Source: Kiritimatiellaceae bacterium
GTDB lineage: Bacteria; Verrucomicrobiota; Kiritimatiellia; Kiritimatiellales; Tichowtungiaceae
Length of the DNA: 64,000 nt
Reading direction: 5' to 3'
NCBI GenBank assembly: GCA_013141415.1
Contig: JABFQY010000007.1
Coordinates: forward strand, 1 to 64,000
Shown here: positions 1 through 64,000 of the stretch, in pieces
Layout: each line of letters opens with the position of its first letter
Position numbering within the stretch: the first letter of the stretch is position 1
Position numbers and translations under genes: made by a program
Notes under the pieces: model-generated
Seen by the model: the letters and a program-made list of their open reading frames with translations, nothing else
The model's database searches: none
Told to the model about the DNA's origin: nothing

Positions 1-80
1 GGTTTGGTGGCGGCGGCGGCGGATTTGGCGGCTTCGGTGGCGGAATGTCTGGCGGCGGCGGCGCGTCGCGCGGCTGGTAG
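1..80 (+). CDS. C-terminal tail of a TPM-domain (YgcG-like) protein, partial
   Basis: Only the last 25 codons are inside the window, read in the frame starting at base 3 and ending with TAG at 78-80. The tail is almost entirely Gly with a few Phe, Ser, Met and a final Arg-Gly-Trp. Such Gly-rich tails are typical of membrane-anchored TPM-domain proteins of the YgcG type, which are commonly encoded beside lemA. A lemA gene lies about 740 bases downstream on the same strand, which supports this reading. The TPM domain itself lies outside the window, so the family call rests on the tail and the context. Confidence 0.6.
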   Translation, partial: FGGGGGGFGGFGGGMSGGGGASRGW

Positions 81-94
81 GAGGAGATTTGTTT

Positions 95-802
95 ATGAAA
101 AAGATGAGTCCGGAACAGTTCACTGAAAAATTAAAAACCGTTTGCGGCGACAATCTGCAAGCCGTGGTGCTTTACGGTTCCGCCGCGGCGGGCGATTATG
201 CGGCGAAAGGCTCGGATTATAATCTGCTGGTTGCGCTGAACGATCTTTCTCCGGCGGTTCTTCGCCAGCTGTCCAAACCGGTTGCCATCTGGGAGCGGGC
301 CGGTAATCCGACGCCGCTTTTGTTTACACGCAAACGGCTGACGGAAGCCGCCGATGTATTTCCGATTGAACTGCTCGATATGCGCGATTCCCGCAAAGTT
401 CTTTTCGGTGACGATGTGATCGCCGGAATTCATCCCGGCACGGCGAATTTGCGGTTGCAGGTTGAACACGAACTGCGCTCCGCGCTGATTCAACTCAGCC
501 GCAGCTACCTTTCCGTCAGCGGAAGTCCGCGCCGTTTGGCGGTACTGCTGACCGGTTCGCTGTCCGGTGTGCTAACGCTTTTCCGTGCCGCCCTGCGGCT
601 TTATGAAAATGGTGTTCCGGCGGAAAAATTTCAGGCACTGGAAAAACTGAACTGCCATGTTCCGGTTGAACTCGAAACGTTCCGGCAGATTCACGGTCTA
701 AAAACCGGCGCGCTGAAAATAAAAAAAGTAGACGCCGGACGGCTCTTCGAAGAGTATCTGAAATCAATTGAAGCGGTCGTTGATGCGGTGGATCAGATTT
801 AA
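95..802 (+). CDS. Nucleotidyltransferase-fold protein with a degenerate active site
   Basis: A 235-residue protein. The N-terminal part has the nucleotidyltransferase (MNT/Pol beta-like) signature: Gly28-Ser29, then a Ser40-Asp41-Tyr42-Asn43 segment followed by Leu-Leu-Val. Active members normally have Asp-x-Asp here, so the second metal-binding Asp is replaced by Asn43. The C-terminal half looks helical and carries no motif I recognise. The ATG at 95 is preferred over an upstream TTG at 89 because GGAGGAG at 80-86 is correctly spaced for it. It lies between the TPM gene and lemA on the same strand, so it is probably in that operon. Its substrate is unknown and it may be a non-catalytic relative. 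Confidence 0.6.
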   Translation: MKKMSPEQFTEKLKTVCGDNLQAVVLYGSAAAGDYAAKGSDYNLLVALNDLSPAVLRQLSKPVAIWERAGNPTPLLFTRKRLTEAADVFPIELLDMRDSRKVLFGDDVIAGIHPGTANLRLQVEHELRSALIQLSRSYLSVSGSPRRLAVLLTGSLSGVLTLFRAALRLYENGVPAEKFQALEKLNCHVPVELETFRQIHGLKTGALKIKKVDAGRLFEEYLKSIEAVVDAVDQI

Positions 803-817
803 CAACGGAGGATGACG

Positions 818-1381
818 ATGAAGAAGGTATGGATTGCACTCGGAATTATTTTGCTGGTGGTTGTGATGATCGGCGGATCAGCCATCGGATCGAAAAACCG
901 TTTTGTTTCGCAGGATGAAGCCGTGACGGCGCAGTGGGCGAATGTCGAAACGGTTCTGCAGCGCCGCTTTGATCTGATTCCGAATCTGATCAATACGGTG
1001 AAAGGCTACGCTGCCCACGAAAAAGGACTTCTGACCGAAGTCACTCGTCTACGCAGTCAGTGGGGCATGGCTTCCACACCGGACGAAAAGATGAAAACCG
1101 CCGGTGAAATGCAGAGCGCGCTCAGCCGTCTGCTGGTGGTGGCGGAACAGTATCCTCAGCTTAAAGCCAATCAGAACTTTTTGGCGTTGCAGGACGAACT
1201 GGCTGGCACGGAAAACCGGATTTCGGTGGAACGTCGCCGCTACAACGAAACCGTGCAGACGTACAATACGTCGATCCGCCGGTTCCCCGGCTCGGTCTGG
1301 GCCGGGATGTTCGGATTTGCCCGGCGTACACCGTTTGAATCCGCGCCGGAATCCGCCGTTGTGCCGCGCGTTGAATTTTAA
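818..1381 (+). CDS. lemA: LemA family protein
   Basis: About 187 residues. It starts with a short Lys-containing N-terminus and one hydrophobic membrane segment (residues about 4-22). The typical LemA region follows, with an Ala-Gln-Trp-Ala-Asn-Val-Glu segment, an Arg-Arg-x-Asp-Leu-Ile-Pro-Asn-Leu segment and the later Glu-Asn-Arg-Ile helix. LemA proteins are small membrane proteins with a periplasmic helical bundle of unclear function, and they often pair with TPM-domain proteins, as here. GGAGG at 807-811 fits the ATG at 818; an ATG at 812 is an alternative start. The conserved Arg-Arg-Phe-Pro-Gly motif near the C-terminus is intact. Confidence 0.93.
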   Translation: MKKVWIALGIILLVVVMIGGSAIGSKNRFVSQDEAVTAQWANVETVLQRRFDLIPNLINTVKGYAAHEKGLLTEVTRLRSQWGMASTPDEKMKTAGEMQSALSRLLVVAEQYPQLKANQNFLALQDELAGTENRISVERRRYNETVQTYNTSIRRFPGSVWAGMFGFARRTPFESAPESAVVPRVEF

Positions 1382-1391
1382 GGCCCCGGCC

Positions 1392-1425
1392 AGCCGCGGT
1401 TTTCCGGACTTTGGAAACCGCGGCT
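1392..1425. repeat. Long hairpin after lemA
   Basis: A 13-bp inverted repeat with arms at 1392-1405 and 1413-1425, one bulged T and a 7-base loop. It starts 10 bases after the lemA stop. There is no T-run after it, so it is either a non-canonical terminator or mRNA-stabilising hairpin, or a REP-like palindrome. Confidence 0.6.
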
Positions 1426-1469
1426 TCGCTCTTGCCAAGGCGGTAGGGCTTCCGTACTCTCTGGCGCAT

Positions 1470-4400
1470 ATGAATTTAAAACAGAACTGCGCTTCTATCG
1501 CGGGCTTTCTGGCCGTCTTTGTGCTGCTTTCCGCAACCGGCTGTTCGACCGCTATGCCGTATAAGGAAACCCGCACAGGAAATTATTTTTACCTCAATCC
1601 GTTCGCCTATAAACCGGCAACGGTGCAGGAGCACTTGAGCTATGCTCAGTCGCTGAAAGAAAAGGGGCATCTCCGCAGTGCGAGGAAGCAGTTTGAAATT
1701 CTCGTGAAGCGCTGGCCGGACAGCGCGGAAGCGGCGATCGCCAAGCAGTCGGCGGCGGAAGTCTATTTTGAACAGGGCAAAAACAAAAAAGCGTTCACGG
1801 CCTACGAAGAACTGATTCAGCAGTACTACACCAGCATCAAAGATTATGACGACATTCTTGATCGTCAGTACAAACTGGCGACCAATGAGATGGAACGCAA
1901 GCGGATGCGCTGGCTCTTCGGCGGCTACCGCGCACCGGAGCGGGCCGTTCCGCTTTTCGAGTCCATCATCCAGAACGCGCCGCAATGGGAACGTGCGCCT
2001 GAGATGCAATACATGATCGGTCAGGCCTATCAGAAGAACAACGATCAGGAACTGGCTGTCGTCGCTTATTCAACCGTCGAGTACCGCTATCCAGACAGCC
2101 CGTTCGCCGAAAAGGCCGCTGTTGCAAAGATCGGAAGTTTTAAGGAACTGGTCGAGTCCAAGCCGTACAGCGTGGATATCCGTGAGCAGGCGCAACTTTC
2201 AGCCGGACTGTTTCCTGAGCTTTACACCAACTCGCAGCACATCGCCGAAGCGAAAGATTTTACCGCTGAGTTGCGTGATTTGTCCGCAGAATATAATTAC
2301 GAGGTCGGCCGCTTCTACGAACGCGTGCCGCGTCCGCCGCAGAATGAGTCTGCCGCCATCTACTATCGAAAAGTGGTTGCGCAGTTCGGCGAAACTCAGT
2401 ACGCCGCAAAATCAGCGGCGCGTCTGCGCGTTCTTTTTCCAAGCGGCGACGTCATGCTGGCCGACGGCTCGAAGGCGCCGATTCTTCCGGTGGCCGACAC
2501 GGCAGGCGAATCCGGTGGCGGCGGAACCGCTGCCGTTGCGGGCGTTGCGGGCAGTGTTTCTTCCGGAAGTGTCGCACATACCGAACGTAAGCCGCTTCCA
2601 GAGCGTACCGTAACGGATGAAAACGCGATCGAGGTTACAGCAGACCGGATGGAGTATTCCGGCGACCTGCTGATTGGTGACGGCAATGTGGCGGTTCAGC
2701 AGACCGGAGCCAGTCTGCAGGCTGATCATGTGACGGTGAATTCAAAAACCGGCGAGATTAAGGCCAGCGGCAACATTCTGATGATTCGCGATGGAAACCG
2801 CTGGGAAGGTCAGGAGCTGGTCTATAACTACAAGACCCGCGAAGGAACCTTCGGTAAATCTTCGATGTATTTTGAACCGGCCTATATTACCGCCGAAAAA
2901 ACCCAGCGGATTTCCAGTAACGAATTCCTTCTGGTCAATGCCATGATCACCACCTGTTCCGGCGACGATCCGTCGGTTTACATCAAGGCGAAGCAGGTGC
3001 GGGTTATCACCAACGAGAAGACCAAGAGCGCATTTATTAAAGCCAAGCATGTAACGTTCTACATCGGACCGGTTCCGGTCTTCTACACTCCGTACTTTGA
3101 GCGGGATCTTGCTTCCGGTGTGATCAATACAGTTGTCGGTTACGGTGGAAACTTCGGAGCCTTCATCAAGGTTCGTGCCACGGTTCACCCGACTGATTGG
3201 CTCACAGCAAAAACGCACTTCGATGTTTATTCCAAACGTGGCCTGGGTTTAGGGCAGGACTTTGCGTGGAAAACACCGCTCGGCGGCGGACAGGTCGAAA
3301 CGTATTACATTGATGATAAAGATCCGAAGAACAGCCATGATTTGTCATCCTACCAAAGCCTGATTGATTCGCAGCGGTATCGGGTGAAACTGACCGACCG
3401 CGAACAGCTCGACGACGAAACCTATCTGACGACCAAGCTAAACTGGCTGAGCGATCCGTTGATTGTCAGAGATTTCTTCAACACGGAATATAGAACTGAA
3501 GCCAACCCGGAAAATTATTCGGTTTTGCAGCGTTCCTCCGAAAAATATGCCGCCAGTCTGCGCGTTGATCATCGCATGAACGACTTCTACACCACGGTTA
3601 ACCGTATGCCGGAAGCGACCTACGACTGGTACCGTTCACGGGTCGGTGACTCGCCGTTCTTTTTCCAGAGCGAAAACAATGGCGCGTATCTAGGTAAGCA
3701 GTACTCGATCACCAACCTTCCGATGCCAGCCGACTATCAGAGCGCCCGGTTTGATACGCATAATCAGATCTTTCTGCCGCTGCAGTATGACGAGTTCTTC
3801 AACGTCATTCCGCGGGCCGGTTATCGCGGAACCTGGTACAACGAAAATGCGACCGGCAACTCAAACGCCGATTATCGCAATCTTTTCGAACTCGGCACGC
3901 TGACTTCTTTCAAGACCTACAAGACGCTCACGACAAAGAGCGGATTCTATGGCGATGGCCTGCGTCATATCGCGGAACCGTATGCCGATTACAGCTGGCG
4001 CACCCGTTCAGGAATGAATCCAACAAACTTCTACCAGTTTGATTCCATTGATACGCTCGATAAGCAGAATGAGGTTCGTTTCGGTATCCGTGACTATCTG
4101 CAAACCAAACGCGGAGCCAAGCGGATTGCGAACTTCCTCGATAGCGATGTGTACACAACATATCGCTTCGACTCTGCGACCGGCGAACGGAGCTTCAGTA
4201 ATCTGGTGGCCGATGCCGAGCTGAGCCTGACTGACAATTTCTTCATTCAGTCCGATCTCGCATACGACTGGTACACGCACAAACTGTCCCCGGCCAATGC
4301 GCGCGTGAAATACATTACCGATGATCAGAGCGAATACAGCTTCGAGTATCGCTTTCTGGATGGAACCCGCGAACTCTTTACGCCGCGCGCCAAACTTTTC

Positions 4401-4607
4401 CCGAACGAAAAGTGGTCCTATGAACTTTCCGCCAGCTATGACCGTACCTATGACGAATGGTACGAACGGAAGATTCTCGTCACTCACAAATTCGACTGTG
4501 TTGGAATGGGCGTTGGTTTGAAGATCAACGAATACGACGAAACGCAGTTCTGGGTGCAGTTCTGGTTGCTGGCCTTCCCGCAGTCGCCGATGGACACTGG
4601 ATTCTAA
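1470..4607 (+). CDS. lptD: Lipoprotein with BamD-like TPR region fused to an LptD-type LPS assembly barrel
   Basis: A 1045-residue protein. Residues 1-25 form a lipoprotein signal ending Ala-Thr-Gly-Cys25. Residues about 45-340 are TPR/BamD-like, with repeated helix pairs containing Trp-Pro-Asp-Ser and Tyr-Pro-Asp-Ser turns. A Gly/Ala/Ser-rich linker follows. From about 380 there is an OstA/LptA-like beta-jellyroll (Val-Thr-Ala-Asp-Arg-Met-Glu-Tyr), and from about 500 to the end a region typical of the LptD outer-membrane barrel with many aromatic strands. LptD inserts LPS into the outer leaflet of the outer membrane. The ATG at 1470 is chosen because the open frame upstream overlaps lemA and the lipoprotein signal starts here. 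Classical LptD is not lipidated and needs the lipoprotein LptE, so an N-terminal lipid anchor plus TPR region is atypical. Confidence 0.85.
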   Translation: MNLKQNCASIAGFLAVFVLLSATGCSTAMPYKETRTGNYFYLNPFAYKPATVQEHLSYAQSLKEKGHLRSARKQFEILVKRWPDSAEAAIAKQSAAEVYFEQGKNKKAFTAYEELIQQYYTSIKDYDDILDRQYKLATNEMERKRMRWLFGGYRAPERAVPLFESIIQNAPQWERAPEMQYMIGQAYQKNNDQELAVVAYSTVEYRYPDSPFAEKAAVAKIGSFKELVESKPYSVDIREQAQLSAGLFPELYTNSQHIAEAKDFTAELRDLSAEYNYEVGRFYERVPRPPQNESAAIYYRKVVAQFGETQYAAKSAARLRVLFPSGDVMLADGSKAPILPVADTAGESGGGGTAAVAGVAGSVSSGSVAHTERKPLPERTVTDENAIEVTADRMEYSGDLLIGDGNVAVQQTGASLQADHVTVNSKTGEIKASGNILMIRDGNRWEGQELVYNYKTREGTFGKSSMYFEPAYITAEKTQRISSNEFLLVNAMITTCSGDDPSVYIKAKQVRVITNEKTKSAFIKAKHVTFYIGPVPVFYTPYFERDLASGVINTVVGYGGNFGAFIKVRATVHPTDWLTAKTHFDVYSKRGLGLGQDFAWKTPLGGGQVETYYIDDKDPKNSHDLSSYQSLIDSQRYRVKLTDREQLDDETYLTTKLNWLSDPLIVRDFFNTEYRTEANPENYSVLQRSSEKYAASLRVDHRMNDFYTTVNRMPEATYDWYRSRVGDSPFFFQSENNGAYLGKQYSITNLPMPADYQSARFDTHNQIFLPLQYDEFFNVIPRAGYRGTWYNENATGNSNADYRNLFELGTLTSFKTYKTLTTKSGFYGDGLRHIAEPYADYSWRTRSGMNPTNFYQFDSIDTLDKQNEVRFGIRDYLQTKRGAKRIANFLDSDVYTTYRFDSATGERSFSNLVADAELSLTDNFFIQSDLAYDWYTHKLSPANARVKYITDDQSEYSFEYRFLDGTRELFTPRAKLFPNEKWSYELSASYDRTYDEWYERKILVTHKFDCVGMGVGLKINEYDETQFWVQFWLLAFPQSPMDTGF

Positions 4608-4619
4608 GCAGGATCGGCA

Positions 4620-5471
4620 CTACTTAAGATGCCGGTCAAAAAATGAAGCGACTCTTCCGGTCGTTTCCGGCGTTGAGAACGCCGGGCCGCCGTGTCCGGC
4701 GCCCGGCAGAATAATCAGTTCGCTTTCCACGCCTGCCGTGCGCAATGCGGCATCCATCCGGCGGCTTTGATCCAGCGGAACCGTTCCGTCGCGGTCGCCA
4801 TGCATGATCAGAAAGGGCGGGTCATCCGGTGTGGCGTACGTGACCGGACTGGCCGCCTTAGCTGTCTCAGGTTTTTCCTGAGCGGTTCCGCCAAGTAGAG
4901 CAGATTCTGGTGAGTCGGCACGGGCGTGCCGCTCGAATCCGGAGACGGTGCCCATGGTCGTAAAGTCGGAAGGACCATAAAAATCGCAGACGGCTTGTAC
5001 TCGGCTGGAAACATCCAGATTTTTTCCGACATCAAAAGCGGATACATCGCCGCTGGTTCCGAGCAGTGCAACCAGATGGCCGCCAGCCGATGAACCCCAG
5101 ACGCCGAACCGATCAGGATTTAACCCGTACCGACCGGCGTGGACGCGCAGCCAGCGCACCGCCGCCTTGCAATCTTCAATCTGTGCGGGGAAGGGGACTG
5201 TTCCGGTCAGGCGATAGTTGATGCTGGCCACGGCGTATCCGCGTTCAGTGACTCCAAGCCGCACCGGCAGGCAGTTTTCTTTTGAACCGTTTTTCCAGCC
5301 TCCGCCGTGAATCCAGATAATCAGAGGAACGGTACCTTGGGCGTTTGCCGGAAGATAGAGATCGAGTTGCTGCGGGCCGTCCGCCGTTTCCGCATAGGTG
5401 ATATTTTTTTGCGCCTCAGTGTTGAGCGCGGCGAGAAACAGCGCGAAAAGAATGAGCCGGCGGAACTTCAT
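4620..5471 (-). CDS. Secreted alpha/beta-hydrolase (BD-FAE-like esterase)
   Basis: 283 residues with a cleavable signal peptide (about residues 1-20, ending at Glu-Ala-Gln). It has the esterase/lipase oxyanion motif His-Gly-Gly-Gly-Trp, the nucleophile elbow Gly-Ser-Ser-Ala-Gly-Gly, an acidic residue in His-Gly-Asp-Arg-Asp-Gly-Thr-Val-Pro and a catalytic His in Gly-Ala-Gly-His-Gly-Gly. This arrangement matches bacterial acetyl-xylan/feruloyl esterase-like carboxylesterases that trim side groups from polysaccharides in the periplasm or outside the cell. The gene converges on the lptD fusion with only 12 bases between the stops. The exact substrate cannot be read from sequence. Confidence 0.85.
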   Translation of the reverse strand: MKFRRLILFALFLAALNTEAQKNITYAETADGPQQLDLYLPANAQGTVPLIIWIHGGGWKNGSKENCLPVRLGVTERGYAVASINYRLTGTVPFPAQIEDCKAAVRWLRVHAGRYGLNPDRFGVWGSSAGGHLVALLGTSGDVSAFDVGKNLDVSSRVQAVCDFYGPSDFTTMGTVSGFERHARADSPESALLGGTAQEKPETAKAASPVTYATPDDPPFLIMHGDRDGTVPLDQSRRMDAALRTAGVESELIILPGAGHGGPAFSTPETTGRVASFFDRHLK

Positions 5472-5535
5472 AGGGAACTCCTTTGAACGGAGAACGCCGG
5501 AAGCCTGAGTTTATTGCAAGAAGGGAGGATTTGAG

Positions 5536-5610
5536 TGGCTCCGGTGGTAGGATTCGAACCTACGACCAAGTGATTAACAGTCACCTGCGCTACCACTGCG
5601 CCACACCGGA
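5536..5610 (-). tRNA. tRNA-Asn (GTT)
   Basis: A 75-nt cloverleaf read on the minus strand. The 7-bp acceptor stem begins UCCGGUG and pairs with CACCGGA. The anticodon loop CUGUUAA carries GUU, the T-loop is GGUUCGAAUCC, and the 3' CCA is encoded at 5538-5536. A single tRNA between the esterase and recR. Confidence 0.97.
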
Positions 5611-5626
5611 ATTAAGAGGCGACAAA

Positions 5627-5652
5627 AGTATAGAAATCGTCTGCTAAGTCAA
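5627..5652 (-). promoter_or_regulatory. Candidate sigma70-type promoter for tRNA-Asn
   Basis: On the minus strand TTGACT (5652-5647) and TATACT (5632-5627) closely match -35 and -10 consensus hexamers upstream of the tRNA. The spacer is only 14 bases, shorter than the ideal 17, so the exact hexamers are uncertain. Confidence 0.4.
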
Positions 5653-5694
5653 GACACGGAAACGCAAAATCACCGGTTTTCAACATTCGGGAGC

Positions 5695-6300
5695 CTAACC
5701 AAGCAGCTGGCGGCCCTGAATGGCGCGAACAAGAGTGGTGGAATCGGTGTACTCGATGGCGCTGCCCGACGGCAGACCAAACGCCAAGCGTGAAACTTTT
5801 ACGCCGCGGCTGGCGATGAGTTCAGCCAGATAGCTGGCGGTTGCCTCGCTTTCGACATCGGTGCCGAGAGCCACAAGCACTTCCTGGATATTTTCGGGTT
5901 GGAGCCGTGTCAGCAGTTCGCTCACACGCAGATTGCCTACGCCTTTGCCGAGCGCGGGCGAAAGGTGTCCGCCCAGCACATGGTAGCGTCCGGTGAAGCC
6001 GTTGCAGCTTTCAATCTTCATAATATCGCCGGGACTCTCCACCACGCAGAGCAGACCATTGTCGCGTTTGCCGTCGGTGCAGAGCGCGCAGGGGTCTTCT
6101 TTGGTAACGGTAATACTTCCGCACCGCGAGCAGGTATCAACCTGTTCGTCGGCGGCCAGCAGGGCGTCGGCCAGTCTCCGGGCCAATCCGTCGCGGTTTT
6201 GCACCAGCGCAAACGCCATCCGCTCTGCGGAGCGTTTCCCGATACCTGGAAGTTTTTCCAGCGCCGCGATCAGATTGTCCAATGGAAGGAAATGTTTCAT
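5695..6300 (-). CDS. recR: Recombination mediator RecR
   Basis: 201 residues, normal RecR length. In order: an N-terminal helix-hairpin-helix (Leu-Pro-Gly-Ile-Gly-Lys-Arg-Ser-Ala), the Cys4 zinc finger (Cys-x2-Cys ... Cys-x2-Cys around residues 57-74), and a Toprim domain starting at Leu-Cys-Val-Val-Glu with the Gly-Thr-Asp-Val-Glu-Ser-Glu segment. A C-terminal Gly-Leu-Pro-x-Gly-Ser motif follows. RecR loads RecA on gapped DNA with RecF/RecO. It follows ybaB by two bases and sits in the widespread dnaX-ybaB-recR order. Confidence 0.98.
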   Translation of the reverse strand: MKHFLPLDNLIAALEKLPGIGKRSAERMAFALVQNRDGLARRLADALLAADEQVDTCSRCGSITVTKEDPCALCTDGKRDNGLLCVVESPGDIMKIESCNGFTGRYHVLGGHLSPALGKGVGNLRVSELLTRLQPENIQEVLVALGTDVESEATASYLAELIASRGVKVSRLAFGLPSGSAIEYTDSTTLVRAIQGRQLLG

Positions 6301-6302
6301 TG

Positions 6303-6593
6303 TCAGAACGGCAATCCCAGTCCGGCTGTCAGGGCCTTCATATCTTTGGCCGCTTCGGCCTGCGCGACGTTGAGCACGCCTTGGAATGCGTCCAGAAGCG
6401 CGCTTTCGATTTTCTTCACGTTGCCCGACTGAATCAGTTCCGGCGAAATGGTGACGCTCTGCGGTTTCATGTCACAGCTCATCTTGACAGTCACCTGTCC
6501 GCCCGCGCTGGAAAACTCGACTTTTTTTCCGGCCAGCTGCTTCTGAATTTTTTTCATTTCAGCGACCTGCTTCATCATTTTCATCATGTCCAT
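6303..6593 (-). CDS. ybaB: YbaB/EbfC nucleoid-associated protein
   Basis: 96 residues, typical for the family. It has an N-terminal coiled helix rich in Met, Lys and Gln (Lys-Gln-Val-Ala-Glu-Met-Lys-Lys-Ile-Gln). A small sheet follows with Gly-Gly-Gln-Val-Thr-Val-Lys, then a C-terminal helix with Asp-Ala-Phe-Gln. These dimers bind DNA and are nearly always encoded between dnaX and recR, as here. The gene ends two bases before recR, so the two are probably translated from one mRNA. Confidence 0.96.
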   Translation of the reverse strand: MDMMKMMKQVAEMKKIQKQLAGKKVEFSSAGGQVTVKMSCDMKPQSVTISPELIQSGNVKKIESALLDAFQGVLNVAQAEAAKDMKALTAGLGLPF

Positions 6594-6614
6594 AATGGGC
6601 TCCTTTAAGTTTTT

Positions 6615-6691
6615 GGACTGCGGCGGCTTGCCGCCGCTTTAAAACCGAAGCTTGCTTCGGTAAACAAAGCGCAGGCAAGCCTGCGCACTCC
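6615..6691. repeat. Triple-hairpin palindromic element between dnaX and ybaB (GGAGTGCG family)
   Basis: Three successive perfect 7-bp hairpins with 4-base CTTG/CAAG loops lie at 6620-6637, 6644-6661 and 6669-6686. They are enclosed by GGACTGCG at the left and CGCACTCC at the right. The ends match those of the palindromes flanking the RAYT gene near 46.3-47.1 kb (GGAGTGCGG...CCGCACTCC). It probably forms RNA hairpins inside the dnaX-ybaB-recR transcript. Confidence 0.8.
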
Positions 6692-6699
6692 ATATTATA

Positions 6700-8289
6700 T
6701 TATTCTCGAATATCAATTATCTCGCCGCTGAAGGTTTCGAGCACACTTCGTACGGACGGGTTGCTGTAATATTTCTGTTTATCCGGCGAACCTTGAGCCG
6801 GCGCATCGGTCGGCAGCGGTTTGGGCTTGCCGGCCAGTACGCTGAAGTCAGCCGAAACCGTCCGCTTCAGAAATGAGCTCAGGGTTTTCTGGATCAACAA
6901 AAGGGTGCGCGGATTTTCCAGATTGGCGCGTTCGCCCGCGAATTCAGGATCAATGCCGATGGTGACGTGCGTTTCGGAAACGCCCAGCGGAACGGTATCG
7001 GTCAGGTAGTGTTTGGCCTGCGGCGCGCCTTTGGAAATGTGATCAATCAGACTGATCCATGCGGTTTTGAGCCGCTCTAAATCATCCGTGGGCTTTTTTT
7101 TTACGTCGTAGTCTGCCGGAGTTTCCTGAACGGCATGGGCCGTTGCCGGCATGGTTTTCAGTGCGGCGACTTGTTTCATCAGCTCGTCAATCGTGGCGAC
7201 GGTCGCGGCACGCGAGGCGCGGATGAGTGCGGTTTCCAGCATAGTTCGTTTGGAAAGGGCATAGCGCATCCGGCTGTCGGCATCGATCAGCAGGTCAACA
7301 ATACGCAGCAGGCGACCGTCGGAACTTTTCGCCGCCTGTTTTTTGAGTGTGTCAATTTGAGTTTCCGGCAGGTCAAACGCGGCGGGGTTTTTCCCGGTGT
7401 GCATCACGATCAGCAGATTACGGAACTGGTCGAGCAGTTCGAGTACGACGCGCTGCATATCCTTGCCGCTCTGGTCAATTGCGGCGACCGCTTCGATGAT
7501 GGCGGGAATATTGCCATCCAGAATGGCGTCGGCCAGCCCTTCCAGCTGAGCGCGGCTGATCAGCCCGAAAACGGAAAGGACGTCGGCTTCTTCAATCGTT
7601 TTTCCACGGAAAGAAATCAGTTGATCAAGCGCGCTTTCGGCATCGCGCAGTCCGCCTTCGGCACCGCGGGCGATGGCGAGCAGGGCGTCGGCGCTGATTT
7701 TGATGCCTTCGGCTTTGCCGATTTTTTGCAGTTGCGCGGTAATGTCGGCCACGGAAATGCGGCGCAGGTCGAAGCGCTGACAGCGCGACAGAATCGTGGT
7801 GAGCACCTTTTGCGGCTCGGTGGTAGCGAAGAAAAACTTAACGTGCGGCGGCGGCTCTTCCAGTGTTTTAAGAATGGCGTTGAAGGCCTCGCGGGTGAGC
7901 ATGTGCACTTCGTCGATGATGTAGATTTTGAACGGGCCGCGCACCGGAGCGTAGCGGACATTGTCGCGCAGTTCCTGCACGTCGCCGATACCGCGGTTGG
8001 ACGCGCCGTCGATTTCGATCACGTCGAGGCTACTGCCTTTCATGATTTCCTTGCAGGAGTCGCAGGAGTTGCACGGTTCAGAGCCCTGCCGGTTCTGACA
8101 GTTGAGCGCCTTGGCCAGAATGCGGGCGGTGGTGGTCTTACCGGTTCCGCGCGGGCCGACGAACAGGTAGGCGTGCGCCAGCCGGCTGCTTTGAATGGCG
8201 TTGTGGAGCGTTTGCGTGACGTGGTTTTGACCGACCACATCCGCAAAAACCTGCGGCCGCCATTTCCGTGCTAACACTTCGTAACCCAT
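6700..8289 (-). CDS. dnaX: DNA polymerase III subunit gamma/tau
   Basis: 529 residues. The N-terminal AAA+ clamp-loader ATPase has Walker A Gly-Pro-Arg-Gly-Thr-Gly-Lys-Thr-Thr, a Cys4 zinc module (Cys-Gln-Asn ... Cys-Asn-Ser-Cys-Asp-Ser-Cys) and the DExx box in Ile-Ile-Asp-Glu-Val-His-Met. Sensor 1 is present in Phe-Ala-Thr-Thr-Glu-Pro. The domain III region (about 220-370) is present. The tail is short and poorly conserved. It drives clamp loading at the replication fork. I saw no obvious slippery run marking a programmed gamma frameshift. It is the first gene of dnaX-ybaB-recR. Confidence 0.98.
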   Translation of the reverse strand: MGYEVLARKWRPQVFADVVGQNHVTQTLHNAIQSSRLAHAYLFVGPRGTGKTTTARILAKALNCQNRQGSEPCNSCDSCKEIMKGSSLDVIEIDGASNRGIGDVQELRDNVRYAPVRGPFKIYIIDEVHMLTREAFNAILKTLEEPPPHVKFFFATTEPQKVLTTILSRCQRFDLRRISVADITAQLQKIGKAEGIKISADALLAIARGAEGGLRDAESALDQLISFRGKTIEEADVLSVFGLISRAQLEGLADAILDGNIPAIIEAVAAIDQSGKDMQRVVLELLDQFRNLLIVMHTGKNPAAFDLPETQIDTLKKQAAKSSDGRLLRIVDLLIDADSRMRYALSKRTMLETALIRASRAATVATIDELMKQVAALKTMPATAHAVQETPADYDVKKKPTDDLERLKTAWISLIDHISKGAPQAKHYLTDTVPLGVSETHVTIGIDPEFAGERANLENPRTLLLIQKTLSSFLKRTVSADFSVLAGKPKPLPTDAPAQGSPDKQKYYSNPSVRSVLETFSGEIIDIRE

Positions 8290-8410
8290 AGGCCGTAAAA
8301 AGTACCGCCCCGTATTGAGAATGGCAAGTTGCGATGGTCGGGTTTGATAAAAATCTTGTCGGCGTACGGAGGTTCAACTAGCCTCAGCCCATTCATCAGG
8401 AGGGCGGACT

Positions 8411-8800
8411 ATGCGTTTCTTATTTATACTGCTGGTTGTTTTCTGTGCGGCGGGCGCTTTGCGCGCCGAAGTGGTTGCCGGACACGAGCTATCTGACGCC
8501 GAAGGGCTCGTTCAGGACATGTCTTCCAAACTGAATCGCGGAGTATTCAATATTCTGACCGGCTGGGGCGAAATTCCGCGCCAGATGATCGTTTCCGGCT
8601 GTGACAAAGGCTGGTGGGCTATTCTGCCGGTCGGTATTCCTGCCGGTGCGATCATGACCGTCGTCCGCACGGCAACCGGTGTATTTGAAACCGCGACATT
8701 CATCGTACCGGTCAACGATTCCTACGGCCCGATCATGGATCCTGCCTTCGTCTGGCAGAAAAAGAAGGTGTCAGGGAACAGGAGTCAGGATTCAGAGTGA
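8411..8800 (+). CDS. Small exported protein resembling the exosortase-associated TIGR04073 family
   Basis: 129 residues with an N-terminal signal peptide (about 1-20, cleavage near Leu-Arg-Ala). The mature part carries Lys-Leu-Asn-Arg-Gly-x-Phe-Asn-Ile-Leu-Thr-Gly-Trp-Gly-Glu-Ile-Pro, a Gly/Pro-rich hydrophobic stretch and a Tyr-Gly-Pro-Ile-Met-Asp-Pro motif near the C-terminus. From memory this matches small secreted proteins annotated as TIGR04073, often found in genomes with PEP-CTERM/exosortase systems. No exosortase gene is visible here. An AGGAGGG site precedes the ATG. Function unknown. Confidence 0.65.
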   Translation: MRFLFILLVVFCAAGALRAEVVAGHELSDAEGLVQDMSSKLNRGVFNILTGWGEIPRQMIVSGCDKGWWAILPVGIPAGAIMTVVRTATGVFETATFIVPVNDSYGPIMDPAFVWQKKKVSGNRSQDSE

Positions 8801-8848
8801 GAATAAAACCTGCTGTTTCCTAACGCCTAAAGTCTAAGGTCTGATTTA

Positions 8849-9610
8849 ATGAGAATTTTAATTTGTAACGACGACGGCATCCACGCGCCGGGAATTGCCG
8901 CCCTGCATAGCGCGGTGAAGGAATTCGGCGAACTCCATGTCATTGCGCCCGATGCCGAACGAAGCGCGGCGGGGCACGCCATTACACTGGCTGACCCGAT
9001 TAAAAGCACGCCGGTCGATAAAAACGGCGAGTTTTTCGGCTACGGAATCGGCGGAACTCCCGCCGACTGCATCAAACTGGCCGTTTGCGCCGTGATGAAA
9101 GATACGCCGCCCGACTTGATTCTGAGCGGCATCAACCTCGGTTCCAATACCGGCATCAGCGTTATTTACTCCGGAACGGTTTCGGCGGCGACCGAAGGGG
9201 TTGTTCTCGGAATTCCCGGCATCGCTTTTTCGCTCTGCACCTATACCGATCCGGAATGGGAAATGGCCGGACGGGTCGCCAAAGAACTGACACAGAAGAT
9301 CATCGCGAATCCGATGCCGCCCAATGTTCTGCTCAACGTCAATATTCCCAACCTGCCGTACGATCAGCTTAAAGGGATCAAAGTCACCCGTATGGGCCGT
9401 TCGCGGTTTATTGAAAAATTTCATAAACGGCTCGATCCTCGCGGACGCACCTACTACTGGCTCGACGGCGAACTCGAAGTCCACGACGAAGGCGACAACA
9501 TCGATATCCACGCCGTGAGCGACGGTTACGTCTCCATCACCCCGATTCACCTCGACCTGACTTCCTACGAACACCTCAAAACGTTCCAACCATTGGAAAA
9601 AACGTTCTGA
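8849..9610 (+). CDS. surE: 5'/3'-nucleotidase SurE
   Basis: 253 residues. The N-terminal motif Asn-Asp-Asp-Gly-Ile-His-Ala-Pro-Gly binds the divalent metal. It is followed by Ala-Pro-Asp-Ala-Glu-Arg-Ser-Ala, Gly-Thr-Pro-Ala-Asp-Cys and Ser-Gly-Ile-Asn-Leu-Gly-Ser-Asn, all hallmarks of SurE. The enzyme dephosphorylates nucleoside monophosphates in the cytoplasm and is linked to stationary-phase survival. The stop lies at the end of a TTCCAA-N3-TTGGAA palindrome region. Confidence 0.97.
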   Translation: MRILICNDDGIHAPGIAALHSAVKEFGELHVIAPDAERSAAGHAITLADPIKSTPVDKNGEFFGYGIGGTPADCIKLAVCAVMKDTPPDLILSGINLGSNTGISVIYSGTVSAATEGVVLGIPGIAFSLCTYTDPEWEMAGRVAKELTQKIIANPMPPNVLLNVNIPNLPYDQLKGIKVTRMGRSRFIEKFHKRLDPRGRTYYWLDGELEVHDEGDNIDIHAVSDGYVSITPIHLDLTSYEHLKTFQPLEKTF

Positions 9611-9614
9611 GAGT

Positions 9615-9642
9615 TTGACTCGCTGGGAAATCTCATTATTCT
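9615..9642 (+). promoter_or_regulatory. Candidate promoter for tRNA-Val
   Basis: TTGACT at 9615-9620 and TATTCT at 9637-9642 with a 16-base spacer, about 57 bases upstream of the tRNA. It is a good match to a housekeeping promoter. Confidence 0.5.
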
Positions 9643-9698
9643 CTGCGTCTTCCTTGTCACGCCGTCGTTTTATTTTCGAACGAACGAAGGCGGATTTC

Positions 9699-9775
9699 GG
9701 GCGCTTAGCTCAGTTGGTTAGAGCATCTCGTTTACACCGAGAGGGTCGGGGGTTCGAGTCCCTCAGCGCCTACCA
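9699..9775 (+). tRNA. tRNA-Val (TAC)
   Basis: A 77-nt cloverleaf. The acceptor GGGCGCU pairs with AGCGCCU (G-U at the end). The anticodon loop UUUACAC carries UAC, the T-loop is GGUUCGAGUCC, and CCA is encoded. No tRNA-linked integrase follows, only a small GIY-YIG gene. Confidence 0.97.
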
Positions 9776-9925
9776 GTCTTCGTTTGAAGCATCGCAAAAA
9801 AACGAAGGCTGCCGCGGCGAAGCGGTACGCGAAGCCGGGCTCTATTCTTCTTTCTTCAAGTTGCTTCAAACTACGCCTCGGCACGCCAGTCTTGCCTGCG
9901 GTTGCCGAATGAGCATAATGACGAC

Positions 9926-10174
9926 ATGCCGACTTTTTACTATGTCTACATTCTTCAGAGTCTTTCTGAAGCCGAAACATTTTATACCGGCTATACCACG
10001 GATTTGGAAAACAGGCTCAAAAAGCACAACTCAGGATCGGTTCCCCATACAGCCAAACATCGCCCTTGGCGAATTAAGACCGCGATAGCTTTTACCGATA
10101 AGCAGAGGGCTGTCGATTTTGAGGTTTACCTAAAGACACATTCCGGACGGTCTTTTGTAAGCAAACGACTCTGA
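9926..10174 (+). CDS. GIY-YIG nuclease superfamily protein (UPF0213-like)
   Basis: 82 residues forming a single GIY-YIG domain. Tyr-Val-Tyr-Ile-Leu-Gln-Ser replaces the GIY element, then Phe-Tyr-Thr-Gly-Tyr-Thr-Thr-Asp-Leu-Glu-Asn-Arg-Leu-Lys-Lys-His-Asn. A Lys-Arg-Ala-Val-Asp-Phe-Glu helix carries the metal-binding Glu. Small single-domain members of this family are common and of unsettled role, possibly DNA processing. I start at the ATG at 9926 rather than a TTG at 9902 because it begins directly at the conserved domain. The 150 bases between tRNA-Val and this gene hold an inverted repeat, TTTGAAGCA (9783-9791) with TGCTTCAAA (9862-9870), suggesting a small tRNA-proximal insertion. Confidence 0.85.
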   Translation: MPTFYYVYILQSLSEAETFYTGYTTDLENRLKKHNSGSVPHTAKHRPWRIKTAIAFTDKQRAVDFEVYLKTHSGRSFVSKRL

Positions 10175-10265
10175 TCTGCAAAAACGAGGCTTTTCGCAAG
10201 CACGGCTTGTCTTTGCCGGTTCCTGCCGTTAAATTGCACCCTCAATTTTCAGAGGGGTTTTATTC

Positions 10266-13200
10266 ATGTTTAAACCGGTTTCGAGCAAAACAGATTTCGC
10301 GAAGATGGAAGAGGACGTACTGGCCTTCTGGCAGGAGCACGGCACGTTTAAGAAGTCGGTTGAAAACCGTTCGAAAAATTCCGAGTTTGTTTTTTACGAC
10401 GGTCCGCCGTTCGCCACCGGTCTTCCGCACTACGGCCACTTGCTCGCCGGAACCATTAAGGACATTGTTCCGCGCTACCAGACGATGCGCGGCCATCGCG
10501 TCGAACGCCGCTTCGGCTGGGACTGTCACGGTCTGCCGATCGAAGCACTGGCGCAGGAAGCGCTCGGCCTGGCCGGAGCGCCCGCCATCGTCGAGGCGGG
10601 TGTTGGAGTTTTTAACGAGCAGTGCCGCTCGATGGTGACCCAATATGTCGAAGAGTGGGAAAAGACCGTCACCCGCATGGGCCGCTGGGTCGATTTCAAA
10701 AACGACTACAAGACCATGGATAAGGATTTCATGGAAACCATCTGGTGGGTGTTTTCCGAGCTTTGGAAGCAGGGCCGCATTTACCGCGCTCACCGCATCA
10801 TGCCGTACAGCTGGAAACTCAACACGCCGCTCTCCAACTTTGAGGCGGGCCGCAACTATCAGGATGTGCAGGATCCGGCCATTACTGTGCGCGTCAAACT
10901 GAACGGCTTTGAAATCGAAAACGCTTTCGCGCTGGTCTGGACGACGACGCCGTGGACGTTGCCTTCCAATCTGGCGATCTGCGCCGGAGCCGACATTGAT
11001 TACGTTGCCGTGCGCGATGCCGAAAGCGGCGAAGTGTATGTGCTGGCTGAGGCGCGCCTTGGTGCCTACTACAAAAAAGAAGCCGAGTACGAAATTCTGA
11101 AACGGTGCAAGGGCCGCGATCTGGAAGGCCTGACCTACGAACCGCTCTTTAACTATTTCAAAGACAACCCGCTCTCATTCCGCGTTCTGCTCGACGGATT
11201 CGTCAGCACAGAAGACGGAACCGGAATTGTTCACATGGCTCCGGCCTATGGCGAAGACGACTACCGCATCTGCCGCGCAGCCGGAATTCCGCTGGTTGAG
11301 CCGCTTGACGAAGATTGTAAATTCACCGCGCAGGTGCCGGACTATAAAGGCGTTTTCTGTAAAGACGCCGACAAAGCCATCATCAAACGGCTTAAGGATG
11401 AGGGGAAACTGGTTCACCAGTCCACGATTCAGCACAGTTATCCGTTCTGCGAGCGCACCGACACACCGTTGATCTACCGCGCCATTGATGCGTGGTACGT
11501 CCGTGTCGAAGACCTGCGTGACGAAATGCTGGCGAACAACGCGCAGGTTCACTGGATGCCGGAATACGTCGGCGAAAAACGCTTCGCCAACTGGCTGGCC
11601 GATGCCAAGGACTGGAACATCAGCCGCAACCGGTTTTGGGGTTCCTGTATTCCGGTCTGGGTGAATGTCGATGATTCGTCTGACACGATTTGCATTTCGT
11701 CGGTGGCCGAACTCGAAGAACTTTCCGGGCAGAAAGTCACCGATCTGCACAAACATTTCGTCGATGACATTCTGATCAAAAAAGACGGCCAGACCTACAA
11801 GCGCACGCCAGAAGTGCTCGACTGCTGGTTCGAGTCCGGCGCCATGCCGTATGCCCAGCAGCATTATCCATTTGAGAACAAAGCCCATTTTGAAGCCAAC
11901 TTCCCGGCGCATTTCATCGCCGAAGGACTCGATCAGACCCGCGGCTGGTTTTACACGCTAATGGTGCTTTCCACCGCGCTCTTCAAAAAACCGGCGTTTA
12001 AGAATGTCGTCGTCAATGGTCTTGTGCTGGCGGAAGACGGACTGAAAATGAGTAAGCGGCTCAAGAATTATCCCGATCCGTTGCACGTTGTTCATGAATA
12101 CGGCGCCGACGCGCTTCGCCTTTACATGATCAATTCGCCGGTCGTCAAAGCCGAGTCACTGCGCTTCTCCGAAGAGGGCGTCAAACACGCGCTGCGTCAT
12201 CTGCTCATTCCGCTGTGGAACTCGTACAGCTTTTTCGTCACCTACGCCAATATTGATAAATGGGAACCCGGGAAATCCAAGCCGGGGCAGAGCGTCAACC
12301 TGCTCGACCGCTGGATTGAAAGTTCGCTGGCCAATCTCTGTCAGGAAGTGACGGCGGCGATGGACAACTATGACCTGCAACGCGCGGTGCGTCCGTTCGT
12401 TGCTTTCATCGAAGATTTGACCAACTGGTACATTCGCCGTTCGCGCCGCCGCTTCTGGAAGAGTGAAGACGACGGCGATAAACAGCAGGCTTACGCCACG
12501 CTCTATCATGTACTGATCGAACTGTGTAAAATCGCCGCGCCGTTCACGCCGTTCATCGCGGAAGAAATTTACCGCAACCTGCGCACCGACGACATGCCGG
12601 AATCGGTGCACCTTTGCGACTTTCCGACCGCCGCCGGTGCCAAGCGCGATATCGCGCTGGAAACTCAGATGCGCATCGTCATGGATGTTGTCAGCATGGG
12701 CCGCCAGCTCCGCAAAGATCACGACGCCAAAGTCCGCCAGCCGTTGCGTCGCCTCGACGTCGTCAGCCGCGACAGCGGACTGCTCAATCAGGTCGGCGAG
12801 CTTAAGGAAATTATCGCGGAAGAACTGAATGTCCGCGAAGTGTTTTTTGACGATGACGAAACCAGTCTTGCGACGCTCAGTGCCAAGGCCAACTTTAAGA
12901 CGCTGGGTAAAAAATTCGGCAAACAGGTTCAGCAGATTAATCAGGCGGTGCAGAAACTTTCCGGTGAAGACCTTAAAATTGCTGCGGCAGGCAAGGGGAT
13001 TACACTCCAGATTAACGGCGAAGCGTTTGAGCTTTCCGGTGAAGACATCGTGGTTGAACGTACTCCGAAGGCCGGTCTGGCCGTGCAGGCGCAGGGCGCA
13101 CTGGTTGTGGCTCTTGACCTTGAACTGAATGAGGATCTTATTCGCGAAGGACTGGCCCGTGAGCTGGTCAATAATGTTCAGCAGATGCGCAAAGCGCACG

Positions 13201-13388
13201 GATTTGAAGTGACGGACCGGATCCATTTGAAGATTTTTTCCGATGTCGCCGTTCATGAAGCGGTTGCCGCTTTCACTGAGTATATTCAGTCCGAGGTTCT
13301 TGCGCTTTCGGTTCAAACCGTCGAAACGGAAGGTGAACCCGTTGAACTCAACGGGCACGCCTGCACCATCGCCATTGAAAAAGCATAG
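10266..13388 (+). CDS. ileS: Isoleucyl-tRNA synthetase (eukaryote-like type)
   Basis: 1040 residues. The class I catalytic HIGH motif appears as His55-Tyr-Gly-His58, followed by Trp-Asp-Cys-His-Gly-Leu-Pro-Ile-Glu. The editing CP1 insertion lies at about 200-400, with Thr-Thr-Thr-Pro-Trp-Thr-Leu-Pro-Ser-Asn. The signature Lys594-Met-Ser-Lys-Arg598 follows, then the anticodon-binding and C-terminal DUF5915-like regions. Length and the KMSKR/HGLPIE context match the eukaryote-like IleS2 clade, which is often mupirocin-resistant; that phenotype is inference. It charges tRNA-Ile in the cytoplasm. A GAGGGG ribosome site precedes the ATG. Confidence 0.97.
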   Translation: MFKPVSSKTDFAKMEEDVLAFWQEHGTFKKSVENRSKNSEFVFYDGPPFATGLPHYGHLLAGTIKDIVPRYQTMRGHRVERRFGWDCHGLPIEALAQEALGLAGAPAIVEAGVGVFNEQCRSMVTQYVEEWEKTVTRMGRWVDFKNDYKTMDKDFMETIWWVFSELWKQGRIYRAHRIMPYSWKLNTPLSNFEAGRNYQDVQDPAITVRVKLNGFEIENAFALVWTTTPWTLPSNLAICAGADIDYVAVRDAESGEVYVLAEARLGAYYKKEAEYEILKRCKGRDLEGLTYEPLFNYFKDNPLSFRVLLDGFVSTEDGTGIVHMAPAYGEDDYRICRAAGIPLVEPLDEDCKFTAQVPDYKGVFCKDADKAIIKRLKDEGKLVHQSTIQHSYPFCERTDTPLIYRAIDAWYVRVEDLRDEMLANNAQVHWMPEYVGEKRFANWLADAKDWNISRNRFWGSCIPVWVNVDDSSDTICISSVAELEELSGQKVTDLHKHFVDDILIKKDGQTYKRTPEVLDCWFESGAMPYAQQHYPFENKAHFEANFPAHFIAEGLDQTRGWFYTLMVLSTALFKKPAFKNVVVNGLVLAEDGLKMSKRLKNYPDPLHVVHEYGADALRLYMINSPVVKAESLRFSEEGVKHALRHLLIPLWNSYSFFVTYANIDKWEPGKSKPGQSVNLLDRWIESSLANLCQEVTAAMDNYDLQRAVRPFVAFIEDLTNWYIRRSRRRFWKSEDDGDKQQAYATLYHVLIELCKIAAPFTPFIAEEIYRNLRTDDMPESVHLCDFPTAAGAKRDIALETQMRIVMDVVSMGRQLRKDHDAKVRQPLRRLDVVSRDSGLLNQVGELKEIIAEELNVREVFFDDDETSLATLSAKANFKTLGKKFGKQVQQINQAVQKLSGEDLKIAAAGKGITLQINGEAFELSGEDIVVERTPKAGLAVQAQGALVVALDLELNEDLIREGLARELVNNVQQMRKAHGFEVTDRIHLKIFSDVAVHEAVAAFTEYIQSEVLALSVQTVETEGEPVELNGHACTIAIEKA

Positions 13389-13824
13389 ACAATCATTACT
13401 GCTTCTTGCCGCGTTGCTCCTGCTTGGAACAGGTTGCGCAACTGTCCGTCCGCCGCGCGGCGTTCCGTCGCGGACGGTGTTGATTGAGACCACCAGCTAT
13501 TGCGACTGCGGTGAGTGCTGCGGCTGGGAGCGGGTTTGGTGGGCGCCGTGGCGGACGGTTTATTCTTCCGGCCCAAGTGAAGGTAAACCGAAAAAAGTCG
13601 GCATCACGGCATCGGGAACAAAAGCGCATAAGGGAACCATTGCCGCCGACCGGCGCTATTATCCGTTCGGCACTGTCATGTATATTCCCGGTTACGGCTA
13701 CGGACGGGTAGAGGATACCGGCAGTGCTATTCAGGGCCCGACGCGAATTGATCTTTTTTACGACTCACACCGGCAGGCTCTTGAATGGGGGCGACGGCGT
13801 GTTTCGGTAAAAGTCTGGCGTTAG
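13375..13824 (+). CDS. 3D-domain lipoprotein
   Basis: 149 residues starting from a TTG at 13375 that overlaps the ileS end by 14 bases. No ATG stands before the lipoprotein signal (Lys-Lys-His-Arg then a Leu-rich core), which ends Gly-Thr-Gly-Cys21. The mature part is a 3D (three-Asp) domain of the MltA/YabE type: Phe-Gly-Thr-Val-Met-Tyr-Ile-Pro, then Val-Glu-Asp-Thr-Gly ... Arg-Ile-Asp-Leu-Phe-Tyr-Asp with three conserved Asp. A Cys-rich insert (Cys-Asp-Cys-Gly-Glu-Cys-Cys) lies near residue 43. This domain typically cuts or binds peptidoglycan. The overlap suggests coupling to ileS translation. Confidence 0.8.
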   Translation: MKKHRQSLLLLAALLLLGTGCATVRPPRGVPSRTVLIETTSYCDCGECCGWERVWWAPWRTVYSSGPSEGKPKKVGITASGTKAHKGTIAADRRYYPFGTVMYIPGYGYGRVEDTGSAIQGPTRIDLFYDSHRQALEWGRRRVSVKVWR

Positions 13825-16580
13825 GACAAGTGAATTCCGTCCAGCGTTGCACCGAGTTGTTCCGTATTCAACGGCTTCGCCAGAAACTGGTTCATGCCGG
13901 CGCTTTCCGCAGCTTTCTGTTCTTCCTGCATGACGCCCGCCGTCAGCGCGATGATCCACGGTTTGTCGGACTGACCCGTGTGTTCACGAATTCGGCGGGT
14001 GGCCTCCAGCCCGTTCATATTCGGCATCTGCACATCCATGAGGATCACATCAAACGTTGCATCCATCACGGCGGCCAGAGCCGCTTCGCCGTCCGAAACG
14101 ATAACCACCGATTCACAGCCGAGCTGCTGGAGCATCAGTTGAGCAATCCGCTGGTTGATCGGGTTGTCTTCCGCGACCAGAATGCGCATAGACCGTTTTT
14201 TCTTCGGCTGAATTTGTGTTCCAACGACTACTTTCGGTCTGGATTCCGCCTTTTGCTCCGCGAGAGATTTTAATATCTGGTCGCACAGTTTACCAATCTT
14301 GACCGGCTTGGAAAGCCGTGCGCTGATTGAAGGGTCGGCGGGAATATGCTCACAGGAGCTGCTGAGAATAATTACCGGAAGGGCCGGCTTGAGATGGAGC
14401 TGGTAGATTCTCTTTGCCAGATCACTGCCGTCCATGCCGGGCATTTGAAAGTCGACCAAAGCGACGTCATAGCCGTGACCGTCTGCCAGATGCTGTAGCG
14501 CCTTTTCAGGGTGTTCGAAGGCCTCTGAGAGCATGCCCCACTGGGCCAGCTGGTCGCTGAGAAGCCAGCGGTTGGTTTCGTTGTCGTCCACGATGAGTGA
14601 GCGTTTTCCCCTCAGCGTTTCAATCGGCAGATGTTCTACCTTGTGGCTTTCGTGAGAGGCAACCGGCAGTGTGACAGTGAAGAAAAACGTTGACCCTTTC
14701 CCGGCTTCACTTTCGAACCAGATTTTACCGCCCATCAGTTCTGTCAGTCTCCGGCTGATGGTCAGGCCCAGTCCGGTTCCGCCGTATTTACGGGTGCTGG
14801 AAGAGTCAGCCTGTTCGAAGGCCTGAAACAGCTTGTCTTTATGTTCCTCGGCGATACCGACTCCGGTGTCGCGCACGGCAAACTGGAGCTGGCAGTGCTG
14901 CCGCGTCCCGTCGTCTGTCAGGTTATGGATCTTGAGATGGACTTCTCCGTTTTCCGTGAACTTGATCGCATTGCCCATGAGGTTGACCAGAATCTGTCGC
15001 AGGCGGGTTGTATCGCCGACCAGCATCTTGGGAACATCCGGGCCAACGTAGTAGAGCAGTTCCACGTTTTTCTTTGCGGCGGGCTGTACGAACAGATCAA
15101 AGGCATCTTCAATACATTCACGCAGATTAAAAGGAATTTTTTCCAACTCGATCTTACCGGCTTCAATCTTTGAATAATCAAGAATGTCATTAATGATGGT
15201 CAGGAGGTTTTCACCGCTGACTTCGATCGTATGAACAAACTCCTGCTGCTGCGGCGAGAGTTCTGTTCCGAGCAGCAGACTGGCCGAACCGATCACGCCG
15301 TTCATCGGGGTGCGGATTTCGTGACTCATCATGGCCAGAAAAGCACTCTTGGCTTTATTGGCCGATTCGGCTTCCTGCTGCGCTTCGATCAGGATTTTTT
15401 CGTTTTCGACCTGTTTGGTGACATCGCGGGAAATGCCGGCCAGACCGATTACTTCGCCTTTTTCATTTCGCATCGGACATTTGACCGATTCAATGTATTC
15501 AATCGTTCCGTCTTTCCGGACGTGACGTTCTCTGATGCGCGTAACTTCACCTTCGGCCATTTGACGCTGTTCATTGTCGTACAGTTGCTGTCCCAGCGGC
15601 GCGGGATGAATATCGATATCAGTTTTTCCGATCAACTCGTTAATCGATTCAACATCTCTGGATTTAAGCAAAGCCCGGTTGCCTCCAAGAATTTTTGAAT
15701 TACGGTCTTTGTAGTAGAACTGATCCTCGAGGTTCTCGAAGATCGCTTGAATAACCGAGGCGCTTTGCTCCGCATCCTTTTTGGCCTGAATTAATGCCTC
15801 TTCGCGTTCTACCTGTTGTGTAATGTCTCTCGAAATACCGGCCAGACCGATCAATTGTCCTGATGGACTGCGCAATGGACTCTTTACGGATTCCAGATGT
15901 CGAATACGCCCATCACTTTGGACATGCTGTTCATGTTCTCTGATGACCTTTCCGTCAACCATCAGCCGTAACTCCTCGTCGCGCAGTTTCTGGCCGACCT
16001 CAATGCCATAAAGATCAATGGCGTTTTTACCAATCATCTCCTCGGCAGTCCGGTCGTGATGATGGTGACAGCAGGCCGGATTGACGCCCAGCAGGCGGGC
16101 TTCGCTGTTCATGTAATAAATCTGATCGGGCATGGTTTCAAAAATAACATTCAGCAGCGCAGCCTTCTGCCTGGCTTCTTCTTCGGCCTTATATTGCTTG
16201 GTGACATCTTCCATGTAACCGTTCCACAGCGTACCGCCGTCGCGCAGCCGCTCCGGCATCGCATGGGTTCGTATCCAGTGAACACGGTTCTGTGGCGAAC
16301 GGACGCAGAATGTTATTTCAAAACTGGCGAGATCTTCAGCCGACTTCTTGAATGCTTCCTGCACGGATCCGACGGATTCCGGACAGACCCGGCTCCAGGC
16401 GATCCAGCCGTCCTTTGCCAACTCGATGGGTGTGGCGAAAAATATTTCTTCAATGGCTTCAGTTGAATAGGGGAAACAGCACCGTCCGTTTTTCCACTGG
16501 CGGTATTGGTAGATCGTTCCCGGCATTCGGCCGATCATTTTAAGAAGCTGGGTTTTACGGAGGAACTTGCTTTTACTCAT
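13821..16580 (-). CDS. PAS-containing hybrid sensor histidine kinase with two receiver domains
   Basis: 919 residues and no membrane segment, so probably a cytosolic sensor. Domains: PAS about 25-130, PAS 145-260, PAS 275-390, HisKA with phospho-acceptor His420 (Met-Met-Ser-His-Glu-Ile-Arg-Thr-Pro), and HATPase (Asp-Thr-Gly-Val-Gly, then Gly-Gly-Thr-Gly-Leu-Gly-Leu). REC1 (about 665-790, Asp in Ala-Leu-Val-Asp-Phe-Gln-Met-Pro) and REC2 (about 800-915, Asp in Leu-Met-Asp-Val-Gln-Met-Pro) follow. The last two PAS regions share the Ser-Val-Lys-x-Pro and Gly-Leu-Ala-Gly-Ile-Ser-Arg-Asp phrases, suggesting duplication. No cognate regulator is adjacent. It meets the 3D-lipoprotein gene tail to tail with a 4-base overlap. 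The signal sensed is unknown. Confidence 0.95.
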   Translation of the reverse strand: MSKSKFLRKTQLLKMIGRMPGTIYQYRQWKNGRCCFPYSTEAIEEIFFATPIELAKDGWIAWSRVCPESVGSVQEAFKKSAEDLASFEITFCVRSPQNRVHWIRTHAMPERLRDGGTLWNGYMEDVTKQYKAEEEARQKAALLNVIFETMPDQIYYMNSEARLLGVNPACCHHHHDRTAEEMIGKNAIDLYGIEVGQKLRDEELRLMVDGKVIREHEQHVQSDGRIRHLESVKSPLRSPSGQLIGLAGISRDITQQVEREEALIQAKKDAEQSASVIQAIFENLEDQFYYKDRNSKILGGNRALLKSRDVESINELIGKTDIDIHPAPLGQQLYDNEQRQMAEGEVTRIRERHVRKDGTIEYIESVKCPMRNEKGEVIGLAGISRDVTKQVENEKILIEAQQEAESANKAKSAFLAMMSHEIRTPMNGVIGSASLLLGTELSPQQQEFVHTIEVSGENLLTIINDILDYSKIEAGKIELEKIPFNLRECIEDAFDLFVQPAAKKNVELLYYVGPDVPKMLVGDTTRLRQILVNLMGNAIKFTENGEVHLKIHNLTDDGTRQHCQLQFAVRDTGVGIAEEHKDKLFQAFEQADSSSTRKYGGTGLGLTISRRLTELMGGKIWFESEAGKGSTFFFTVTLPVASHESHKVEHLPIETLRGKRSLIVDDNETNRWLLSDQLAQWGMLSEAFEHPEKALQHLADGHGYDVALVDFQMPGMDGSDLAKRIYQLHLKPALPVIILSSSCEHIPADPSISARLSKPVKIGKLCDQILKSLAEQKAESRPKVVVGTQIQPKKKRSMRILVAEDNPINQRIAQLMLQQLGCESVVIVSDGEAALAAVMDATFDVILMDVQMPNMNGLEATRRIREHTGQSDKPWIIALTAGVMQEEQKAAESAGMNQFLAKPLNTEQLGATLDGIHLS

Positions 16581-16650
16581 AGTGCGGCTAAACGTACTCG
16601 TTTATATTTCCGTAATCAAATAAGTATTTTAAGGATTCGCGGTTTGGCCG

Positions 16651-17433
16651 TTATGCGTTCGGGATAATGTCTCCGACTCCGTTCAGCACATAATCCGGGC
16701 CGTACGCGAAGCGCTTCAGGTCTTCCGGTTTGGTTACGCCGCTCAGTACCAGCACCGTTGTGATTTCCGCCTCAACGCCCGCGATGATATCGGTGTCCAT
16801 CCGGTCGCCGACAATTGCGGTTTCTTCGCGCTTACACCCAAGCTGCTTTAGAGCGTTACGCATCATCAGCGGATTCGGTTTGCCGACGTAATACGCCTTA
16901 GCGCCGGTTGCCAGTTCGATCGGTGCCAGCAGAGCGCCGGTTGCCGGAACAATCTGCCCGCCTTCAATCGGGCCGGTCAGGTCGGGATTGGTGCCGATCA
17001 GTTTGGCGCCGTTCATCACCAGCTTCACCGCATGGCAGAGCCGGGCGTAGTCATAGTTCGCGCTTTCGCTCACCACGACGTAGTCCGGGTTCGTGTCGTT
17101 GATCGAATACCCTTCGTCATAGAGTGCGTTGATAATGCCGGCATCGCCGATCACATACGCACTGCCGCCCGGCTTCTGGTTGGCCAGAAACGTCGCCGTG
17201 GCGCGGGCACTGGTATAGAAGTGACTTTCGCCCACCTTCAGCCCCATGCGCGCCAGCTTTTCGCTCAGCTCACGCAAGGTTCGCGCGCTGCTGTTCGTCA
17301 GGAAGAGAAACTTCTTATTCTCCTTCCGCAGCCATGCCACAAATTCGAGCACCCCCGGCAGCAGTTTGCTTCCGTGGTAAATGACGCCGTCCATATCACA
17401 AATGAAGGCCTTTTTGTCCTGTAAATTTTTCAT
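16651..17433 (-). CDS. HAD-IIA family (NagD-like) phosphatase
   Basis: 260 residues. HAD motif I is Cys-Asp-Met-Asp-Gly-Val-Ile-Tyr-His-Gly, motif II Leu-Thr-Asn-Ser-Ser, and motif III/IV Gly-Lys-Pro-Asn-Pro then Ile-Val-Gly-Asp-Arg-Met-Asp-Thr-Asp-Ile. The large C2a cap between motifs II and III marks the HAD-IIA (NagD/phosphoglycolate/4-nitrophenylphosphatase) group. It is a cytosolic phosphatase for a small phosphorylated metabolite, probably a sugar phosphate or nucleotide, with the exact substrate unclear. It follows the GH3 gene on the same strand with a 78-base gap. Confidence 0.93.
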   Translation of the reverse strand: MKNLQDKKAFICDMDGVIYHGSKLLPGVLEFVAWLRKENKKFLFLTNSSARTLRELSEKLARMGLKVGESHFYTSARATATFLANQKPGGSAYVIGDAGIINALYDEGYSINDTNPDYVVVSESANYDYARLCHAVKLVMNGAKLIGTNPDLTGPIEGGQIVPATGALLAPIELATGAKAYYVGKPNPLMMRNALKQLGCKREETAIVGDRMDTDIIAGVEAEITTVLVLSGVTKPEDLKRFAYGPDYVLNGVGDIIPNA

Positions 17434-17511
17434 ACTAAATCTCCGAGTTCACTCGTGAAAGACAGTATATGGTTTTTTGGCTGTTGGGAACTTTCATCAC
17501 GCAAAATAAGG

Positions 17512-20049
17512 TCACTTGCAGTTTATGCGGGTCTGGCACTGCACATTCCGGCTGGAATTTCCGGCCAGCAGAGTAAAGGTTCCCGGTTCAACCAGCCAGT
17601 CGTGCGTGGTGATATCCCAGAACGCCAGCGCTTTCCAGTCCAACGTCATCGTAACCGTCTTACGTTCGCCGGGCTGGAGGAAAACTTTTTTGAAACCTTT
17701 CAGTTCCCGGTACGGACGTTCGACGCTGGACTGTTCATCATGGACGTAAAGCTGAACCACTTCGGCTCCGGGAATCTTTCCTGTGTTTTGGACAGTAACG
17801 CTGACGGTTACCGGCTTCTTCCGGGTAATGTTTTCCGATGAAACCTGAAGGTTGCTGATCGTGAATGTCGTATAGGAAAGGCCGAAGCCGAACGGAAAGT
17901 TCACCGGCCTCTGCTTCGCTTCATACCAGCGGTAGCCGACAAAAACGCCTTCGGAATACGGGACGTCAACCGTTCTGGCGGCAATGTTGGTCGGGAATTT
18001 TGTGAACCACCATGGAGTTCCGTCGAGCAGATTGTAGTTGTATGCCGGCGAGTCCGCGAAGAACTTCTCGATGGTGAAGGGAAGCTTGCCCGACGGAGTC
18101 ACTTTGGCGGAAAGCACGTTCGCCATTGCTGCGCCGTATTCCTGTCCGAGATAATAGCCGTGAACCAAGCCTTTCACCGAATCAAGCCACGGCATTCCGA
18201 AGCCGGTACCGGTTGACGCAACCACGATCACGCTGGAGTTCTGTGCGGCCAGCGCCTGAATCCGCTGATTGATCTGTTCCGGCAGATCGAAGGATCGGTC
18301 GGCACCTTCCCGGTCGCCCATCGTCAGGAAATAGAGAATCCGGTCGGCCTTCTTGACGGTTTCGCCGGAAGGATTCTCTTCCATCGTAACGTCGTTGCCG
18401 AATACAGCCCGCAAACCGTCATAAAAATTGATGTGATCGTAGCCTTTGACATAGCCGGAGCCGCCGCCGCTGCTGGCGTTTGTTATAGCGGACAAATTGC
18501 CGGTGATCAGAATTTTCTGACCCTGGACGAGCGGCAGAACCTGATCGTTTTTCAGCAGCGTGATCGCCGACTCGGCGATTGTGCGGGCCGTCGTTTTGTG
18601 TCCGGCAAATGTGCTCATGAATGCCGGGTCTGCGGCGGGACGATCCCATGTTCCCATTTCAAACAGAACCCGCAGGGTCGGCGCAATCATCGCGTCGAGC
18701 TGTTTTTCTGTGCCGGACGGGTCTTGCGCCAGCAGAGCGCGGACATGCTGACCGAAGCCTTTTATTCCGGGCATGATACTGTTCTGTCCGGAACCCAGAA
18801 TTTTGGTCATGTCGTCCGTTCCGTCGCCCCAGTCGCTCATGACCATTCCGGTGTAACCCAGTTCGCCGCGCAGAATACCGGTCAGTAGAGCTTTGCTTTC
18901 GCCGCACTTTTCTCCGTTCAGCCAGTTGTAGGAAGACATAACAGCGCGGACATTTCCTTCCTGCACGGCGGCGGCGAAGGCCGGTAGATAAATTTCGTGA
19001 AGCGTTCGCTCGTCAATGAGGGAATTGGCGCGAGTGCGGACAAACTCGTTATTGTTCGCGACGAAATGCTTAACCGTGGCGATGACTCTTTGGCTCTGAA
19101 CGCCTTTAATGTGCTCTACCGCCATGCGACTGGTCAGATACGGATCTTCGCCCATGTACTCAAAATTCCGTCCGCAGGTTGAAGTCCGGTAAATATTGAT
19201 TCCCGGCCCCAGCAGAACGCCGGTTCCGGCGGCGCGGCATTCTTCGCCGATCGCCTTGCCCATCTCGAACGCCAGTTCCGGCTGCCAGGTGGCGGCCAGC
19301 GCAGAGGCCAGCGGAAAAGAAGTGGACTTAGTAATCGAAGAATATTCCCGTTCGATATCCGGGCGCAGGTTTAGTCCGGATGTTGCATCGTTCAGCAGAA
19401 CCGGCGCGAACCCGAACCGTTCCAGACCGGAAAAAAAGAAATAATTGAATCCGCCCGTCATGCCGATCTTTTCACGGATCGTCATGCGCTTAAGTAAATC
19501 CTGCACCCGCGCTTCCGGCGCGGCGGTTTTGTTCCGGCAGACCGCATCGGACGGAACCGGCTCATAACAAAAAGGATGCTGTCCGTTGATCCGCAGATTG
19601 ATCAGCTCGAACCCATTGGTGGACTCTAAGCACTGGATACGAAGTCCGATAGCGGTAACAACCGGATCCACTTTATGAACGGTGAATTTGAATCCAAACC
19701 AGCCTTCGGATTCAGGTGGTTTAAAGTCCACCGGATGGGCAACGGGGTTCCATGTTTTTCCGTCAGCGGTCAGTTGAACCGTATAGTCGGAAGGATGGTT
19801 GGTTCCCCATTCAATTTCGACCGACCGGATCGGCCACGGGTGACTAAGGTCAACCGTGATTTCCTGTTTGCCGGTCTGTTCTGAACTCCAGGATGTCAGG
19901 CTGTCGCTGTCTAAAGCAGCCATAGGGTTGCTTCCGGGCAGCGACGACGTAGCCGTAGTCTCCGTTGCGCGGGCCGTTTGGATGGTCAGGAAGGTCGCCA
20001 CAGCCGCAATGTAGCGCAAAGACCGGTGTTGGACTGACGCAAATCTCAT
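17512..20049 (-). CDS. Secreted glycoside hydrolase family 3 with N-terminal discoidin-like domain
   Basis: 845 residues. Signal peptide about 1-28 (cleavage near Ala-Arg-Ala). An F5/8 type C-like carbohydrate-binding domain spans about 40-165, and the GH3 N-terminal barrel about 190-480. The barrel carries Lys-His-Phe-Val-Ala-Asn-Asn and the nucleophile Asp in Val-Met-Ser-Asp-Trp-Gly. The GH3 C-terminal alpha/beta domain (about 510-720) and a fibronectin type III-like domain (about 755-835, Glu-Val-Val-Gln-Leu-Tyr-Val) follow. This is the layout of beta-glucosidase/beta-xylosidase-type exo-enzymes acting in the periplasm or outside the cell. The substrate cannot be assigned. Divergent from the M23 gene. 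Confidence 0.94.
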   Translation of the reverse strand: MRFASVQHRSLRYIAAVATFLTIQTARATETTATSSLPGSNPMAALDSDSLTSWSSEQTGKQEITVDLSHPWPIRSVEIEWGTNHPSDYTVQLTADGKTWNPVAHPVDFKPPESEGWFGFKFTVHKVDPVVTAIGLRIQCLESTNGFELINLRINGQHPFCYEPVPSDAVCRNKTAAPEARVQDLLKRMTIREKIGMTGGFNYFFFSGLERFGFAPVLLNDATSGLNLRPDIEREYSSITKSTSFPLASALAATWQPELAFEMGKAIGEECRAAGTGVLLGPGINIYRTSTCGRNFEYMGEDPYLTSRMAVEHIKGVQSQRVIATVKHFVANNNEFVRTRANSLIDERTLHEIYLPAFAAAVQEGNVRAVMSSYNWLNGEKCGESKALLTGILRGELGYTGMVMSDWGDGTDDMTKILGSGQNSIMPGIKGFGQHVRALLAQDPSGTEKQLDAMIAPTLRVLFEMGTWDRPAADPAFMSTFAGHKTTARTIAESAITLLKNDQVLPLVQGQKILITGNLSAITNASSGGGSGYVKGYDHINFYDGLRAVFGNDVTMEENPSGETVKKADRILYFLTMGDREGADRSFDLPEQINQRIQALAAQNSSVIVVASTGTGFGMPWLDSVKGLVHGYYLGQEYGAAMANVLSAKVTPSGKLPFTIEKFFADSPAYNYNLLDGTPWWFTKFPTNIAARTVDVPYSEGVFVGYRWYEAKQRPVNFPFGFGLSYTTFTISNLQVSSENITRKKPVTVSVTVQNTGKIPGAEVVQLYVHDEQSSVERPYRELKGFKKVFLQPGERKTVTMTLDWKALAFWDITTHDWLVEPGTFTLLAGNSSRNVQCQTRINCK

Positions 20050-20179
20050 CTATTTGTTCTCCGGCGGCTGGTGGTGGGGAAGGTGCGTAACGAATGCCGA
20101 CTATTTCAGAATTTCCGCCGGACGGAAAGGTTTGCGGTTGTTTTTGTAAATGAGTCTGGCACCATGCGCCGCTTAATTT

Positions 20180-21271
20180 ATGGCACAGCAGCACTCAAAA
20201 ATTATTCGTCATCTGTTCATTCTGATCGCAATCAGTCTGGTTGCCGCCGGATGCTGGAAGTTCCGCAGCGGCGCGCCGAAAACAGCCGCCGGGCCGGAGC
20301 ACGCGGACGAACCGGCTCCGTTGCCGGGCTTGTTGTTCGGATTTCCTACGCCGCAAACCCGGCTGGACGACACGAATAATCCGGCGGTGTTCATGCCGAC
20401 GGAATCCGGCAAAGTCGAATCGGCCTGGTACGGCTCAACCCGGACGCGGAAGTTCGGTAAATATTTTCTTCCGGCGTTTCACGAAGGCGTGGACATTGCG
20501 CCGACGGCGCGCGACTCAAAGGGCCGCGCACTGGATCCGGTGTTCGCCGCCGCCGACGGATACGTCGGCTACATCAGCCGGGTCGGCGGCAACTCCTCGT
20601 ACGGAATTTACGTCGTGCTGCTCCATAAAGACACCCTCGGCGAATACTTCACACTCTATGCCCACCTTGCTTCCGCCGCCGGGCTGAAAGAAGGCGATGC
20701 CGTGACACGCGGCACCGAAATCGGACGGATAGGCAACACCTCCACGCTGAAAATTCCGGTTCAGCGCAGCCATTTGCATTTTGAATTCGGCACCATGCTC
20801 AACGACCGGTTCAGCGGCTGGTTCCGGAAAGAAAAACTCAAACCCTTTCACGGCAACATGCACGGCTACAACCTCGCCGGACTCAATCCGAAGGAACTGT
20901 TCCCGTACATGACCAACGGACAGCACTTTGTTTTTCAGCAATACATCACCAACTGCCCCGTCGCTTTCCGGCTGATTGTTCCGGTCGCCGGAAAGCCAGA
21001 CTATTATTGCCGTTACCCGGCGCTGTGGAACGCCGGAGAAAACTTTCCCTGCGCGATAGTCGTGGACGTTTCCGAAGGCAAAGTTCCGTTGCAGGCCAGA
21101 GCGGCGACCGAAGAAGAAGCCGCATCGCTCCGGAAAAACAAGCCGCGCGTGCTGAACGCTTTCTCCGAAGTCCTCGGACGCAACGGTGCCCGTCTCATCG
21201 TCGAAAAAGACGGCCAGTGGATTCTGGGCCGCAACGGCGAGCAGTGGCTGGAAATTCTGCTCTACCGCTAA
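20180..21271 (+). CDS. M23-family (LytM) peptidase lipoprotein
   Basis: 363 residues with a lipoprotein signal ending Val-Ala-Ala-Gly-Cys25. The zinc site of the M23 fold is visible: His-Glu-Gly-Val-Asp-Ile (first His and Asp) and Ser-His-Leu-His-Phe-Glu-Phe-Gly (HxH). These enzymes cut peptidoglycan cross-bridges or activate amidases at the envelope. The roughly 140-residue C-terminal part after the LytM core (from the Gly-Gln-His-Phe-Val region) is not a family I recognise. The ATG at 20180 starts the only plausible signal peptide. A truncated REP element begins 50 bases after the stop. Confidence 0.9.
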   Translation: MAQQHSKIIRHLFILIAISLVAAGCWKFRSGAPKTAAGPEHADEPAPLPGLLFGFPTPQTRLDDTNNPAVFMPTESGKVESAWYGSTRTRKFGKYFLPAFHEGVDIAPTARDSKGRALDPVFAAADGYVGYISRVGGNSSYGIYVVLLHKDTLGEYFTLYAHLASAAGLKEGDAVTRGTEIGRIGNTSTLKIPVQRSHLHFEFGTMLNDRFSGWFRKEKLKPFHGNMHGYNLAGLNPKELFPYMTNGQHFVFQQYITNCPVAFRLIVPVAGKPDYYCRYPALWNAGENFPCAIVVDVSEGKVPLQARAATEEEAASLRKNKPRVLNAFSEVLGRNGARLIVEKDGQWILGRNGEQWLEILLYR

Positions 21272-21321
21272 AAGCGTCCTGTCGCTGGGGTCACGGAGTC
21301 GGCACGATGAGTCGAAGTATT

Positions 21322-21363
21322 GTAGCCGCGATCCATGATCGCGGAACCGAGGTCAAGGACCTC
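21322..21363. repeat. Truncated GTAG-type REP pair
   Basis: GTAG, an 8-bp hairpin (21326-21344, loop CAT), an AA spacer, and a second hairpin with loop AAG that stops after 6 bases of its right arm. The missing CGG-CTAC end is replaced by hsdS-derived sequence. It is the exact reverse complement of the full element at 62268-62315. Confidence 0.85.
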
Positions 21364-21423
21364 CACCAGTTTCTGCTCGGCTTCAATCTCGGCGACGATG
21401 GCTTGCTGTTCCGCCTTTAGAAT
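21364..21423 (-). pseudogene. Fragment of an hsdS 3'-terminal copy (first unit)
   Basis: About 60 bases nearly identical to the part of the hsdM-hsdS gene encoding the Ala-Glu-Gln-Gln-Ala-Ile-Val-Ala-Glu-Ile-Glu-Ala-Glu-Gln-Lys coiled region. The rest of the copy was lost at the junction with the truncated REP. Not expressible as a protein. Confidence 0.8.
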
Positions 21424-21487
21424 GTAGATGCGACGCCCTCGTCGCGTTCGAATGAATGGGAAAACGCGACGAGGGCGTCGCGTCTAC
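21424..21487. repeat. GTAG-ended long palindrome, copy 1
   Basis: Inverted repeat with 25-base arms (21424-21448 and 21463-21487, one mismatch) and a 14-base loop. Each arm itself folds as a hairpin around CCCT/AGGG. The ends are GTAGA and TCTAC. Repeated 201 bases further at 21625. Confidence 0.92.
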
Positions 21488-21624
21488 GTTGGACAGCCCC
21501 AGATGCGGGCGAGGGTGGTTTTGATTTTCTGCTCGAAGCGGGTGATCAGTTCGCGGTTGGCGGCCACCAGCTTTTGCTCGGCTTCAATCTCCGCTACGAT
21601 CGCCTGCTGCTCCGCCTTTAGAAT
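21488..21624 (-). pseudogene. Tandem copy of the hsdS 3' end (second unit)
   Basis: 137 bases closely matching the last 43 or so codons of the hsdM-hsdS gene at 21685. They still encode Ala-Glu-Gln-Gln-Ala-Ile-Val through Arg-Ile-Trp-Gly-Cys-Pro-Thr and end at a TAG supplied by the neighbouring palindrome. It differs from the intact copy by a few substitutions and has no methylase or target-recognition sequence. A remnant or tandem duplication rather than a gene. Confidence 0.85.
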
Positions 21625-21688
21625 GTAGACGCGACGCCCTCGTCGCGTTCGAATGAATGGGAAAACGCGACGAGGGCGTCGCGTCTAC
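21625..21688. repeat. GTAG-ended long palindrome, copy 2
   Basis: Perfect 25-base arms (21625-21649 and 21664-21688) around the same 14-base loop as the copy at 21424. Its right end overlaps the hsdM-hsdS gene: the TAG stop codon (21687-21685 on the minus strand) is part of the element's GTAG. Confidence 0.93.
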
Positions 21689-24240
21689 GTTGGACAGCCC
21701 CAGATGCGGGCGAGGGTGGCTTGGATTTTCTGCTCGAAGCGGGTAATCAGTTCGCGGTTGGCGGACACCAGTTTTTGCTCGGCTTCGATCTCCGCGACTA
21801 TCGCCTGCTGCTCCGCCAGCGGCGGCAGAGGGAATTTAATTGCACTCAGGTCGTCGGTGTTGATCTTCAGAGTGCCGTGCGCGGCGGTTTCTAAAATCTT
21901 CCGGAACTGCGGCTCTTCTTGTTTCAGCATCACCCTGAGAAACGTTGAATTGACCGACGCGTGCGGCTTCATCGCCTTTACGTCTTGGTTGAAGGCGCAT
22001 GGTTTCGCGAGTTCACAGATTGGCACTCCGTTGGCGAGACCCATACCCCGAACAAGAATCAAAAGCGAACCAACGGGCGCGATTTGCGTGGCGCTTTCTT
22101 TGACAGCGGCTTTCGAAACGTGGGTTGAAGCATCCGACAACACATCGGATTTCATATCCTTGGCCGAGACCCACGGGATGTCGCCAATCCAATAGGATTC
22201 ATTGGCCTTTGATGGCGTTCCACCGCTGCTGTAGCTAACGACGTTCCCCAATTCCACCATCGGCCAGTCGGGGTGGATGGGGATGTGGGGGCGGTAGTGG
22301 TCGAGGACGGCGCGGGCACCGTTGATGACTTTCTGGTAGCCCTCGATCTCCGCCACGATCTCTTTCTGTATTTCCAGCGGCGGCAGGGGGATTTCAAACT
22401 TGTTCACATTGGCGACGGTGATCATGGGAATCCCGACGCCCTCGGTAATTGTCTTGAAGTCAAACGCCTTCAGCCAGTGATATAGGAACTCAGGCAAAAT
22501 TCGCTCCACGGCTGCCGTGATTGCGATGGTCGTTTGAGTGCATGTGAAGCAATCGCGATTGGGAAACTTCACCGAGCCGATTGTGCCACGCGCACCAATT
22601 ACGAGAGTGTTTTTTCCAAATGACAACCGGGTTGGCTCACTGAAAGCCCACGGCTCATCTGACGAATCGGCACTGAAGATGGCTTTCCCTTTGCCGGTCA
22701 GGTCGCCCTTGATCAGAGTTTCGCCCATTCGGACTTCCGCAATTTCCTCCAGCAAGACCCGTGGGTAGATGGAGTGCTGCGTGACGCCCTCGCGGTAGCG
22801 CTCGCCGGAGAGGTTGTAGTCGCCGTTGGCGGCGATTTTGGATTTGGGGACGATTTGGGTGTTGCTGTAGGCCGGGTCCCCTGACCCGGCGTCTGACAAG
22901 GGAACGCCGCGTGGGGGCACGCGGCCTACATCCGCAACCCCCGCCTGATTGTCGACAGGATCCCTTGACTCGGCAACGCCGCGTGGGGGCACGCGGCCTA
23001 CATTGAAATATCCTTTGAGAAACGTGGCGGCATCCGGCAGGTCGCTGCCAGCAACGGCGCGGCGCTGGGCGCCGAGGCCGTAGCCGTCGTTTTCGATTTT
23101 GACGAAGGCGATGGTGTCGGATTTTTTCGCCAGCGCTTTGTCGAGAATCAGGATGCTGGTCTTGACGCCGGAATAGGGATTGAAGCAGCCCGCCGGGAGC
23201 GAGACGACGGCGACGAGCGAATTTTCGACCAGCATCTTGCGCAGCTGTTTGTAGGCGGTCTGGCTCTGGAAGATGATCCCTTCGGGGACAATGATGGCGG
23301 CGCGTCCGGTGGGCGTGAGGTGTTCGGCCATGTAGTCCACGAAGAGCACTTCGCTGCGCTTGGCCTGAATGGAGAAACGCTTGTGCGGCTTGATGCCGCC
23401 TTTCGGCGACATGAAGGGCGGGTTGGCGAGGATGACGTCGGCGTATTCATTCCAGCGTTCTTCGGAGGTGAGGGTGTCGTACTCGACAATATGCGGGTCG
23501 GCGAAGCCGTGGAGGTAAAGGTTGACCAGCGAAAGGCGCACCATGTCGGGCGAAATGTCATAGCCACGGAAGTTTTTGGCCATTTTGCCGCGCTCGTCGG
23601 GGGTCAGCGGTTTGGCGGACGGATTTGCCCGATTGGACGGATCGTGAGCTTTCAGGATGTGTTTGTAAGCGGAGATGAGAAAACCGGCGGTGCCGCAGGC
23701 GGGATCGAGAATCACTTCACCTTTTTTCGGCGCGATGACCTCGACCATGAAGTCGATGATGTGGCGCGGCGTGCGGAACTGTCCGGCGTCGCCCTGCGAG
23801 CCGAGGACGGAGAGCAGATATTCAAAAGCGTCGCCGAGCTTTTCGCTGTGGTCATAGGTGAACCCGTTGATGATCTTGAGGAAACTCTTGAGCGTTTCGG
23901 GGTCGCGGTACGGCAGGTCGGCATCTTTGAGAATGTCGCGGAAGAGCGGCGGGATGCCGGGATTCTCCGGCATTTTCGCCAGCCCTTCTTTGTAGAGGTC
24001 GCGCATTTCGTGTCCGCCGAGCGACGGGCTCATCAGCTTGGCCCAGCCGTAGCGGGCGAACTCCTTGGTGAAGAACTTGCGCTTGCCGCCCAGCTCCTCG
24101 GCCTCGGCATCCATGTCGTCCATGAACTTGTAGATCAGGGCGATGGTAATCTGCTCCACCTGCGATTTGGGGTCGGGCACCTTGCCGACGAGAATATCGC
24201 GGGCGGTGTCGATGCGGCGTTTGGTTTCTGAGTCGAGCAT
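21685..24240 (-). CDS. hsdM: Type I restriction-modification methylase fused to specificity subunit (HsdM-HsdS)
   Basis: 851 residues. HsdM part: an N-terminal helical region, SAM motif I Asp-Pro-Ala-Cys-Gly-Thr-Ala-Gly-Phe (179-187), and catalytic motif IV Asn273-Pro-Pro-Phe276, typical of N6-adenine methylases. From about residue 470 an HsdS-like part carries two target-recognition domains. Each is followed by a conserved helix (Pro-Leu-Pro-Pro-Leu-Glu-Ile-Gln and Pro-Leu-Pro-Pro-Leu-Ala-Glu-Gln-Gln). The start ATG at 24240 begins the conserved N-terminus; the longer open frame upstream overlaps the next gene. REP-like palindromes are inserted in frame at about residues 413-458, and the stop codon lies in another palindrome. 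hsdM and hsdS are usually separate genes. Confidence 0.93.
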   Translation of the reverse strand: MLDSETKRRIDTARDILVGKVPDPKSQVEQITIALIYKFMDDMDAEAEELGGKRKFFTKEFARYGWAKLMSPSLGGHEMRDLYKEGLAKMPENPGIPPLFRDILKDADLPYRDPETLKSFLKIINGFTYDHSEKLGDAFEYLLSVLGSQGDAGQFRTPRHIIDFMVEVIAPKKGEVILDPACGTAGFLISAYKHILKAHDPSNRANPSAKPLTPDERGKMAKNFRGYDISPDMVRLSLVNLYLHGFADPHIVEYDTLTSEERWNEYADVILANPPFMSPKGGIKPHKRFSIQAKRSEVLFVDYMAEHLTPTGRAAIIVPEGIIFQSQTAYKQLRKMLVENSLVAVVSLPAGCFNPYSGVKTSILILDKALAKKSDTIAFVKIENDGYGLGAQRRAVAGSDLPDAATFLKGYFNVGRVPPRGVAESRDPVDNQAGVADVGRVPPRGVPLSDAGSGDPAYSNTQIVPKSKIAANGDYNLSGERYREGVTQHSIYPRVLLEEIAEVRMGETLIKGDLTGKGKAIFSADSSDEPWAFSEPTRLSFGKNTLVIGARGTIGSVKFPNRDCFTCTQTTIAITAAVERILPEFLYHWLKAFDFKTITEGVGIPMITVANVNKFEIPLPPLEIQKEIVAEIEGYQKVINGARAVLDHYRPHIPIHPDWPMVELGNVVSYSSGGTPSKANESYWIGDIPWVSAKDMKSDVLSDASTHVSKAAVKESATQIAPVGSLLILVRGMGLANGVPICELAKPCAFNQDVKAMKPHASVNSTFLRVMLKQEEPQFRKILETAAHGTLKINTDDLSAIKFPLPPLAEQQAIVAEIEAEQKLVSANRELITRFEQKIQATLARIWGCPT
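22867..22929. repeat. GTAG...CTAC REP pair inside hsdM-hsdS
   Basis: GTAG, hairpin GCCGGGTC-CCCT-GACCCGGC (22871-22890), a 15-base spacer, hairpin GCCGCGTG-GGGG-CACGCGGC (22906-22925), CTAC. It is read through in frame on the minus strand as Val-Gly-Arg-Val-Pro-Pro-Arg-Gly-Val and flanking residues. Confidence 0.92.
22951..23001. repeat. Second, half-degenerate REP pair inside hsdM-hsdS
   Basis: The right hairpin GCCGCGTG-GGGG-CACGCGGC (22978-22997) plus CTAC is identical to that of the element at 22867. The left hairpin has decayed (GGATCCCTTGACTCGGC). It also encodes Val-Gly-Arg-Val-Pro-Pro-Arg-Gly-Val in frame. Confidence 0.88.
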
Positions 24241-24256
24241 GGTTTCCTTTGCGGGT

Positions 24257-24985
24257 TTAAACTTTGGCAACGCCTTTGCAGTCGGGATAGCCGGTGCAGC
24301 CCCAGAACTGCTGGCCGGCGTTTTTGCCGGATTTGGCGGTTCGCAATACCGTTGGTTTCCCGCACTGCGGACAGGCCGGGATTTTATCAGACGGTTTCGC
24401 GGCGCGTTTGGCCAGCCGGGCGGTGGCGAGCTGTTCGCTGTAGCCGCCGCCTTCGATAAACTGCGCTTCGAGCGCGGCAATCTGCTGGTCGAGCAGGTAA
24501 TTGGCCTGGTTAATCAGGCAAATCAAGGCATTGGCCCGCACGGCGGAGTCGGCGTGCTCCAGCCAGGGCGCGTAAAGCGCCCACCTTGCCTGATCTGACA
24601 GATCAGTCAGATTGGACTGATCGGGCGAATCCTGTTTGAAATTGCGGGGGACATTGCGCACGGCCAGCGCTTCGGGGCTGTCGGGGTTCCACTTCGTGAG
24701 ACGGCGATGGCGCAGGAAGTCTTCGTAGTCGAGCAGGAGTTCTTCGAGGCTGGCGCGGGCGACGTTCACCAGCCGGAGTTCGGTTTGCGAAGAGGTTGCG
24801 GCGGCGCGGCTGCCTTCGGCGATGTTCTGCCGTCCGGAGCGGGCGGCCTGCACCATCTGATCCACCGTGCGGGAGCGCGGGTCGAGAAACTTTTCGCAGA
24901 ACCAGACGGTGGCATCATAGATCACGGTAGAGGTTTGAAAACTGCATGTCTCCCGGTAGCCGCCGCTGGGTCGTATTTTCGCCAT
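24257..24985 (-). CDS. Four-helix-bundle suffix-domain protein with C-terminal topoisomerase-type zinc finger
   Basis: 242 residues. The N-terminal half resembles four-helix-bundle (S23/IVP-like) proteins: Arg-Thr-Val-Asp-Gln-Met-Val-Gln-Ala-Ala-Arg-Ser-Gly-Arg-Gln-Asn-Ile-Ala-Glu-Gly, then Leu-Glu-Glu-Leu-Leu-Leu-Asp-Tyr-Glu-Asp-Phe. The C-terminus is a Cys4 finger of the topoisomerase I type (Cys-Pro-Gln-Cys-Gly-Lys ... Phe-Trp-Gly-Cys-Thr-Gly-Tyr-Pro-Asp-Cys). From memory such proteins are annotated as 'four helix bundle suffix domain-containing' and occur in type I R-M loci. It sits 13 bases after hsdR and 16 before hsdM-hsdS, so it is part of that operon. Its role in restriction is unknown. 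Confidence 0.8.
   Translation of the reverse strand: MAKIRPSGGYRETCSFQTSTVIYDATVWFCEKFLDPRSRTVDQMVQAARSGRQNIAEGSRAAATSSQTELRLVNVARASLEELLLDYEDFLRHRRLTKWNPDSPEALAVRNVPRNFKQDSPDQSNLTDLSDQARWALYAPWLEHADSAVRANALICLINQANYLLDQQIAALEAQFIEGGGYSEQLATARLAKRAAKPSDKIPACPQCGKPTVLRTAKSGKNAGQQFWGCTGYPDCKGVAKV
24590..24622. repeat. Overlapping palindromes within the four-helix-bundle gene
   Basis: CTGATCTG-A-CAGATCAG (24590-24606) overlaps GATCAGTC-AGATTG-GACTGATC (24601-24622). Read in frame it encodes a Ser/Asp/Gln-rich insert (Pro-Asp-Gln-Ser-Asn-Leu-Thr-Asp-Leu-Ser-Asp-Gln) between the helical and zinc-finger parts. Confidence 0.75.
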
Positions 24986-24998
24986 AGTCGTTATTCCT

Positions 24999-27527
24999 CT
25001 AAGCCGCAAACTGGTTGAGCGGAACGTAGTCTTTGACGTATGCAGGAATCAGGTCGCGGTATTTCTTCGGCACGGCTTTGAAGTCGCGGACGGAAAAGAC
25101 CGGATTGGTGGCGAGGTCGGCGAATTCCTTTTCGTCGATGATGTGGCGGACGAGCCCGTCGGTAACGTAGGCCTTGAAGTAGGTCTTAATCGCCGGAATG
25201 GCTTCGGCTTCGTCGGGCTTGGCGTCGGCGACAAATTTGGCGAATTCCTCTTCGAGCAGTTCGTCCTTGGATTTGAAGCGCGGAATGAGCCCGAAGGCTT
25301 TCTCCAGAATTTCGCGCAGCGTCAGCAGCCGATCCACGGAGGCGGCTTTGCGCAGTTTGTCGAGGGTGTAAAACTGCTCCGGCTTGTCGAAAACCTCGCG
25401 GTTGACGTAATCAATGACGCGCTCCCACTGTCCCGCTTCAACCGCGTCGGCGACGGTCGCGTTTTCGCGCAGGGTGTCCTCAAATTGCTGGAAGAACATC
25501 CGGTCGATCTTCATGCCGCCGTAGCCGATGGTTTCTTCTTTGATCGTTTCGAGCAGGTCTTCGCCGGTGTGGTCGTAGAGGCCGCCGGACGGTGGCGGCG
25601 GATTCGGGCCTTCGCCGCCTTTGCCTTTCGGGCGCGGAAGCTTCAGCACTTCGTCGTAGTTAAATTCCTTCTCGAAGTATTCGCAGTTGGCAAAAAAGTC
25701 GAAGAGCTTGAAGGCGGATTTCAGCGGCTTTTCGACATGCTCTTTGATCGTTTCGTCGAAGAGCTCTTCGCGGAAGTCGTGCTTGCGGGTGCCGCGCCCT
25801 TTGATCTGAATGAAGTCCGTCGGAGAAAAGACCGGGCGGAAGAGGCCGAGATTGAGAATGTCGGGGCAGTCGTAGCCGGTGGTCATCATGCCGACGGTGA
25901 CGCAAACACGGGCCTTGCTGGTTTTATAGGCGGGGATGACATTCGATTCGCCCAGCAGCTTGTTATTGGCGAAGTTGATCGTCATCTGCTGGGCGTCGGG
26001 AATCTGCGAGGTGACCTGCACGGCGAAGTCCGACTGGTATTTTCCGGGGAACATGCGGTCAGCCATCTGATTGAGAATCTGAGCCAGCTTGGCGGCGTGG
26101 TTCTGGCTGACGGCGAAGACAATCGACTTGCCGATTTCGCCGCTGACCGGATCGCGCAGGGCGTGCTCCAGAAAGGTTTTGCAGAAAAGCCGGTTGGTGG
26201 CATCGGCGAAGAAACGCTTCTCAAACTCGCGCTGTTTGAAGGCTTCCTGCTGATCTTCACCGGCATCATCGGTGAACGAGACGATGAATCCTTTTTCGGA
26301 AAGCAGTTCGGTGGTGATTTCCGTGCGGGCGTCCACAACCGTCGGATTGATCAGAAACCCATCCTTTACGCCGTCGAGCAGGGTGTAGCGGAACGTCGGC
26401 TGGCTGTTTTCGCAGCCGAAGGTTCGGTAGGTGTCAAGCAGCAGGCGGCGTTCGGTTTCACGCGGGTCGCGGGTGGTCGGCGAGGATTTGCTGAACCGTT
26501 TGAGATAGTCGCGCGGCGTGGCGGTGAGGCCGAGTTTATAGCCGATGAAGTAGTCGAAGACGGCGCGGGCATTGCCGCCGATGGAGCGGTGCGCTTCGTC
26601 GGAAATGACCAGATCAAAGTCGGTCGGCGAAAAGAGCCGCTGGTATTTGTTGTTGAAGAGCAGTGATTGCACGGTGGTAACGACGATTTCGGCGTGCCGC
26701 CAGTCGTCGCGGTTTTCTTTGTAGATGACGGTTTTGAAATCGGAGGACAGCAGGGCCGTGAACGCTTTTTTGGCCTGATCCTCCAGTTCGAGGCGATCCA
26801 CCAGAAACAGCACGCGCCGGGCATTGCCGGAGCGGAGAAAAAGTTTGATGACGGCGGCGGCGGTGAGCGTTTTGCCGGTGCCGGTCGCCATCTCAAACAG
26901 AAAGCGGTCTGCGCCATCTTTGACCGCCTGTTGCAGAGAATGCATGGCTTTCAACTGATAGGGCCGCAGGAAACGCAGCTTGTTGGTCTGGATGTAGCCG
27001 GGACGTTCGGCCGCGTTGCGCCACGCCGCTTCGGACTGATAGTTCGGACGCTGGGTCAGCACGATGTAGTCGGCGCCGACCTGATCTTTGACGAGGCGTT
27101 GCGGATCCGGTGCGGTCTGTTTGTAACCCGTCACGGACTCCGGCGAAGGAAAGGATGTGATGTGGTATGGATTGCCGCGCTCCAGATCCCAGAAGTAGTG
27201 CAGGTTGCCGTTGGAGAGAATGACGAACCGGCAGTTCTGGGACTTGGCATATTTGCGGGCCTGTTCTTTGCCGACGAGCGGGTTTTTGTCCTCCGCTTTG
27301 GCCTCAAGGATGATCAGCGGAAAGCCTTTGCTGTCCAGCAGCAGGAAGTCGATGAATCCTTTGCCCGCTTTCTCAAAGTTTTCGCCGAGTCCGTCGAGCG
27401 CCTGTTTGGTGAGTGTGACGCTGGGTTCGAGCTGAATGTTTGCGGGACTGCCGGCGTCCGCGAAGAAACGCCAGCCGGCCTCTTCGAGCAGTTTGTTGAT
27501 TTTGATGCGGGCGGCGGCTTCTTTCAT
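24999..27527 (-). CDS. hsdR: Type I restriction endonuclease subunit R
   Basis: 842 residues. An N-terminal PD-(D/E)xK nuclease domain has Asp in Phe-Ile-Asp-Phe-Leu-Leu-Leu-Asp and Glu-x-Lys in Ile-Ile-Leu-Glu-Ala-Lys. The SF2 helicase follows with Walker A Met-Ala-Thr-Gly-Thr-Gly-Lys-Thr, DEAH-type Ser-Asp-Glu-Ala-His-Arg-Ser, Gly-Leu-Thr-Ala-Thr-Pro and motif VI Gln-Ile-Lys-Gly-Arg-Gly-Thr-Arg. A helical C-terminal EcoEI-type domain ends the protein. R translocates and cuts unmodified DNA with the M/S complex. The ATG at 27527 starts the conserved region; the longer frame adds residues from repeat-like upstream sequence. It is the first gene of hsdR, four-helix-bundle gene, hsdM-hsdS. Confidence 0.95.
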   Translation of the reverse strand: MKEAAARIKINKLLEEAGWRFFADAGSPANIQLEPSVTLTKQALDGLGENFEKAGKGFIDFLLLDSKGFPLIILEAKAEDKNPLVGKEQARKYAKSQNCRFVILSNGNLHYFWDLERGNPYHITSFPSPESVTGYKQTAPDPQRLVKDQVGADYIVLTQRPNYQSEAAWRNAAERPGYIQTNKLRFLRPYQLKAMHSLQQAVKDGADRFLFEMATGTGKTLTAAAVIKLFLRSGNARRVLFLVDRLELEDQAKKAFTALLSSDFKTVIYKENRDDWRHAEIVVTTVQSLLFNNKYQRLFSPTDFDLVISDEAHRSIGGNARAVFDYFIGYKLGLTATPRDYLKRFSKSSPTTRDPRETERRLLLDTYRTFGCENSQPTFRYTLLDGVKDGFLINPTVVDARTEITTELLSEKGFIVSFTDDAGEDQQEAFKQREFEKRFFADATNRLFCKTFLEHALRDPVSGEIGKSIVFAVSQNHAAKLAQILNQMADRMFPGKYQSDFAVQVTSQIPDAQQMTINFANNKLLGESNVIPAYKTSKARVCVTVGMMTTGYDCPDILNLGLFRPVFSPTDFIQIKGRGTRKHDFREELFDETIKEHVEKPLKSAFKLFDFFANCEYFEKEFNYDEVLKLPRPKGKGGEGPNPPPPSGGLYDHTGEDLLETIKEETIGYGGMKIDRMFFQQFEDTLRENATVADAVEAGQWERVIDYVNREVFDKPEQFYTLDKLRKAASVDRLLTLREILEKAFGLIPRFKSKDELLEEEFAKFVADAKPDEAEAIPAIKTYFKAYVTDGLVRHIIDEKEFADLATNPVFSVRDFKAVPKKYRDLIPAYVKDYVPLNQFAA

Positions 27528-27558
27528 AGAGTTTCCAGCGCAACGGTTAATGCGGAGC

Positions 27559-27587
27559 AATATGCCGTCCAGCTTGCGCAATGACAA
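27559..27587 (-). promoter_or_regulatory. Candidate promoter of the hsd operon
   Basis: On the minus strand TTGTCA (27587-27582) and CATATT (27564-27559) with a 17-base spacer, about 30 bases upstream of the hsdR start. The -10 match is only moderate. Confidence 0.33.
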
Positions 27588-27651
27588 GCCGCAAGGCTGT
27601 TCTTCCAATCATTGAAAGCGGTGCGGGCGCTCAGCACACTTCGTGGTGAAG

Positions 27652-28326
27652 CTATTTCTTTTTCCCGAAGTCGCAGAGGTTGCACTGGTGGCAGTCGATG
27701 CCGGGCGGGTTCCACGGGCGACCGGCTTTTTTGGCTTTGCGCAGGTTGTTCCAGTTGATGGCCGCCAGCAGAATGCCGAGCAGGATGAATGCACCGGGGG
27801 CCTGGCCCATGAGCATGAACGGGTGCGCCCAGCCTTCGATCAGTTTGATCTGAAAGAGCGAGCCGGTGGATAAAAATTCCCGGATGCCGCCGATGACGGT
27901 GAGCGACAGCGTGAATCCGAGGCCCATGCCGATGCCGTCGGCGATAGAGGCAAGTATGCCGTTCTTACAGGCGAACGCTTCGGCGCGTCCGAGGACGATG
28001 CAGTTCACGACGATCAGCGGAATGAAAATTCCGAGTGCCTGATAAATGGCTTCCGGTGCGTAGGCCTGCATGAGCAGATCGACTACCGTAACGAAAGCGG
28101 CGATGACGACGACGTAGCAGGGGATGCGTACTTTTTTCGGCACGACGTTGCGGATGAGTGAAATCACCATATTGCTGCCTGCCAGCACGAACAGCGTCGC
28201 CAGTCCCATGCTGAATCCGTTGACGGCGTTATTGGTGACGGCCAGTGTCGGGCACATGCCAAGCAACAGTACAAATGTCGGGTTTTCCTTAAAAATACCT
28301 TTGGTGAGTTCTTTGAATAAGGACAT
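27652..28326 (-). CDS. rnfE: Rnf complex subunit RnfE
   Basis: 224 residues with about six membrane segments; the conserved start Phe-Lys-Glu-Leu-Thr-Lys-Gly-Ile-Phe-Lys-Glu-Asn-Pro matches RnfE/RsxE. The Ile-Val-Asn-Cys and Ala-Glu-Ala-Phe-Ala motifs in the fourth segment hold the Cys that contributes to the membrane Fe-S site shared with RnfA. Rnf oxidises reduced ferredoxin with NAD+ and pumps Na+ or H+. The C-terminus ends in an unusual hydrophilic tail, Cys212-x2-Cys215-x2-Cys218 then Lys-rich, that I do not recall from standard RnfE. Last gene of rnfABCDGE; it overlaps rnfG by one base. Confidence 0.95.
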   Translation of the reverse strand: MSLFKELTKGIFKENPTFVLLLGMCPTLAVTNNAVNGFSMGLATLFVLAGSNMVISLIRNVVPKKVRIPCYVVVIAAFVTVVDLLMQAYAPEAIYQALGIFIPLIVVNCIVLGRAEAFACKNGILASIADGIGMGLGFTLSLTVIGGIREFLSTGSLFQIKLIEGWAHPFMLMGQAPGAFILLGILLAAINWNNLRKAKKAGRPWNPPGIDCHQCNLCDFGKKK

Positions 28327-28973
28327 TACTTTGTCTCCTTCAGGAGCTGTGCTTTGTTCTGCGCGAATGTTTCGGCAATGGTGAAGACAGCGCCGCCGAC
28401 GGCCCGGCTGGTGATCGTGGCCCCGGTGATGGCATCAAGTTCTCCGCCGTCTTTTTTGACGGCCCACGGCGTCTGACCGGCTTCGGCTTTCATACCGTTG
28501 AACTGGTCGAGAATTTTATTCGGCGGCAGGCCGGTTTCTTTTTTGCCGGCGATGATTCCGGAAATAGTTTTTTCACGCACCCGTTCTGCGACGACGGTGC
28601 CGAGTCCCGGAGTTTCCGACTGTCGGGTGACGAGCACGGTGGTGATCGTCCCGTCCGGTTTGAGTCCAGCCAGTACGCAGACTTCACCGGCATACCCCTT
28701 GGTCGAGACGGTTTCACCGGCAAAGCCGGTGATCTGTCCGTCTTTGCGGGCGGCGTAGAAGGTGACGCCGCCGAGCGTGACGGCTTCCTGAGTCGGCTGG
28801 TTGTTAAAAGCAGGAAGAACCTGACTCAGCGCGGCGGTACTTTTCTTCTGCTGGGCGGCGGCAATCGGCGCTTCGGTGACGACAAAGACCCACGCCATCA
28901 GCGCCGTGGCGACGCAGGAAATCAGTCCGGTGCTCAGCACGAGCGGAGTAAGTTTGACGTTCTCGCTGCTCAT
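28326..28973 (-). CDS. rnfG: Rnf complex subunit RnfG (FMN-binding)
   Basis: 215 residues with one N-terminal membrane anchor (about 12-32) and a periplasmic FMN-binding domain. The covalent flavinylation motif is Asp-Ala-Ile-Thr-Gly-Ala-Thr-Ile-Thr-Ser near residue 182; the acceptor Thr carries FMN through a phosphoester bond added by ApbE (no apbE in the window). Electrons pass from RnfD to RnfG at the outer face of the membrane. Overlaps rnfD by 4 bases and rnfE by 1, so tight coupling is likely. Confidence 0.95.
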   Translation of the reverse strand: MSSENVKLTPLVLSTGLISCVATALMAWVFVVTEAPIAAAQQKKSTAALSQVLPAFNNQPTQEAVTLGGVTFYAARKDGQITGFAGETVSTKGYAGEVCVLAGLKPDGTITTVLVTRQSETPGLGTVVAERVREKTISGIIAGKKETGLPPNKILDQFNGMKAEAGQTPWAVKKDGGELDAITGATITSRAVGGAVFTIAETFAQNKAQLLKETK

Positions 28974-29980
28974 TGCGCGGCCTCCTTTTTGATGCGGATG
29001 TAGCCGAACGGTTTGCCGATGGTGTAGCGGTCGATGAGCGGAGTGAGTGCGTTCATAAAGAGGATGGAGAAGCTGACGCCTTCCGGATAGCCGCCCCAGA
29101 TGCGGATGACGCTGGTGATGATGCCGCAGCCGCAGCCGAAGATCAGCGCGCCGTTGGCCGTCATCGGTGAGGTGACCATGTCGGTCGCCATGAAAAACGC
29201 GCCGATCATCAGTCCGCCTGCAAGAACGTGATAGAGCGCAGGCGGAGTCAGTTCGGGATTAAAGTGATGGGCGAGACCGGTGATCAGAGCGACGGTTCCG
29301 ATGAACGAAGCGGGCACATGCCATTTGATCAGCCGGCGAACCAGCAGGAACGCGCCGCCGATGAGCAGAGCGAGCGCCGAGGTTTCGCCGAGACATCCGC
29401 CGACGTTGCCGATGAACAGATCCTGAATGGAGGCCAGCTCTTTGCCGGTCGCCGCCAATGGCGTTGCGCCGGTCAGTGCGTCGTAGGCCAGCCATTGGCC
29501 GGGTGCCGGTTTGACCCATGTAGTCATCAGTTGCGGGAAGCCGATGAGCAGAGCGACGCGGGCGACGAGCGCCGGATTGAAGGGGTTGTAACCGAGTCCG
29601 CCGAAAAGTTGTTTGCCGAGGCCGATGGCCAGTAGCGAGCCGAGAATGCAAATCCACCACGGCGCGCCTGCCGAAAGATTCATCGCCAGCAGCAGACCGG
29701 TGAGGGCCGCGCTGCCGTCTTTCCAGCTATCGGAAGAACGTCCAGCCGCTTTGTTCCACAGCACTTCAACGGCCATGCAGCCGACGGTGCAGAGTACCAT
29801 GACTTCCAGAGCGGCCAGTCCGAAAAACCAGACGGCGGCGAGGGCGGCAGGCATCAGGGCGATGAATACCTGCACCATGATTTTAGAAATTGTTTCGCCG
29901 CCGCGAATGTGCGGCGAATTGCTGATCACCAGTTTTGTGGCATCAGGCATTTGAACAACGGTGGTTTCTGTTTCTGACAT
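28970..29980 (-). CDS. rnfD: Rnf complex subunit RnfD (FMN-binding)
   Basis: 336 residues with about nine to ten hydrophobic segments. The N-terminus has Ser-Pro-His-Ile-Arg-Gly-Gly-Glu-Thr, typical of RnfD/NqrB-like proteins. The flavinylation motif is Asp-Ala-Leu-Thr-Gly-Ala-Thr-Pro-Leu near residue 170. Met-Val-Thr-Ser-Pro-Met-Thr lies in the helix before the second conserved loop. It is the large membrane subunit of the ferredoxin:NAD+ oxidoreductase, thought to move ions. Starts 9 bases after rnfC. Confidence 0.95.
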   Translation of the reverse strand: MSETETTVVQMPDATKLVISNSPHIRGGETISKIMVQVFIALMPAALAAVWFFGLAALEVMVLCTVGCMAVEVLWNKAAGRSSDSWKDGSAALTGLLLAMNLSAGAPWWICILGSLLAIGLGKQLFGGLGYNPFNPALVARVALLIGFPQLMTTWVKPAPGQWLAYDALTGATPLAATGKELASIQDLFIGNVGGCLGETSALALLIGGAFLLVRRLIKWHVPASFIGTVALITGLAHHFNPELTPPALYHVLAGGLMIGAFFMATDMVTSPMTANGALIFGCGCGIITSVIRIWGGYPEGVSFSILFMNALTPLIDRYTIGKPFGYIRIKKEAAQ

Positions 29981-29989
29981 AAGGTGGCT

Positions 29990-31318
29990 CTATTTTTTCT
30001 GTTGTTTACGGCGGGCTGCCAGAATTTCGGCCTTCGCCCGTTTGAAGTGCTGGTTGAGCGGACGGTGCGACGGGCAGACATAGCTGCATGAACCGCATTC
30101 GATGCAGGCCGCGACGTTGAGCTGTTCCGCCCAGTCAAAGCGTTCGTTTTCAACCGCCTGGCTGATGGTGGCGGGCAGAATATCCATCGGGCAGGCTTCG
30201 ACGCAGCGTCCGCAGCGGATGCACGGCTCGGAGGTGTACTGCGAAACCTGCTCGACCGGAATGAGCAGAATGCCCGACGTATTTTTCATGACGGTGACAT
30301 CGAGCGAATTCTGTGCGAAGCCCATCATCGGTCCGCCGAGCAGCAGTTTGGCTGGCTGGTATTTTACGCCGCCCGCCAGTTCAAGCGCTTTCGAAATCGG
30401 CGTGCCGATGCGGAAGCGCCAGTTACCGGGATTGACGAGCGGTTCGCCGGTGACGGTGGTGATCCGTTCGATTGAAGGAATGCCTTTGACAACCGCTTCA
30501 ACCACGGCGACGGCGGAGGCGACGTTTTGCACGACGCAACCGACATCCATCGGCAGTCCGCCGATTGGAACCTCGCGGCCGGTGAGTGCATAAATGAGTT
30601 GTTTTTCAGCGCCTTGCGGATAGTTGACGCGCAGTTTCTGCACGGTGACGCTGTATTTACTGGCAAACGCGTTGAGCTTCGAAATCGCGTCGGGCTTGTT
30701 CGCCTCCACGCCGATGACGGCGGTTTTGAGGCCGAGGATACGGGCGAGAATCGCCGCGCCGAGCAGAACGTCTTCGGTTTGTTCGAGCATCAGGCGGTGG
30801 TCGGCCGTGAGGTAAGGTTCACATTCCGCGCCGTTGAGAATCAGTGTATCGACCGGTTTAGTCGGCGAAAGTTTGACGTGCGACGGGAACCCCGCGCCGC
30901 CCATGCCGACGATACCGGCGTCAACCACGCGCTGTTTCAAAACCGCCGGATCGGTGTTCCGCCAGTCGGCAATCGGTTCGAAGGGTGAACCCCATTCGTC
31001 CTTGCCGTCGGCGGTGATTTCGATGGATGGAACGCTGACGCAGGCCGGGCCGGGGCTCTTTTCAATCGCGGTAACGGTTCCGCTGGTCGGCGCGTGAAGC
31101 GGTACAGAAACAAAGCCGGAGGCTTTGGCGAGCAGCTGGCCTTTTTTTACGAGGTCGCCTTTCTTAACGACAATTTCCGGCGGCGCGCCGATGTTCTGGT
31201 GGACGATGACGGTGTATTTTCCGAGCAGTGGCGCGGTCTGCACCGGCTTGGAAGCCGAGAGCGCTTTGCTGTCTTCCGGGTGGACACCGCCTTTGAATTT
31301 ACGCGGGTTGTCGCTCAT
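29990..31318 (-). CDS. rnfC: Rnf complex subunit RnfC
   Basis: 442 residues. The start has Phe-Lys-Gly-Gly-Val-His-Pro, found in RnfC/NqrA-like proteins. The NADH/FMN-binding domain has Gly-Met-Gly-Gly-Ala-Gly-Phe-Pro-x-His-Val-Lys and Asn-Gly-Ala-Glu-Cys-Glu-Pro. Two [4Fe-4S] motifs follow: Cys-Ile-Arg-Cys-Gly-Arg-Cys-Val-Glu-Ala-Cys-Pro and Cys-Ile-Glu-Cys-Gly-Ser-Cys-Ser-Tyr-Val-Cys-Pro. It is the cytosolic NADH-facing subunit. Overlaps rnfB by 4 bases. Confidence 0.97.
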   Translation of the reverse strand: MSDNPRKFKGGVHPEDSKALSASKPVQTAPLLGKYTVIVHQNIGAPPEIVVKKGDLVKKGQLLAKASGFVSVPLHAPTSGTVTAIEKSPGPACVSVPSIEITADGKDEWGSPFEPIADWRNTDPAVLKQRVVDAGIVGMGGAGFPSHVKLSPTKPVDTLILNGAECEPYLTADHRLMLEQTEDVLLGAAILARILGLKTAVIGVEANKPDAISKLNAFASKYSVTVQKLRVNYPQGAEKQLIYALTGREVPIGGLPMDVGCVVQNVASAVAVVEAVVKGIPSIERITTVTGEPLVNPGNWRFRIGTPISKALELAGGVKYQPAKLLLGGPMMGFAQNSLDVTVMKNTSGILLIPVEQVSQYTSEPCIRCGRCVEACPMDILPATISQAVENERFDWAEQLNVAACIECGSCSYVCPSHRPLNQHFKRAKAEILAARRKQQKK

Positions 31319-32145
31319 TTCAAAACTCCTTCATACGCACCAGCGGCGTGTTTCGTGGCCAGACGCAGTGCCGTGGTCGGGCATTTGGCTTTTTCAACCA
31401 AATCGGGCAGGGGCGGATTTCCGTAATTGGTGGCGACCAAAAATCCGTTGACGGTCATCTGGTTTTCACTGTCGGCGGCTTTAACGCACTTGCGGCAGGC
31501 GATGCAGGCGGCTTTGCAGACTTTCAGTTTGATCGGACCTTTTTCCGGCGAACTGCAATAGACGTGCACATCGACGGCGGCGGGCGCGAGGACGATTAGA
31601 TTCTTCGGGCAGGTATCGACACATTTTCCGCAGCCGACGCACAGTTCGGGATGAACCACGGCGAGACCGTCGCGCATTTCGATGGCATCGAACGGACAGG
31701 CGCGGGCACAACTGGCAAAGCCGATACAGCCGAAGTCGCAGCCTTTGGCGCCGCCTGCGACGAGTGCGGCGGAGCGGCAGTCGCCGATGCCGTTGTATGG
31801 CGAGCGGACGGTGACGGCACAACTTCCGCCGCAACGGACAACCGCGAAGACCTTTTCTTTTTCTCCGGCGGTGATGCCGAGATAATCGGCGATTCGTTGA
31901 ATATTTTCAGCGTTACTGACAGGACACTGCGAAGGAATCGTGCGGCCTTCGACGATGGCTTTGGCGAAGTCGGCGCAACCGGCATAGCCGCAGCCGCCGC
32001 AGTTGACGCCGGGCAGCATTTCGGTGACGGTTTCAATGCGCGAATCCGTTTCAACGGCAAACGCTTTGGCGGTCGCGCCGATGACCAGCGCGAGGAGTGC
32101 GCCGAGGCCGGTGGCAAAAAGTACAGCGGTGATAATCATTGTCAT
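31315..32145 (-). CDS. rnfB: Rnf complex subunit RnfB
   Basis: 276 residues. An N-terminal membrane anchor is followed by the Cys-Gly-Gly-Cys-Gly-Tyr-Ala-Gly-Cys ... Cys-Pro cluster motif. A ferredoxin-like region holds Cys-Ala-Arg-Ala-Cys-Pro and Cys-Val-Gly-Cys-Gly-Lys-Cys-Val-Asp-Thr-Cys-Pro. A further Cys-rich segment (Cys-Lys-Ala-Ala-Cys-Ile-Ala-Cys-Arg-Lys-Cys) indicates extra [4Fe-4S] clusters, as in the longer anaerobe RnfB proteins. It is the ferredoxin entry point. It starts 18 bases after rnfA. Confidence 0.96.
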   Translation of the reverse strand: MTMIITAVLFATGLGALLALVIGATAKAFAVETDSRIETVTEMLPGVNCGGCGYAGCADFAKAIVEGRTIPSQCPVSNAENIQRIADYLGITAGEKEKVFAVVRCGGSCAVTVRSPYNGIGDCRSAALVAGGAKGCDFGCIGFASCARACPFDAIEMRDGLAVVHPELCVGCGKCVDTCPKNLIVLAPAAVDVHVYCSSPEKGPIKLKVCKAACIACRKCVKAADSENQMTVNGFLVATNYGNPPLPDLVEKAKCPTTALRLATKHAAGAYEGVLK

Positions 32146-32163
32146 AGCGTTATCAATCGTTGG

Positions 32164-32766
32164 TTAGACAAGTCCGGAAAATCCCATGAAGACCATCGCC
32201 AGAATGCCGGCGGTGACCAGCGCGATAGCTGTTCCCTGAAACGGGGCCGGCACTTTGGCCAGGTCGAGCCGTTCGCGCAGGCTGGAGAAAAGAACCAGCG
32301 CTAGCGCAAAGCCGATGGCTGAGCAGGTGCCGAAGATGGTGGATTCAATGACGCCGCGCCCGGCTTTTACATTCAGTTCGGCCGCGCCGAGTACCGCGCA
32401 GTTGGTGGTGATCAGCGGCAGGAAAATGCCGAGCGCCTGATAGAGCGGCGGGCTGAACTTCTGAAGGATGATTTCCACCAGCTGAACCAGCGCGGCAATC
32501 ACGACGATGAAGACCAGAATTTTCAGGAACGTCAGGTTGATGGCTTTTCCGGCGATCATGAAGGTCTGTGAAAGGATGTATTTATAAATGGCGGAAGTAA
32601 CCATGGAGGCCAGCGCCATAACGAAGATTACCGCGCCGGACATGCCGAGGGCCGTTTCGAGCTTTTTGGAAACTCCGAGGAACGGACAGATCCCGAGAAT
32701 TTTGGAGAGAACGAAGTTATTAACCAGAATTGCACCAACCGTGATCGCGAGAACGCCATTTGCCAT
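32164..32766 (-). CDS. rnfA: Rnf complex subunit RnfA
   Basis: 200 residues with six membrane segments. Conserved phrases include Val-Asn-Asn-Phe-Val-Leu-Ser-Lys-Ile-Leu-Gly-Ile-Cys-Pro-Phe-Leu-Gly-Val and Leu-Ile-Thr-Thr-Asn-Cys-Ala-Val-Leu-Gly. The two Cys sit mid-membrane and bind a [2Fe-2S] cluster with RnfE in structurally studied complexes. First gene of the six-gene operon in the order rnfA, B, C, D, G, E, the arrangement found in Proteobacteria; clostridial-type clusters start with rnfC. Confidence 0.97.
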   Translation of the reverse strand: MANGVLAITVGAILVNNFVLSKILGICPFLGVSKKLETALGMSGAVIFVMALASMVTSAIYKYILSQTFMIAGKAINLTFLKILVFIVVIAALVQLVEIILQKFSPPLYQALGIFLPLITTNCAVLGAAELNVKAGRGVIESTIFGTCSAIGFALALVLFSSLRERLDLAKVPAPFQGTAIALVTAGILAMVFMGFSGLV

Positions 32767-32802
32767 AAACCGGCCCTTTCAAATAGACAAAAAAGACGGG
32801 AA

Positions 32803-32831
32803 AATTTACGGAATGGCCCGCGCTTAATCAA
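32803..32831 (-). promoter_or_regulatory. Candidate promoter of the rnf operon
   Basis: On the minus strand TTGATT (32831-32826), a 17-base spacer and TAAATT (32808-32803), about 37 bases upstream of the rnfA start and after the preceding gene's stop. Confidence 0.45.
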
Positions 32832-32866
32832 TCACCGTTTGCCGTTTATTCGGAAACAGATTTTTA

Positions 32867-33364
32867 TCAGATCGAAGCAACCTGACGTCCGCGTTCGACG
32901 TAGAAGCAGTGATGGCCGATCGTGGTGAGGTATTGCATATCGCCAGCCCAGTACGGACTGACGTAGTCGGCGTGATAATGCGTGGCGCCATAGGTGTTGT
33001 CCCTGAGCTGTCCTTGTTCCATGAGGGCAATCAGGTTCATGGCATCAATGAAAGGTCCGGGCTGGCTCTGGGCGCGGCTGAGAAGCGGGCTGTAGTCAGG
33101 TGTATTGGTTTTCCAGACGCTGGCCATACAGGAAAAGGCGCCGTGCTTGACGGTGATCGGCACCAGTCGGCTGAAATCGCCTTTAGCGCGGTTCAGCATG
33201 ACGTTCAAAACAGCCTGCATGCCGTCCTGTCCCTCGCCGCCAGCCTCCAATACCATGCAGGCAGCGACAATCTGGCGATCGTAGCTGTTTAAGAAGCCGT
33301 CGGCCTGCGCACGCCCTGCGGCGACGCTGAACAGAACGGCAAAAAGTAAAATCTTCCGTTTCAT
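32867..33364 (-). CDS. SleB-like cell wall hydrolase (Hydrolase_2 family)
   Basis: 165 residues with a signal peptide (about 1-21, cleavage near Ala-Gln-Ala). The Hydrolase_2/SleB core is clear: Ala-Ala-Cys-Met-Val-Leu-Glu-Ala-Gly-Gly-Glu-Gly with the catalytic Glu, Val-Met-Leu-Asn-Arg-Ala, Gly-Ala-Phe-Ser-Cys, and His-Tyr-His-Ala-Asp-Tyr-Val-Ser-Pro-Tyr-Trp. The family includes spore-cortex lytic enzymes, but non-spore-formers use it for peptidoglycan remodelling, likely here in the periplasm. The preceding 290 bases hold no gene, only a short inverted repeat (GGAATCC 33481-33487 with GGATTCC 33501-33507). Confidence 0.88.
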   Translation of the reverse strand: MKRKILLFAVLFSVAAGRAQADGFLNSYDRQIVAACMVLEAGGEGQDGMQAVLNVMLNRAKGDFSRLVPITVKHGAFSCMASVWKTNTPDYSPLLSRAQSQPGPFIDAMNLIALMEQGQLRDNTYGATHYHADYVSPYWAGDMQYLTTIGHHCFYVERGRQVASI

Positions 33365-33655
33365 GCTTTCTCCCCCTGTGCTTTAAATCTCCCCCGAGAC
33401 GGCACGTTTGAAAAAGAGCGGCGGACTCTACGCAGGCCGAAAAAGCTGTAAAGGGCAAAAAACCGCTTTTTCCGGATCAGGGAATCCGGTTCCGGAGGCT
33501 GGATTCCGGTGCGGCCCTGTGTTCAAAGGGTGAAACGGATGCAGGAAGGGCCGGAAATGACCTTGAACGAAACCGGATATTTGTCTGACGGGAAGCAAAA
33601 ACCGCCCTTGGCGAAGGCTGTTCAAGCGGACTAAATGCCGGTTTGAAGTCGGTAT

Positions 33656-36133
33656 TTAGTCTTCGATCGTTCCCGCCCGCGGAATACAGACCGGTTCGAT
33701 ATTCCAGATTTTCTCGGCGTACTCACGAATCGTCCGGTCGCTGGAGAACCAGCCCATGCGGGCGACGTTGAGAATGGCTTTTTCGGCCCACGCGGCGGGC
33801 TGGCGGAACAGGGCATCAATCTTCTGCTGAACTTCGATATAAGGCCGGAAATCAGCCATATAGAAGAAGGGGTCGCCGTGGCGGGTGAACTCGTTGAAGA
33901 TGTCCATGTAGAGATCCGGCTGGGTCGGGTCAAAGGCATTGACGCGGATGGCTTCGAGGACTTTCTGGAGTTCCGGGTCGCTGTCGTAGAAATTCCACGG
34001 GTTGTATCCTTCGCGGGAAAGCTTTTCGAGTTCCTCTTCGCGGTGGCCGAAGATGAAGATATTTTCTTCGCCGACGTGCTGGGCAATCTCGATATTGGCG
34101 CCGTCCCAGGTGCCGACGGTGAGCGCGCCGTTGAGTGCCAGTTTCATATTGCCGGTGCCGGAGGCTTCTTTACCGGCTGTCGAAATCTGCTCGGACAGGT
34201 CAGCGGCCGGAATGATCTTTTCGGCCAGCGAGACGTTGTAGTCGGGCAGGAACACGCATTTCAATCGGCCCGCGACGACCGAGTCGTGGTTGACGACGGC
34301 ACCGATGGAGTTGATGAGTTTGATGACGCGCTTGGCCATGTGGTAGGCGGGCGCGGCTTTGGCGGCGAAGATGAACGTGCGCGGGGCCATGTCGATCTTC
34401 GGATTGGCCTTGATGCGCTGGTAAAGCGCGATCAGGTGCATGGCACTGAGCATTTGCCGTTTGTACATGTGCAGACGTTTGACCTGTACGTCGAAAAGCG
34501 ATTCCGGATGAATCGGCACATGCAGCGTTTCCTCGATGTGCTGGGCCAGCGCCACCTTGTTGCGCCGTTTGATCGCCATGAATTCCTTCTGGAAAACCTT
34601 ATCCGTCGCAAACGGCTCAAGCTTCTTGAGGTCTTCCAGATTTTTTATCCAGCTGTCGCCGATTTTTTCGGTGATGAGTGCTGAAAGTTCCGGATTACAC
34701 TTCAGCAGCCAGCGGCGGTGGGTGATGCCGTTGGTGATGTTGATGAATTTATTTGGATAGATTGCGTTGAATTCCGGCATGACTCGTTCGCGCAACAACA
34801 ACGAATGCAGTCCGGCAACGCCGTTGACTTTATGACTGCCGACAACAGCCAGATTGGCCATACGAACCTGCCGCGTGCCGTTTTCTTCGATCAGCGAGAC
34901 GTTCTGGATTATTTCGGTTTCGCCGGGATGATCCATTTCGACACGCTGGAGGAAGCGGTGGTTGATTTCGTAAATGATTTGCAGATGGCGCGGCAGGACG
35001 CGCTCCAGTAATTCAACCGGCCATTTTTCCAGTGCTTCCGGCAAAAGTGTGTGATTGGTGTAGGCGCAGGTTTTGACGGTGATTTCCCACGCCTTTTCCC
35101 ACGGCAGGTGGTTTTCGTCGCAAAGGATGCGCATCAGTTCAACGACGGCCAGCGCCGGATGAGTATCGTTCATCTGAATCGCGGTTTTCTGCGCGAACGA
35201 GTTGAAGTTGTTGTGGTTTTTCTGGTAGCGGCGGATGATGTCGCGGATCGAGCAGCTGCAAAGGAAATATTCCTGAATCAGCCGCAGTTCCTTTCCGGCA
35301 TGGGTGCTGTCGGACGGATAGAGCACCTTCGTGACGTTCTCGGCCCAGTTTTTTTCTTCGACAGCGCGGATGTAGTCGCCCTGATTGAAGACATCGAGTC
35401 GGAACCCTTCGTCGGCGCGCGCGCTCCAGAGGCGGAACATATTCACCGTGTTGTTGTCGTAGCCGATCACCGGAATGTCGTACGGCACCGCCTTGAACAT
35501 CTGCCAGTCGGTCCAGACCGGATGACGTCCGCGGTGCGTGCTGGAAATATTTTCGATGCGGCCATAGACGAAGATCGGCACGGTATATTCCGGGCGGATC
35601 ATTTCCCATGGATAACCGAGTTCCAGCCAGTTGTCCGGACGTTCCTTCTGCCAGCCGTCCTCGAACTCCTGCCGGAAAATTCCGTGCTCGTAGCGCAGGC
35701 CGTAGCCGTAGGCGGGCAGTTCCAGCGACGCCATCGAATCGAGGAAGCAGGCGGCCAGCCGTCCGAGGCCGCCGTTGCCGAGTCCGGCTTCCACGTCCAG
35801 ATCGATCACTTTCTGCAAATCAATATCCAGCCGCTTCAGCGCATCACGGGCGGCGTCCATCATTCCGAACGCCAGAACATTTTGTTCCAGCAACTTGCCG
35901 ATCAGAAATTCCATCGAAAGGTAATAGAGTCGCTTCACGTCCTTATCGAGATAAGCGCGCTGGGTCGTGGTAAAGCCGTCGACCGCCAGGTCGCGTACCA
36001 CATGGGCGAAGCTCCAGAACTTGTCGAAGTCCGTCGCGCTACGCATGTCTTTGCCGCGGCTGTAGCGCAGATGGAACAGGGTGCGCTCTTCGATCATATC
36101 GGCGGTTACTTTGGTTTTACGCGGGCACTTCAT
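33656..36133 (-). CDS. glgP: Glycogen/starch/alpha-glucan phosphorylase
   Basis: 825 residues, usual GT35 length. It includes the N-terminal Tyr-Tyr-Leu-Ser-Met-Glu-Phe-Leu-Ile-Gly-Lys segment, Gly-Leu-Gly-Asn-Gly-Gly-Leu-Gly-Arg-Leu-Ala-Ala-Cys-Phe, and the PLP site Glu-Ala-Ser-Gly-Thr-Gly-Asn-Met-Lys. It releases glucose 1-phosphate from glycogen or maltodextrin in the cytoplasm. Divergent from the KamA-like gene. A good candidate for storage polysaccharide use. Confidence 0.98.
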   Translation of the reverse strand: MKCPRKTKVTADMIEERTLFHLRYSRGKDMRSATDFDKFWSFAHVVRDLAVDGFTTTQRAYLDKDVKRLYYLSMEFLIGKLLEQNVLAFGMMDAARDALKRLDIDLQKVIDLDVEAGLGNGGLGRLAACFLDSMASLELPAYGYGLRYEHGIFRQEFEDGWQKERPDNWLELGYPWEMIRPEYTVPIFVYGRIENISSTHRGRHPVWTDWQMFKAVPYDIPVIGYDNNTVNMFRLWSARADEGFRLDVFNQGDYIRAVEEKNWAENVTKVLYPSDSTHAGKELRLIQEYFLCSCSIRDIIRRYQKNHNNFNSFAQKTAIQMNDTHPALAVVELMRILCDENHLPWEKAWEITVKTCAYTNHTLLPEALEKWPVELLERVLPRHLQIIYEINHRFLQRVEMDHPGETEIIQNVSLIEENGTRQVRMANLAVVGSHKVNGVAGLHSLLLRERVMPEFNAIYPNKFINITNGITHRRWLLKCNPELSALITEKIGDSWIKNLEDLKKLEPFATDKVFQKEFMAIKRRNKVALAQHIEETLHVPIHPESLFDVQVKRLHMYKRQMLSAMHLIALYQRIKANPKIDMAPRTFIFAAKAAPAYHMAKRVIKLINSIGAVVNHDSVVAGRLKCVFLPDYNVSLAEKIIPAADLSEQISTAGKEASGTGNMKLALNGALTVGTWDGANIEIAQHVGEENIFIFGHREEELEKLSREGYNPWNFYDSDPELQKVLEAIRVNAFDPTQPDLYMDIFNEFTRHGDPFFYMADFRPYIEVQQKIDALFRQPAAWAEKAILNVARMGWFSSDRTIREYAEKIWNIEPVCIPRAGTIED

Positions 36134-36214
36134 TGACGGTCTCCATTCAGTAAGAAATCATGCAAAGCATAATTTGAATAGAAGCAGACCTGCAAATGAA
36201 TTATCGTGCCCAAT

Positions 36215-37198
36215 ATGTCGGACTGCCTCCAAAACTGTAAGATCACGCCGTATTACCGGAACCTGCTCGATTCGCTCGGGCTGGATCATCCGCTCCGTCG
36301 CACCGTCGAAAGGCGGGACGACTGTACGCCAATGCCCGGCGAGCTGGCCGACCCTCTCGGCGAAGAGTCGCACAGTCCGGTGCCCGGACTCGTTCACACC
36401 TATCCCGACAAAGTTCTGCTGTTCGCCACGCTCGATTGCGCCGTTTACTGCCGCTACTGCACCCGCAGCCGTCTCGTAGGGAAGAGCAAGGAGCATGGGG
36501 CAGAGGGCAGAGGGTTGAAAAAAAATCAGGTTGCAAGCCTAGCCTGCTTCCAATATCTGGAACAACATACAGAAATCCGCGATGTTCTCGTTTCCGGCGG
36601 CGACCCGCTGATGCTTTCCGACGCCGATCTCGACGACCTGCTTTCCAAGGTTCGGAAAATTAAACACATCCGCACCATCCGGATCGGCTCCAAAGTTCCC
36701 GCCGTACTGCCGTCGCGCATCACACCGGAACTGGCCGCCATCCTCGCCAAACATCGCGTCTGGCTTCAGCTTCACTTTATTCATCCGGCGGAACTGACAG
36801 CCGAAATGACCCGCGCCTGCGACACGCTGGCCAAAGCGGGCGTGCCGATGGTCAGCCAGACCGTTTTGCTCAAAGGAATCAACGACGACACTGACACGCT
36901 GGCGGAACTTTTCTACGGACTGCTCGAACGGCGCGTGAAGCCGTATTACCTTTTCCAATGCGATCCGGTGCTCGGCTCGTCCAGCTTCCGCACACCGGTC
37001 GAGCAGGGGTTGCAAATCATCCGCGAACTCCAAGGCCGCATCTCCGGATTGGCGATGCCGACCTTTGCCATCGACGCGCCCGGCGGCGGCGGAAAAATTT
37101 CGCTCCTGCCCAATTCGCAGTTCCGCCGCGAAGGAAACGAGATTGTCCTTACAAACTACCAAGGCAAAGAATATCGTTATCCCGATCCGAAAACGTAG
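36215..37198 (+). CDS. KamA-family radical SAM lysine aminomutase-like protein
   Basis: 327 residues from the ATG at 36215; a GTG at 36206 would add three. The radical SAM cluster motif is Cys-Ala-Val-Tyr-Cys-Arg-Tyr-Cys. The upstream Asp-Pro-Leu-Gly-Glu ... Pro-Val-Pro-Gly-Leu-Val-His motif is typical, and the PLP-binding Pro-Gly-Gly-Gly-Gly-Lys is present near the C-terminus. Length and lack of the long C-terminal domain are closer to EpmB (EF-P lysine 2,3-aminomutase) than to clostridial lysine 2,3-aminomutase. No efp or epmA gene is nearby, so the role is open. The N-terminus is shorter than in many relatives. Confidence 0.82.
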   Translation: MSDCLQNCKITPYYRNLLDSLGLDHPLRRTVERRDDCTPMPGELADPLGEESHSPVPGLVHTYPDKVLLFATLDCAVYCRYCTRSRLVGKSKEHGAEGRGLKKNQVASLACFQYLEQHTEIRDVLVSGGDPLMLSDADLDDLLSKVRKIKHIRTIRIGSKVPAVLPSRITPELAAILAKHRVWLQLHFIHPAELTAEMTRACDTLAKAGVPMVSQTVLLKGINDDTDTLAELFYGLLERRVKPYYLFQCDPVLGSSSFRTPVEQGLQIIRELQGRISGLAMPTFAIDAPGGGGKISLLPNSQFRREGNEIVLTNYQGKEYRYPDPKT

Positions 37199-37213
37199 AT
37201 AGAGGAGAAAACG

Positions 37214-38662
37214 GTGAAAGCAGATATTGGATTAATCGGTCTGGCGGTGATGGGCGAAAATCTGGTGCTCAATATGGAGAGCAAAGGATTTAAGGTCGCG
37301 GTGTTTAACCGGACAGTGGATAAAGTGGATGCTTTCATTGCCGGGCGCGGCGCGGGCAAAAGGTTTGTCGGCTGTCACAGCGTCAAAGAATTTTGCGCCA
37401 GCCTTGAGCGGCCGCGCAAGGTGATGATGCTGGTGAAGGCCGGTAAAGCAGTGGATGAGTTGATTGAGCAGGTGATTCCGCATCTTGAGCCGGGCGACAT
37501 CATCATTGACGGCGGCAACTCGCACTTTCCCGACACCATTCGTCGCACAAAATATGTTGAAGGCAAAGGTCTGCTTTATGTCGGTGCCGGTGTTTCCGGC
37601 GGCGAAGAGGGCGCATTGCTCGGCCCGTCGATTATGCCCGGCGGCTCGCCCGCCGCGTGGCCAGCGATCAAACCGATCTTTCAGAAAATCTGCGCACAGA
37701 CGGAAACCGGCGAACCCTGTTGCGAATGGGTCGGCGAAAACGGCGCGGGCCATTTTGTGAAGATGGTTCATAACGGCATTGAGTACGGCGATATGCAGAT
37801 GATTTGCGAAACCTACCAGCTGATGAAGGAAGGTCTCGGGCTTTCGAACGAAGAATTGTGCGCGGTGTTCAGTGAATGGAATAAGGGCGAACTCGATTCC
37901 TATCTGATCGAAATTACCCGCGACATTTTCGGCTACAGAACTGAATCCGGCGAAGCGGTGATTGATCAGATTCTAGACGCCGCCGGACAGAAGGGTACCG
38001 GCAAATGGACGGCGGTTTCCGCGCTCGACCTCGGTCAGCCGCTGACGCTGATCGGCGAAGCGGTCTTCGCCCGCTGTCTTTCCGCGATCAAAGACGAACG
38101 CGTGGCCGCCGCCAACGTTTTGAAAGGTCCGTCCGCAAAATTTACCGGCGACCGATCGATGTTGATCGAAGACCTCCGGCAGGCGCTCTATGCCGCCAAA
38201 ATTGTTTCCTACGCTCAGGGCTATCAGCTGATGCGTGCCGCTGCGGCGGAATACGGTTGGAAACTCAACAACGGCGGCATCGCGCTGATGTGGCGCGGCG
38301 GCTGTATCATCCGCTCGGTGTTTCTCGGAAAAATCAAAGAGGCGTTCGACACCAATCCCGAACTGGTCAACCTGTTGCTCGATCCGTTCTTTAAGGACGC
38401 AGTTGAAAAAGCGCAGGCGGGCTGGCGCCGGGCGGTTTGTAAATCGGTCGAACTCGGCATTCCGATGCCGGCGATTGGCGCTGCGCTGGCGTATTATGAT
38501 GGTTACCGCGCCGCGCGCCTTCCGGCCAATCTGCTTCAGGCCCAGCGCGACTATTTCGGCGCACACACCTATGAACGTCTCGACCAGCCGCGCGGAAAGT
38601 TTTTCCACACCAACTGGACCGGACGCGGCGGCGACACCGCCGCTTCGACGTACATCGTATAG
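37214..38662 (+). CDS. gnd: 6-phosphogluconate dehydrogenase, decarboxylating
   Basis: 482 residues. NADP-binding Gly-Leu-Ala-Val-Met-Gly-Glu-Asn-Leu at the start. The family signature Ile-Ile-Asp-Gly-Gly-Asn-Ser and the Gly-Ala-Gly-His-Phe-Val-Lys-Met-Val-His-Asn-Gly-Ile-Glu-Tyr catalytic segment (Lys and Glu) follow. Lys-Gly-Thr-Gly-Lys-Trp lies in the C-terminal half. Converts 6-phosphogluconate to ribulose 5-phosphate in the oxidative pentose phosphate pathway. Follows the KamA-like gene by 15 bases on the same strand. Confidence 0.98.
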   Translation: MKADIGLIGLAVMGENLVLNMESKGFKVAVFNRTVDKVDAFIAGRGAGKRFVGCHSVKEFCASLERPRKVMMLVKAGKAVDELIEQVIPHLEPGDIIIDGGNSHFPDTIRRTKYVEGKGLLYVGAGVSGGEEGALLGPSIMPGGSPAAWPAIKPIFQKICAQTETGEPCCEWVGENGAGHFVKMVHNGIEYGDMQMICETYQLMKEGLGLSNEELCAVFSEWNKGELDSYLIEITRDIFGYRTESGEAVIDQILDAAGQKGTGKWTAVSALDLGQPLTLIGEAVFARCLSAIKDERVAAANVLKGPSAKFTGDRSMLIEDLRQALYAAKIVSYAQGYQLMRAAAAEYGWKLNNGGIALMWRGGCIIRSVFLGKIKEAFDTNPELVNLLLDPFFKDAVEKAQAGWRRAVCKSVELGIPMPAIGAALAYYDGYRAARLPANLLQAQRDYFGAHTYERLDQPRGKFFHTNWTGRGGDTAASTYIV

Positions 38663-38677
38663 AAACGGAAATAAATT

Positions 38678-39532
38678 ATGAAATGGCTGCGCAGAACGCC
38701 GAAGATTCAGAAGATCGGACTGGCACTGGGCGGCGGCGGCGCGCGCGGTCTGGCGCATATTCAGGTGCTTGAAACGCTCGACGAACTCGGCATCCGTCCA
38801 TACCGGATTGCCGGAACCAGCATCGGCGCGGTGATGGGCGCGCTCTACGCCTCCGGACTTGCCGGAAGAGAAATGCGCGATCTGGTTTATCATTGGCAGA
38901 CGCCGCGACCGGAAAAACGGCACGGCATTCTTGATCGCCGCGACCTGCGCCGCTGGGCCTCTATGCTCGATCCTTCATTCGACCGAAGCGGACTTTTTAA
39001 AGGCGAAAAAATCATCAAGTTCCTTTCCGACTATGTGAAATGCACGACATTTGAAGAATTGAAAATTCCGCTTTATGTCACGGCGGCGGACTACGGCGAC
39101 GCATCGGAAGTTGTTTTTAAATCCGGCGACCTGCTTTCCGCCGTGCGCGCCAGCATCGCCATTCCGGGAGTTTTCACGCCGGTCGAGCGCGACGGAAACC
39201 TGCTGCTCGATGGCGGCGTCGTGAATCCTTTGCCGTACGATCTGCTTCAGGATGAGTGTGATCTGGTGATTGCGGTGGATGTCGGCGGAGTCCGCCACGC
39301 GGATGAAACACACCGTCCGTCTTTTTTCGATACCGTCATCGGCGGATTCGAAATCATGGAAGCTTCCATGATCCGCGACCGGCTGAAGTCTAATCCGCCG
39401 GACATTTATCTCAGGCCGGACATCCGCAATGTTGGCCTGCTTGAATTCCATAAAGCCGACCAGATATTTCATCAGACTCAGCCGGTTCAGAACGAGCTGC
39501 GCCAGCGGCTCAAGGCGGCTTTGAAAATATAG
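38678..39532 (+). CDS. Patatin-like phospholipase (RssA-like)
   Basis: 284 residues. The oxyanion motif Gly-Gly-Gly-Gly-Ala-Arg-Gly, the nucleophile Gly-Thr-Ser-Ile-Gly and the catalytic Asp in Asp-Gly-Gly-Val-Val-Asn-Pro-Leu-Pro make a complete Ser-Asp dyad. No signal peptide, so a cytosolic or inner-face lipid hydrolase. It follows gnd by 15 bases; the pair may be cotranscribed, without an obvious metabolic link. Confidence 0.92.
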   Translation: MKWLRRTPKIQKIGLALGGGGARGLAHIQVLETLDELGIRPYRIAGTSIGAVMGALYASGLAGREMRDLVYHWQTPRPEKRHGILDRRDLRRWASMLDPSFDRSGLFKGEKIIKFLSDYVKCTTFEELKIPLYVTAADYGDASEVVFKSGDLLSAVRASIAIPGVFTPVERDGNLLLDGGVVNPLPYDLLQDECDLVIAVDVGGVRHADETHRPSFFDTVIGGFEIMEASMIRDRLKSNPPDIYLRPDIRNVGLLEFHKADQIFHQTQPVQNELRQRLKAALKI

Positions 39533-39584
39533 ACCGAATGAATCCCGCCGCCCCGAAGTTTTGCGGGCGGCCTTCATTTGAACT

Positions 39585-39637
39585 GTAGGCCCGCTGCCCT
39601 CAGCGGGCGTTTGCGCCGGGTGGGGCACCCGGCCTAC
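39585..39637. repeat. GTAG...CTAC REP pair at the end of the glycosidase-like gene
   Basis: GTAG, hairpin GCCCGCTG-CCCT-CAGCGGGC (39589-39608), spacer GTTTGC, hairpin GCCGGGTG-GGG-CACCCGGC (39615-39633), CTAC. The CTAC end overlaps the neighbouring gene: its TAG stop codon (39636-39634, minus strand) is part of the element's GTAG. Confidence 0.93.
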
Positions 39638-42096
39638 AGACAGGCCAATATCACATCAAACACGCCGTGGCCGAGGCAGGGAACCACGGCGTAGCGTCTT
39701 TCGCCGACGGTTTCGATAGTTGCTTTCACCGGTGTGCCGTTTACGGTTATTTCCTTCACGGTTTGATTATCCAGAAGAAGCAGGCGGAGCATTATTTCGT
39801 CGGCGCAACTTGTCAGTGTTATCCGCTGTCCTGAATCTGTTTTTTTCCACCGATAGGCCGCGTAGCCGCCGGAGGCCGGATAGTGAACGGTGACGTCGGC
39901 GCACGTCTCGCCGCTGATTTCCCAGCGCGGCGTGACGGTCGTCCGGCTGAACGCCAGTCCGTTATCCACCACACCGGCCAATCCTTCGATCAGTGCATAG
40001 ACCACGGCACCGGCGCCCCAGCAGTCCGGGATTCCGAAAGACAGTTCACTCTGCCGGAACCAGACGGGCTGATCGCACCAGGTCATGGCCGGAATAAACC
40101 AGGCTCCGCCGGTGCTGGCGGTGCGAAAAACAATTTCGCTGATTTCAGTTTCCGGTCGCGGGTTATCCCAGCCCCAGACGAAAAGGCCTACGTTTTCAAA
40201 CGAATCGTTCGCGCCGCGCCATGCGAGCTGATAGGGCGGCCAGCCTTTCGGCAGTTTCTTTTCATGAACTTCCCGTCCGCGGATTTCTTTGGAACCCGGC
40301 ATGAACCAATCTTCCAGCTGTTCGCCCGCCTGAATGACTTTGCAGACCGTTTCTCCGTCGGCATAGCGGACGACCATTTCTCCGGTAAATGAACCCTTTG
40401 AATCGATCGTGTGAAGAAGGTAGAGCGAAGCGTGACGTTTGCCGACCGGCAGACGCACCTCTTTTGAAAAACCCGGCTTCTTCGCCGCGAGACCCAGACC
40501 TTGTTTGCTGGCGTCGAGTGTGAATGGAACTCCGCAGAATTCCTGCTTTCCGATCGGCATCCGTGACAGATCGTTGCCGGAGTCTCCCCAACCGCCTTCC
40601 GGACGCCACGCCGCCGTGACCTGACTCGCGGAACTCAAATCTGCCGGAGAAAATGTACGCGGGCAGGGCGGTTCGGTTTGCGGGTTTCCATTGAAACAGA
40701 CATGCAGGTGTCCGCCGTGACGTTCGGCCAGTCCGAGCAGACGATCCAGAATATCCGTACCGTATTTTTCCTGCCCGTTTTCAAAAGCGCCGCGCGCCAG
40801 TTCTCCGGCCACGATGGTCGAAACGCCGCCGTTCATGTACTGCCATTTTACATCCTGTTTATCGAATCCATGCTCGAACGGCGGATAGATCAAATAGAAC
40901 TCGCCGGGGCTGTTCGCTGGCATTTCTTCCCGGATGCGCTGATAGGTCTGAAGAAGGGTCTGACATTTATCGGTGCCGATTCCACGGTTCAGCGCATAAG
41001 CGTTAGAGAGCGAAACCTGCGCCGCTTCATCCGTGCCGCCCAAGTCGCGTGCAAACGAAGGGTCTTCGCTGACGTGGTGGCGGTAATGGGTTCCGCTCCA
41101 CGCCAGATCGTTCAGGCGCGCCGTTAACTCGTCAGACAATTTCCGGTAAGCGGGCGCTTCACCGCTTCGTCCGGCGGACTCCAGCATTTCAGCCAGATAG
41201 CGGCAGGACGCTGCCATACCGGTATTGTCACCGTGCATAACGCCGAAAGTTGTTTTGTCGATATCGACGACGTTATCGCCTGTCGTGAGACTCACATCGT
41301 CATCGTGCATGAAATCCCAAGTATCGATCGTGTAGCCGCGCTTCAGGAGCTGAAATCGTTTGCTCCAGCGGTAGGGATCGGTCGTTGCGTATTTCACGGC
41401 TCGAATCGCGTTGTCCAAATAGCGCGCCATCCAGCCAGTGTCACCGGTGGCTTTCCATGTGAAGTAGAGACATTCGATAAACAGATACTCAACGTCGTTC
41501 TCAACCGGAATCCGCTGAAGTGTCGCCGACTGACTTGTACCGGGGTTAACCGTCCGGACGAAGTCGCCGGGTTTAAACGAGTGATCCCGCCAGCCTTGTA
41601 CGTCGGGCTTGCTGGCAATCCGGTCGTACACCATTCCGTCGGCGCGTTGTGTGTCGGCGTACAACTCAAGTCCGGTTTTCAGATCGCCGTCGAAATACTT
41701 CATGCCCTTCATCGTGTGAGTGTGGTCCCGCAGCCAGCAGACAAAATAGTGATACACCTTGCCGTCCACCAGACGACGTTCGGCTAGGCTGTTGACCATG
41801 GTGAGATAGAGGAGTTGTAGCAACCTGGCATATTTTCCGGAGCCATCCGCAATCCGTGTGGCGGTATCGACGCGGAAAGACAGACTTTCCAGAAAGCGGT
41901 TGTCGTTATCGAGATGAAGAACCGTATGTGTTCCCAGCGCACCGCCGACGGTGAACCGGACTTCCGGCATCGCCGGGATCCGGACGTATTCAACACCGGC
42001 ACCGTCCAGTATGGAAAGAGTTCCGCCGCCGGAAACTCCGGCGAGTGTGATTACTTCGAGCGGCTGCCAGTGCGGTTTATTGGTTTTCAGTTCCAT
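39634..42096 (-). CDS. Six-hairpin glycosidase-like protein
   Basis: 820 residues, no signal peptide. The central part looks like an (alpha/alpha)6 six-hairpin glycosidase fold: Trp-Leu-Arg-Asp-His-Thr-His-Thr, Gly-Asp-Asn-Thr-Gly-Met-Ala, and a Trp-x-Tyr-Met-Asn-Gly-Gly-Val segment, recalling GH63/GH78-like enzymes. The N-terminal 60 residues and the C-terminal roughly 200 residues are beta-rich. I cannot place it in one GH family, and the catalytic acids are not assigned. Its ATG overlaps the TAA of the upstream transglutaminase-like gene by one base (TAATG), so the two are translationally coupled. Stop codon supplied by a palindrome. Confidence 0.6.
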   Translation of the reverse strand: MELKTNKPHWQPLEVITLAGVSGGGTLSILDGAGVEYVRIPAMPEVRFTVGGALGTHTVLHLDNDNRFLESLSFRVDTATRIADGSGKYARLLQLLYLTMVNSLAERRLVDGKVYHYFVCWLRDHTHTMKGMKYFDGDLKTGLELYADTQRADGMVYDRIASKPDVQGWRDHSFKPGDFVRTVNPGTSQSATLQRIPVENDVEYLFIECLYFTWKATGDTGWMARYLDNAIRAVKYATTDPYRWSKRFQLLKRGYTIDTWDFMHDDDVSLTTGDNVVDIDKTTFGVMHGDNTGMAASCRYLAEMLESAGRSGEAPAYRKLSDELTARLNDLAWSGTHYRHHVSEDPSFARDLGGTDEAAQVSLSNAYALNRGIGTDKCQTLLQTYQRIREEMPANSPGEFYLIYPPFEHGFDKQDVKWQYMNGGVSTIVAGELARGAFENGQEKYGTDILDRLLGLAERHGGHLHVCFNGNPQTEPPCPRTFSPADLSSASQVTAAWRPEGGWGDSGNDLSRMPIGKQEFCGVPFTLDASKQGLGLAAKKPGFSKEVRLPVGKRHASLYLLHTIDSKGSFTGEMVVRYADGETVCKVIQAGEQLEDWFMPGSKEIRGREVHEKKLPKGWPPYQLAWRGANDSFENVGLFVWGWDNPRPETEISEIVFRTASTGGAWFIPAMTWCDQPVWFRQSELSFGIPDCWGAGAVVYALIEGLAGVVDNGLAFSRTTVTPRWEISGETCADVTVHYPASGGYAAYRWKKTDSGQRITLTSCADEIMLRLLLLDNQTVKEITVNGTPVKATIETVGERRYAVVPCLGHGVFDVILACL

Positions 42097-43817
42097 TATT
42101 TTCCTGCCGCAGTTTTAAATGTCAGTCCCTTCGATGACTCGAAAGCGATTGTTTGGCGGTTAACCCGTATTTCAGCCCGGTCCGGGAAAACAGCCAGATC
42201 GATTTCTTCCGCCGGATACCGTCGTTTAAAAATAGTGGCGAGCAGAATGGCTTTTTCAACGCCGTCGCCGGTTTTGTAATTCCAGATTTCGTCCGGCTGG
42301 GCGAGGCGCGCGCCGTCGTAAATCGATTCTGAACTCATGGCTTCCAGTGTTCGAATAAGGTCTTCATCACTCAGTGATTTTGTCGCTTCGATACAGACCG
42401 GATTGCGTTCCAGCGCGGCTTTGAGAAATGGCGTCCAGTCGGTACGGCTGAGATCGCGCAGGGCGTAGAAGGCGAGATCGGCGGAGCGGTTTTCCGTCCG
42501 CATGGATTCGACATAGGCGATGATTTCTTCGCGCGCCATGCCGGGAACGATCTCTAATTTACTCCAAGGATTGGACACTTTGCTTTCAATGGCCGGGAAT
42601 TCCGGTTCGAGGTGGACGAACTTGGCCAGCTCGGCCAGCATCTCGTTTTTACCGGAACTGCTGCATTCGAGTTTCTTGCCGAGTTCCGCCATGCTGTCGG
42701 CATCGTAGTGCTGGATCGGATTGTTTTTGAAAAATTCTTCCAGCTTCGGCAGGCAGATGCGTCCGGGAATCGGCTCGCAGTAGAATTCATCGCTGTCGAT
42801 TTCTTCGAGCAGCTGGGCACGGGTTTTATCGCCGACTTTAAACGGCGCGCTGTGTTCGTAGGCATAGGCGCGTTCGGCGGATATCCACCGCTTCTTTCCG
42901 TGAAACTCGTGACAGATCTGGAAACATTTCTGGAACTTTGAATTCTGCCGCAGAAAGTTGGCGAGGATTTCAAAGGTGATTTCGGTGGAAAGGTATTCGC
43001 CGATCTGCTTTTTGAACCGTTCGTAGTGCGCGGGTTCCATGGTGGCTTCCGGATAGACGCAGTGCACGTAGCCGGTATTGTTGAATACCATGGTGATCTG
43101 TTCGTGGCGCAGGGCGCGTTGCGCCTTATCGGTCAGCTCGGTACCGTTGAACCACATATTTTTGGTGACGATGCGTCGGTTGTTGGTGAGGACTCCGTCG
43201 CCGACCGCCACAAAGTTCTGCGAGTGGAGCGGCGTCGCCATCAGAAAAATATCTTCGAGCGGAATGCCGCAGACGATGAACAGCGCGGCGGCGTAAAGCG
43301 TGGAAAGCGAGACGCATTCGCCCGCGCCGGTGCGGTAACCTTCGCGGCGGCGGAACGCATCCATCGCCTCGACCGTTTCCGTTTTCCAGTACGGAATAAC
43401 CTCGGAGGTGTATTTTTCGAGGCCAAAGTGGCGGCGGATATCGAGGTCGAAATAGTGTTTGTCGCCTTCGTAGCCAAAAAGCGCATTGCTGGCACTGATG
43501 GTTTTGGTGTCCATGAACGGAGCGAAGCGGTTCATCTCGGTCTGCTGGTCGGTCAGTCCCCATGTGTCGAGGTCGAGGTTGAACTCGTAATGATCAATGA
43601 TGTACTGCTTGAGCCGGTCGATTTTTTTGCGCGGATTCATCTGGTCGATTTTGGCGAACCACGGATCGTCGCGCCATTTCCAGATGCGCGGACTCATGAT
43701 ATTGGCGAGCAGCAGGGCGTAGAGCAGTTCAGGGAAAACAAAAATCTCCATATCCGACAGGGTGACGGCGGAGGAGTACTTTTCGAGTTCCTTATGCGGT
43801 ACGGCGGTGTTTTTCAT
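42096..43817 (-). CDS. Transglutaminase-like protein of unknown function
   Basis: 573 residues from the ATG at 43817. The middle carries a transglutaminase-like Cys context (Gly-Ala-Gly-Glu-Cys-Val-Ser-Leu-Ser-Thr-Leu-Tyr-Ala-Ala-Ala). A His segment (Thr-Pro-Leu-His-Ser-Gln-Asn-Phe-Val-Ala-Val) follows about 40 residues later, then Asn-Asn-Arg-Arg. A Cys-His-Asp/Asn triad is plausible but unproven. No signal or membrane segment is evident. It is directly coupled to the glycosidase-like gene. I do not recognise the full-length family. Confidence 0.5.
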   Translation of the reverse strand: MKNTAVPHKELEKYSSAVTLSDMEIFVFPELLYALLLANIMSPRIWKWRDDPWFAKIDQMNPRKKIDRLKQYIIDHYEFNLDLDTWGLTDQQTEMNRFAPFMDTKTISASNALFGYEGDKHYFDLDIRRHFGLEKYTSEVIPYWKTETVEAMDAFRRREGYRTGAGECVSLSTLYAAALFIVCGIPLEDIFLMATPLHSQNFVAVGDGVLTNNRRIVTKNMWFNGTELTDKAQRALRHEQITMVFNNTGYVHCVYPEATMEPAHYERFKKQIGEYLSTEITFEILANFLRQNSKFQKCFQICHEFHGKKRWISAERAYAYEHSAPFKVGDKTRAQLLEEIDSDEFYCEPIPGRICLPKLEEFFKNNPIQHYDADSMAELGKKLECSSSGKNEMLAELAKFVHLEPEFPAIESKVSNPWSKLEIVPGMAREEIIAYVESMRTENRSADLAFYALRDLSRTDWTPFLKAALERNPVCIEATKSLSDEDLIRTLEAMSSESIYDGARLAQPDEIWNYKTGDGVEKAILLATIFKRRYPAEEIDLAVFPDRAEIRVNRQTIAFESSKGLTFKTAAGK

Positions 43818-43826
43818 AATCAATAG

Positions 43827-43857
43827 TAACCACGGATGGACGCGGATTCACACAGAT
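43827..43857. repeat. Left inverted repeat flanking the GxxExxY gene
   Basis: A sequence of the type TAACCACGGATG followed by a degenerate CGGATT-CACACAGAT. It is the imperfect reverse complement of 44228-44258. Together they bracket the GxxExxY gene. Confidence 0.7.
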
Positions 43858-43865
43858 ATACAAAG

Positions 43866-44249
43866 TTAGAGAACGACTCGCTTCCATTCCAGTTTAGCTC
43901 TTTTGAAATTAATGATCAGTCCGACTCTCAAGCCGGTTAGTTTCAGGTAATTCAGCATTTGGCCGATTTCATTGTCGGTGATTCGGTCGATCACTTTTGC
44001 ATCGATGACGACCGTTTCAAAGGCGATCAGATCCGGGACATATGTTCCGACATTGACACCTTTGTAGAGAATATCATAGCGGCTTTGCTGACGACATGGA
44101 ATCCGGCGACGCACAAACTCAACCACTAAGGCGTTTTCATAGGGTTTTTCAATGAATCCATGGCCTAATTCATTAAGGACTTCCATGGCACAACCGATGA
44201 TTTCCTGAGTTTCTTTCTCTGAAAACAATCCGTGTCGATCTGTGTTCAT
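43866..44249 (-). CDS. GxxExxY family protein
   Basis: 127 residues. The family-defining Gly-Phe-Ile-Glu-Lys-Pro-Tyr-Glu-Asn-Ala-Leu segment is at residues 31-41. A Tyr-Val-Pro-Asp-Leu-Ile-Ala-Phe ... Val-Ile-Asp-Ala-Lys-Val-Ile segment resembles a PD-(D/E)xK nuclease core with Asp-x(n)-Asp-x-Lys. The C-terminal Gly-Leu-Ile-Ile-Asn-Phe motif is typical. The family is widespread in environmental bacteria, of unknown role. The start codon lies inside the right inverted repeat, so the first eight residues are encoded by the repeat. Confidence 0.85.
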   Translation of the reverse strand: MNTDRHGLFSEKETQEIIGCAMEVLNELGHGFIEKPYENALVVEFVRRRIPCRQQSRYDILYKGVNVGTYVPDLIAFETVVIDAKVIDRITDNEIGQMLNYLKLTGLRVGLIINFKRAKLEWKRVVL

Positions 44250-44258
44250 CCGTGGTTA
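44228..44258. repeat. Right inverted repeat flanking the GxxExxY gene
   Basis: Mirror of 43827-43857 (ATCCGTG ... CATCCGTGGTTA). It contains the GxxExxY start codon at 44249-44247. Such repeat-bracketed GxxExxY genes suggest a small mobile or repeat-linked unit. Confidence 0.7.
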
Positions 44259-44330
44259 ACCCCTGTTTTTCCTTTTCCAAACATCGGAAAGCGTATACTA
44301 ATGCCCGCTCAAATCAAAAGGTTTTACCCC

Positions 44331-45725
44331 ATGTCCGAAGAAACAGATATCCCGCAGAATGTGTCCCGGCCCGATGAGGACATTCTCCTCGATCTTAATT
44401 TTGTCCCGCAGTGGGCCAAGAAAGCGCCCGCCGCTAATCACTACGCATCCGACGACCGCCCCGAGCGACGTCCGTCGTCGCGCGACCGCCACGACGGCCC
44501 GCGCCGCGAACGCAGTGACCGTCGGGACGGCCCGGCCCGGCCAGCGCGTCCGCCGCGCGAACGTTCTTCCGGCGACCGTCCGAATGCGTTCGGCGGTGCA
44601 GGTCGTCCGCCGCCGCGTGCTCCGCAAGGAGAGCGTGTTGCGCAAGAGCCGCGCCGTGAATTTACGCCGCGTCCGGAACGGATTGAACTGCCGGTCGAAA
44701 TCAAGTTTCTGCCTGAACAGCAATGGCTGGCTTCGATGGTGCGTCAGATTCATCATAGCAAGCGCGCTTATCCGCTGATGGATCTGGCCAATCTGTTTCT
44801 GGCCGACCCGAAAGGCCATTTGGTCAAAATCGAAATTCAGCCCGGCGCGAAGGAGTTTAAGCTCTACCAGGGCAAGCGCTCCAAGATGGTTGCCACCAGC
44901 CGCGACGCACTGGTTCACCAGCTTCTCGACGACCATCTGGAAGATTTCTTTACCAAAGAGGATATTGAAGTTGAACCGCCGACCGGCGTGTTTCCGATGA
45001 TTGGGAAAATCGGCGACGTGCTGATCGGCCCGCCCAATCACCACAGCTATGCCGCACGTCTTCAGGAAGTTTATAACGCCCGCTTTTCCGGCATGCCGTT
45101 TGACCGCTTTAAGGAAAAAGTCCAAACCGTCCGCGACGAAGAGCTGATCGCCAAGTGGAAACTGGAATCCTCCAAAAAAACCGTTTACCGGCTCAAGGAT
45201 GCTCCTGAAGACGAAGTGAAAGATTTTATGCTGGTGCAGGCCGAAGAATATGTCCGTACACAGATCGCTGAAGCCGAGGTTGAAGAAGTGAGCCGCGCCG
45301 TGCTTCCTTCCTCTCTGGCCCGCAAAATCAAAGACTACAACCTGATCCGCATGGTACGCGAGGCGTGGGAACGCGAAAGCCGCTTCCCGCTGTCCGTTTC
45401 GTTTGCTCTGCGCGCAGCCTTCCGCCATCTGCACTTAGAGACGTTCAAGGCCGGCAAAAATATCAACTTCATCACATCCGTGAAACCCGATCCGGTTCAG
45501 CCCGAAAAAACGGCGGCGCATATCCGCGTCGTTCTTGAATATCTGGCGGAGCATCCCGGTTCGACCCGCGATCAACTTGTGGAAGGCCTGCGGCCCGGTG
45601 TTGAAAAGAATTCCGATGCGGTCAAAGAAATTCTTAATCCGCTTCGCTGGCTGATTGAAAAAGGGCACATCATCGAATTCTTCAACGGAACTCTTTCCGT
45701 TCCGTCGCACCGTAAACGCCGCTGA
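44331..45725 (+). CDS. Conserved-looking protein with disordered Arg-rich N-terminal region, function unknown
   Basis: 464 residues from the ATG at 44331; an ATG at 44301 is possible. Residues about 35-125 are extremely rich in Arg, Pro, Asp and Gly (repeats such as Arg-Arg-Pro-Ser-Ser-Arg-Asp-Arg, Pro-Ala-Arg-Pro-Ala-Arg-Pro-Pro-Arg) and likely disordered and nucleic acid-binding. The remaining 340 residues look folded, with Phe-Leu-Pro-Glu-Gln-Gln-Trp-Leu-Ala and a winged-helix-like C-terminus (Thr-Arg-Asp-Gln-Leu-Val-Glu). I do not recognise the family; an RNA-related role is a guess from the basic region. Confidence 0.6.
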   Translation: MSEETDIPQNVSRPDEDILLDLNFVPQWAKKAPAANHYASDDRPERRPSSRDRHDGPRRERSDRRDGPARPARPPRERSSGDRPNAFGGAGRPPPRAPQGERVAQEPRREFTPRPERIELPVEIKFLPEQQWLASMVRQIHHSKRAYPLMDLANLFLADPKGHLVKIEIQPGAKEFKLYQGKRSKMVATSRDALVHQLLDDHLEDFFTKEDIEVEPPTGVFPMIGKIGDVLIGPPNHHSYAARLQEVYNARFSGMPFDRFKEKVQTVRDEELIAKWKLESSKKTVYRLKDAPEDEVKDFMLVQAEEYVRTQIAEAEVEEVSRAVLPSSLARKIKDYNLIRMVREAWERESRFPLSVSFALRAAFRHLHLETFKAGKNINFITSVKPDPVQPEKTAAHIRVVLEYLAEHPGSTRDQLVEGLRPGVEKNSDAVKEILNPLRWLIEKGHIIEFFNGTLSVPSHRKRR

Positions 45726-45729
45726 CGGT

Positions 45730-46314
45730 TTAGTGCGCGGCGGCGATCATTGCAAAAATACCTTTACGCATCAGCATTACCGCGATAGCCGCCAGCAGCA
45801 TGCTGGCTACCTTCGAAACGGCCTTTGAACCGGTACGACCCAGACGATTCGTGATCGGCCCGGCAAATCCGAATACCAGCCCGGCAATCACGATGTTCAG
45901 AATGACCGCCACCGACGTGATGGTTTTCCCGTGTGTGTTCGCCAGCAGAATACAGGTGGTTAGCACCGCCGGGCCGGTAATCAGCGGAATGCCGATCGGC
46001 ACAGCGCCAAGACTGGCTACATCGACTTCTTGAACTTTTTTTTCGCCAAGCAATGTGCTCAGTGAAATCGCCAGCAGGAGCAGTCCGCCCGCCAGCATGA
46101 AATCCGGAACCGTGATTCCCATAAAACGCAGCAGCATCGGCCCGGCGAGAACGAAAACAACCGCGACCGTGGCGGCTGTCAGAACGGATTGAATGATCAC
46201 TGTGCGCAGCCGTTTGGAATCAAGGCCGTCCGTCAGCGACAGAAACATCGGCAGGACACCGACAGCATCCACCGCGACAAACAGCGGAACAAAACAAAGC
46301 CAGAACGTGTTCAT
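45730..46314 (-). CDS. MarC-family integral membrane protein
   Basis: 194 residues with about six hydrophobic segments. MarC features: Phe-Val-Ala-Val-Asp-Ala-Val-Gly-Val-Leu-Pro near the start, Gly-Gly-Leu-Leu-Leu-Leu-Ala-Ile-Ser mid-protein, and a Pro-Ile-Gly-Ile-Pro-Leu-Ile-Thr-Gly-Pro-Ala motif. The family was once linked to multiple antibiotic resistance but its transport role is unproven. It converges on the Arg-rich gene with only 4 bases between them; its N-terminus borders the RAYT/palindrome cluster. Confidence 0.92.
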   Translation of the reverse strand: MNTFWLCFVPLFVAVDAVGVLPMFLSLTDGLDSKRLRTVIIQSVLTAATVAVVFVLAGPMLLRFMGITVPDFMLAGGLLLLAISLSTLLGEKKVQEVDVASLGAVPIGIPLITGPAVLTTCILLANTHGKTITSVAVILNIVIAGLVFGFAGPITNRLGRTGSKAVSKVASMLLAAIAVMLMRKGIFAMIAAAH

Positions 46315-46330
46315 GAAGGAATTGTGCCTC

Positions 46331-46415
46331 TTCTGGAGTGCGGACGCAAGCCGCAGGCGCGAGGCCGCTCTGAATCAAAGCGGCGTCGCACGTTGTTTGC
46401 CGCCGCACTCCAGAA
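46331..46415. repeat. GGAGTGCGG...CCGCACTCC palindromic element, copy 1
   Basis: 13-base outer arms at 46331-46343 and 46403-46415 with an inner GCCGCT...AGCGGC hairpin. Its left half (GGAGTGCGGACGCAAGCCGC) is shared with the copies at 46438 and 47039. Member of the palindrome family next to the RAYT gene. Confidence 0.88.
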
Positions 46416-46437
46416 GGATAGCGTTCCGTTGTGCAAT

Positions 46438-46480
46438 TTTGGAGTGCGGACGCAAGCCGCAGGCGCGAGGCCGCTTTTCA
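46438..46480. repeat. Half copy of the GGAGTGCGG element at the RAYT 3' end
   Basis: Starts GGAGTGCGGACGCAAGCCGC, identical to the left half of the 46331 element. The RAYT stop codon (46480-46478) lies at its inner edge, so it marks one end of the transposase unit. Confidence 0.85.
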
Positions 46481-47020
46481 GAATGCATCTTGCACATTGA
46501 TCGAGTCGGTCTTGAAGCGGGCGAGCGTGTTTACAAATGATCGTGGCGCGTTTTGTTCCAGCCAGCGCTGGGAACACCATTCATAGGAAGACGCATCTTC
46601 CGTGACACCATGATGAACCGGATTCTGATGAATGTACCGCAGGCGGCTAAAGAAAGACGTTTGGTGGGTAATGTGCGAATCCCAGTAATTGTGCCAGACT
46701 TTGCGTCCGGTTGCGCCGTCCATCCGGTTCAGCTTTTTGGCGCTGTATTCATGAAGCTGGGCGATGAGTGTTGTTAACGACTCTGGAGTGTCCGGCGAGC
46801 TGGAAATGACGTGGTAGTGATTGTTCATTACCGCCCACGCTTGGAGTTGCCAGTTATATTTCTTTGCCAGCTCGAAAAGCATATCGCGCACAAGCGACCG
46901 CTTTTCCGGAGCATTCAAAATCGGTTGTTTAAGATATATCCCGCCGGTCACCATGTACGTTCCCCGCTCCAGCAATCGGTGCATTGGCGCATGTGGCCAG
47001 TACGAAGAGATTTCTTTCAT
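46478..47020 (-). CDS. REP-associated tyrosine transposase (RAYT, IS200-like Y1 family)
   Basis: 180 residues. The N-terminal part has the Y1_Tnp start (Thr-Tyr-Met-Val-Thr-Gly-Gly-Ile-Tyr). The HUH metal site is Met-Asn-Asn-His68-Tyr69-His70, and a candidate catalytic Tyr is Tyr129 in Leu-Arg-Tyr-Ile-His-Gln-Asn-Pro-Val. RAYTs are single-copy HUH enzymes that recognise and process REP hairpins. Palindromes of one family lie at both ends (46331-46480 and 47039-47124), the expected arrangement of a RAYT with its cognate REPs. All visible key residues are intact, so it could be active. Confidence 0.9.
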   Translation of the reverse strand: MKEISSYWPHAPMHRLLERGTYMVTGGIYLKQPILNAPEKRSLVRDMLFELAKKYNWQLQAWAVMNNHYHVISSSPDTPESLTTLIAQLHEYSAKKLNRMDGATGRKVWHNYWDSHITHQTSFFSRLRYIHQNPVHHGVTEDASSYEWCSQRWLEQNAPRSFVNTLARFKTDSINVQDAF

Positions 47021-47038
47021 GGAAAGAAATTAAGAGAT

Positions 47039-47124
47039 TTGGAGTGCGGCGGCAAGTGAAACGCGACACCGCTTTCAGTACGCTGAGCGGCCTCGCGCCT
47101 GCGGCTTGCGTCCGCACTCCAGAA
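47039..47124. repeat. GGAGTGCGG...CCGCACTCC palindromic element, copy 3, overlapping udk
   Basis: The left end GGAGTGCGGCGGCAAG and the right end CTTGCGTCCGCACTCC form the outer arms. The right half is the reverse complement of the 46331 and 46438 copies. It lies just upstream of the RAYT start and overlaps the 3' end of udk, whose last codons it encodes. Confidence 0.88.
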
Positions 47125-47710
47125 TGTCTGCAATCTGTTCCTTGCGTTCCGGTGTGCCGCGCTCGGCGGGAACGAGCAGGATGTCGGCGAAGGCGCGGGT
47201 CGGTTCGACATATTTCCGGTACATCGGCTCGACTTGTTCGGCCCAGCGCTGACGGATTTCCTGTTCGGTACGGCTTCGTTCGACGATGTCGCGCGCAATA
47301 CGCCGCTCCAGGCAGGTTGCCAACGGCAGATCGACGAATATTTTTTGATCGAACACGTCGCGCAGATGCCGGTTGGTGAACAGAAACAAACCCTCAACGA
47401 TGATCAGCGGAGCCGGGTTCAGGATGATCGGTTCTTTTGTGCGCTTGTGTGTGGCGTGAATGTAATGCGGGCCTTCGACCGTTTCGCCGCGCTTTAAAGC
47501 CTCCAGATCGCGGGCAAGGTGCTCCAGATCAACCACGGCGGGGTCATCAAAGTTCCAGTTCTTGGCATCCACGTCATCGGGCAGACTGATGTAATAGTTA
47601 TCCTGCGACATCAGACTGGCGTTTCCGGCCAGCTCCGCCAGTTCTCGCGCAATCGAGGTCTTCCCCGATCCCGATGCGCCGACTATTCCGATGATGCGTG
47701 GTGGTTTCAT
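47075..47710 (-). CDS. udk: Uridine kinase
   Basis: 211 residues. Walker A Gly-Ala-Ser-Gly-Ser-Gly-Lys-Thr-Ser near the N-terminus, the Ser-Gln-Asp-Asn-Tyr-Tyr motif, and Val-Glu-Gly-Leu-Phe-Leu-Phe at Walker B. An Arg-Arg-Ile-Ala-Arg-Asp lid completes the signature. It phosphorylates uridine and cytidine with ATP or GTP for pyrimidine salvage. The ATG at 47710 is preferred over the longer frame. The last roughly 14 residues (Glu-Cys-Gly-Arg-Lys-Pro-Gln-Ala-Arg-Gly-Arg-Ser-Ala-Tyr) are encoded by a palindromic element and replace the natural C-terminus. Confidence 0.93.
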   Translation of the reverse strand: MKPPRIIGIVGASGSGKTSIARELAELAGNASLMSQDNYYISLPDDVDAKNWNFDDPAVVDLEHLARDLEALKRGETVEGPHYIHATHKRTKEPIILNPAPLIIVEGLFLFTNRHLRDVFDQKIFVDLPLATCLERRIARDIVERSRTEQEIRQRWAEQVEPMYRKYVEPTRAFADILLVPAERGTPERKEQIADILECGRKPQARGRSAY

Positions 47711-47726
47711 AAGCCGGATTTTTACC

Positions 47727-47785
47727 ATAGAATACACAGAAAACACGGAAATATTGGGTATCGAGTTTTGTGTTTTTCGTGGCTA
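47727..47785. repeat. Imperfect inverted repeat between udk and the radical SAM gene
   Basis: An ATACACAGAAAACACGG-type sequence on the left and TTTTGTGTTTTTCGTGG on the right form a degenerate inverted repeat, similar in style to the CACGGAT repeats at 43.8 and 44.2 kb. Confidence 0.45.
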
Positions 47786-49936
47786 ATTCTTTTTTCTGGT
47801 TTGCCGTTCCATGCCTTTGGCTCCGGCGGAACGGGCGGCGAGGTCGTTATCAATTGCGTGGCGGATGGTTTTTGCGCCGAGTCCGCGTGTTCCGATTAGA
47901 AATTCTTCCAACAGTTGCGCGAGGCGCGTTGGTGTGAATCCGAAGGTGGTGTGCGTCTGTTCGTAAATCCAGTTGCTCCATTCCATGAAGGCAGCGAAAA
48001 CGGATGGCTGGTTCTGCCAGATCAGTTTGGAGGTTTCCGGGAACCGTCCGTTATTGACGATGATGTCCCAGAAGCGGGCAAAGCGGCGGAGCTGTTGCAG
48101 TTCGATAAAACTCAGCGCGGCGGTTTGCAGTACGTCGTACGGCGGCGACGTATTATAAACCATCTGCCATGCGACATCGTGTTTGGCGATCGGCGCGCCG
48201 CGTAGTTTTTTCAGAATGCCAAGCTGGATCTCGTCCGGCCCGCAGGCGTGCAGCCGATCAAAACCTGCCGCGATGCTTGCCAGTGTTTCGCCGGGCAATC
48301 CGGCGATCAGGTCGGCGTGCAAATGAACCGACGGCATGGCGGCGAGGGTGCGGATATGTGCTTCAACTTTTTCCGCGTCGAGCGGGCGGTTAATCCGTTT
48401 GGAAACTTCGGGGTTGAACGTCTGTACGCCGACTTCAAGCTGGAGAAATCCCGGCGGCGCTTCCGCGATCAGCTTTTCGAGTGTCGGCGGCAGATGTTCC
48501 GGTTCCCATTCGAGGTGGAGCATCATGCCGTCACGCCGGTTTTCTAGAAAGAAGCGCAGGACGGCGGCGGCGTGCGCGGCGTTGATATTGAAACTGCGGT
48601 CGAGAAATTTAAAAATCCGCACGCCGCGTTCAATCAGTTTTTCAAACTCCGGGAAAATCCGTTCCGGCGGAAAGAAGCGGACGGTTTCGTCGAGCGCGGA
48701 AAGACAATATTCGCAATGGAACGGACAGCCGCGCGACGATTCGACGTAGATACGGCGGTGGGCGATGTCGTCGGCGGTGTATTCGTCGTAGGGCAGGGCG
48801 ACGGTTTTCAAATCGGCGGGCGGCGCTTCGATCACTTTCGGCAGCCGAGACTCAAGACAAGGCAAGCGGGACGCTTGCGGTACGGCAGATGTATCGCAAG
48901 CGTCCCGCTTGCCTTGTCTCACCTCTTCGCCGTATCCGGCTTTGGCCGGGTTGTTCCTGATGTAGTTGCGGATGCGAAGCAGCTCTTCCATGTCCCGGAC
49001 AATATGGTCATAACTTTCATGCTTCCAGACGTCACCTTTTTGTCCGGTGACTTTGTTGATCGCATGGGCTGAGTACGATTTCCAAGAGTGCAGGATGTCT
49101 TTGAGCTCAAAACCAGGAAGCGGCGTTGCCAGTGCGTGAACATGATTTGGCATGATGACCCACTCGTCGAGCTCGTAGCGTTCGCCATCAAAGTGAGCCA
49201 GCGTGTCAGCGACGATTTTAGAGATGTCCGGTTTGCCGAGAATGCACGCTCCGGCACCTTCATCCAGCCATCCGTTCACTTTCTCCGAAAAGAGCTCGTC
49301 AAATTGCGTCTGCTCGCTTTCGGTATAGGGAGGGAGATGATGTTCCTTCCATTTTTCGCGCAGTTCTTTGTATTCGCTGATGTGCGATTGGGCAATGGAA
49401 TCGGCGAGACGGAAGGTGACAAAGTAGGTGCAGTCGGTCTGAGCCCAGTGCGGAAGGTTTTTGCGGCGGGATTGGCGGACTTCTTGAACCGGATTGAAAC
49501 AGGGCAAGCGGGACGCTTGCGATACGGCGGATGTATCGCAAGCGTCCCGCTTGCCTAGGAGCGTTTGGCATATCTCTTCGATTACTGCTTCGCCTTCGCC
49601 GCAGATCAGGTGGTCGGCGATGTGGAAGAGAGTCAGGTTTGTGTATTCGTAGCTGACTTCCGGCCCGCCGATGACGATTTTCAGATCCGGGCGGACGGTA
49701 CGCAGGATGGCGGCGGTTTCGGCGGTGACGGTCAGGTTCCAGATATACACGCTGAAAAGGACGATTTGCGGATTGTGCGCCAGCAGTTTTTCGGCAGCAG
49801 CCTGCGGAGAGAGGCTGTTGTCGAACTCAACGATGATTGAGCGGTCGTGCAGGTCGCCGAGATTGGCCCGCAAACAGCGCAGGGCGAGCGCGGTGTGGGA
49901 ATAGCGGGCATTAAACGTTGAGAAAACAATGTCCAT
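47783..49936 (-). CDS. B12-binding radical SAM protein (DUF4080-like) interrupted in frame by a RAYT transposase
   Basis: 717 residues in one open frame. Residues 1-127 are a cobalamin-binding-like domain (Ile-Val-Ile-Gly-Gly-Pro-Glu-Val, Cys-Gly-Glu-Gly-Glu). Residues about 128-360 are a complete RAYT: Phe-Val-Thr-Phe-Arg-Leu-Ala-Asp, the HUH site Met-Pro-Asn-His265-Val-His267, and candidate Tyr325 in Asn-Tyr-Ile-Arg-Asn-Asn-Pro. It is bordered by near-identical peptides Gly-Lys-Arg-Asp-Ala-Cys-Asp-Thr-Ser-Ala-Val. Residues 398 onward are radical SAM (Cys404-x3-Cys408-x2-Cys411) with a C-terminal DUF4080-like region. Without the insert the protein would be about 480 residues, near the family norm. 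The insert sits in the variable linker between the two domains. Confidence 0.88.
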   Translation of the reverse strand: MDIVFSTFNARYSHTALALRCLRANLGDLHDRSIIVEFDNSLSPQAAAEKLLAHNPQIVLFSVYIWNLTVTAETAAILRTVRPDLKIVIGGPEVSYEYTNLTLFHIADHLICGEGEAVIEEICQTLLGKRDACDTSAVSQASRLPCFNPVQEVRQSRRKNLPHWAQTDCTYFVTFRLADSIAQSHISEYKELREKWKEHHLPPYTESEQTQFDELFSEKVNGWLDEGAGACILGKPDISKIVADTLAHFDGERYELDEWVIMPNHVHALATPLPGFELKDILHSWKSYSAHAINKVTGQKGDVWKHESYDHIVRDMEELLRIRNYIRNNPAKAGYGEEVRQGKRDACDTSAVPQASRLPCLESRLPKVIEAPPADLKTVALPYDEYTADDIAHRRIYVESSRGCPFHCEYCLSALDETVRFFPPERIFPEFEKLIERGVRIFKFLDRSFNINAAHAAAVLRFFLENRRDGMMLHLEWEPEHLPPTLEKLIAEAPPGFLQLEVGVQTFNPEVSKRINRPLDAEKVEAHIRTLAAMPSVHLHADLIAGLPGETLASIAAGFDRLHACGPDEIQLGILKKLRGAPIAKHDVAWQMVYNTSPPYDVLQTAALSFIELQQLRRFARFWDIIVNNGRFPETSKLIWQNQPSVFAAFMEWSNWIYEQTHTTFGFTPTRLAQLLEEFLIGTRGLGAKTIRHAIDNDLAARSAGAKGMERQTRKKN
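48855..48919. repeat. Palindrome at the distal end of the nested RAYT
   Basis: 29-base arms (48855-48883 and 48891-48919, one G-T mismatch) around a 7-base loop. Each arm has the core GGCAAGCGGGACGCTTGC. The core and loop match the copy at 49503, in the same orientation. Confidence 0.95.
49503..49555. repeat. Palindrome at the proximal end of the nested RAYT
   Basis: Perfect 23-base arms (49503-49525 and 49533-49555) around a 7-base loop. On the minus strand it encodes Gly-Lys-Arg-Asp-Ala-Cys-Asp-Thr-Ser-Ala-Val-Ser-Gln-Ala-Ser-Arg-Leu-Pro within the radical SAM frame. Confidence 0.96.
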
Positions 49937-49978
49937 GAGCTACAAATACGCGCTTTATCCAAGGTTGAGGAGAGAAAA

Positions 49979-50533
49979 ATGGCGAGTCCCATTTGTGTCT
50001 ATGGAAATCCGGTTCTGCGTAAAAAGTCAGAACCTGTCAAAGAGGTCACGACGGAAATCCGTGCGCTGGCTGATCGTATGCTTGGCGTCATGTACGCCCA
50101 GGATGGTATCGGTCTGGCCGCCGAACAGATTGGACACACTGAAGCCATTTTCGTACTCGACGTTCCGGCTGCCGCCGACAAAGACGAACAGGGTCTGCCG
50201 AATAATCCCGGCGTTAAAATGCCGCAGGCGTTCATTAATCCGGAAATTATCGGCGAGTCCGAGGAAACCGCGATCGCCGAAGAAGGCTGTCTGAGTTTTC
50301 CGAAACTGTATATTCCGGTCGAGCGCCCCGCCGAAGTGGTTTTGCGCTATCTCGACCGCGACGGGCAAACTCAGGTGATCAATGCCAAGTGCTTGCTGGC
50401 CCGCGCCATTCAGCACGAACTGGATCACCTCAACGGAATTTTGCTGGTTGATCATATGTCGCCGACCATGAAGCTCAAACACGCCTTGCGACTGCGCGGC
50501 ATCAAAAAATGGTATAAGAGCAGAGGATATTAA
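49979..50533 (+). CDS. def: Peptide deformylase
   Basis: 184 residues. All three family motifs: Gly-Ile-Gly-Leu-Ala-Ala-Glu-Gln (motif 1), Glu-Gly-Cys-Leu-Ser-Phe-Pro (motif 2, metal Cys) and Gln-His-Glu-Leu-Asp-His-Leu-Asn-Gly (motif 3, metal His pair and catalytic Glu). It removes the N-formyl group from nascent proteins. Divergent from the radical SAM gene and followed after 2 bases by an EamA transporter. Confidence 0.98.
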   Translation: MASPICVYGNPVLRKKSEPVKEVTTEIRALADRMLGVMYAQDGIGLAAEQIGHTEAIFVLDVPAAADKDEQGLPNNPGVKMPQAFINPEIIGESEETAIAEEGCLSFPKLYIPVERPAEVVLRYLDRDGQTQVINAKCLLARAIQHELDHLNGILLVDHMSPTMKLKHALRLRGIKKWYKSRGY

Positions 50534-50535
50534 CC

Positions 50536-51408
50536 ATGCGCGGACTTCTGGCACTGCTGGCCGGGATCGTACTGTTCAGCACGATTGAGGTAGCTTCCAA
50601 GCTGATGCAGGCCGAAGGCGCGGTTGCCGGTCACTATCCGTTCTGGCTCGCGGCGCTCCGTTTCATCATTACCGGTCTGGTTTTGTGTATTCCTGCCGCG
50701 CACGCTTTGCGCGGAAAAGCATTTGATCGCCGCGATGCCGCCGCGCTGGCAGGACTTGGACTGCTCGGCGTAACGCTGATGTCGAGTCTCTACCACCTTT
50801 CCATCACTTTTCTACCAGCCAACGTCGCGGCGCTGGTCTTCAGCTGCAATCCGGTTTTTGTCGTTCTCTTTGCCCCGCTGGTCCTGCCGGAAAAAATTAC
50901 GGCGCGCAAACTGGGGGCGGTTGCGCTCTGCCTGATCGGAATTGCCGTACTGGCCTATGAACGCGCTGACGGGGTTTCGGCTCTCGGCCTTTTACTGATG
51001 CTGGTTGCCATCATCATCTTTGCGCTCTATACCGTGCTGTTTAAAAAAATGACGCCGCGGTATGGCGCATTGCCGATCACCGCGTTTGCCGGACTGATCG
51101 GTGGACTTTGCATTCTGCCGCTGGCGTTTGGATTTGAAGGATTTCCGCTGGCGACATACGGGCAGGCCGACTGGCTTGGCATTGCGTATCTGGCGCTGGT
51201 CGGAACAGCGCTCGGCTATTTTTTGTTTATCTATGGCATCGGCCACGTCGAAGCCGGTATTGGCTCGATGGCCTTTTTCCTGAAGCCGTTTCTGGCCGCG
51301 CTTTTCGCCATGATCGTGCTTGGTGAAACGCTGACTGTGCCGCTGCTTATCGGCGGCGCATTCATTCTTATAGGAATGGTTGTCGCGCTGGTGCGGCGTC
51401 CAAAATAG
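50536..51408 (+). CDS. EamA/DMT-superfamily transporter
   Basis: 290 residues with about ten membrane segments in two EamA halves (about 1-135 and 145-285). Typical phrases: Phe-Ser-Thr-Ile-Glu-Val near the start and a Pro-Ala-Asn-Val-Ala-Ala-Leu-Val-Phe segment in the first half. The second half has Leu-Gly-Tyr-Phe-Leu-Phe-Ile-Tyr-Gly-Ile. It is an inner-membrane exporter of an unknown metabolite. It starts 2 bases after def and is probably cotranscribed. Confidence 0.92.
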   Translation: MRGLLALLAGIVLFSTIEVASKLMQAEGAVAGHYPFWLAALRFIITGLVLCIPAAHALRGKAFDRRDAAALAGLGLLGVTLMSSLYHLSITFLPANVAALVFSCNPVFVVLFAPLVLPEKITARKLGAVALCLIGIAVLAYERADGVSALGLLLMLVAIIIFALYTVLFKKMTPRYGALPITAFAGLIGGLCILPLAFGFEGFPLATYGQADWLGIAYLALVGTALGYFLFIYGIGHVEAGIGSMAFFLKPFLAALFAMIVLGETLTVPLLIGGAFILIGMVVALVRRPK

Positions 51409-51411
51409 TGC

Positions 51412-51933
51412 CTAATTTTTCCACTTCTCGTAGCGCACCAGTTTTTCAATCGGCTGGCGGGTTTTCGGGCGGCCTTTTTCATTTGGATGGCCGAGCGTCA
51501 GCAAAACCAGCGGTTCAACGGTGCGCGGAACACCAAGCACCTTGCGGACAATTTTTGGATCGAACGCGCCGATCCAGCAGGTGCCGAGGCCGATATCGGC
51601 GGCGGCCAGCGTCATGTGGTCGGCGGCGATTGCACCGTCCACATCAATAAGACAGCGCTCGTCGTGGCGCGACCGCTTCCAGGCTTTGGAAGCCTGCGTG
51701 CAAATAGCGATCACCACCGGCGCTTCTTTAAACCAGTCGCCCGGATAACCGGCGGCCAGCGCGGCAAGATTTTCTTTTTCGCGCACCACAATGAACTGGA
51801 ACGGCTGAAGATTGCAGGCGGTCGGCGCAAGGCGGCCCGCCTCCAGCACTTCGTTGAGCAGTTCATCGGAAACCGGTTCCGGTTTATACGAGCGGACACT
51901 GACGCGCTTTTTTGCCAATTCGATGAATTTCAT
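51412..51933 (-). CDS. Nitroreductase family protein
   Basis: 173 residues. The FMN-binding N-terminus Lys-Lys-Arg-Val-Ser-Val-Arg-Ser-Tyr-Lys-Pro and Pro-Thr-Ala-Cys-Asn-Leu-Gln-Pro-Phe-Gln, then Gly-Leu-Gly-Thr-Cys-Trp-Ile-Gly-Ala, identify a small NADPH/FMN nitroreductase-like oxidoreductase. Gly-His-Pro-Asn-Glu-Lys near the end is typical. The substrate is unclear. Converges on the EamA gene. Confidence 0.94.
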   Translation of the reverse strand: MKFIELAKKRVSVRSYKPEPVSDELLNEVLEAGRLAPTACNLQPFQFIVVREKENLAALAAGYPGDWFKEAPVVIAICTQASKAWKRSRHDERCLIDVDGAIAADHMTLAAADIGLGTCWIGAFDPKIVRKVLGVPRTVEPLVLLTLGHPNEKGRPKTRQPIEKLVRYEKWKN

Positions 51934-52082
51934 AGGTTCCTTTCGACGCTGTATTTTTACAGTAGGCGGTCAGGCAAGCCAAGCAATCAAAAGAATCTGA
52001 GCGTATAGTGAGATTAGAAAACATCGCCGAGTTAACCCCGAAACTGTTGAATCTTGCGGGGTTATGAAATAGGATGCGCCGC

Positions 52083-52553
52083 ATGACTAAACACAAACGT
52101 CCCGGCTGGGATGAGTATTTTATGGACATCGCCCATGTGGTGGCGCGGCGGGGTAACTGCTGCCGCCGTCAGGTGGCGGCGGTGATTGTGCGCGACCGGC
52201 GGATTATTTCGACCGGTTATAACGGCACGCCGCGCGGAATCGCCAATTGCGACGAAGGCGGATGTACACGCTGTAACTCCGAAGCGCCATCGGGAAGCTC
52301 GTTGGGCGACTGCGTCTGCTGTCACGCCGAAGAGAACGCGATTGTGCAGGCGGCCTATCACGGTATTTCGGTGAAGGACGGAATTCTCTATTGCACGATC
52401 AGTCCGTGTCTGATGTGCACAAAGATGATGATCAACGCCGGGCTGGCGGAAGTGGTCTATGAACATGAGTACCACTTCAACGATCAGGCCAAAGCGCTGT
52501 TCAAAGAAGCCGGTGTGACCTGCCGCCAGTTTGTGCGGGAGAAGTCAGGTTGA
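52083..52553 (+). CDS. dCMP deaminase family protein
   Basis: 156 residues from the ATG at 52083, which has AGGA 9 bases upstream; an ATG at 52074 is the alternative. The zinc site is Cys-His-Ala-Glu-Glu-Asn-Ala and Ser-Pro-Cys-Leu-Met-Cys. An N-terminal Cys-rich insert (Cys-Asp-Glu-Gly-Gly-Cys-Thr-Arg-Cys) is shared with ComEB-like dCMP deaminases. It converts dCMP to dUMP for thymidylate synthesis. Confidence 0.92.
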   Translation: MTKHKRPGWDEYFMDIAHVVARRGNCCRRQVAAVIVRDRRIISTGYNGTPRGIANCDEGGCTRCNSEAPSGSSLGDCVCCHAEENAIVQAAYHGISVKDGILYCTISPCLMCTKMMINAGLAEVVYEHEYHFNDQAKALFKEAGVTCRQFVREKSG

Positions 52554-52642
52554 ATGTCGAATAACGAATATTGAACAAGGAATGTCGACCGCCGAAGGCA
52601 GAGGCTGGAGGAACGACAGCAACGGAGCGAAGTGAAGTGGCA

Positions 52643-53458
52643 ATGCTGAAATTTATACATAGCCGGAGTTCTCGATTCATTATTCGGTGTTCTGCGGTTC
52701 TTCTGTTCGCTGGCAGCGCCGCTGCCGGCGGGCTGCCGTTTCCTCTGAACGAGCGGCTGGATTACCGTATTTCGTGGAACGGCATTCTGGTGGCGTGGTC
52801 GACCTCAACGACCGGCATGATTGAAACGAACGGAACGAACTACGTTTTCGTGCGGGTGGAAACCCAGACCTATCCTATTTTTGATGTTTTTTATCGGGTG
52901 AATGACCTGCACGAATGTCTGCTCGATCCGGAAACGCTTCTGCCGGTCCGCTTTGAAAAAAATATGCGGGAAGGGCGCTCGCGATACCACGACGTGACCA
53001 CCTTTGATTATGCCAACGGCGTCGCCCGGTTCGAAAATGTGGGTGCCGGTACCGTAACCAATGTGCCGATCAGCGCGGACACCCGCGACTATCTCAGCTT
53101 CATGTATTTCATGCGCGGTCAGGAGCTGACGCCCGGCAAAACCACGACGCACCATGTGCTGGCCGACGACAAGGTTTACGAGGTGCTGGTTCATGCGGGG
53201 GAAATCGAAAAGATCGGGCTGTCGAATTATCCGGACGTGCCGAGCCTGCAACTTGATCCGGAGGCCGCATTTAACGGGTTGTTTGTCCGCTGCGGAAAAG
53301 CTACGCTTTGGGTGTCACGGGATCCGAGGAGGCTTTTGACCTGTATGAAAGCCTGGGTTCCGTTCGGACGCGTCACAGTAAGACTGAACGACGTCTCCGG
53401 TGACGGAAACGATTTTTGGATTACGAAGAAAGAAAATGATGTCAAAAACGAAAACTAG
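52643..53458 (+). CDS. DUF3108 exported protein
   Basis: 271 residues from the ATG at 52643, which opens a signal peptide (Arg-rich start, then Ala-Val-Leu-Leu-Phe-Ala-Gly-Ser-Ala-Ala-Ala-Gly). The mature part shows the DUF3108 pattern: Leu-Asp-Tyr-Arg-Ile-Ser-Trp-Asn-Gly-Ile, Tyr-Pro-Ile-Phe-Asp, Leu-Pro-Val-Arg-Phe-Glu, and Asp-Tyr-Leu-Ser-Phe-Met-Tyr-Phe-Met-Arg. Members are periplasmic beta-rich proteins of unknown function. The start region of the longer open frame (52571-52642) is repeat-like spacer sequence. Overlaps kdsB by 23 bases, so it is probably in the kds/lpt operon. Confidence 0.82.
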   Translation: MLKFIHSRSSRFIIRCSAVLLFAGSAAAGGLPFPLNERLDYRISWNGILVAWSTSTTGMIETNGTNYVFVRVETQTYPIFDVFYRVNDLHECLLDPETLLPVRFEKNMREGRSRYHDVTTFDYANGVARFENVGAGTVTNVPISADTRDYLSFMYFMRGQELTPGKTTTHHVLADDKVYEVLVHAGEIEKIGLSNYPDVPSLQLDPEAAFNGLFVRCGKATLWVSRDPRRLLTCMKAWVPFGRVTVRLNDVSGDGNDFWITKKENDVKNEN

Positions 53459-54209
53459 CCGCGTGATCGGAGTGATACCGGCGCGCTGGGCCTCCACGCG
53501 GCTTCCGGGTAAACCGCTGGCGATGATCGCGGGCAAGCCGATGATTCAGCGCGTGGCGGAACAAGTGGTAAAGGCCAAATCGCTGTCGGCGGTTCTGGTC
53601 GCTACCGACGATCAGCGCATTATGGATGCTGTGGCTTCCTTTAAAATTCCCGGCGTGAAAGCCGTTATGACCCGCGCCGATCATCCGTCGGGCACCGACC
53701 GGATTGCCGAAGCCGTCGCGAACGAAAAGTGCGACGTGCTGATCAATATTCAGGGCGACGAGCCGCTGATGGAGCCAGAACTGATTGACCGGCTGGCCGA
53801 AGTGATGCTTTCCGGCGACTGGGATATGGCCACCGCCGCCGCGCCGATTAAAACCGAAGCCGACTTGAAAAATCCGGCCGTGGTGAAAGCCGTTTTCGCC
53901 CGCGATGGGCAAGCACTCTATTTTTCCCGCTCCGTCATTCCGCACGTCCGCGACGCCGGAACCGATGCGACCGGCGCGCACTGGCGGCACATCGGCATTT
54001 ACGCCTACCGCCGCGACTATCTTTTAAAACTGGTGGCGGAGCCGCCGTGCCGGCTGGAAAATCTGGAGAAACTGGAACAGCTCCGCGCGCTCTACATCGG
54101 CTGCCGGATGAACGTTTTGCAGGTCGAGGATGTCGGTATCGGAGTCGACACGCCGGAAGATATTTTGAAAGTCGAATCTATCCTTGCGTCGGGGAAAATT
54201 AATTCATGA
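53436..54209 (+). CDS. kdsB: 3-deoxy-manno-octulosonate cytidylyltransferase
   Basis: 257 residues from the ATG at 53436; an ATG at 53439 is equivalent. CMP-Kdo synthetase motifs: Ile-Pro-Ala-Arg-Trp-Ala-Ser-Thr-Arg-Leu-Pro-Gly-Lys-Pro-Leu, Thr-Asp-Asp, Gly-Thr-Asp-Arg, Asn-Ile-Gln-Gly-Asp-Glu-Pro-Leu, and His-Ile-Gly-Ile-Tyr-Ala-Tyr-Arg. It activates Kdo as CMP-Kdo for the LPS inner core. Confidence 0.97.
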   Translation: MMSKTKTSRVIGVIPARWASTRLPGKPLAMIAGKPMIQRVAEQVVKAKSLSAVLVATDDQRIMDAVASFKIPGVKAVMTRADHPSGTDRIAEAVANEKCDVLINIQGDEPLMEPELIDRLAEVMLSGDWDMATAAAPIKTEADLKNPAVVKAVFARDGQALYFSRSVIPHVRDAGTDATGAHWRHIGIYAYRRDYLLKLVAEPPCRLENLEKLEQLRALYIGCRMNVLQVEDVGIGVDTPEDILKVESILASGKINS

Positions 54210-54245
54210 AACTAGCTGTTGTTTACCAACACTGAAAGGAGCGAA

Positions 54246-54764
54246 ATGGAACATTCCGGATTTTGGAAACGTGTGGTTGCTTACCTAATTGACATTATTC
54301 CAATTACGTTGCTGGTGATCGGTATCTTTTACTTTTATTTTGGCTTTGATGATGCAATTCGTGCGTATTTCGCCAACAAAGATGATTTAGATGCAAAACT
54401 CCGCTTTTATAGATTCAAAGGACTTGTTCGCGACATGTCGTTTTTTTGTTGGCTCGGGTACTGTCTTTTCATGGAATCAAGTCCACTTCAAGGTACGCTG
54501 GGTAAGTATTTTCTTGGCATGAGAGTCGTCGATTCCAAGGGTGAAACGTTATCTTTTACAAAGGCTTTGGTTAGGACTCTCATGAAAGTTATTTCGTACG
54601 TTGTGCTTGGCGCCGGATTCCTATGGATCGCATTCACAAAACAAAAACAAGGATGGCACGACAAGGTTGCGAAGACATTTGTGATAAATACTAATTCAAT
54701 AATCGGGCGGAATGATCGGGGAATTCATTATCCGGAATCAAATATCAGAAGACGTCGGATATAG
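54246..54764 (+). CDS. RDD-family membrane protein
   Basis: 172 residues from the ATG at 54246, with three to four hydrophobic segments. RDD pattern: Phe-Trp-Lys-Arg-Val-Val-Ala-Tyr-Leu-Ile-Asp at the start, Gly-Thr-Leu-Gly-Lys-Tyr-Phe-Leu-Gly-Met-Arg-Val-Val-Asp mid-protein, and Gln-Gly-Trp-His-Asp-Lys-Val-Ala-Lys-Thr near the end. Function unknown. The DNA here is clearly more AT-rich than the flanking kds genes, suggesting recent acquisition into the cluster. Confidence 0.88.
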   Translation: MEHSGFWKRVVAYLIDIIPITLLVIGIFYFYFGFDDAIRAYFANKDDLDAKLRFYRFKGLVRDMSFFCWLGYCLFMESSPLQGTLGKYFLGMRVVDSKGETLSFTKALVRTLMKVISYVVLGAGFLWIAFTKQKQGWHDKVAKTFVINTNSIIGRNDRGIHYPESNIRRRRI

Positions 54765-54776
54765 AGGCCGTTTTAG

Positions 54777-55067
54777 ATGACACCGACTGTACAGAATGCG
54801 ATAGCGCGACCTGATTATCAGGTTGAGCTTTTGTTTGATAACGGCGAGAAGAGGCTGTTTGATATGACGCCTTATTTGGACTGCGGGGTTTTTGCTGAAC
54901 TGAGAGACCGGAAACTTTTTGAAACGGTTCATGTGAGCTTCGACGCAGTTGAGTGGGAAAACGGCGCGGATTTGTGTCCGGAAGTGCTTTATGAGAAGAG
55001 CCGTCCGGCGGAACAGATTATGATTGCGGCGGAAGAGCCAGAAATTTACGGGAGAAAAAATGACTAA
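54777..55067 (+). CDS. DUF2442 protein
   Basis: 96 residues. The DUF2442 hallmarks are Tyr-Gln-Val-Glu-Leu-Leu-Phe-Asp-Asn-Gly-Glu and Val-Ser-Phe-Asp-Ala-Val-Glu-Trp-Glu-Asn-Gly-Ala-Asp-Leu-Cys-Pro-Glu-Val-Leu-Tyr. Such small proteins are often near toxin-antitoxin or mobile genes, and no partner is seen here. The kdsA start lies 8 bases inside its end. Confidence 0.85.
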   Translation: MTPTVQNAIARPDYQVELLFDNGEKRLFDMTPYLDCGVFAELRDRKLFETVHVSFDAVEWENGADLCPEVLYEKSRPAEQIMIAAEEPEIYGRKND

Positions 55068-55875
55068 AGTGGTGAATGTGAACGGGGTGAAGTTCGGCGG
55101 GAATAATCCGCTGGCACTGATTGCGGGGCCGTGCGTAATTGAGAGTCGCGAAGGGTGCATGGAGATTGCCGATAAGCTGGTGAAGATGGCGAAGCGCCTG
55201 AATATCCCGCTGGTGTTTAAGGCGTCCTACGACAAGGCGAACCGCACGTCGATTAACGCTTACCGCGGGCCGGGCATCGCCAAAGGGCTCGAAATTCTGG
55301 CGGAGATTAAAGCCAAGTACAACGTGCCGGTTCTGACGGATGTTCACAGCATTGAGGAAATCCATATCGCCTCTAAGGTGGTGGATATTATTCAGCTTCC
55401 TGCGTTTTTGATCCGCCAGACCGATATCGTGGTGGCGGCCGGCGAAAGCGGCGCGGTGGTGAATGTTAAGAAAGCACAGTTCGCCGCTCCGTGGGATATG
55501 AAGAATGTGGTGAAGAAACTTGAGTCGACCGGCAATACGAAGATTATGCTGACCGAGCGCGGCGCGTCGTTCGGCTACAACACGCTGGTGGCCGATATGC
55601 GCAGTCTGGTAATTATGCGCGAGATGGGCTATCCAGTGATTTTCGACGCGACGCACTCCGTGCAGTCTCCCGGCGGGAAGGGCGATTCGTCCGGCGGCGA
55701 CGGACGGTTTGCCCCGTATCTGGCCAAGGCTGCGGCGGCGGTCGGCGTGGACGGTATGTTTATTGAGACGCATCCCGATCCGTCGAAGGCGCTGTCGGAC
55801 GGTCCGAATATGATCCCGACGGGCGAACTGGCCGCTTTGTGGAAAAAACTGAACGCAATCAATGAGGTGAAGTAA
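55060..55875 (+). CDS. kdsA: 3-deoxy-8-phosphooctulonate synthase
   Basis: 271 residues. GGAG at 55051 fits the ATG at 55060. Motifs Ile-Ala-Gly-Pro-Cys-Val-Ile-Glu-Ser, Lys-Ala-Ser-Tyr-Asp-Lys-Ala-Asn-Arg-Thr-Ser and Phe-Asp-Ala-Thr-His-Ser-Val-Gln match KDO8P synthase. It condenses arabinose 5-phosphate with PEP to Kdo 8-phosphate. Its stop overlaps the start of the next gene (TAATG). Confidence 0.98.
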   Translation: MTKVVNVNGVKFGGNNPLALIAGPCVIESREGCMEIADKLVKMAKRLNIPLVFKASYDKANRTSINAYRGPGIAKGLEILAEIKAKYNVPVLTDVHSIEEIHIASKVVDIIQLPAFLIRQTDIVVAAGESGAVVNVKKAQFAAPWDMKNVVKKLESTGNTKIMLTERGASFGYNTLVADMRSLVIMREMGYPVIFDATHSVQSPGGKGDSSGGDGRFAPYLAKAAAAVGVDGMFIETHPDPSKALSDGPNMIPTGELAALWKKLNAINEVK

Positions 55876-56729
55876 TGAAATTATCCAGACCATGGGGAAT
55901 TTTAACTGCGGCTTGTGCGCTGGCGCTCCCGGTGCTGGCCCAGCAGGATTTGAATATGGAAATTTCCGGTTTCCGTGTGCCGGAATATGACTCTCAGGGC
56001 GTGATGACCTCGCAACTGTTTGGCGATCGCGCCGAGGTGGAAGGCGGCGGTGAAGTGAAGATTACCGGTCTGCGCGTGGAGTTCTACAAAGCGGGCAAGA
56101 CGGTGGTGACGGTGACTTCGCCGTACTGTTTTTATAATCAGAAAACCCGCGAAGCCCATTCCGACGCGCCGGTGGCCGCCGATATGGAACGGCTGAAGAT
56201 GACCGGTCGCGGATTTCTGTTGCAGGCCAGCAATAGTACCGTCCGGGTGTTCGACGACAGCCGCGTGACGATTAAAGACGCGATGAAACAGGTGGTGGCG
56301 GATGCGGCGGCAAATGTCGCCAGTAATACAGAAACCGTGATTACCTCGAAGGAGCTGTTCCTCGACTATAAAGCCCGTAAGGCCCGGTTTGAGAAAAATG
56401 TGCACGTCAAGGACGTGAAGATGGAGATGTTTTGCGATAAGCTGGAAATTCAGACCGGATCGGACAATCAAATTGACTGGATCGGCGCATCCACCGGCGT
56501 TAGAATCTTGAACGAAGGACGGGAAGCTCTCGCAGGGAAAGCAACCTATGACGCGAAAACCGACGAATTTTTGCTGGAAGATAATCCGAGACTGGTGGAC
56601 GGACGGAATATGCTCATGGGTGAGCAGATTCGCTTTTGGCGGACGAACAAGCGTATGGTGTGCTCTCCATCAGCCCGGCTGGTCGTCTATTCCGACAAGG
56701 GTATGAAAACCGATTTTTTTGGGAAGTAA
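55875..56729 (+). CDS. LptC/LptA-like periplasmic LPS transport protein
   Basis: 284 residues. A signal peptide (about 1-22, ending at Leu-Ala-Gln-Gln) is followed by two beta-jellyroll-like stretches. The first (about 25-130) resembles LptC (Gly-Asp-Arg-Ala-Glu-Val, Cys-Phe-Tyr-Asn-Gln-Lys-Thr-Arg-Glu-Ala). The second (about 155-270) resembles OstA/LptA (Thr-Ser-Lys-Glu-Leu-Phe-Leu-Asp-Tyr, Phe-Glu-Lys-Asn-Val-His-Val-Lys-Asp, Met-Phe-Cys-Asp-Lys-Leu-Glu). Placement between kdsA and lptB strongly supports a role in the LPS bridge between the membranes. It may merge LptC and LptA functions. Confidence 0.75.
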   Translation: MKLSRPWGILTAACALALPVLAQQDLNMEISGFRVPEYDSQGVMTSQLFGDRAEVEGGGEVKITGLRVEFYKAGKTVVTVTSPYCFYNQKTREAHSDAPVAADMERLKMTGRGFLLQASNSTVRVFDDSRVTIKDAMKQVVADAAANVASNTETVITSKELFLDYKARKARFEKNVHVKDVKMEMFCDKLEIQTGSDNQIDWIGASTGVRILNEGREALAGKATYDAKTDEFLLEDNPRLVDGRNMLMGEQIRFWRTNKRMVCSPSARLVVYSDKGMKTDFFGK

Positions 56730-56730
56730 A

Positions 56731-57462
56731 ATGGAAGAAACCTATTTAGTCCGGACCGAAAAACTGGTTAAGAGCTATCGCGGCCGTACCGTAGTGAACG
56801 GCGTGGATGTCAATGTCCGTCCCGGCGAAATCGTCGGACTGCTCGGCCCGAACGGCGCGGGTAAGACGACAACGTTCTACATGGTGACCGGCCTGATTCA
56901 GCCGACAGCAGGCGAAGTCTGGTTCAAAGACCGCAACGTTTCGCATGTTCCCATGTACAAACGGGCCCGCATGGGTCTTGGCTATCTTTCGCAGGAGCCG
57001 TCGATTTTCCGTAAACTCACAGTGCAGGAAAACGTCATGGCGATTCTGGAAACTCTGCCGATTTCGGGTCGCGAACGTCGCGAGCGGCTGGAGTTTCTGC
57101 TGAATGAACTCAAGATTGCTCATCTGTCCAAGCAGCGCGCCTATACGCTTTCCGGCGGCGAGCGTCGTCGTCTGGAAATCACCCGCGCGCTGGTGACCAA
57201 TCCGTCGCTGATTCTGCTCGACGAACCGTTCAGCGGCGTCGATCCGCTCGCGGTTTATGAAGTGCAGGAAATTATCAAAGACCTGCGCTCAAAAGGACTC
57301 GGCGTGCTGATCACCGACCACAACGTGCGCGAAACGCTGGCGGTGGTGGATCGCGCCTATCTGATGTGCGAAGGCAAAGTGCTCCGCGAAGGGGCCAGCT
57401 CATTTTTGGTTAACGATGAGATGAGCCGCGAACTCTATCTGGGCCCGCGGTTCAGTATGTAA
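56731..57462 (+). CDS. lptB: LPS export ABC transporter ATP-binding protein LptB
   Basis: 243 residues from the ATG at 56731. Walker A Gly-Pro-Asn-Gly-Ala-Gly-Lys-Thr-Thr, signature Leu-Ser-Gly-Gly-Glu-Arg-Arg-Arg, Walker B Ile-Leu-Leu-Asp-Glu-Pro-Phe, and the LptB-specific Phe-Ser-Gly-Val-Asp-Pro-Leu-Ala and Ile-Thr-Asp-His-Asn-Val-Arg-Glu-Thr segments. It powers extraction of LPS from the inner membrane with LptF/LptG, which are not in the window. Confidence 0.97.
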   Translation: MEETYLVRTEKLVKSYRGRTVVNGVDVNVRPGEIVGLLGPNGAGKTTTFYMVTGLIQPTAGEVWFKDRNVSHVPMYKRARMGLGYLSQEPSIFRKLTVQENVMAILETLPISGRERRERLEFLLNELKIAHLSKQRAYTLSGGERRRLEITRALVTNPSLILLDEPFSGVDPLAVYEVQEIIKDLRSKGLGVLITDHNVRETLAVVDRAYLMCEGKVLREGASSFLVNDEMSRELYLGPRFSM

Positions 57463-57477
57463 CGAAAGGAGAAGCTC

Positions 57478-57783
57478 ATGCAGGTACATATCACAGGAAG
57501 ACACGTAGAGATATCGGACGGAATCCGGGAGCATATCTACGGCAAGGTCGAGCGGACTCTGATCGATTTTCCGCGCGTCGAGGACGTGCGCATTATTCTG
57601 GAATTGCAGAAGCTCGTGCATACCGCTGAAGTGCTGGTGCAGGGCAAGAAAATCCACGTAGAGGGCAAAGCGTCTTCGGAGAACATGTACACTTCGATTG
57701 ATGATGCATTGACCAAGGCGGAGAGTCAGTTGCGCAAGCAGCACCAGAAGGTGCAGGATATTCATCATCATCCGGCGAGCTAA
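57478..57783 (+). CDS. hpf: Short-form ribosome hibernation promoting factor
   Basis: 101 residues, the short form without the C-terminal dimerisation domain. Starts Met-Gln-Val-His-Ile-Thr-Gly-Arg-His; contains Val-Glu-Gly-Lys-Ala-Ser-Ser-Glu-Asn-Met-Tyr-x-Ser-Ile-Asp-Asp-Ala, a family signature. It binds 30S/100S ribosomes in slow growth. Located between lptB and hprK, parallel to the hpf position in the proteobacterial lptB-rpoN-hpf block but without rpoN. Confidence 0.92.
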   Translation: MQVHITGRHVEISDGIREHIYGKVERTLIDFPRVEDVRIILELQKLVHTAEVLVQGKKIHVEGKASSENMYTSIDDALTKAESQLRKQHQKVQDIHHHPAS

Positions 57784-57798
57784 ACGAAAGCGGTTGCT

Positions 57799-58734
57799 GT
57801 GGCGATTACACTGAAAGAACTGCTGGATCACGGAGTCGAACGCCTTTCACTGGAACTGGTGTGGGGCGAAGGGCGGCTGGATCGTCCGATCGAAGAGAAG
57901 GCAATCAACCGGCCCGGCCTCGCGCTGACCGGGTTCTTTCAGTATTTCGCCCAGCGCCGTCTGCAGGTTTTCGGGCTGGCGGAATTCACCTATCTCAAAA
58001 GTCTGAGTACTGAAGAACGCGAAATCCGCCTGCGCGGTATTCTGGAAAAAAATGTTCCCGCAATCATTATTTCCCGCAATCGCAACCCGCTTCCAGAGTT
58101 GCGGGCTTTGTGTGAGGAATACGAAACGCCGTTGCTCCGTTCTGCGATGATCACCAGTCACTTCATTAATGAATGTACGCTGGTGCTGGAAGAGCTGACG
58201 GCGCCGCATGACCGGGTTCAGGGCACCATGCTTGAAATTATGGGAATCGGCGTTCTGCTTCAGGGGCAGGCCGGAATCGGTAAAAGCGAAACCGCTCTTT
58301 CGCTGATTGGGCGCGGCTACAGTCTGGTTGCCGACGATGTAACCGAAATGGTGCGCGCCGGCGGACGCGTGATGGCTTTTGCCCATGAACTGACACGCTA
58401 CCACATGGAAATCCGCGGCGTCGGCATTGTGCATGTGCCCAGCCTGTTCGGTGTATCGGCGATTCGACGGGATGCCATACTCGACATGGTGATCAATCTT
58501 CATCCGTACACGAATGACGCGGAAGAAGACCGCACAGGCCTCCAGCCGACTGAAATTGAAATTCTAGGTATCAAAATTCCCTATTTTTCTCTGCCGGTCA
58601 GCTCCGGACGCGACATGGCAAATATTGTTGAAGCCGCCGCGTTAAACTATAAACTGAAATTGCTTGGGCATGATGCGGCTAAAGAGCTGGATGAAAAACT
58701 GATCGGAAACTTTCTTCGTAAGGCGGCGCGATAA
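57799..58734 (+). CDS. hprK: HPr kinase/phosphorylase
   Basis: 311 residues from a GTG at 57799. Walker A Gly-Gln-Ala-Gly-Ile-Gly-Lys-Ser-Glu-Thr-Ala, the HprK signature in His-Met-Glu-Ile-Arg-Gly-Val-Gly-Ile and Asp-Asp-Val-Thr-Glu. An N-terminal receiver-like domain precedes it. It phosphorylates and dephosphorylates Ser of HPr, encoded immediately downstream with a 1-base overlap. Confidence 0.97.
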   Translation: MAITLKELLDHGVERLSLELVWGEGRLDRPIEEKAINRPGLALTGFFQYFAQRRLQVFGLAEFTYLKSLSTEEREIRLRGILEKNVPAIIISRNRNPLPELRALCEEYETPLLRSAMITSHFINECTLVLEELTAPHDRVQGTMLEIMGIGVLLQGQAGIGKSETALSLIGRGYSLVADDVTEMVRAGGRVMAFAHELTRYHMEIRGVGIVHVPSLFGVSAIRRDAILDMVINLHPYTNDAEEDRTGLQPTEIEILGIKIPYFSLPVSSGRDMANIVEAAALNYKLKLLGHDAAKELDEKLIGNFLRKAAR

Positions 58735-59018
58735 TGGCAGACCAAAAAACCATTTTAAGGGAATTTGAGGTGCTGAATAAATACGGCATCCATGCCCGGC
58801 CGGCCGCTCTGCTGGTGAAAACCGCCGGAAAATTCTCGTGCGATATTTTTATCGGACAGAAAGGCGCTGAGGAAGTCTCCGCCAAAAGCATCATGGGTCT
58901 GCTCACCATCGAAGGGTATCAGGGCGCCCGGATCATCGTGCGCGTTGTCGGCTCGGATGCCGAAAAGGCTCTGGCCGAAATTGCAGAACTCTTCGAGAAA
59001 AAATTCTTCGAGGACTAA
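58734..59018 (+). CDS. ptsH: Phosphocarrier protein HPr
   Basis: 94 residues. The active-site His20 is in Tyr-Gly-Ile-His-Ala-Arg-Pro-Ala, and the regulatory Ser52 in Lys-Ser-Ile-Met-Gly-Leu-Leu-Thr, the substrate of HprK. Overlaps hprK by one base and precedes ptsI by one base. No EII gene is nearby, so a regulatory rather than transport role is likely. Confidence 0.97.
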   Translation: MADQKTILREFEVLNKYGIHARPAALLVKTAGKFSCDIFIGQKGAEEVSAKSIMGLLTIEGYQGARIIVRVVGSDAEKALAEIAELFEKKFFED

Positions 59019-59019
59019 C

Positions 59020-60801
59020 GTGTCTGAAATAACTACATCTTCTCCCGGCGAGCTGGTTCTGCGGGGCGTTGGTGTGTCGCCCGGAGTGGTGATCGGCGAA
59101 GTGGTGGTATTCGCCCAGGAAGGCGCGGCGGTTCCTGAACGGGTCATCGGCGAACAGGATGTGCCGCTGGAAATCGCCCGCTTCGAAGAAGCTCTCATCA
59201 AAACCCGCCACCAGATATCCGGAATTCAGCGCAAGGTCGCCGAGGCGCTCGGAGAAAAACATGCCAGCATTTTTGATGCGCATCTGCTGGTCGTGGATGA
59301 CCGCTACTTTGTTGAAGAGGTGATTCGCGAACTGCGCGAACAGCACCGTAATGTCGAAGCGGTTCTTCGCAAAGTCGCTGACCGCTACATTGAAATGCTC
59401 AGCCGTGTCGATGACGACTATCTGCGGGAGCGCGTCGCCGATGTGCGGGACGTTACCCGCCGTATCAGTACCAATCTGGCTGGCGAGCGGATGAATCGCA
59501 TGGATCAGCTTGAACGGCCCTGTATTGCCGTTGCGCGTGACTTTTCGCCGTCAGACACCGCCAGTATAAACCGCAATATTGTGCATGCGCTTGTCACCGA
59601 TCTCGGCAGTGCCACATCGCATACGGCGATTATGGCCCGCGCATTGGAAGTGCCTGCCGTGGTCGGCCTGCGTGATATCAGCGCGCAGATCAGCTCCGGC
59701 GAGACGGTGCTGGTGGACGGCAGCAAAGGACTGGTGATTGTTCGTCCAACCTCCGAACGTCTTCTGGCCTACGCGCAGAAAGCGGAAGAACATAAACTGA
59801 TCCTTTGCGAACTGGAGACGCTCAAAGACAAGCCGTCGGAAACCAAAGACGGTTACTATGTTCCGATCGCAGCGAATATCGAACTGCCGGCTGAAATTTC
59901 AGGGATCAGTAAACACGGAGCCAAAGGGATCGGCCTTTTCCGCACCGAGTTTCTGTTTCTCAATGAAGACGGGATTCCGGATGAAGACGAGCAGACCCGG
60001 GTTTACAGCGAGGCCGCCGACCAATGCGCACCCGACAATGTTGTGATCCGGACACTCGATCTGGGCGGCGACAAATTTTCATCCAGCGTAAAAACAGCAC
60101 ACGAGATGAATCCGTTTCTAGGTTTCCGCGCCATCCGGTTCTGTTTGGCTAATCCGGCATTTTTCAAGGTGCAACTGCGCGCCATTCTGCGCGCCGCCGC
60201 CGGACGAAATATTTCCATGATGTATCCGATGGTTTGCTGTCTCAGTGAAGTGATTCAGGCCAATGGGATACTTGAAGAATGCCGGCAGGAACTGAAAAAA
60301 GCGGGGATTCCCTGCGCCGAAAAACTGCCGGTCGGCGTCATGATTGAAATTCCTTCTGCTGCGCTCACCGCCGACCTGATTGCGCCGCATGTCGATTTTT
60401 TCAGCATCGGCACCAACGACCTGATTCAGTACACGCTGGCCGTTGACCGGGTGAACGAAAACGTCTCCCACCTCTACATGCCGACCCATATTTCTATCCT
60501 CAAGCTCATCCGCCGGACGGTGATGGCGGGGCATGCACACCGGATTCCGGTTGCCGTCTGCGGACAAATGGCTGCCGCACCGGAACTGGTGCCGCTGCTC
60601 ATCGGACTCGGCGTAGACGAACTCAGCATCAGTCCGCCGTCGGTTCCGATGATTAAAGATGTCATCCGCAATCTGCACTATTCAGAGTGCCGCACGCTGG
60701 CCAAAGAGGCTTTACAGGCCGGTGACTGCGATGATGTGATTGCGAAATGCCGTGCACTGCTGCAAAAAACGTCGCCGGAAATTCTTGAGTTGATCAGCTG
60801 A
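59020..60801 (+). CDS. ptsI: Phosphoenolpyruvate-protein phosphotransferase (enzyme I)
   Basis: 593 residues from a GTG at 59020. The phospho-acceptor His is about residue 201 in Ala-Thr-Ser-His-Thr-Ala-Ile-Met-Ala-Arg. The PEP-binding domain carries Phe-Arg-Thr-Glu-Phe-Leu-Phe, Ser-Ile-Gly-Thr-Asn-Asp-Leu-Ile-Gln-Tyr and Val-Cys-Gly-Gln-Met-Ala-Ala. It transfers phosphate from PEP to HPr His20. Its stop is just before the structured metK leader. Confidence 0.97.
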   Translation: MSEITTSSPGELVLRGVGVSPGVVIGEVVVFAQEGAAVPERVIGEQDVPLEIARFEEALIKTRHQISGIQRKVAEALGEKHASIFDAHLLVVDDRYFVEEVIRELREQHRNVEAVLRKVADRYIEMLSRVDDDYLRERVADVRDVTRRISTNLAGERMNRMDQLERPCIAVARDFSPSDTASINRNIVHALVTDLGSATSHTAIMARALEVPAVVGLRDISAQISSGETVLVDGSKGLVIVRPTSERLLAYAQKAEEHKLILCELETLKDKPSETKDGYYVPIAANIELPAEISGISKHGAKGIGLFRTEFLFLNEDGIPDEDEQTRVYSEAADQCAPDNVVIRTLDLGGDKFSSSVKTAHEMNPFLGFRAIRFCLANPAFFKVQLRAILRAAAGRNISMMYPMVCCLSEVIQANGILEECRQELKKAGIPCAEKLPVGVMIEIPSAALTADLIAPHVDFFSIGTNDLIQYTLAVDRVNENVSHLYMPTHISILKLIRRTVMAGHAHRIPVAVCGQMAAAPELVPLLIGLGVDELSISPPSVPMIKDVIRNLHYSECRTLAKEALQAGDCDDVIAKCRALLQKTSPEILELIS

Positions 60802-60802
60802 A

Positions 60803-60863
60803 GCGGGTACATTCTCTCGAAATCCATTCATCCGGATAAACGAATTGATAGAGAGGAACCCGC
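60803..60863 (+). promoter_or_regulatory. Structured leader of metK sequestering the ribosome-binding site
   Basis: GCGGGT (60803-60808) pairs with ACCCGC (60858-60863), and TTCTCTC (60812-60818) pairs with GAGAGGA (60851-60857). This gives 13 bp with one 3-base bulge on the 5' side. The paired GAGAGGA is the metK Shine-Dalgarno, so the fold would block translation. The 32-base loop has further pairing options (ATCC with GGAT, ATTC with GAAT). It may be a SAM-responsive or other translational switch; I cannot match it to a named class. Confidence 0.6.
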
Positions 60864-60866
60864 GCT

Positions 60867-62051
60867 ATGAGTAAGATCCGTGCCGACCATGTTTTCACAT
60901 CTGAATCCGTCTCCGAAGGCCATCCCGACAAAGTCTGCGACCAGATATCCGACGCCATTCTCGACGCCTGCCTTGCGCAGGATTCCAAGAGCCGCGTCGC
61001 CTGCGAAACGCTCGTCAGCACCAATCTGGTCGTCAACGCCGGTGAAATCACCTGCTCAGGATGGGATAAAATCAATCCGGAAGCCATTGCACGGCGGGTA
61101 GTCCACGACATCGGCTACGACCGCAAAGAGCTGGAATTCTGCTCGGAAACCTTCACCTACATCGGGCGCCTGCATGAGCAGTCCCCTGACATTGCTCAAG
61201 GGGTGGATGAGGGGCGCGGACTTTTTCTGGAGCAGGGCGCAGGCGATCAGGGTATGATGTTCGGCTATGCTTCCGACGAAACCGCAGCGCTGATGCCGGC
61301 ACCGGTTTACTACAGCCACCTGCTGCTCGACGAACTGCAGAAAATCCGCAAGGCCGGAACCATTCCGTATCTGCGGCCCGACTCGAAATCACAGGTTTCC
61401 ATTCAATACGTTAACGGCCAGCCGCACCACATCACTTCCGTTGTGGTCTCGCACCAGACCGCCGATGTTCCGCTCGAAACAATCCGTAAAGATCTGATTG
61501 AAGTGGTTCAGCAGGTTCTCGGCCCGACCGGTCTGCTCAAGAACAACGTCGAATATTTCATCAATCCGACCGGAAAATTTGTTATCGGCGGCCCGCATGG
61601 CGACGCCGGACTGACCGGTCGTAAAATCATTGTTGATACCTACGGCGGCGTCGGCAGCCACGGCGGCGGCGCATTCTCCGGCAAAGACCCGTCCAAAGTG
61701 GACCGTTCCGCCGCATACTACGCCCGCTATGTCGCCAAAAACATCGTCGCCGCCGGTCTGGCGAAAAAATGCGAAGTTCAGGTGGCCTATGCCATCGGCG
61801 TTGCCAAACCGCTCAGCATCAACGTGGACACCTACGGTACCGGTAAGCTCGAAGACAGCCAGCTGGAAGCCATCGTCTCCTCCGGAAAAATCTTTGATTT
61901 CCGCCCCGCCGCGCTCATCAAAGAGCTGGGACTTCTCACGCCGAAAGGCTGGAGCTACCGCGACACCGCCGCCTACGGACACTTCGGCCGTTCGCAGTTC
62001 CCGTGGGAAAAAACCTGCAAAGTCGAAGCGCTCAAAGCCGCCGCGAAATAG
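60867..62051 (+). CDS. metK: S-adenosylmethionine synthetase
   Basis: 394 residues. Starts with [13 protein letters not shown], the family start. [11 protein letters not shown] binds ATP, and [13 protein letters not shown] plus Gly-Gly-Gly-Ala-Phe-Ser-Gly-Lys-Asp follow. It makes SAM from methionine and ATP. The preceding leader may control it. Confidence 0.98.
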
Positions 62052-62065
62052 TTTGGTTTTTGCGG

Positions 62066-62094
62066 TTGATTCACTATCCGGCACACAGTACATT
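62066..62094 (+). promoter_or_regulatory. Candidate promoter of tRNA-Arg
   Basis: TTGATT (62066-62071), a 17-base spacer and TACATT (62089-62094), ending 15 bases before the tRNA. Confidence 0.5.
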
Positions 62095-62109
62095 CTGCGC
62101 TTCCTTGAA

Positions 62110-62186
62110 GCACCCATAGCTCAATTGGATAGAGCATCTGACTACGAATCAGAAGGTTACAGGTTCGACTCCTGTTGGGTGCACCA
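62110..62186 (+). tRNA. tRNA-Arg (ACG)
   Basis: 77-nt cloverleaf. Acceptor GCACCCA pairs with UGGGUGC, the anticodon loop CUACGAA carries ACG (A34 is normally converted to inosine), the T-loop is GGUUCGACUCC, and CCA is encoded. Confidence 0.97.
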
Positions 62187-62189
62187 GTT

Positions 62190-62219
62190 AAAAAGCCCTG
62201 CGAAAACAGGGCTTTTAGC
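62190..62219 (+). terminator. Rho-independent terminator after tRNA-Arg
   Basis: Hairpin AAAAGCCCTG-CGAAAA-CAGGGCTTTT immediately after the tRNA, GC-rich in the middle and followed by more T-rich sequence. Classic intrinsic terminator. Confidence 0.85.
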
Positions 62220-62267
62220 TTTTCCGGTTCGATGTTCCGGTTATCCGGCGCAAATGGTTTTACCTTT

Positions 62268-62315
62268 GTAGCCGAGGTCCTTGACCTCGGTTCCGCGATC
62301 ATGGATCGCGGCTAC
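62268..62315. repeat. GTAG...CTAC REP pair
   Basis: GTAG, hairpin CCGAGGTC-CTT-GACCTCGG (62272-62290), TT, hairpin CCGCGATC-ATG-GATCGCGG (62293-62311), CTAC. Perfect arms. The exact reverse complement, truncated, is at 21322-21363. Confidence 0.93.
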
Positions 62316-62343
62316 AATTCTCCGCGCCTTTGCGAGAAATCTT

Positions 62344-63078
62344 TTATTGAATGCAGGCGACGATGGAACCATCATAAGCGGCTTTGACGGAGGAGCCGGG
62401 CGGAACGGTGAGAAAGTCCGCGCTGTTCCAGTCGCCGTTGACCAGTTTGCGGATGAGGGTCATGTCGCCGGGGACGGTTTCAAAACTCCAGTCGTGTTCA
62501 TCGGCTTTCTGTCGCGCGGTCTGTTCCATGTCCGGCGGTTCGACGCCCATCGGAATCCAGGCGAAGTGGCTGTAGTTGCGGGTTCCCTGGCAGAGTGTTT
62601 CGTAAAGATATTCGGCGTTGTCTTCGCCGTATTTTTCAACCATCTCTTCCATCGTCAGATTCATGCCGAGCTGCGCCTGTACGGAAAGATCGGCCAGATC
62701 GCCGGAAGTTTCGCCGCGCTCCAGCCAGCCGCTGGTAAGGAAGTAGGTGCCGGGATGCGTGTCGAAGTAGTCGCGGTAGCGGTCGCGTCCGCCCATAAAC
62801 AGCGTGATGCAGTCGTGCGCCCGCGGCAGAATCAGCGGACAGTTGCGGGCGCGGACGCCGACCAGTCCGTTATTGCAAAGTCCGTAGCCGAGCAGGATGG
62901 CGTCGTAGGTTCCGTCAACGGCATCAATGGCTTCCTGCATCTTGACCGGCATCTGGCCCGGCGGCAGATCGTGCAGTCCTTTTGGCAGAAAGGTGATGTC
63001 GACGCGGTGCGGGCTGACGGCGACCGCCGCGCACATTTCACGGTAAAAAATTTCACAGCTGATCAGTTTCAGGTTCAT
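62344..63078 (-). CDS. DUF1638 domain protein
   Basis: 244 residues. DUF1638 hallmarks: an N-terminal Leu-Ile-Ser-Cys-Glu-Ile-Phe-Tyr, Ile-Leu-Leu-Gly-Tyr-Gly-Leu-Cys-Asn-Asn-Gly, and Arg-Ala-His-Asp-Cys-Ile-Thr-Leu-Phe-Met-Gly. Several conserved Cys and His suggest metal or corrinoid binding; the family is often near corrinoid methyltransferases, though none is seen here. Function unknown. Confidence 0.9.
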   Translation of the reverse strand: MNLKLISCEIFYREMCAAVAVSPHRVDITFLPKGLHDLPPGQMPVKMQEAIDAVDGTYDAILLGYGLCNNGLVGVRARNCPLILPRAHDCITLFMGGRDRYRDYFDTHPGTYFLTSGWLERGETSGDLADLSVQAQLGMNLTMEEMVEKYGEDNAEYLYETLCQGTRNYSHFAWIPMGVEPPDMEQTARQKADEHDWSFETVPGDMTLIRKLVNGDWNSADFLTVPPGSSVKAAYDGSIVACIQ

Positions 63079-63095
63079 AACGTAAATTTTAATCG

Positions 63096-63170
63096 CCTCG
63101 CAGAGATACAGAGGTCGCAGAGTTTCAATTAAATTAAAGTCTCCTCTGCGTTCTCAAACTCTCTGCGAGG
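63096..63170. repeat. CCTCGCAGAGA inverted repeat
   Basis: 11-base perfect arms (63096-63106 and 63160-63170) enclosing a degenerate CTCTGCG/CGCAGAG inner repeat. The right arm overlaps the 3' end of the flavoprotein gene and encodes its last residues (Ser-Ser-Gln-Arg-Val) before the stop. Confidence 0.8.
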
Positions 63171-64000
63171 AATGAACTCTTAGTTTCTTGGCGATGGCGT
63201 CCATGGCGAGGCGGGCGGTGGAGAAGGCGGCCTGTAAATTATAGCCGCCGCTCGGGCCGTCGATGTCGAGGATTTCACCCGCGAAGAAAAGCCCCGGAAC
63301 TTTTTTCGATTCCATGGTGCGTGAGTCGACTTCATTGAGCGCGATGCCGCCGACGGTGACCATCGCTTCTTTGAGCTGGCGGACGCGGAGAGGATTGAGC
63401 GTCCATTTCTTGCCGTTTAGTTCGACTTCGAAGCTGTAGTTCTTGAGATCGCGTCGCGCGATGATCCGGCTGGCGTTGGTGACTGCCGGTCCGCCGATGC
63501 CGTATTTTTCGATTTCCAGAAATCCTTCGGTCGTGGCGACGGCTTTTCCGCCGACCATGATTTTCAGGACGACGTTCGGAATACTGCGCACCGGATTGGC
63601 GTGAATCCATGCGGGCGGCATATCGAATCCGGCGAGGCCGGGGCGGTACGGCGTGACTTTGTGTCCGAGCGACGCGGCCATTTTCTGTCCGTCGCCGACG
63701 GAGCCGGTTTTCGGATAGCTGACGCCGCCGGTGGCGAGCAGAAGCGCCCGCGAAGTGAGTTCGACGCTATCGGTTTTGACCAGCCATTCGCCGGTTTGCA
63801 GCGGAATGATTTTATGCACGGCGCTGTTGAGCATGATGCCGATGTTGTATTTCGCCAGCAGGTCGGTGAAAAGGTGGTGGACGTCGGATGCTTTTTCGCT
63901 GGCCGGATAGACCCGCTTGTCGCGCTGCATTTTTGTGACCAGTCCGTTTTTATGGCACCACTCGCGCAAGGCGGACGGCGGAAACGCCATCAGCGCCGGT
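63154..64000 (-). CDS. BaiN/RdsA-type (HI0933-like) flavoprotein, partial
   Basis: The open frame continues beyond the window end. The visible 280 or so residues include Leu-Leu-Leu-Ala-Thr-Gly-Gly-Val-Ser-Tyr-Pro-Lys-Thr-Gly-Ser, typical of the aminoacetone-oxidase-like/BaiN family. The FAD-binding C-terminus Gly-Leu-Phe-Phe-Ala-Gly-Glu-Ile-Leu-Asp-Ile-Asp-Gly-Pro-Ser-Gly-Gly-Tyr-Asn is also present. The N-terminal Rossmann motif is outside. The last residues come from a repeat. Confidence 0.93.
   Translation of the reverse strand, partial: PALMAFPPSALREWCHKNGLVTKMQRDKRVYPASEKASDVHHLFTDLLAKYNIGIMLNSAVHKIIPLQTGEWLVKTDSVELTSRALLLATGGVSYPKTGSVGDGQKMAASLGHKVTPYRPGLAGFDMPPAWIHANPVRSIPNVVLKIMVGGKAVATTEGFLEIEKYGIGGPAVTNASRIIARRDLKNYSFEVELNGKKWTLNPLRVRQLKEAMVTVGGIALNEVDSRTMESKKVPGLFFAGEILDIDGPSGGYNLQAAFSTARLAMDAIAKKLRVHSSQRV

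Follow-up and report, generated by a model that had tools for sequence, protein, structure and literature searches.

A palindromic insert within a fused type I methylase and specificity gene

The stretch of DNA analysed here (hereafter the window) comprises 64,000 nucleotides, positions 1 to 64,000 of contig JABFQY010000007.1 in the Kiritimatiellaceae bacterium assembly GCA_013141415.1. It carries on its minus strand a fused HsdM-HsdS gene (hsdMS) with GTAG palindromes in its interior, for which the following features were called.

21688–24240, minus strand: fused HsdM-HsdS (type I methylase plus specificity) coding sequence, from ATG with the stop codon excluded, 851 aa (Pfam and 80 full-length homologues)
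22867–23001, minus strand: entire in-frame insert, HsdMS residues 414–458, disordered linker (homologue alignment, a relative's locus, AlphaFold2)
22867–22890, plus strand: left GTAG REP (P1 family) of the first pair, GTAGGCCGGGTCCCCTGACCCGGC (pattern search, folding)
22906–22929, minus strand: right GTAG REP (P1 family) of the first pair, GTAGGCCGCGTGCCCCCACGCGGC (pattern search, folding)
22950–22974, plus strand: decayed left REP of the second pair (19 of 25 bases match 22866–22890)
22978–23001, minus strand: right GTAG REP (P1 family) of the second pair (pattern search)

Pfam placed N6_Mtase at residues 133–388 of HsdMS and Methylase_S from residue 497, and the insert lies between the methylase core and a conserved NGDYNLSGERY segment that precedes the first recognition domain. 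P1 elements carry GTAG 5′ of a short imperfect hairpin; the first pair has the layout GTAG-hairpin ... hairpin-CTAC and folds as DNA into two 8-bp hairpins (z = −4.2 versus dinucleotide shuffles), with its right half recurring at 22978–23001 (minus strand) at 92% over 38 nt. A first-pass annotation of this DNA had described two BIME-like elements at 22867–23001, the second of them half-decayed, and its coordinates proved right, the region consisting of a complete pair, a decayed left half and an intact right half. We also confirmed its reading of the GTAG REPs as translated in frame, since on the minus strand the insert encodes VGRVPPRGV...VGRVPPRGV..., the peptide being present twice.

Aligning the homologues bore out the proposal that residues ~413–458 are an insert, as they are missing from homologues, including the closest relative found (G013; 89% identity up to residue 412), which has no REPs in a linker that is 31 aa shorter (63 aa versus 94 aa in the window). 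None of the 80 homologues showed the case named in that annotation as counting against an insert, namely these residues in another phylum with no palindromic DNA. Its claim that the REPs interrupt a continuous methylase region did not hold, as the linker is naturally variable in length and predicted to be disordered: the span from LGAQRR to NGDYNLSGERY varies freely (median ~45 aa across the 80 homologues, from many phyla), and AlphaFold2 (43 sequences) gave pLDDT < 50 at residues 417–457, flanked by a helix (401–416) and a strand (461–465). Because different palindromes occur there in other lineages (two CCTGGGGCAACGCCCCAGG hairpins in a Candidatus Nitrotoga linker, z −7.0; an inverted GGAGCGCGGACACTC pair in that of a Verrucomicrobiaceae assembly, z −3.2), we read the linker as a recurrent landing place rather than a broken conserved region.

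Three observations made around this gene stand on their own. The linker holds unrelated repeat-like peptides (PGATPQ, DPSDRSD, NYELRITN) in eight HsdMS homologues from other phyla, the Nitrotoga and Verrucomicrobiaceae ones among them. A further HsdM segment, HDPSNRANPSAKP, was dropped as a suspected insert since it showed no net insertion versus the homologue consensus. Between hsdM and hsdR, an ORF at 24257–25009 (minus strand) has a first part that resembles a four-helix-bundle protein fused to a zinc-ribbon, with the repeat-like peptide SPDQSNLTDLSDQAR.

REP families P1 and P2 across the window and genome

The P1 pattern returned 29 strict matches in the 2.2 Mb genome and 53 with 2 mismatches, versus 0 for a reversed control, and P1 is therefore not a chance repeat. 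Its 53 copies lie mostly in close inverted pairs, as do those of a second family, P2. Further members in the window, none with an assigned strand, were as follows.

39585–39637: another P1 REP pair (pattern search)
21625–21688: P2 REP pair, GTAGACGCGACGCCCTCGTCGCG, at the hsdMS 3′ end (fold z −9.9)
21424–21487: second P2 pair, downstream of the hsdMS stop (fold z −9.7)
21363–21817: hsdS 3′ end together with a P2 pair, present in 2.3 tandem copies (201 bp) (repeat analysis)

The TAG stop of hsdMS (21687–21685) is supplied by the GTAG of the P2 pair at 21625–21688. Neither this second family at the hsdS 3′ end, nor its donated stop, nor an in-frame transposase at 48896–49465 (see below) featured in the first-pass annotation. 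The tandem repeat may be a trace of hsdS 3′-end replacement. Within 21363–21817, each spacer of the repeat was seen to hold a strong P2 palindrome pair.

A cognate RAYT (REP-associated tyrosine transposase) flanked by the same REP was seen for P2, whose REPs border a RAYT in priA. Near the RAYT regions inspected, no P1 REP lay close, the nearest being ~1.7 kb away, and no RAYT was seen in the HsdMS of relatives (80 homologues plus 5 relatives' loci).

In-frame REPs in other conserved genes

Inspection of REP sites around pattern matches in the genome showed that hsdMS has company. Genes with in-frame REPs included those for a UvrD-type helicase, U32 peptidase, RNA pseudouridine synthase, aconitase, PabB-like and EpmA-like proteins, a radical SAM/methyltransferase, photolyase, HemL, MetG, an AddB-like nuclease and, by inspection, a HAD-like hydrolase, while TilS holds two in-frame REP pairs and a Mur ligase one P1 and one P2 pair. 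Compared with solved homologue structures, TilS has ~25 extra residues at its P2 pair, a clear insert; for HemL, MetG and the EpmA-like protein, the comparison shows no clean insertion, the REP instead taking the place of a variable segment or lengthening it. A REP near the genome's own leuS was rejected as an in-frame case, being upstream of the start and intergenic.

Counted among the sites inspected, the HsdMS insert is thus one of about twenty in-frame REPs in conserved genes of this genome, and an oddity of a known kind. Many REPs of the genome are intergenic, as usual. The first-pass suggestion that the insert is exceptional, GTAG REPs being usually extragenic, was not supported here: many REPs of this genome are translated as part of conserved genes, and GTAG REPs inside genes have been on record since 2013 (PMC3733652).

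RAYT transposases embedded in host genes

Y1_Tnp matched the genome 11 times, and 3 of the 11 matches were embedded in longer open frames and flanked on either side by host domains, the hosts being PriA (1040 aa), XseA (647 aa) and a B12-binding/radical-SAM/DUF4080 protein (718 aa). The last of these lies in the window.

47786–49939, minus strand: B12-binding/radical SAM/DUF4080 protein with embedded RAYT, 718 aa (open frame, stop to stop; Pfam)
48896–49465, minus strand: RAYT domain in this gene (in frame; HUH and catalytic Tyr kept)
49499–49552, minus strand: repeat of family P3, KRDACDTSAVSQASRLPC, N-terminal to the RAYT (translation; same peptide at other RAYTs)
48857–48910, minus strand: repeat of family P3, KRDACDTSAVPQASRLPC, C-terminal to the RAYT (translation)

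Along the 718-aa frame, Pfam resolved B12-binding at residues 10–123, Y1_Tnp at 253–330, Radical_SAM at 400–556 and DUF4080 at 591–704. A second, apparently separate RAYT-like gene (46481–47029, minus strand; 183 aa, Y1_Tnp) lies ~2 kb from the embedded one.

Beyond this genome, one RAYT subtype sits mostly in frames of 500–1200 aa (40 relatives), and a by-eye count among the matches listed for 388 genomes of the phylum put about a third (52 of ~156) in frames of at least 540 aa. Most genomes compared are metagenome assemblies. Hosts checked across the phylum comprise LeuS, ValS, CarB, MetH, IspG, NspC, HypF, CmoB, MvaD and CCA transferase, along with several HsdR and Eco57I/MmeI methylases from restriction-modification systems. 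Not every long frame qualified: four (L345, L371, L377, L378) were rejected as merely neighbouring RAYTs or chance frames, and left out of the embedding count were a further long frame (L361) and three C-terminal neighbours (L269, L272, L274), although the latter are rows in the RAYT tree. As a side observation, Eco57I/MmeI methylases and HsdR were frequent embedded-RAYT hosts in the phylum (seven loci).

Despite the RAYT, XseA, HypF, PriA, LeuS, ValS, MetH, IspG, NspC, CmoB and MvaD score above NCBIfam equivalog cut-offs, and the interrupted leuS, with its RAYT between profile positions ~360 and 370 of 843, is the only match over the cut-off in 4 genomes (97–98% complete). All 38 RAYT copies that are complete have the HUH motif, and each of the 40 rows compared carries the catalytic-Tyr motif, HUH being absent from only two partial rows (L272, L274). 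RAYTs were over the cut-off of Pfam PF01797 and scored 53–87 bits against NCBIfam NF047646, exceeding its 80-bit cut-off in four cases (LeuS L352, IspG L365, MetH L366, L374).

Alternating states at the PriA site

Among relatives, the PriA linker that follows KKQLxVSL is empty in five and otherwise holds REP pairs, single REPs, remnants, or a RAYT of clade A or clade B (one genome, G003, was placed in clade B by borders and sequence rather than by RAYT tree). These states require 13 changes on the PriA tree versus a shuffled mean of 13.9, and the state of the site therefore shows almost no link to descent. One family has a clade A RAYT with a REPIN at either border. A relative, G025, carries exactly one REPIN of this kind, a state to be expected if recombination between the borders removed the RAYT or if the RAYT arrived at a REPIN. 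The RAYT shows dN/dS of 0.055–0.16, like the flanking PriA and with dS near saturation, which indicates that the embedded PriA RAYT is under purifying selection.

As an observation apart, the N-terminal part of the RAYT in this genome's own PriA frame (C3:504500–508500) holds a further in-frame P2 pair (RDEGVVST-EDN-VDATPSSH), that is, a REPIN nested in a transposase nested in PriA.

Interpretation and alternative explanations

We consider it very probable that the insert is a REPIN/BIME in a tolerant linker and belongs to a lineage-wide residence of REPs and RAYTs in frame in housekeeping genes, where they come and go at the same sites. A REPIN/BIME would here be two inverted GTAG REPs acting as the non-autonomous partner of a RAYT, an HUH single-strand transposase. 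One copy would have landed in the HsdMS linker that leads from the methylase core to the first recognition domain, and a partial duplication of this first pair would have given the second, now decayed, pair. Survival would follow from a length that keeps the frame and a linker that is disordered and tolerant; the peptide would have no specific job, leaving the gene ‘decorated’ and not regulated.

Elsewhere in the lineage, REPs and entire RAYT genes would likewise be kept in frame within surface loops of housekeeping genes and be translated as additional peptide or an additional domain. In vitro work on E. coli and others has established that RAYTs cleave and join single-stranded REP DNA (PMC8266576). 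The RAYTs here most likely cut and join such DNA in the same way, seeding REPINs and occasionally whole REPtrons, and in essential genes the survivors would be only those insertions that keep frame in a tolerant loop. For the RAYT, an indispensable host gene would likely guarantee transcription and translation and make imprecise loss lethal. From sequence, we infer that cells produce the chimeras in active form, that REPs are moved by the RAYT and that residence in essential genes is advantageous. A bolder proposal, which in our judgement could equally well prove right or wrong, is that a class of RAYTs lives, and is expressed, as an in-frame domain of indispensable proteins (PriA, LeuS, ValS, MetH, others), spreads in a homing-like manner into related alleles at one and the same site and, when lost, leaves in-frame REPINs behind, the hsdMS insert being a by-product.

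Vertical descent could instead account for the PriA and LeuS chimeras, each stemming from a single ancient insertion that became a domesticated, no longer mobile part of the enzyme. The RAYTs do group by host gene (9 changes for 10 groups versus 22.5 when shuffled), and purifying selection fits such a history as well, but at PriA close relatives switch between two RAYT lineages and alleles that are REP-only or empty, and we regard this explanation as unlikely. Removal of the in-frame segments before the host protein works, through intron-like RNA or intein-like protein splicing, would account for single-site persistence, patchy distribution and lineage switching at PriA, which resemble inteins and group I introns. 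However, the reading frame stays open through both junctions and REP-only alleles keep it with different residues, neither of which splicing would need; a variable leftover is tolerated, so that splicing is not required, and no intein domain appeared among the Pfam/NCBIfam family matches of the chimeras. We hold splicing to be very unlikely.

We see little chance that the hsdMS REPs form a recombination or phase-variation device that alters specificity. hsdS genes are shuffled in some bacteria, and the hsdS 3′ end is here tandemly repeated with P2 pairs, yet the ORF list of the region holds no second full hsdS and the same REP families occur in unrelated housekeeping genes. It is extremely improbable that HsdMS has here an ordinary segment with a function of its own, such as a regulatory or DNA-contacting linker, that is palindromic by accident: the segment is translated in frame in a gene that looks intact, but near-identical DNA lies elsewhere in the genome outside hsdMS, disorder is predicted for it, and the homologues that lack it, including the 89%-identical relative, contradict this reading.

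The wider setting matters more than the insert itself. Transposases normally destroy the genes that they enter. Here, catalytically complete (by motif) and selected transposases appear to be tolerated inside indispensable enzymes, including a sole leucyl-tRNA synthetase. Empty, REPIN-only and full alleles at one site offer a natural experiment on the origin of REPINs from RAYTs and their dependence on them, and bear also on the persistence of mobile DNA that lacks horizontal vehicles and on which protein loops will accept a folded domain. They carry a warning for annotation too, as chimeras labelled PriA or LeuS hide transposases.

Relation to known systems

The sections of Di Nocera et al. 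2013 (PMC3733652) on genomes such as Opitutus terrae describe GTAG palindromes, often dimers of 20–30 aa, in frame in linkers or loops of repair, tRNA and RNA-modification genes, sometimes donating a TAG stop. Our elements share with these the GTAG tag, the in-frame loop or linker location and the stop donation, and differ in repeat families and host genes; RAYT genes inside host reading frames, as found here, are not among the cases those sections describe. The likeness to Rickettsia palindromic elements drawn in the first-pass annotation stands insofar as both place palindromic repeats in frame in unrelated genes, and fails in that the RPE-4/RPE-6 class is CGTC-tagged with no transposase association, whereas the elements here are GTAG-tagged with RAYTs in the genome. 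Inteins and homing elements are alike in their one-site residence in essential genes and in their patchy, switching distribution; unlike them, the insert here appears to stay in the protein.

A full-text search of the openly licensed literature returned no report of a RAYT in frame within an essential gene, and one survey left out TnpA proteins that were longer than expected, treating them as fusions or as errors of annotation (PMC6006769). In-frame REPs are known, and entire RAYTs in frame inside indispensable genes apparently unreported. With REPtrons/RAYTs (TnpA-REP, group 2 and 3), the embedded elements share an HUH and Tyr transposase flanked by REPs, but described REPtrons are separate genes, whereas the RAYT here lies in frame inside a conserved host gene.
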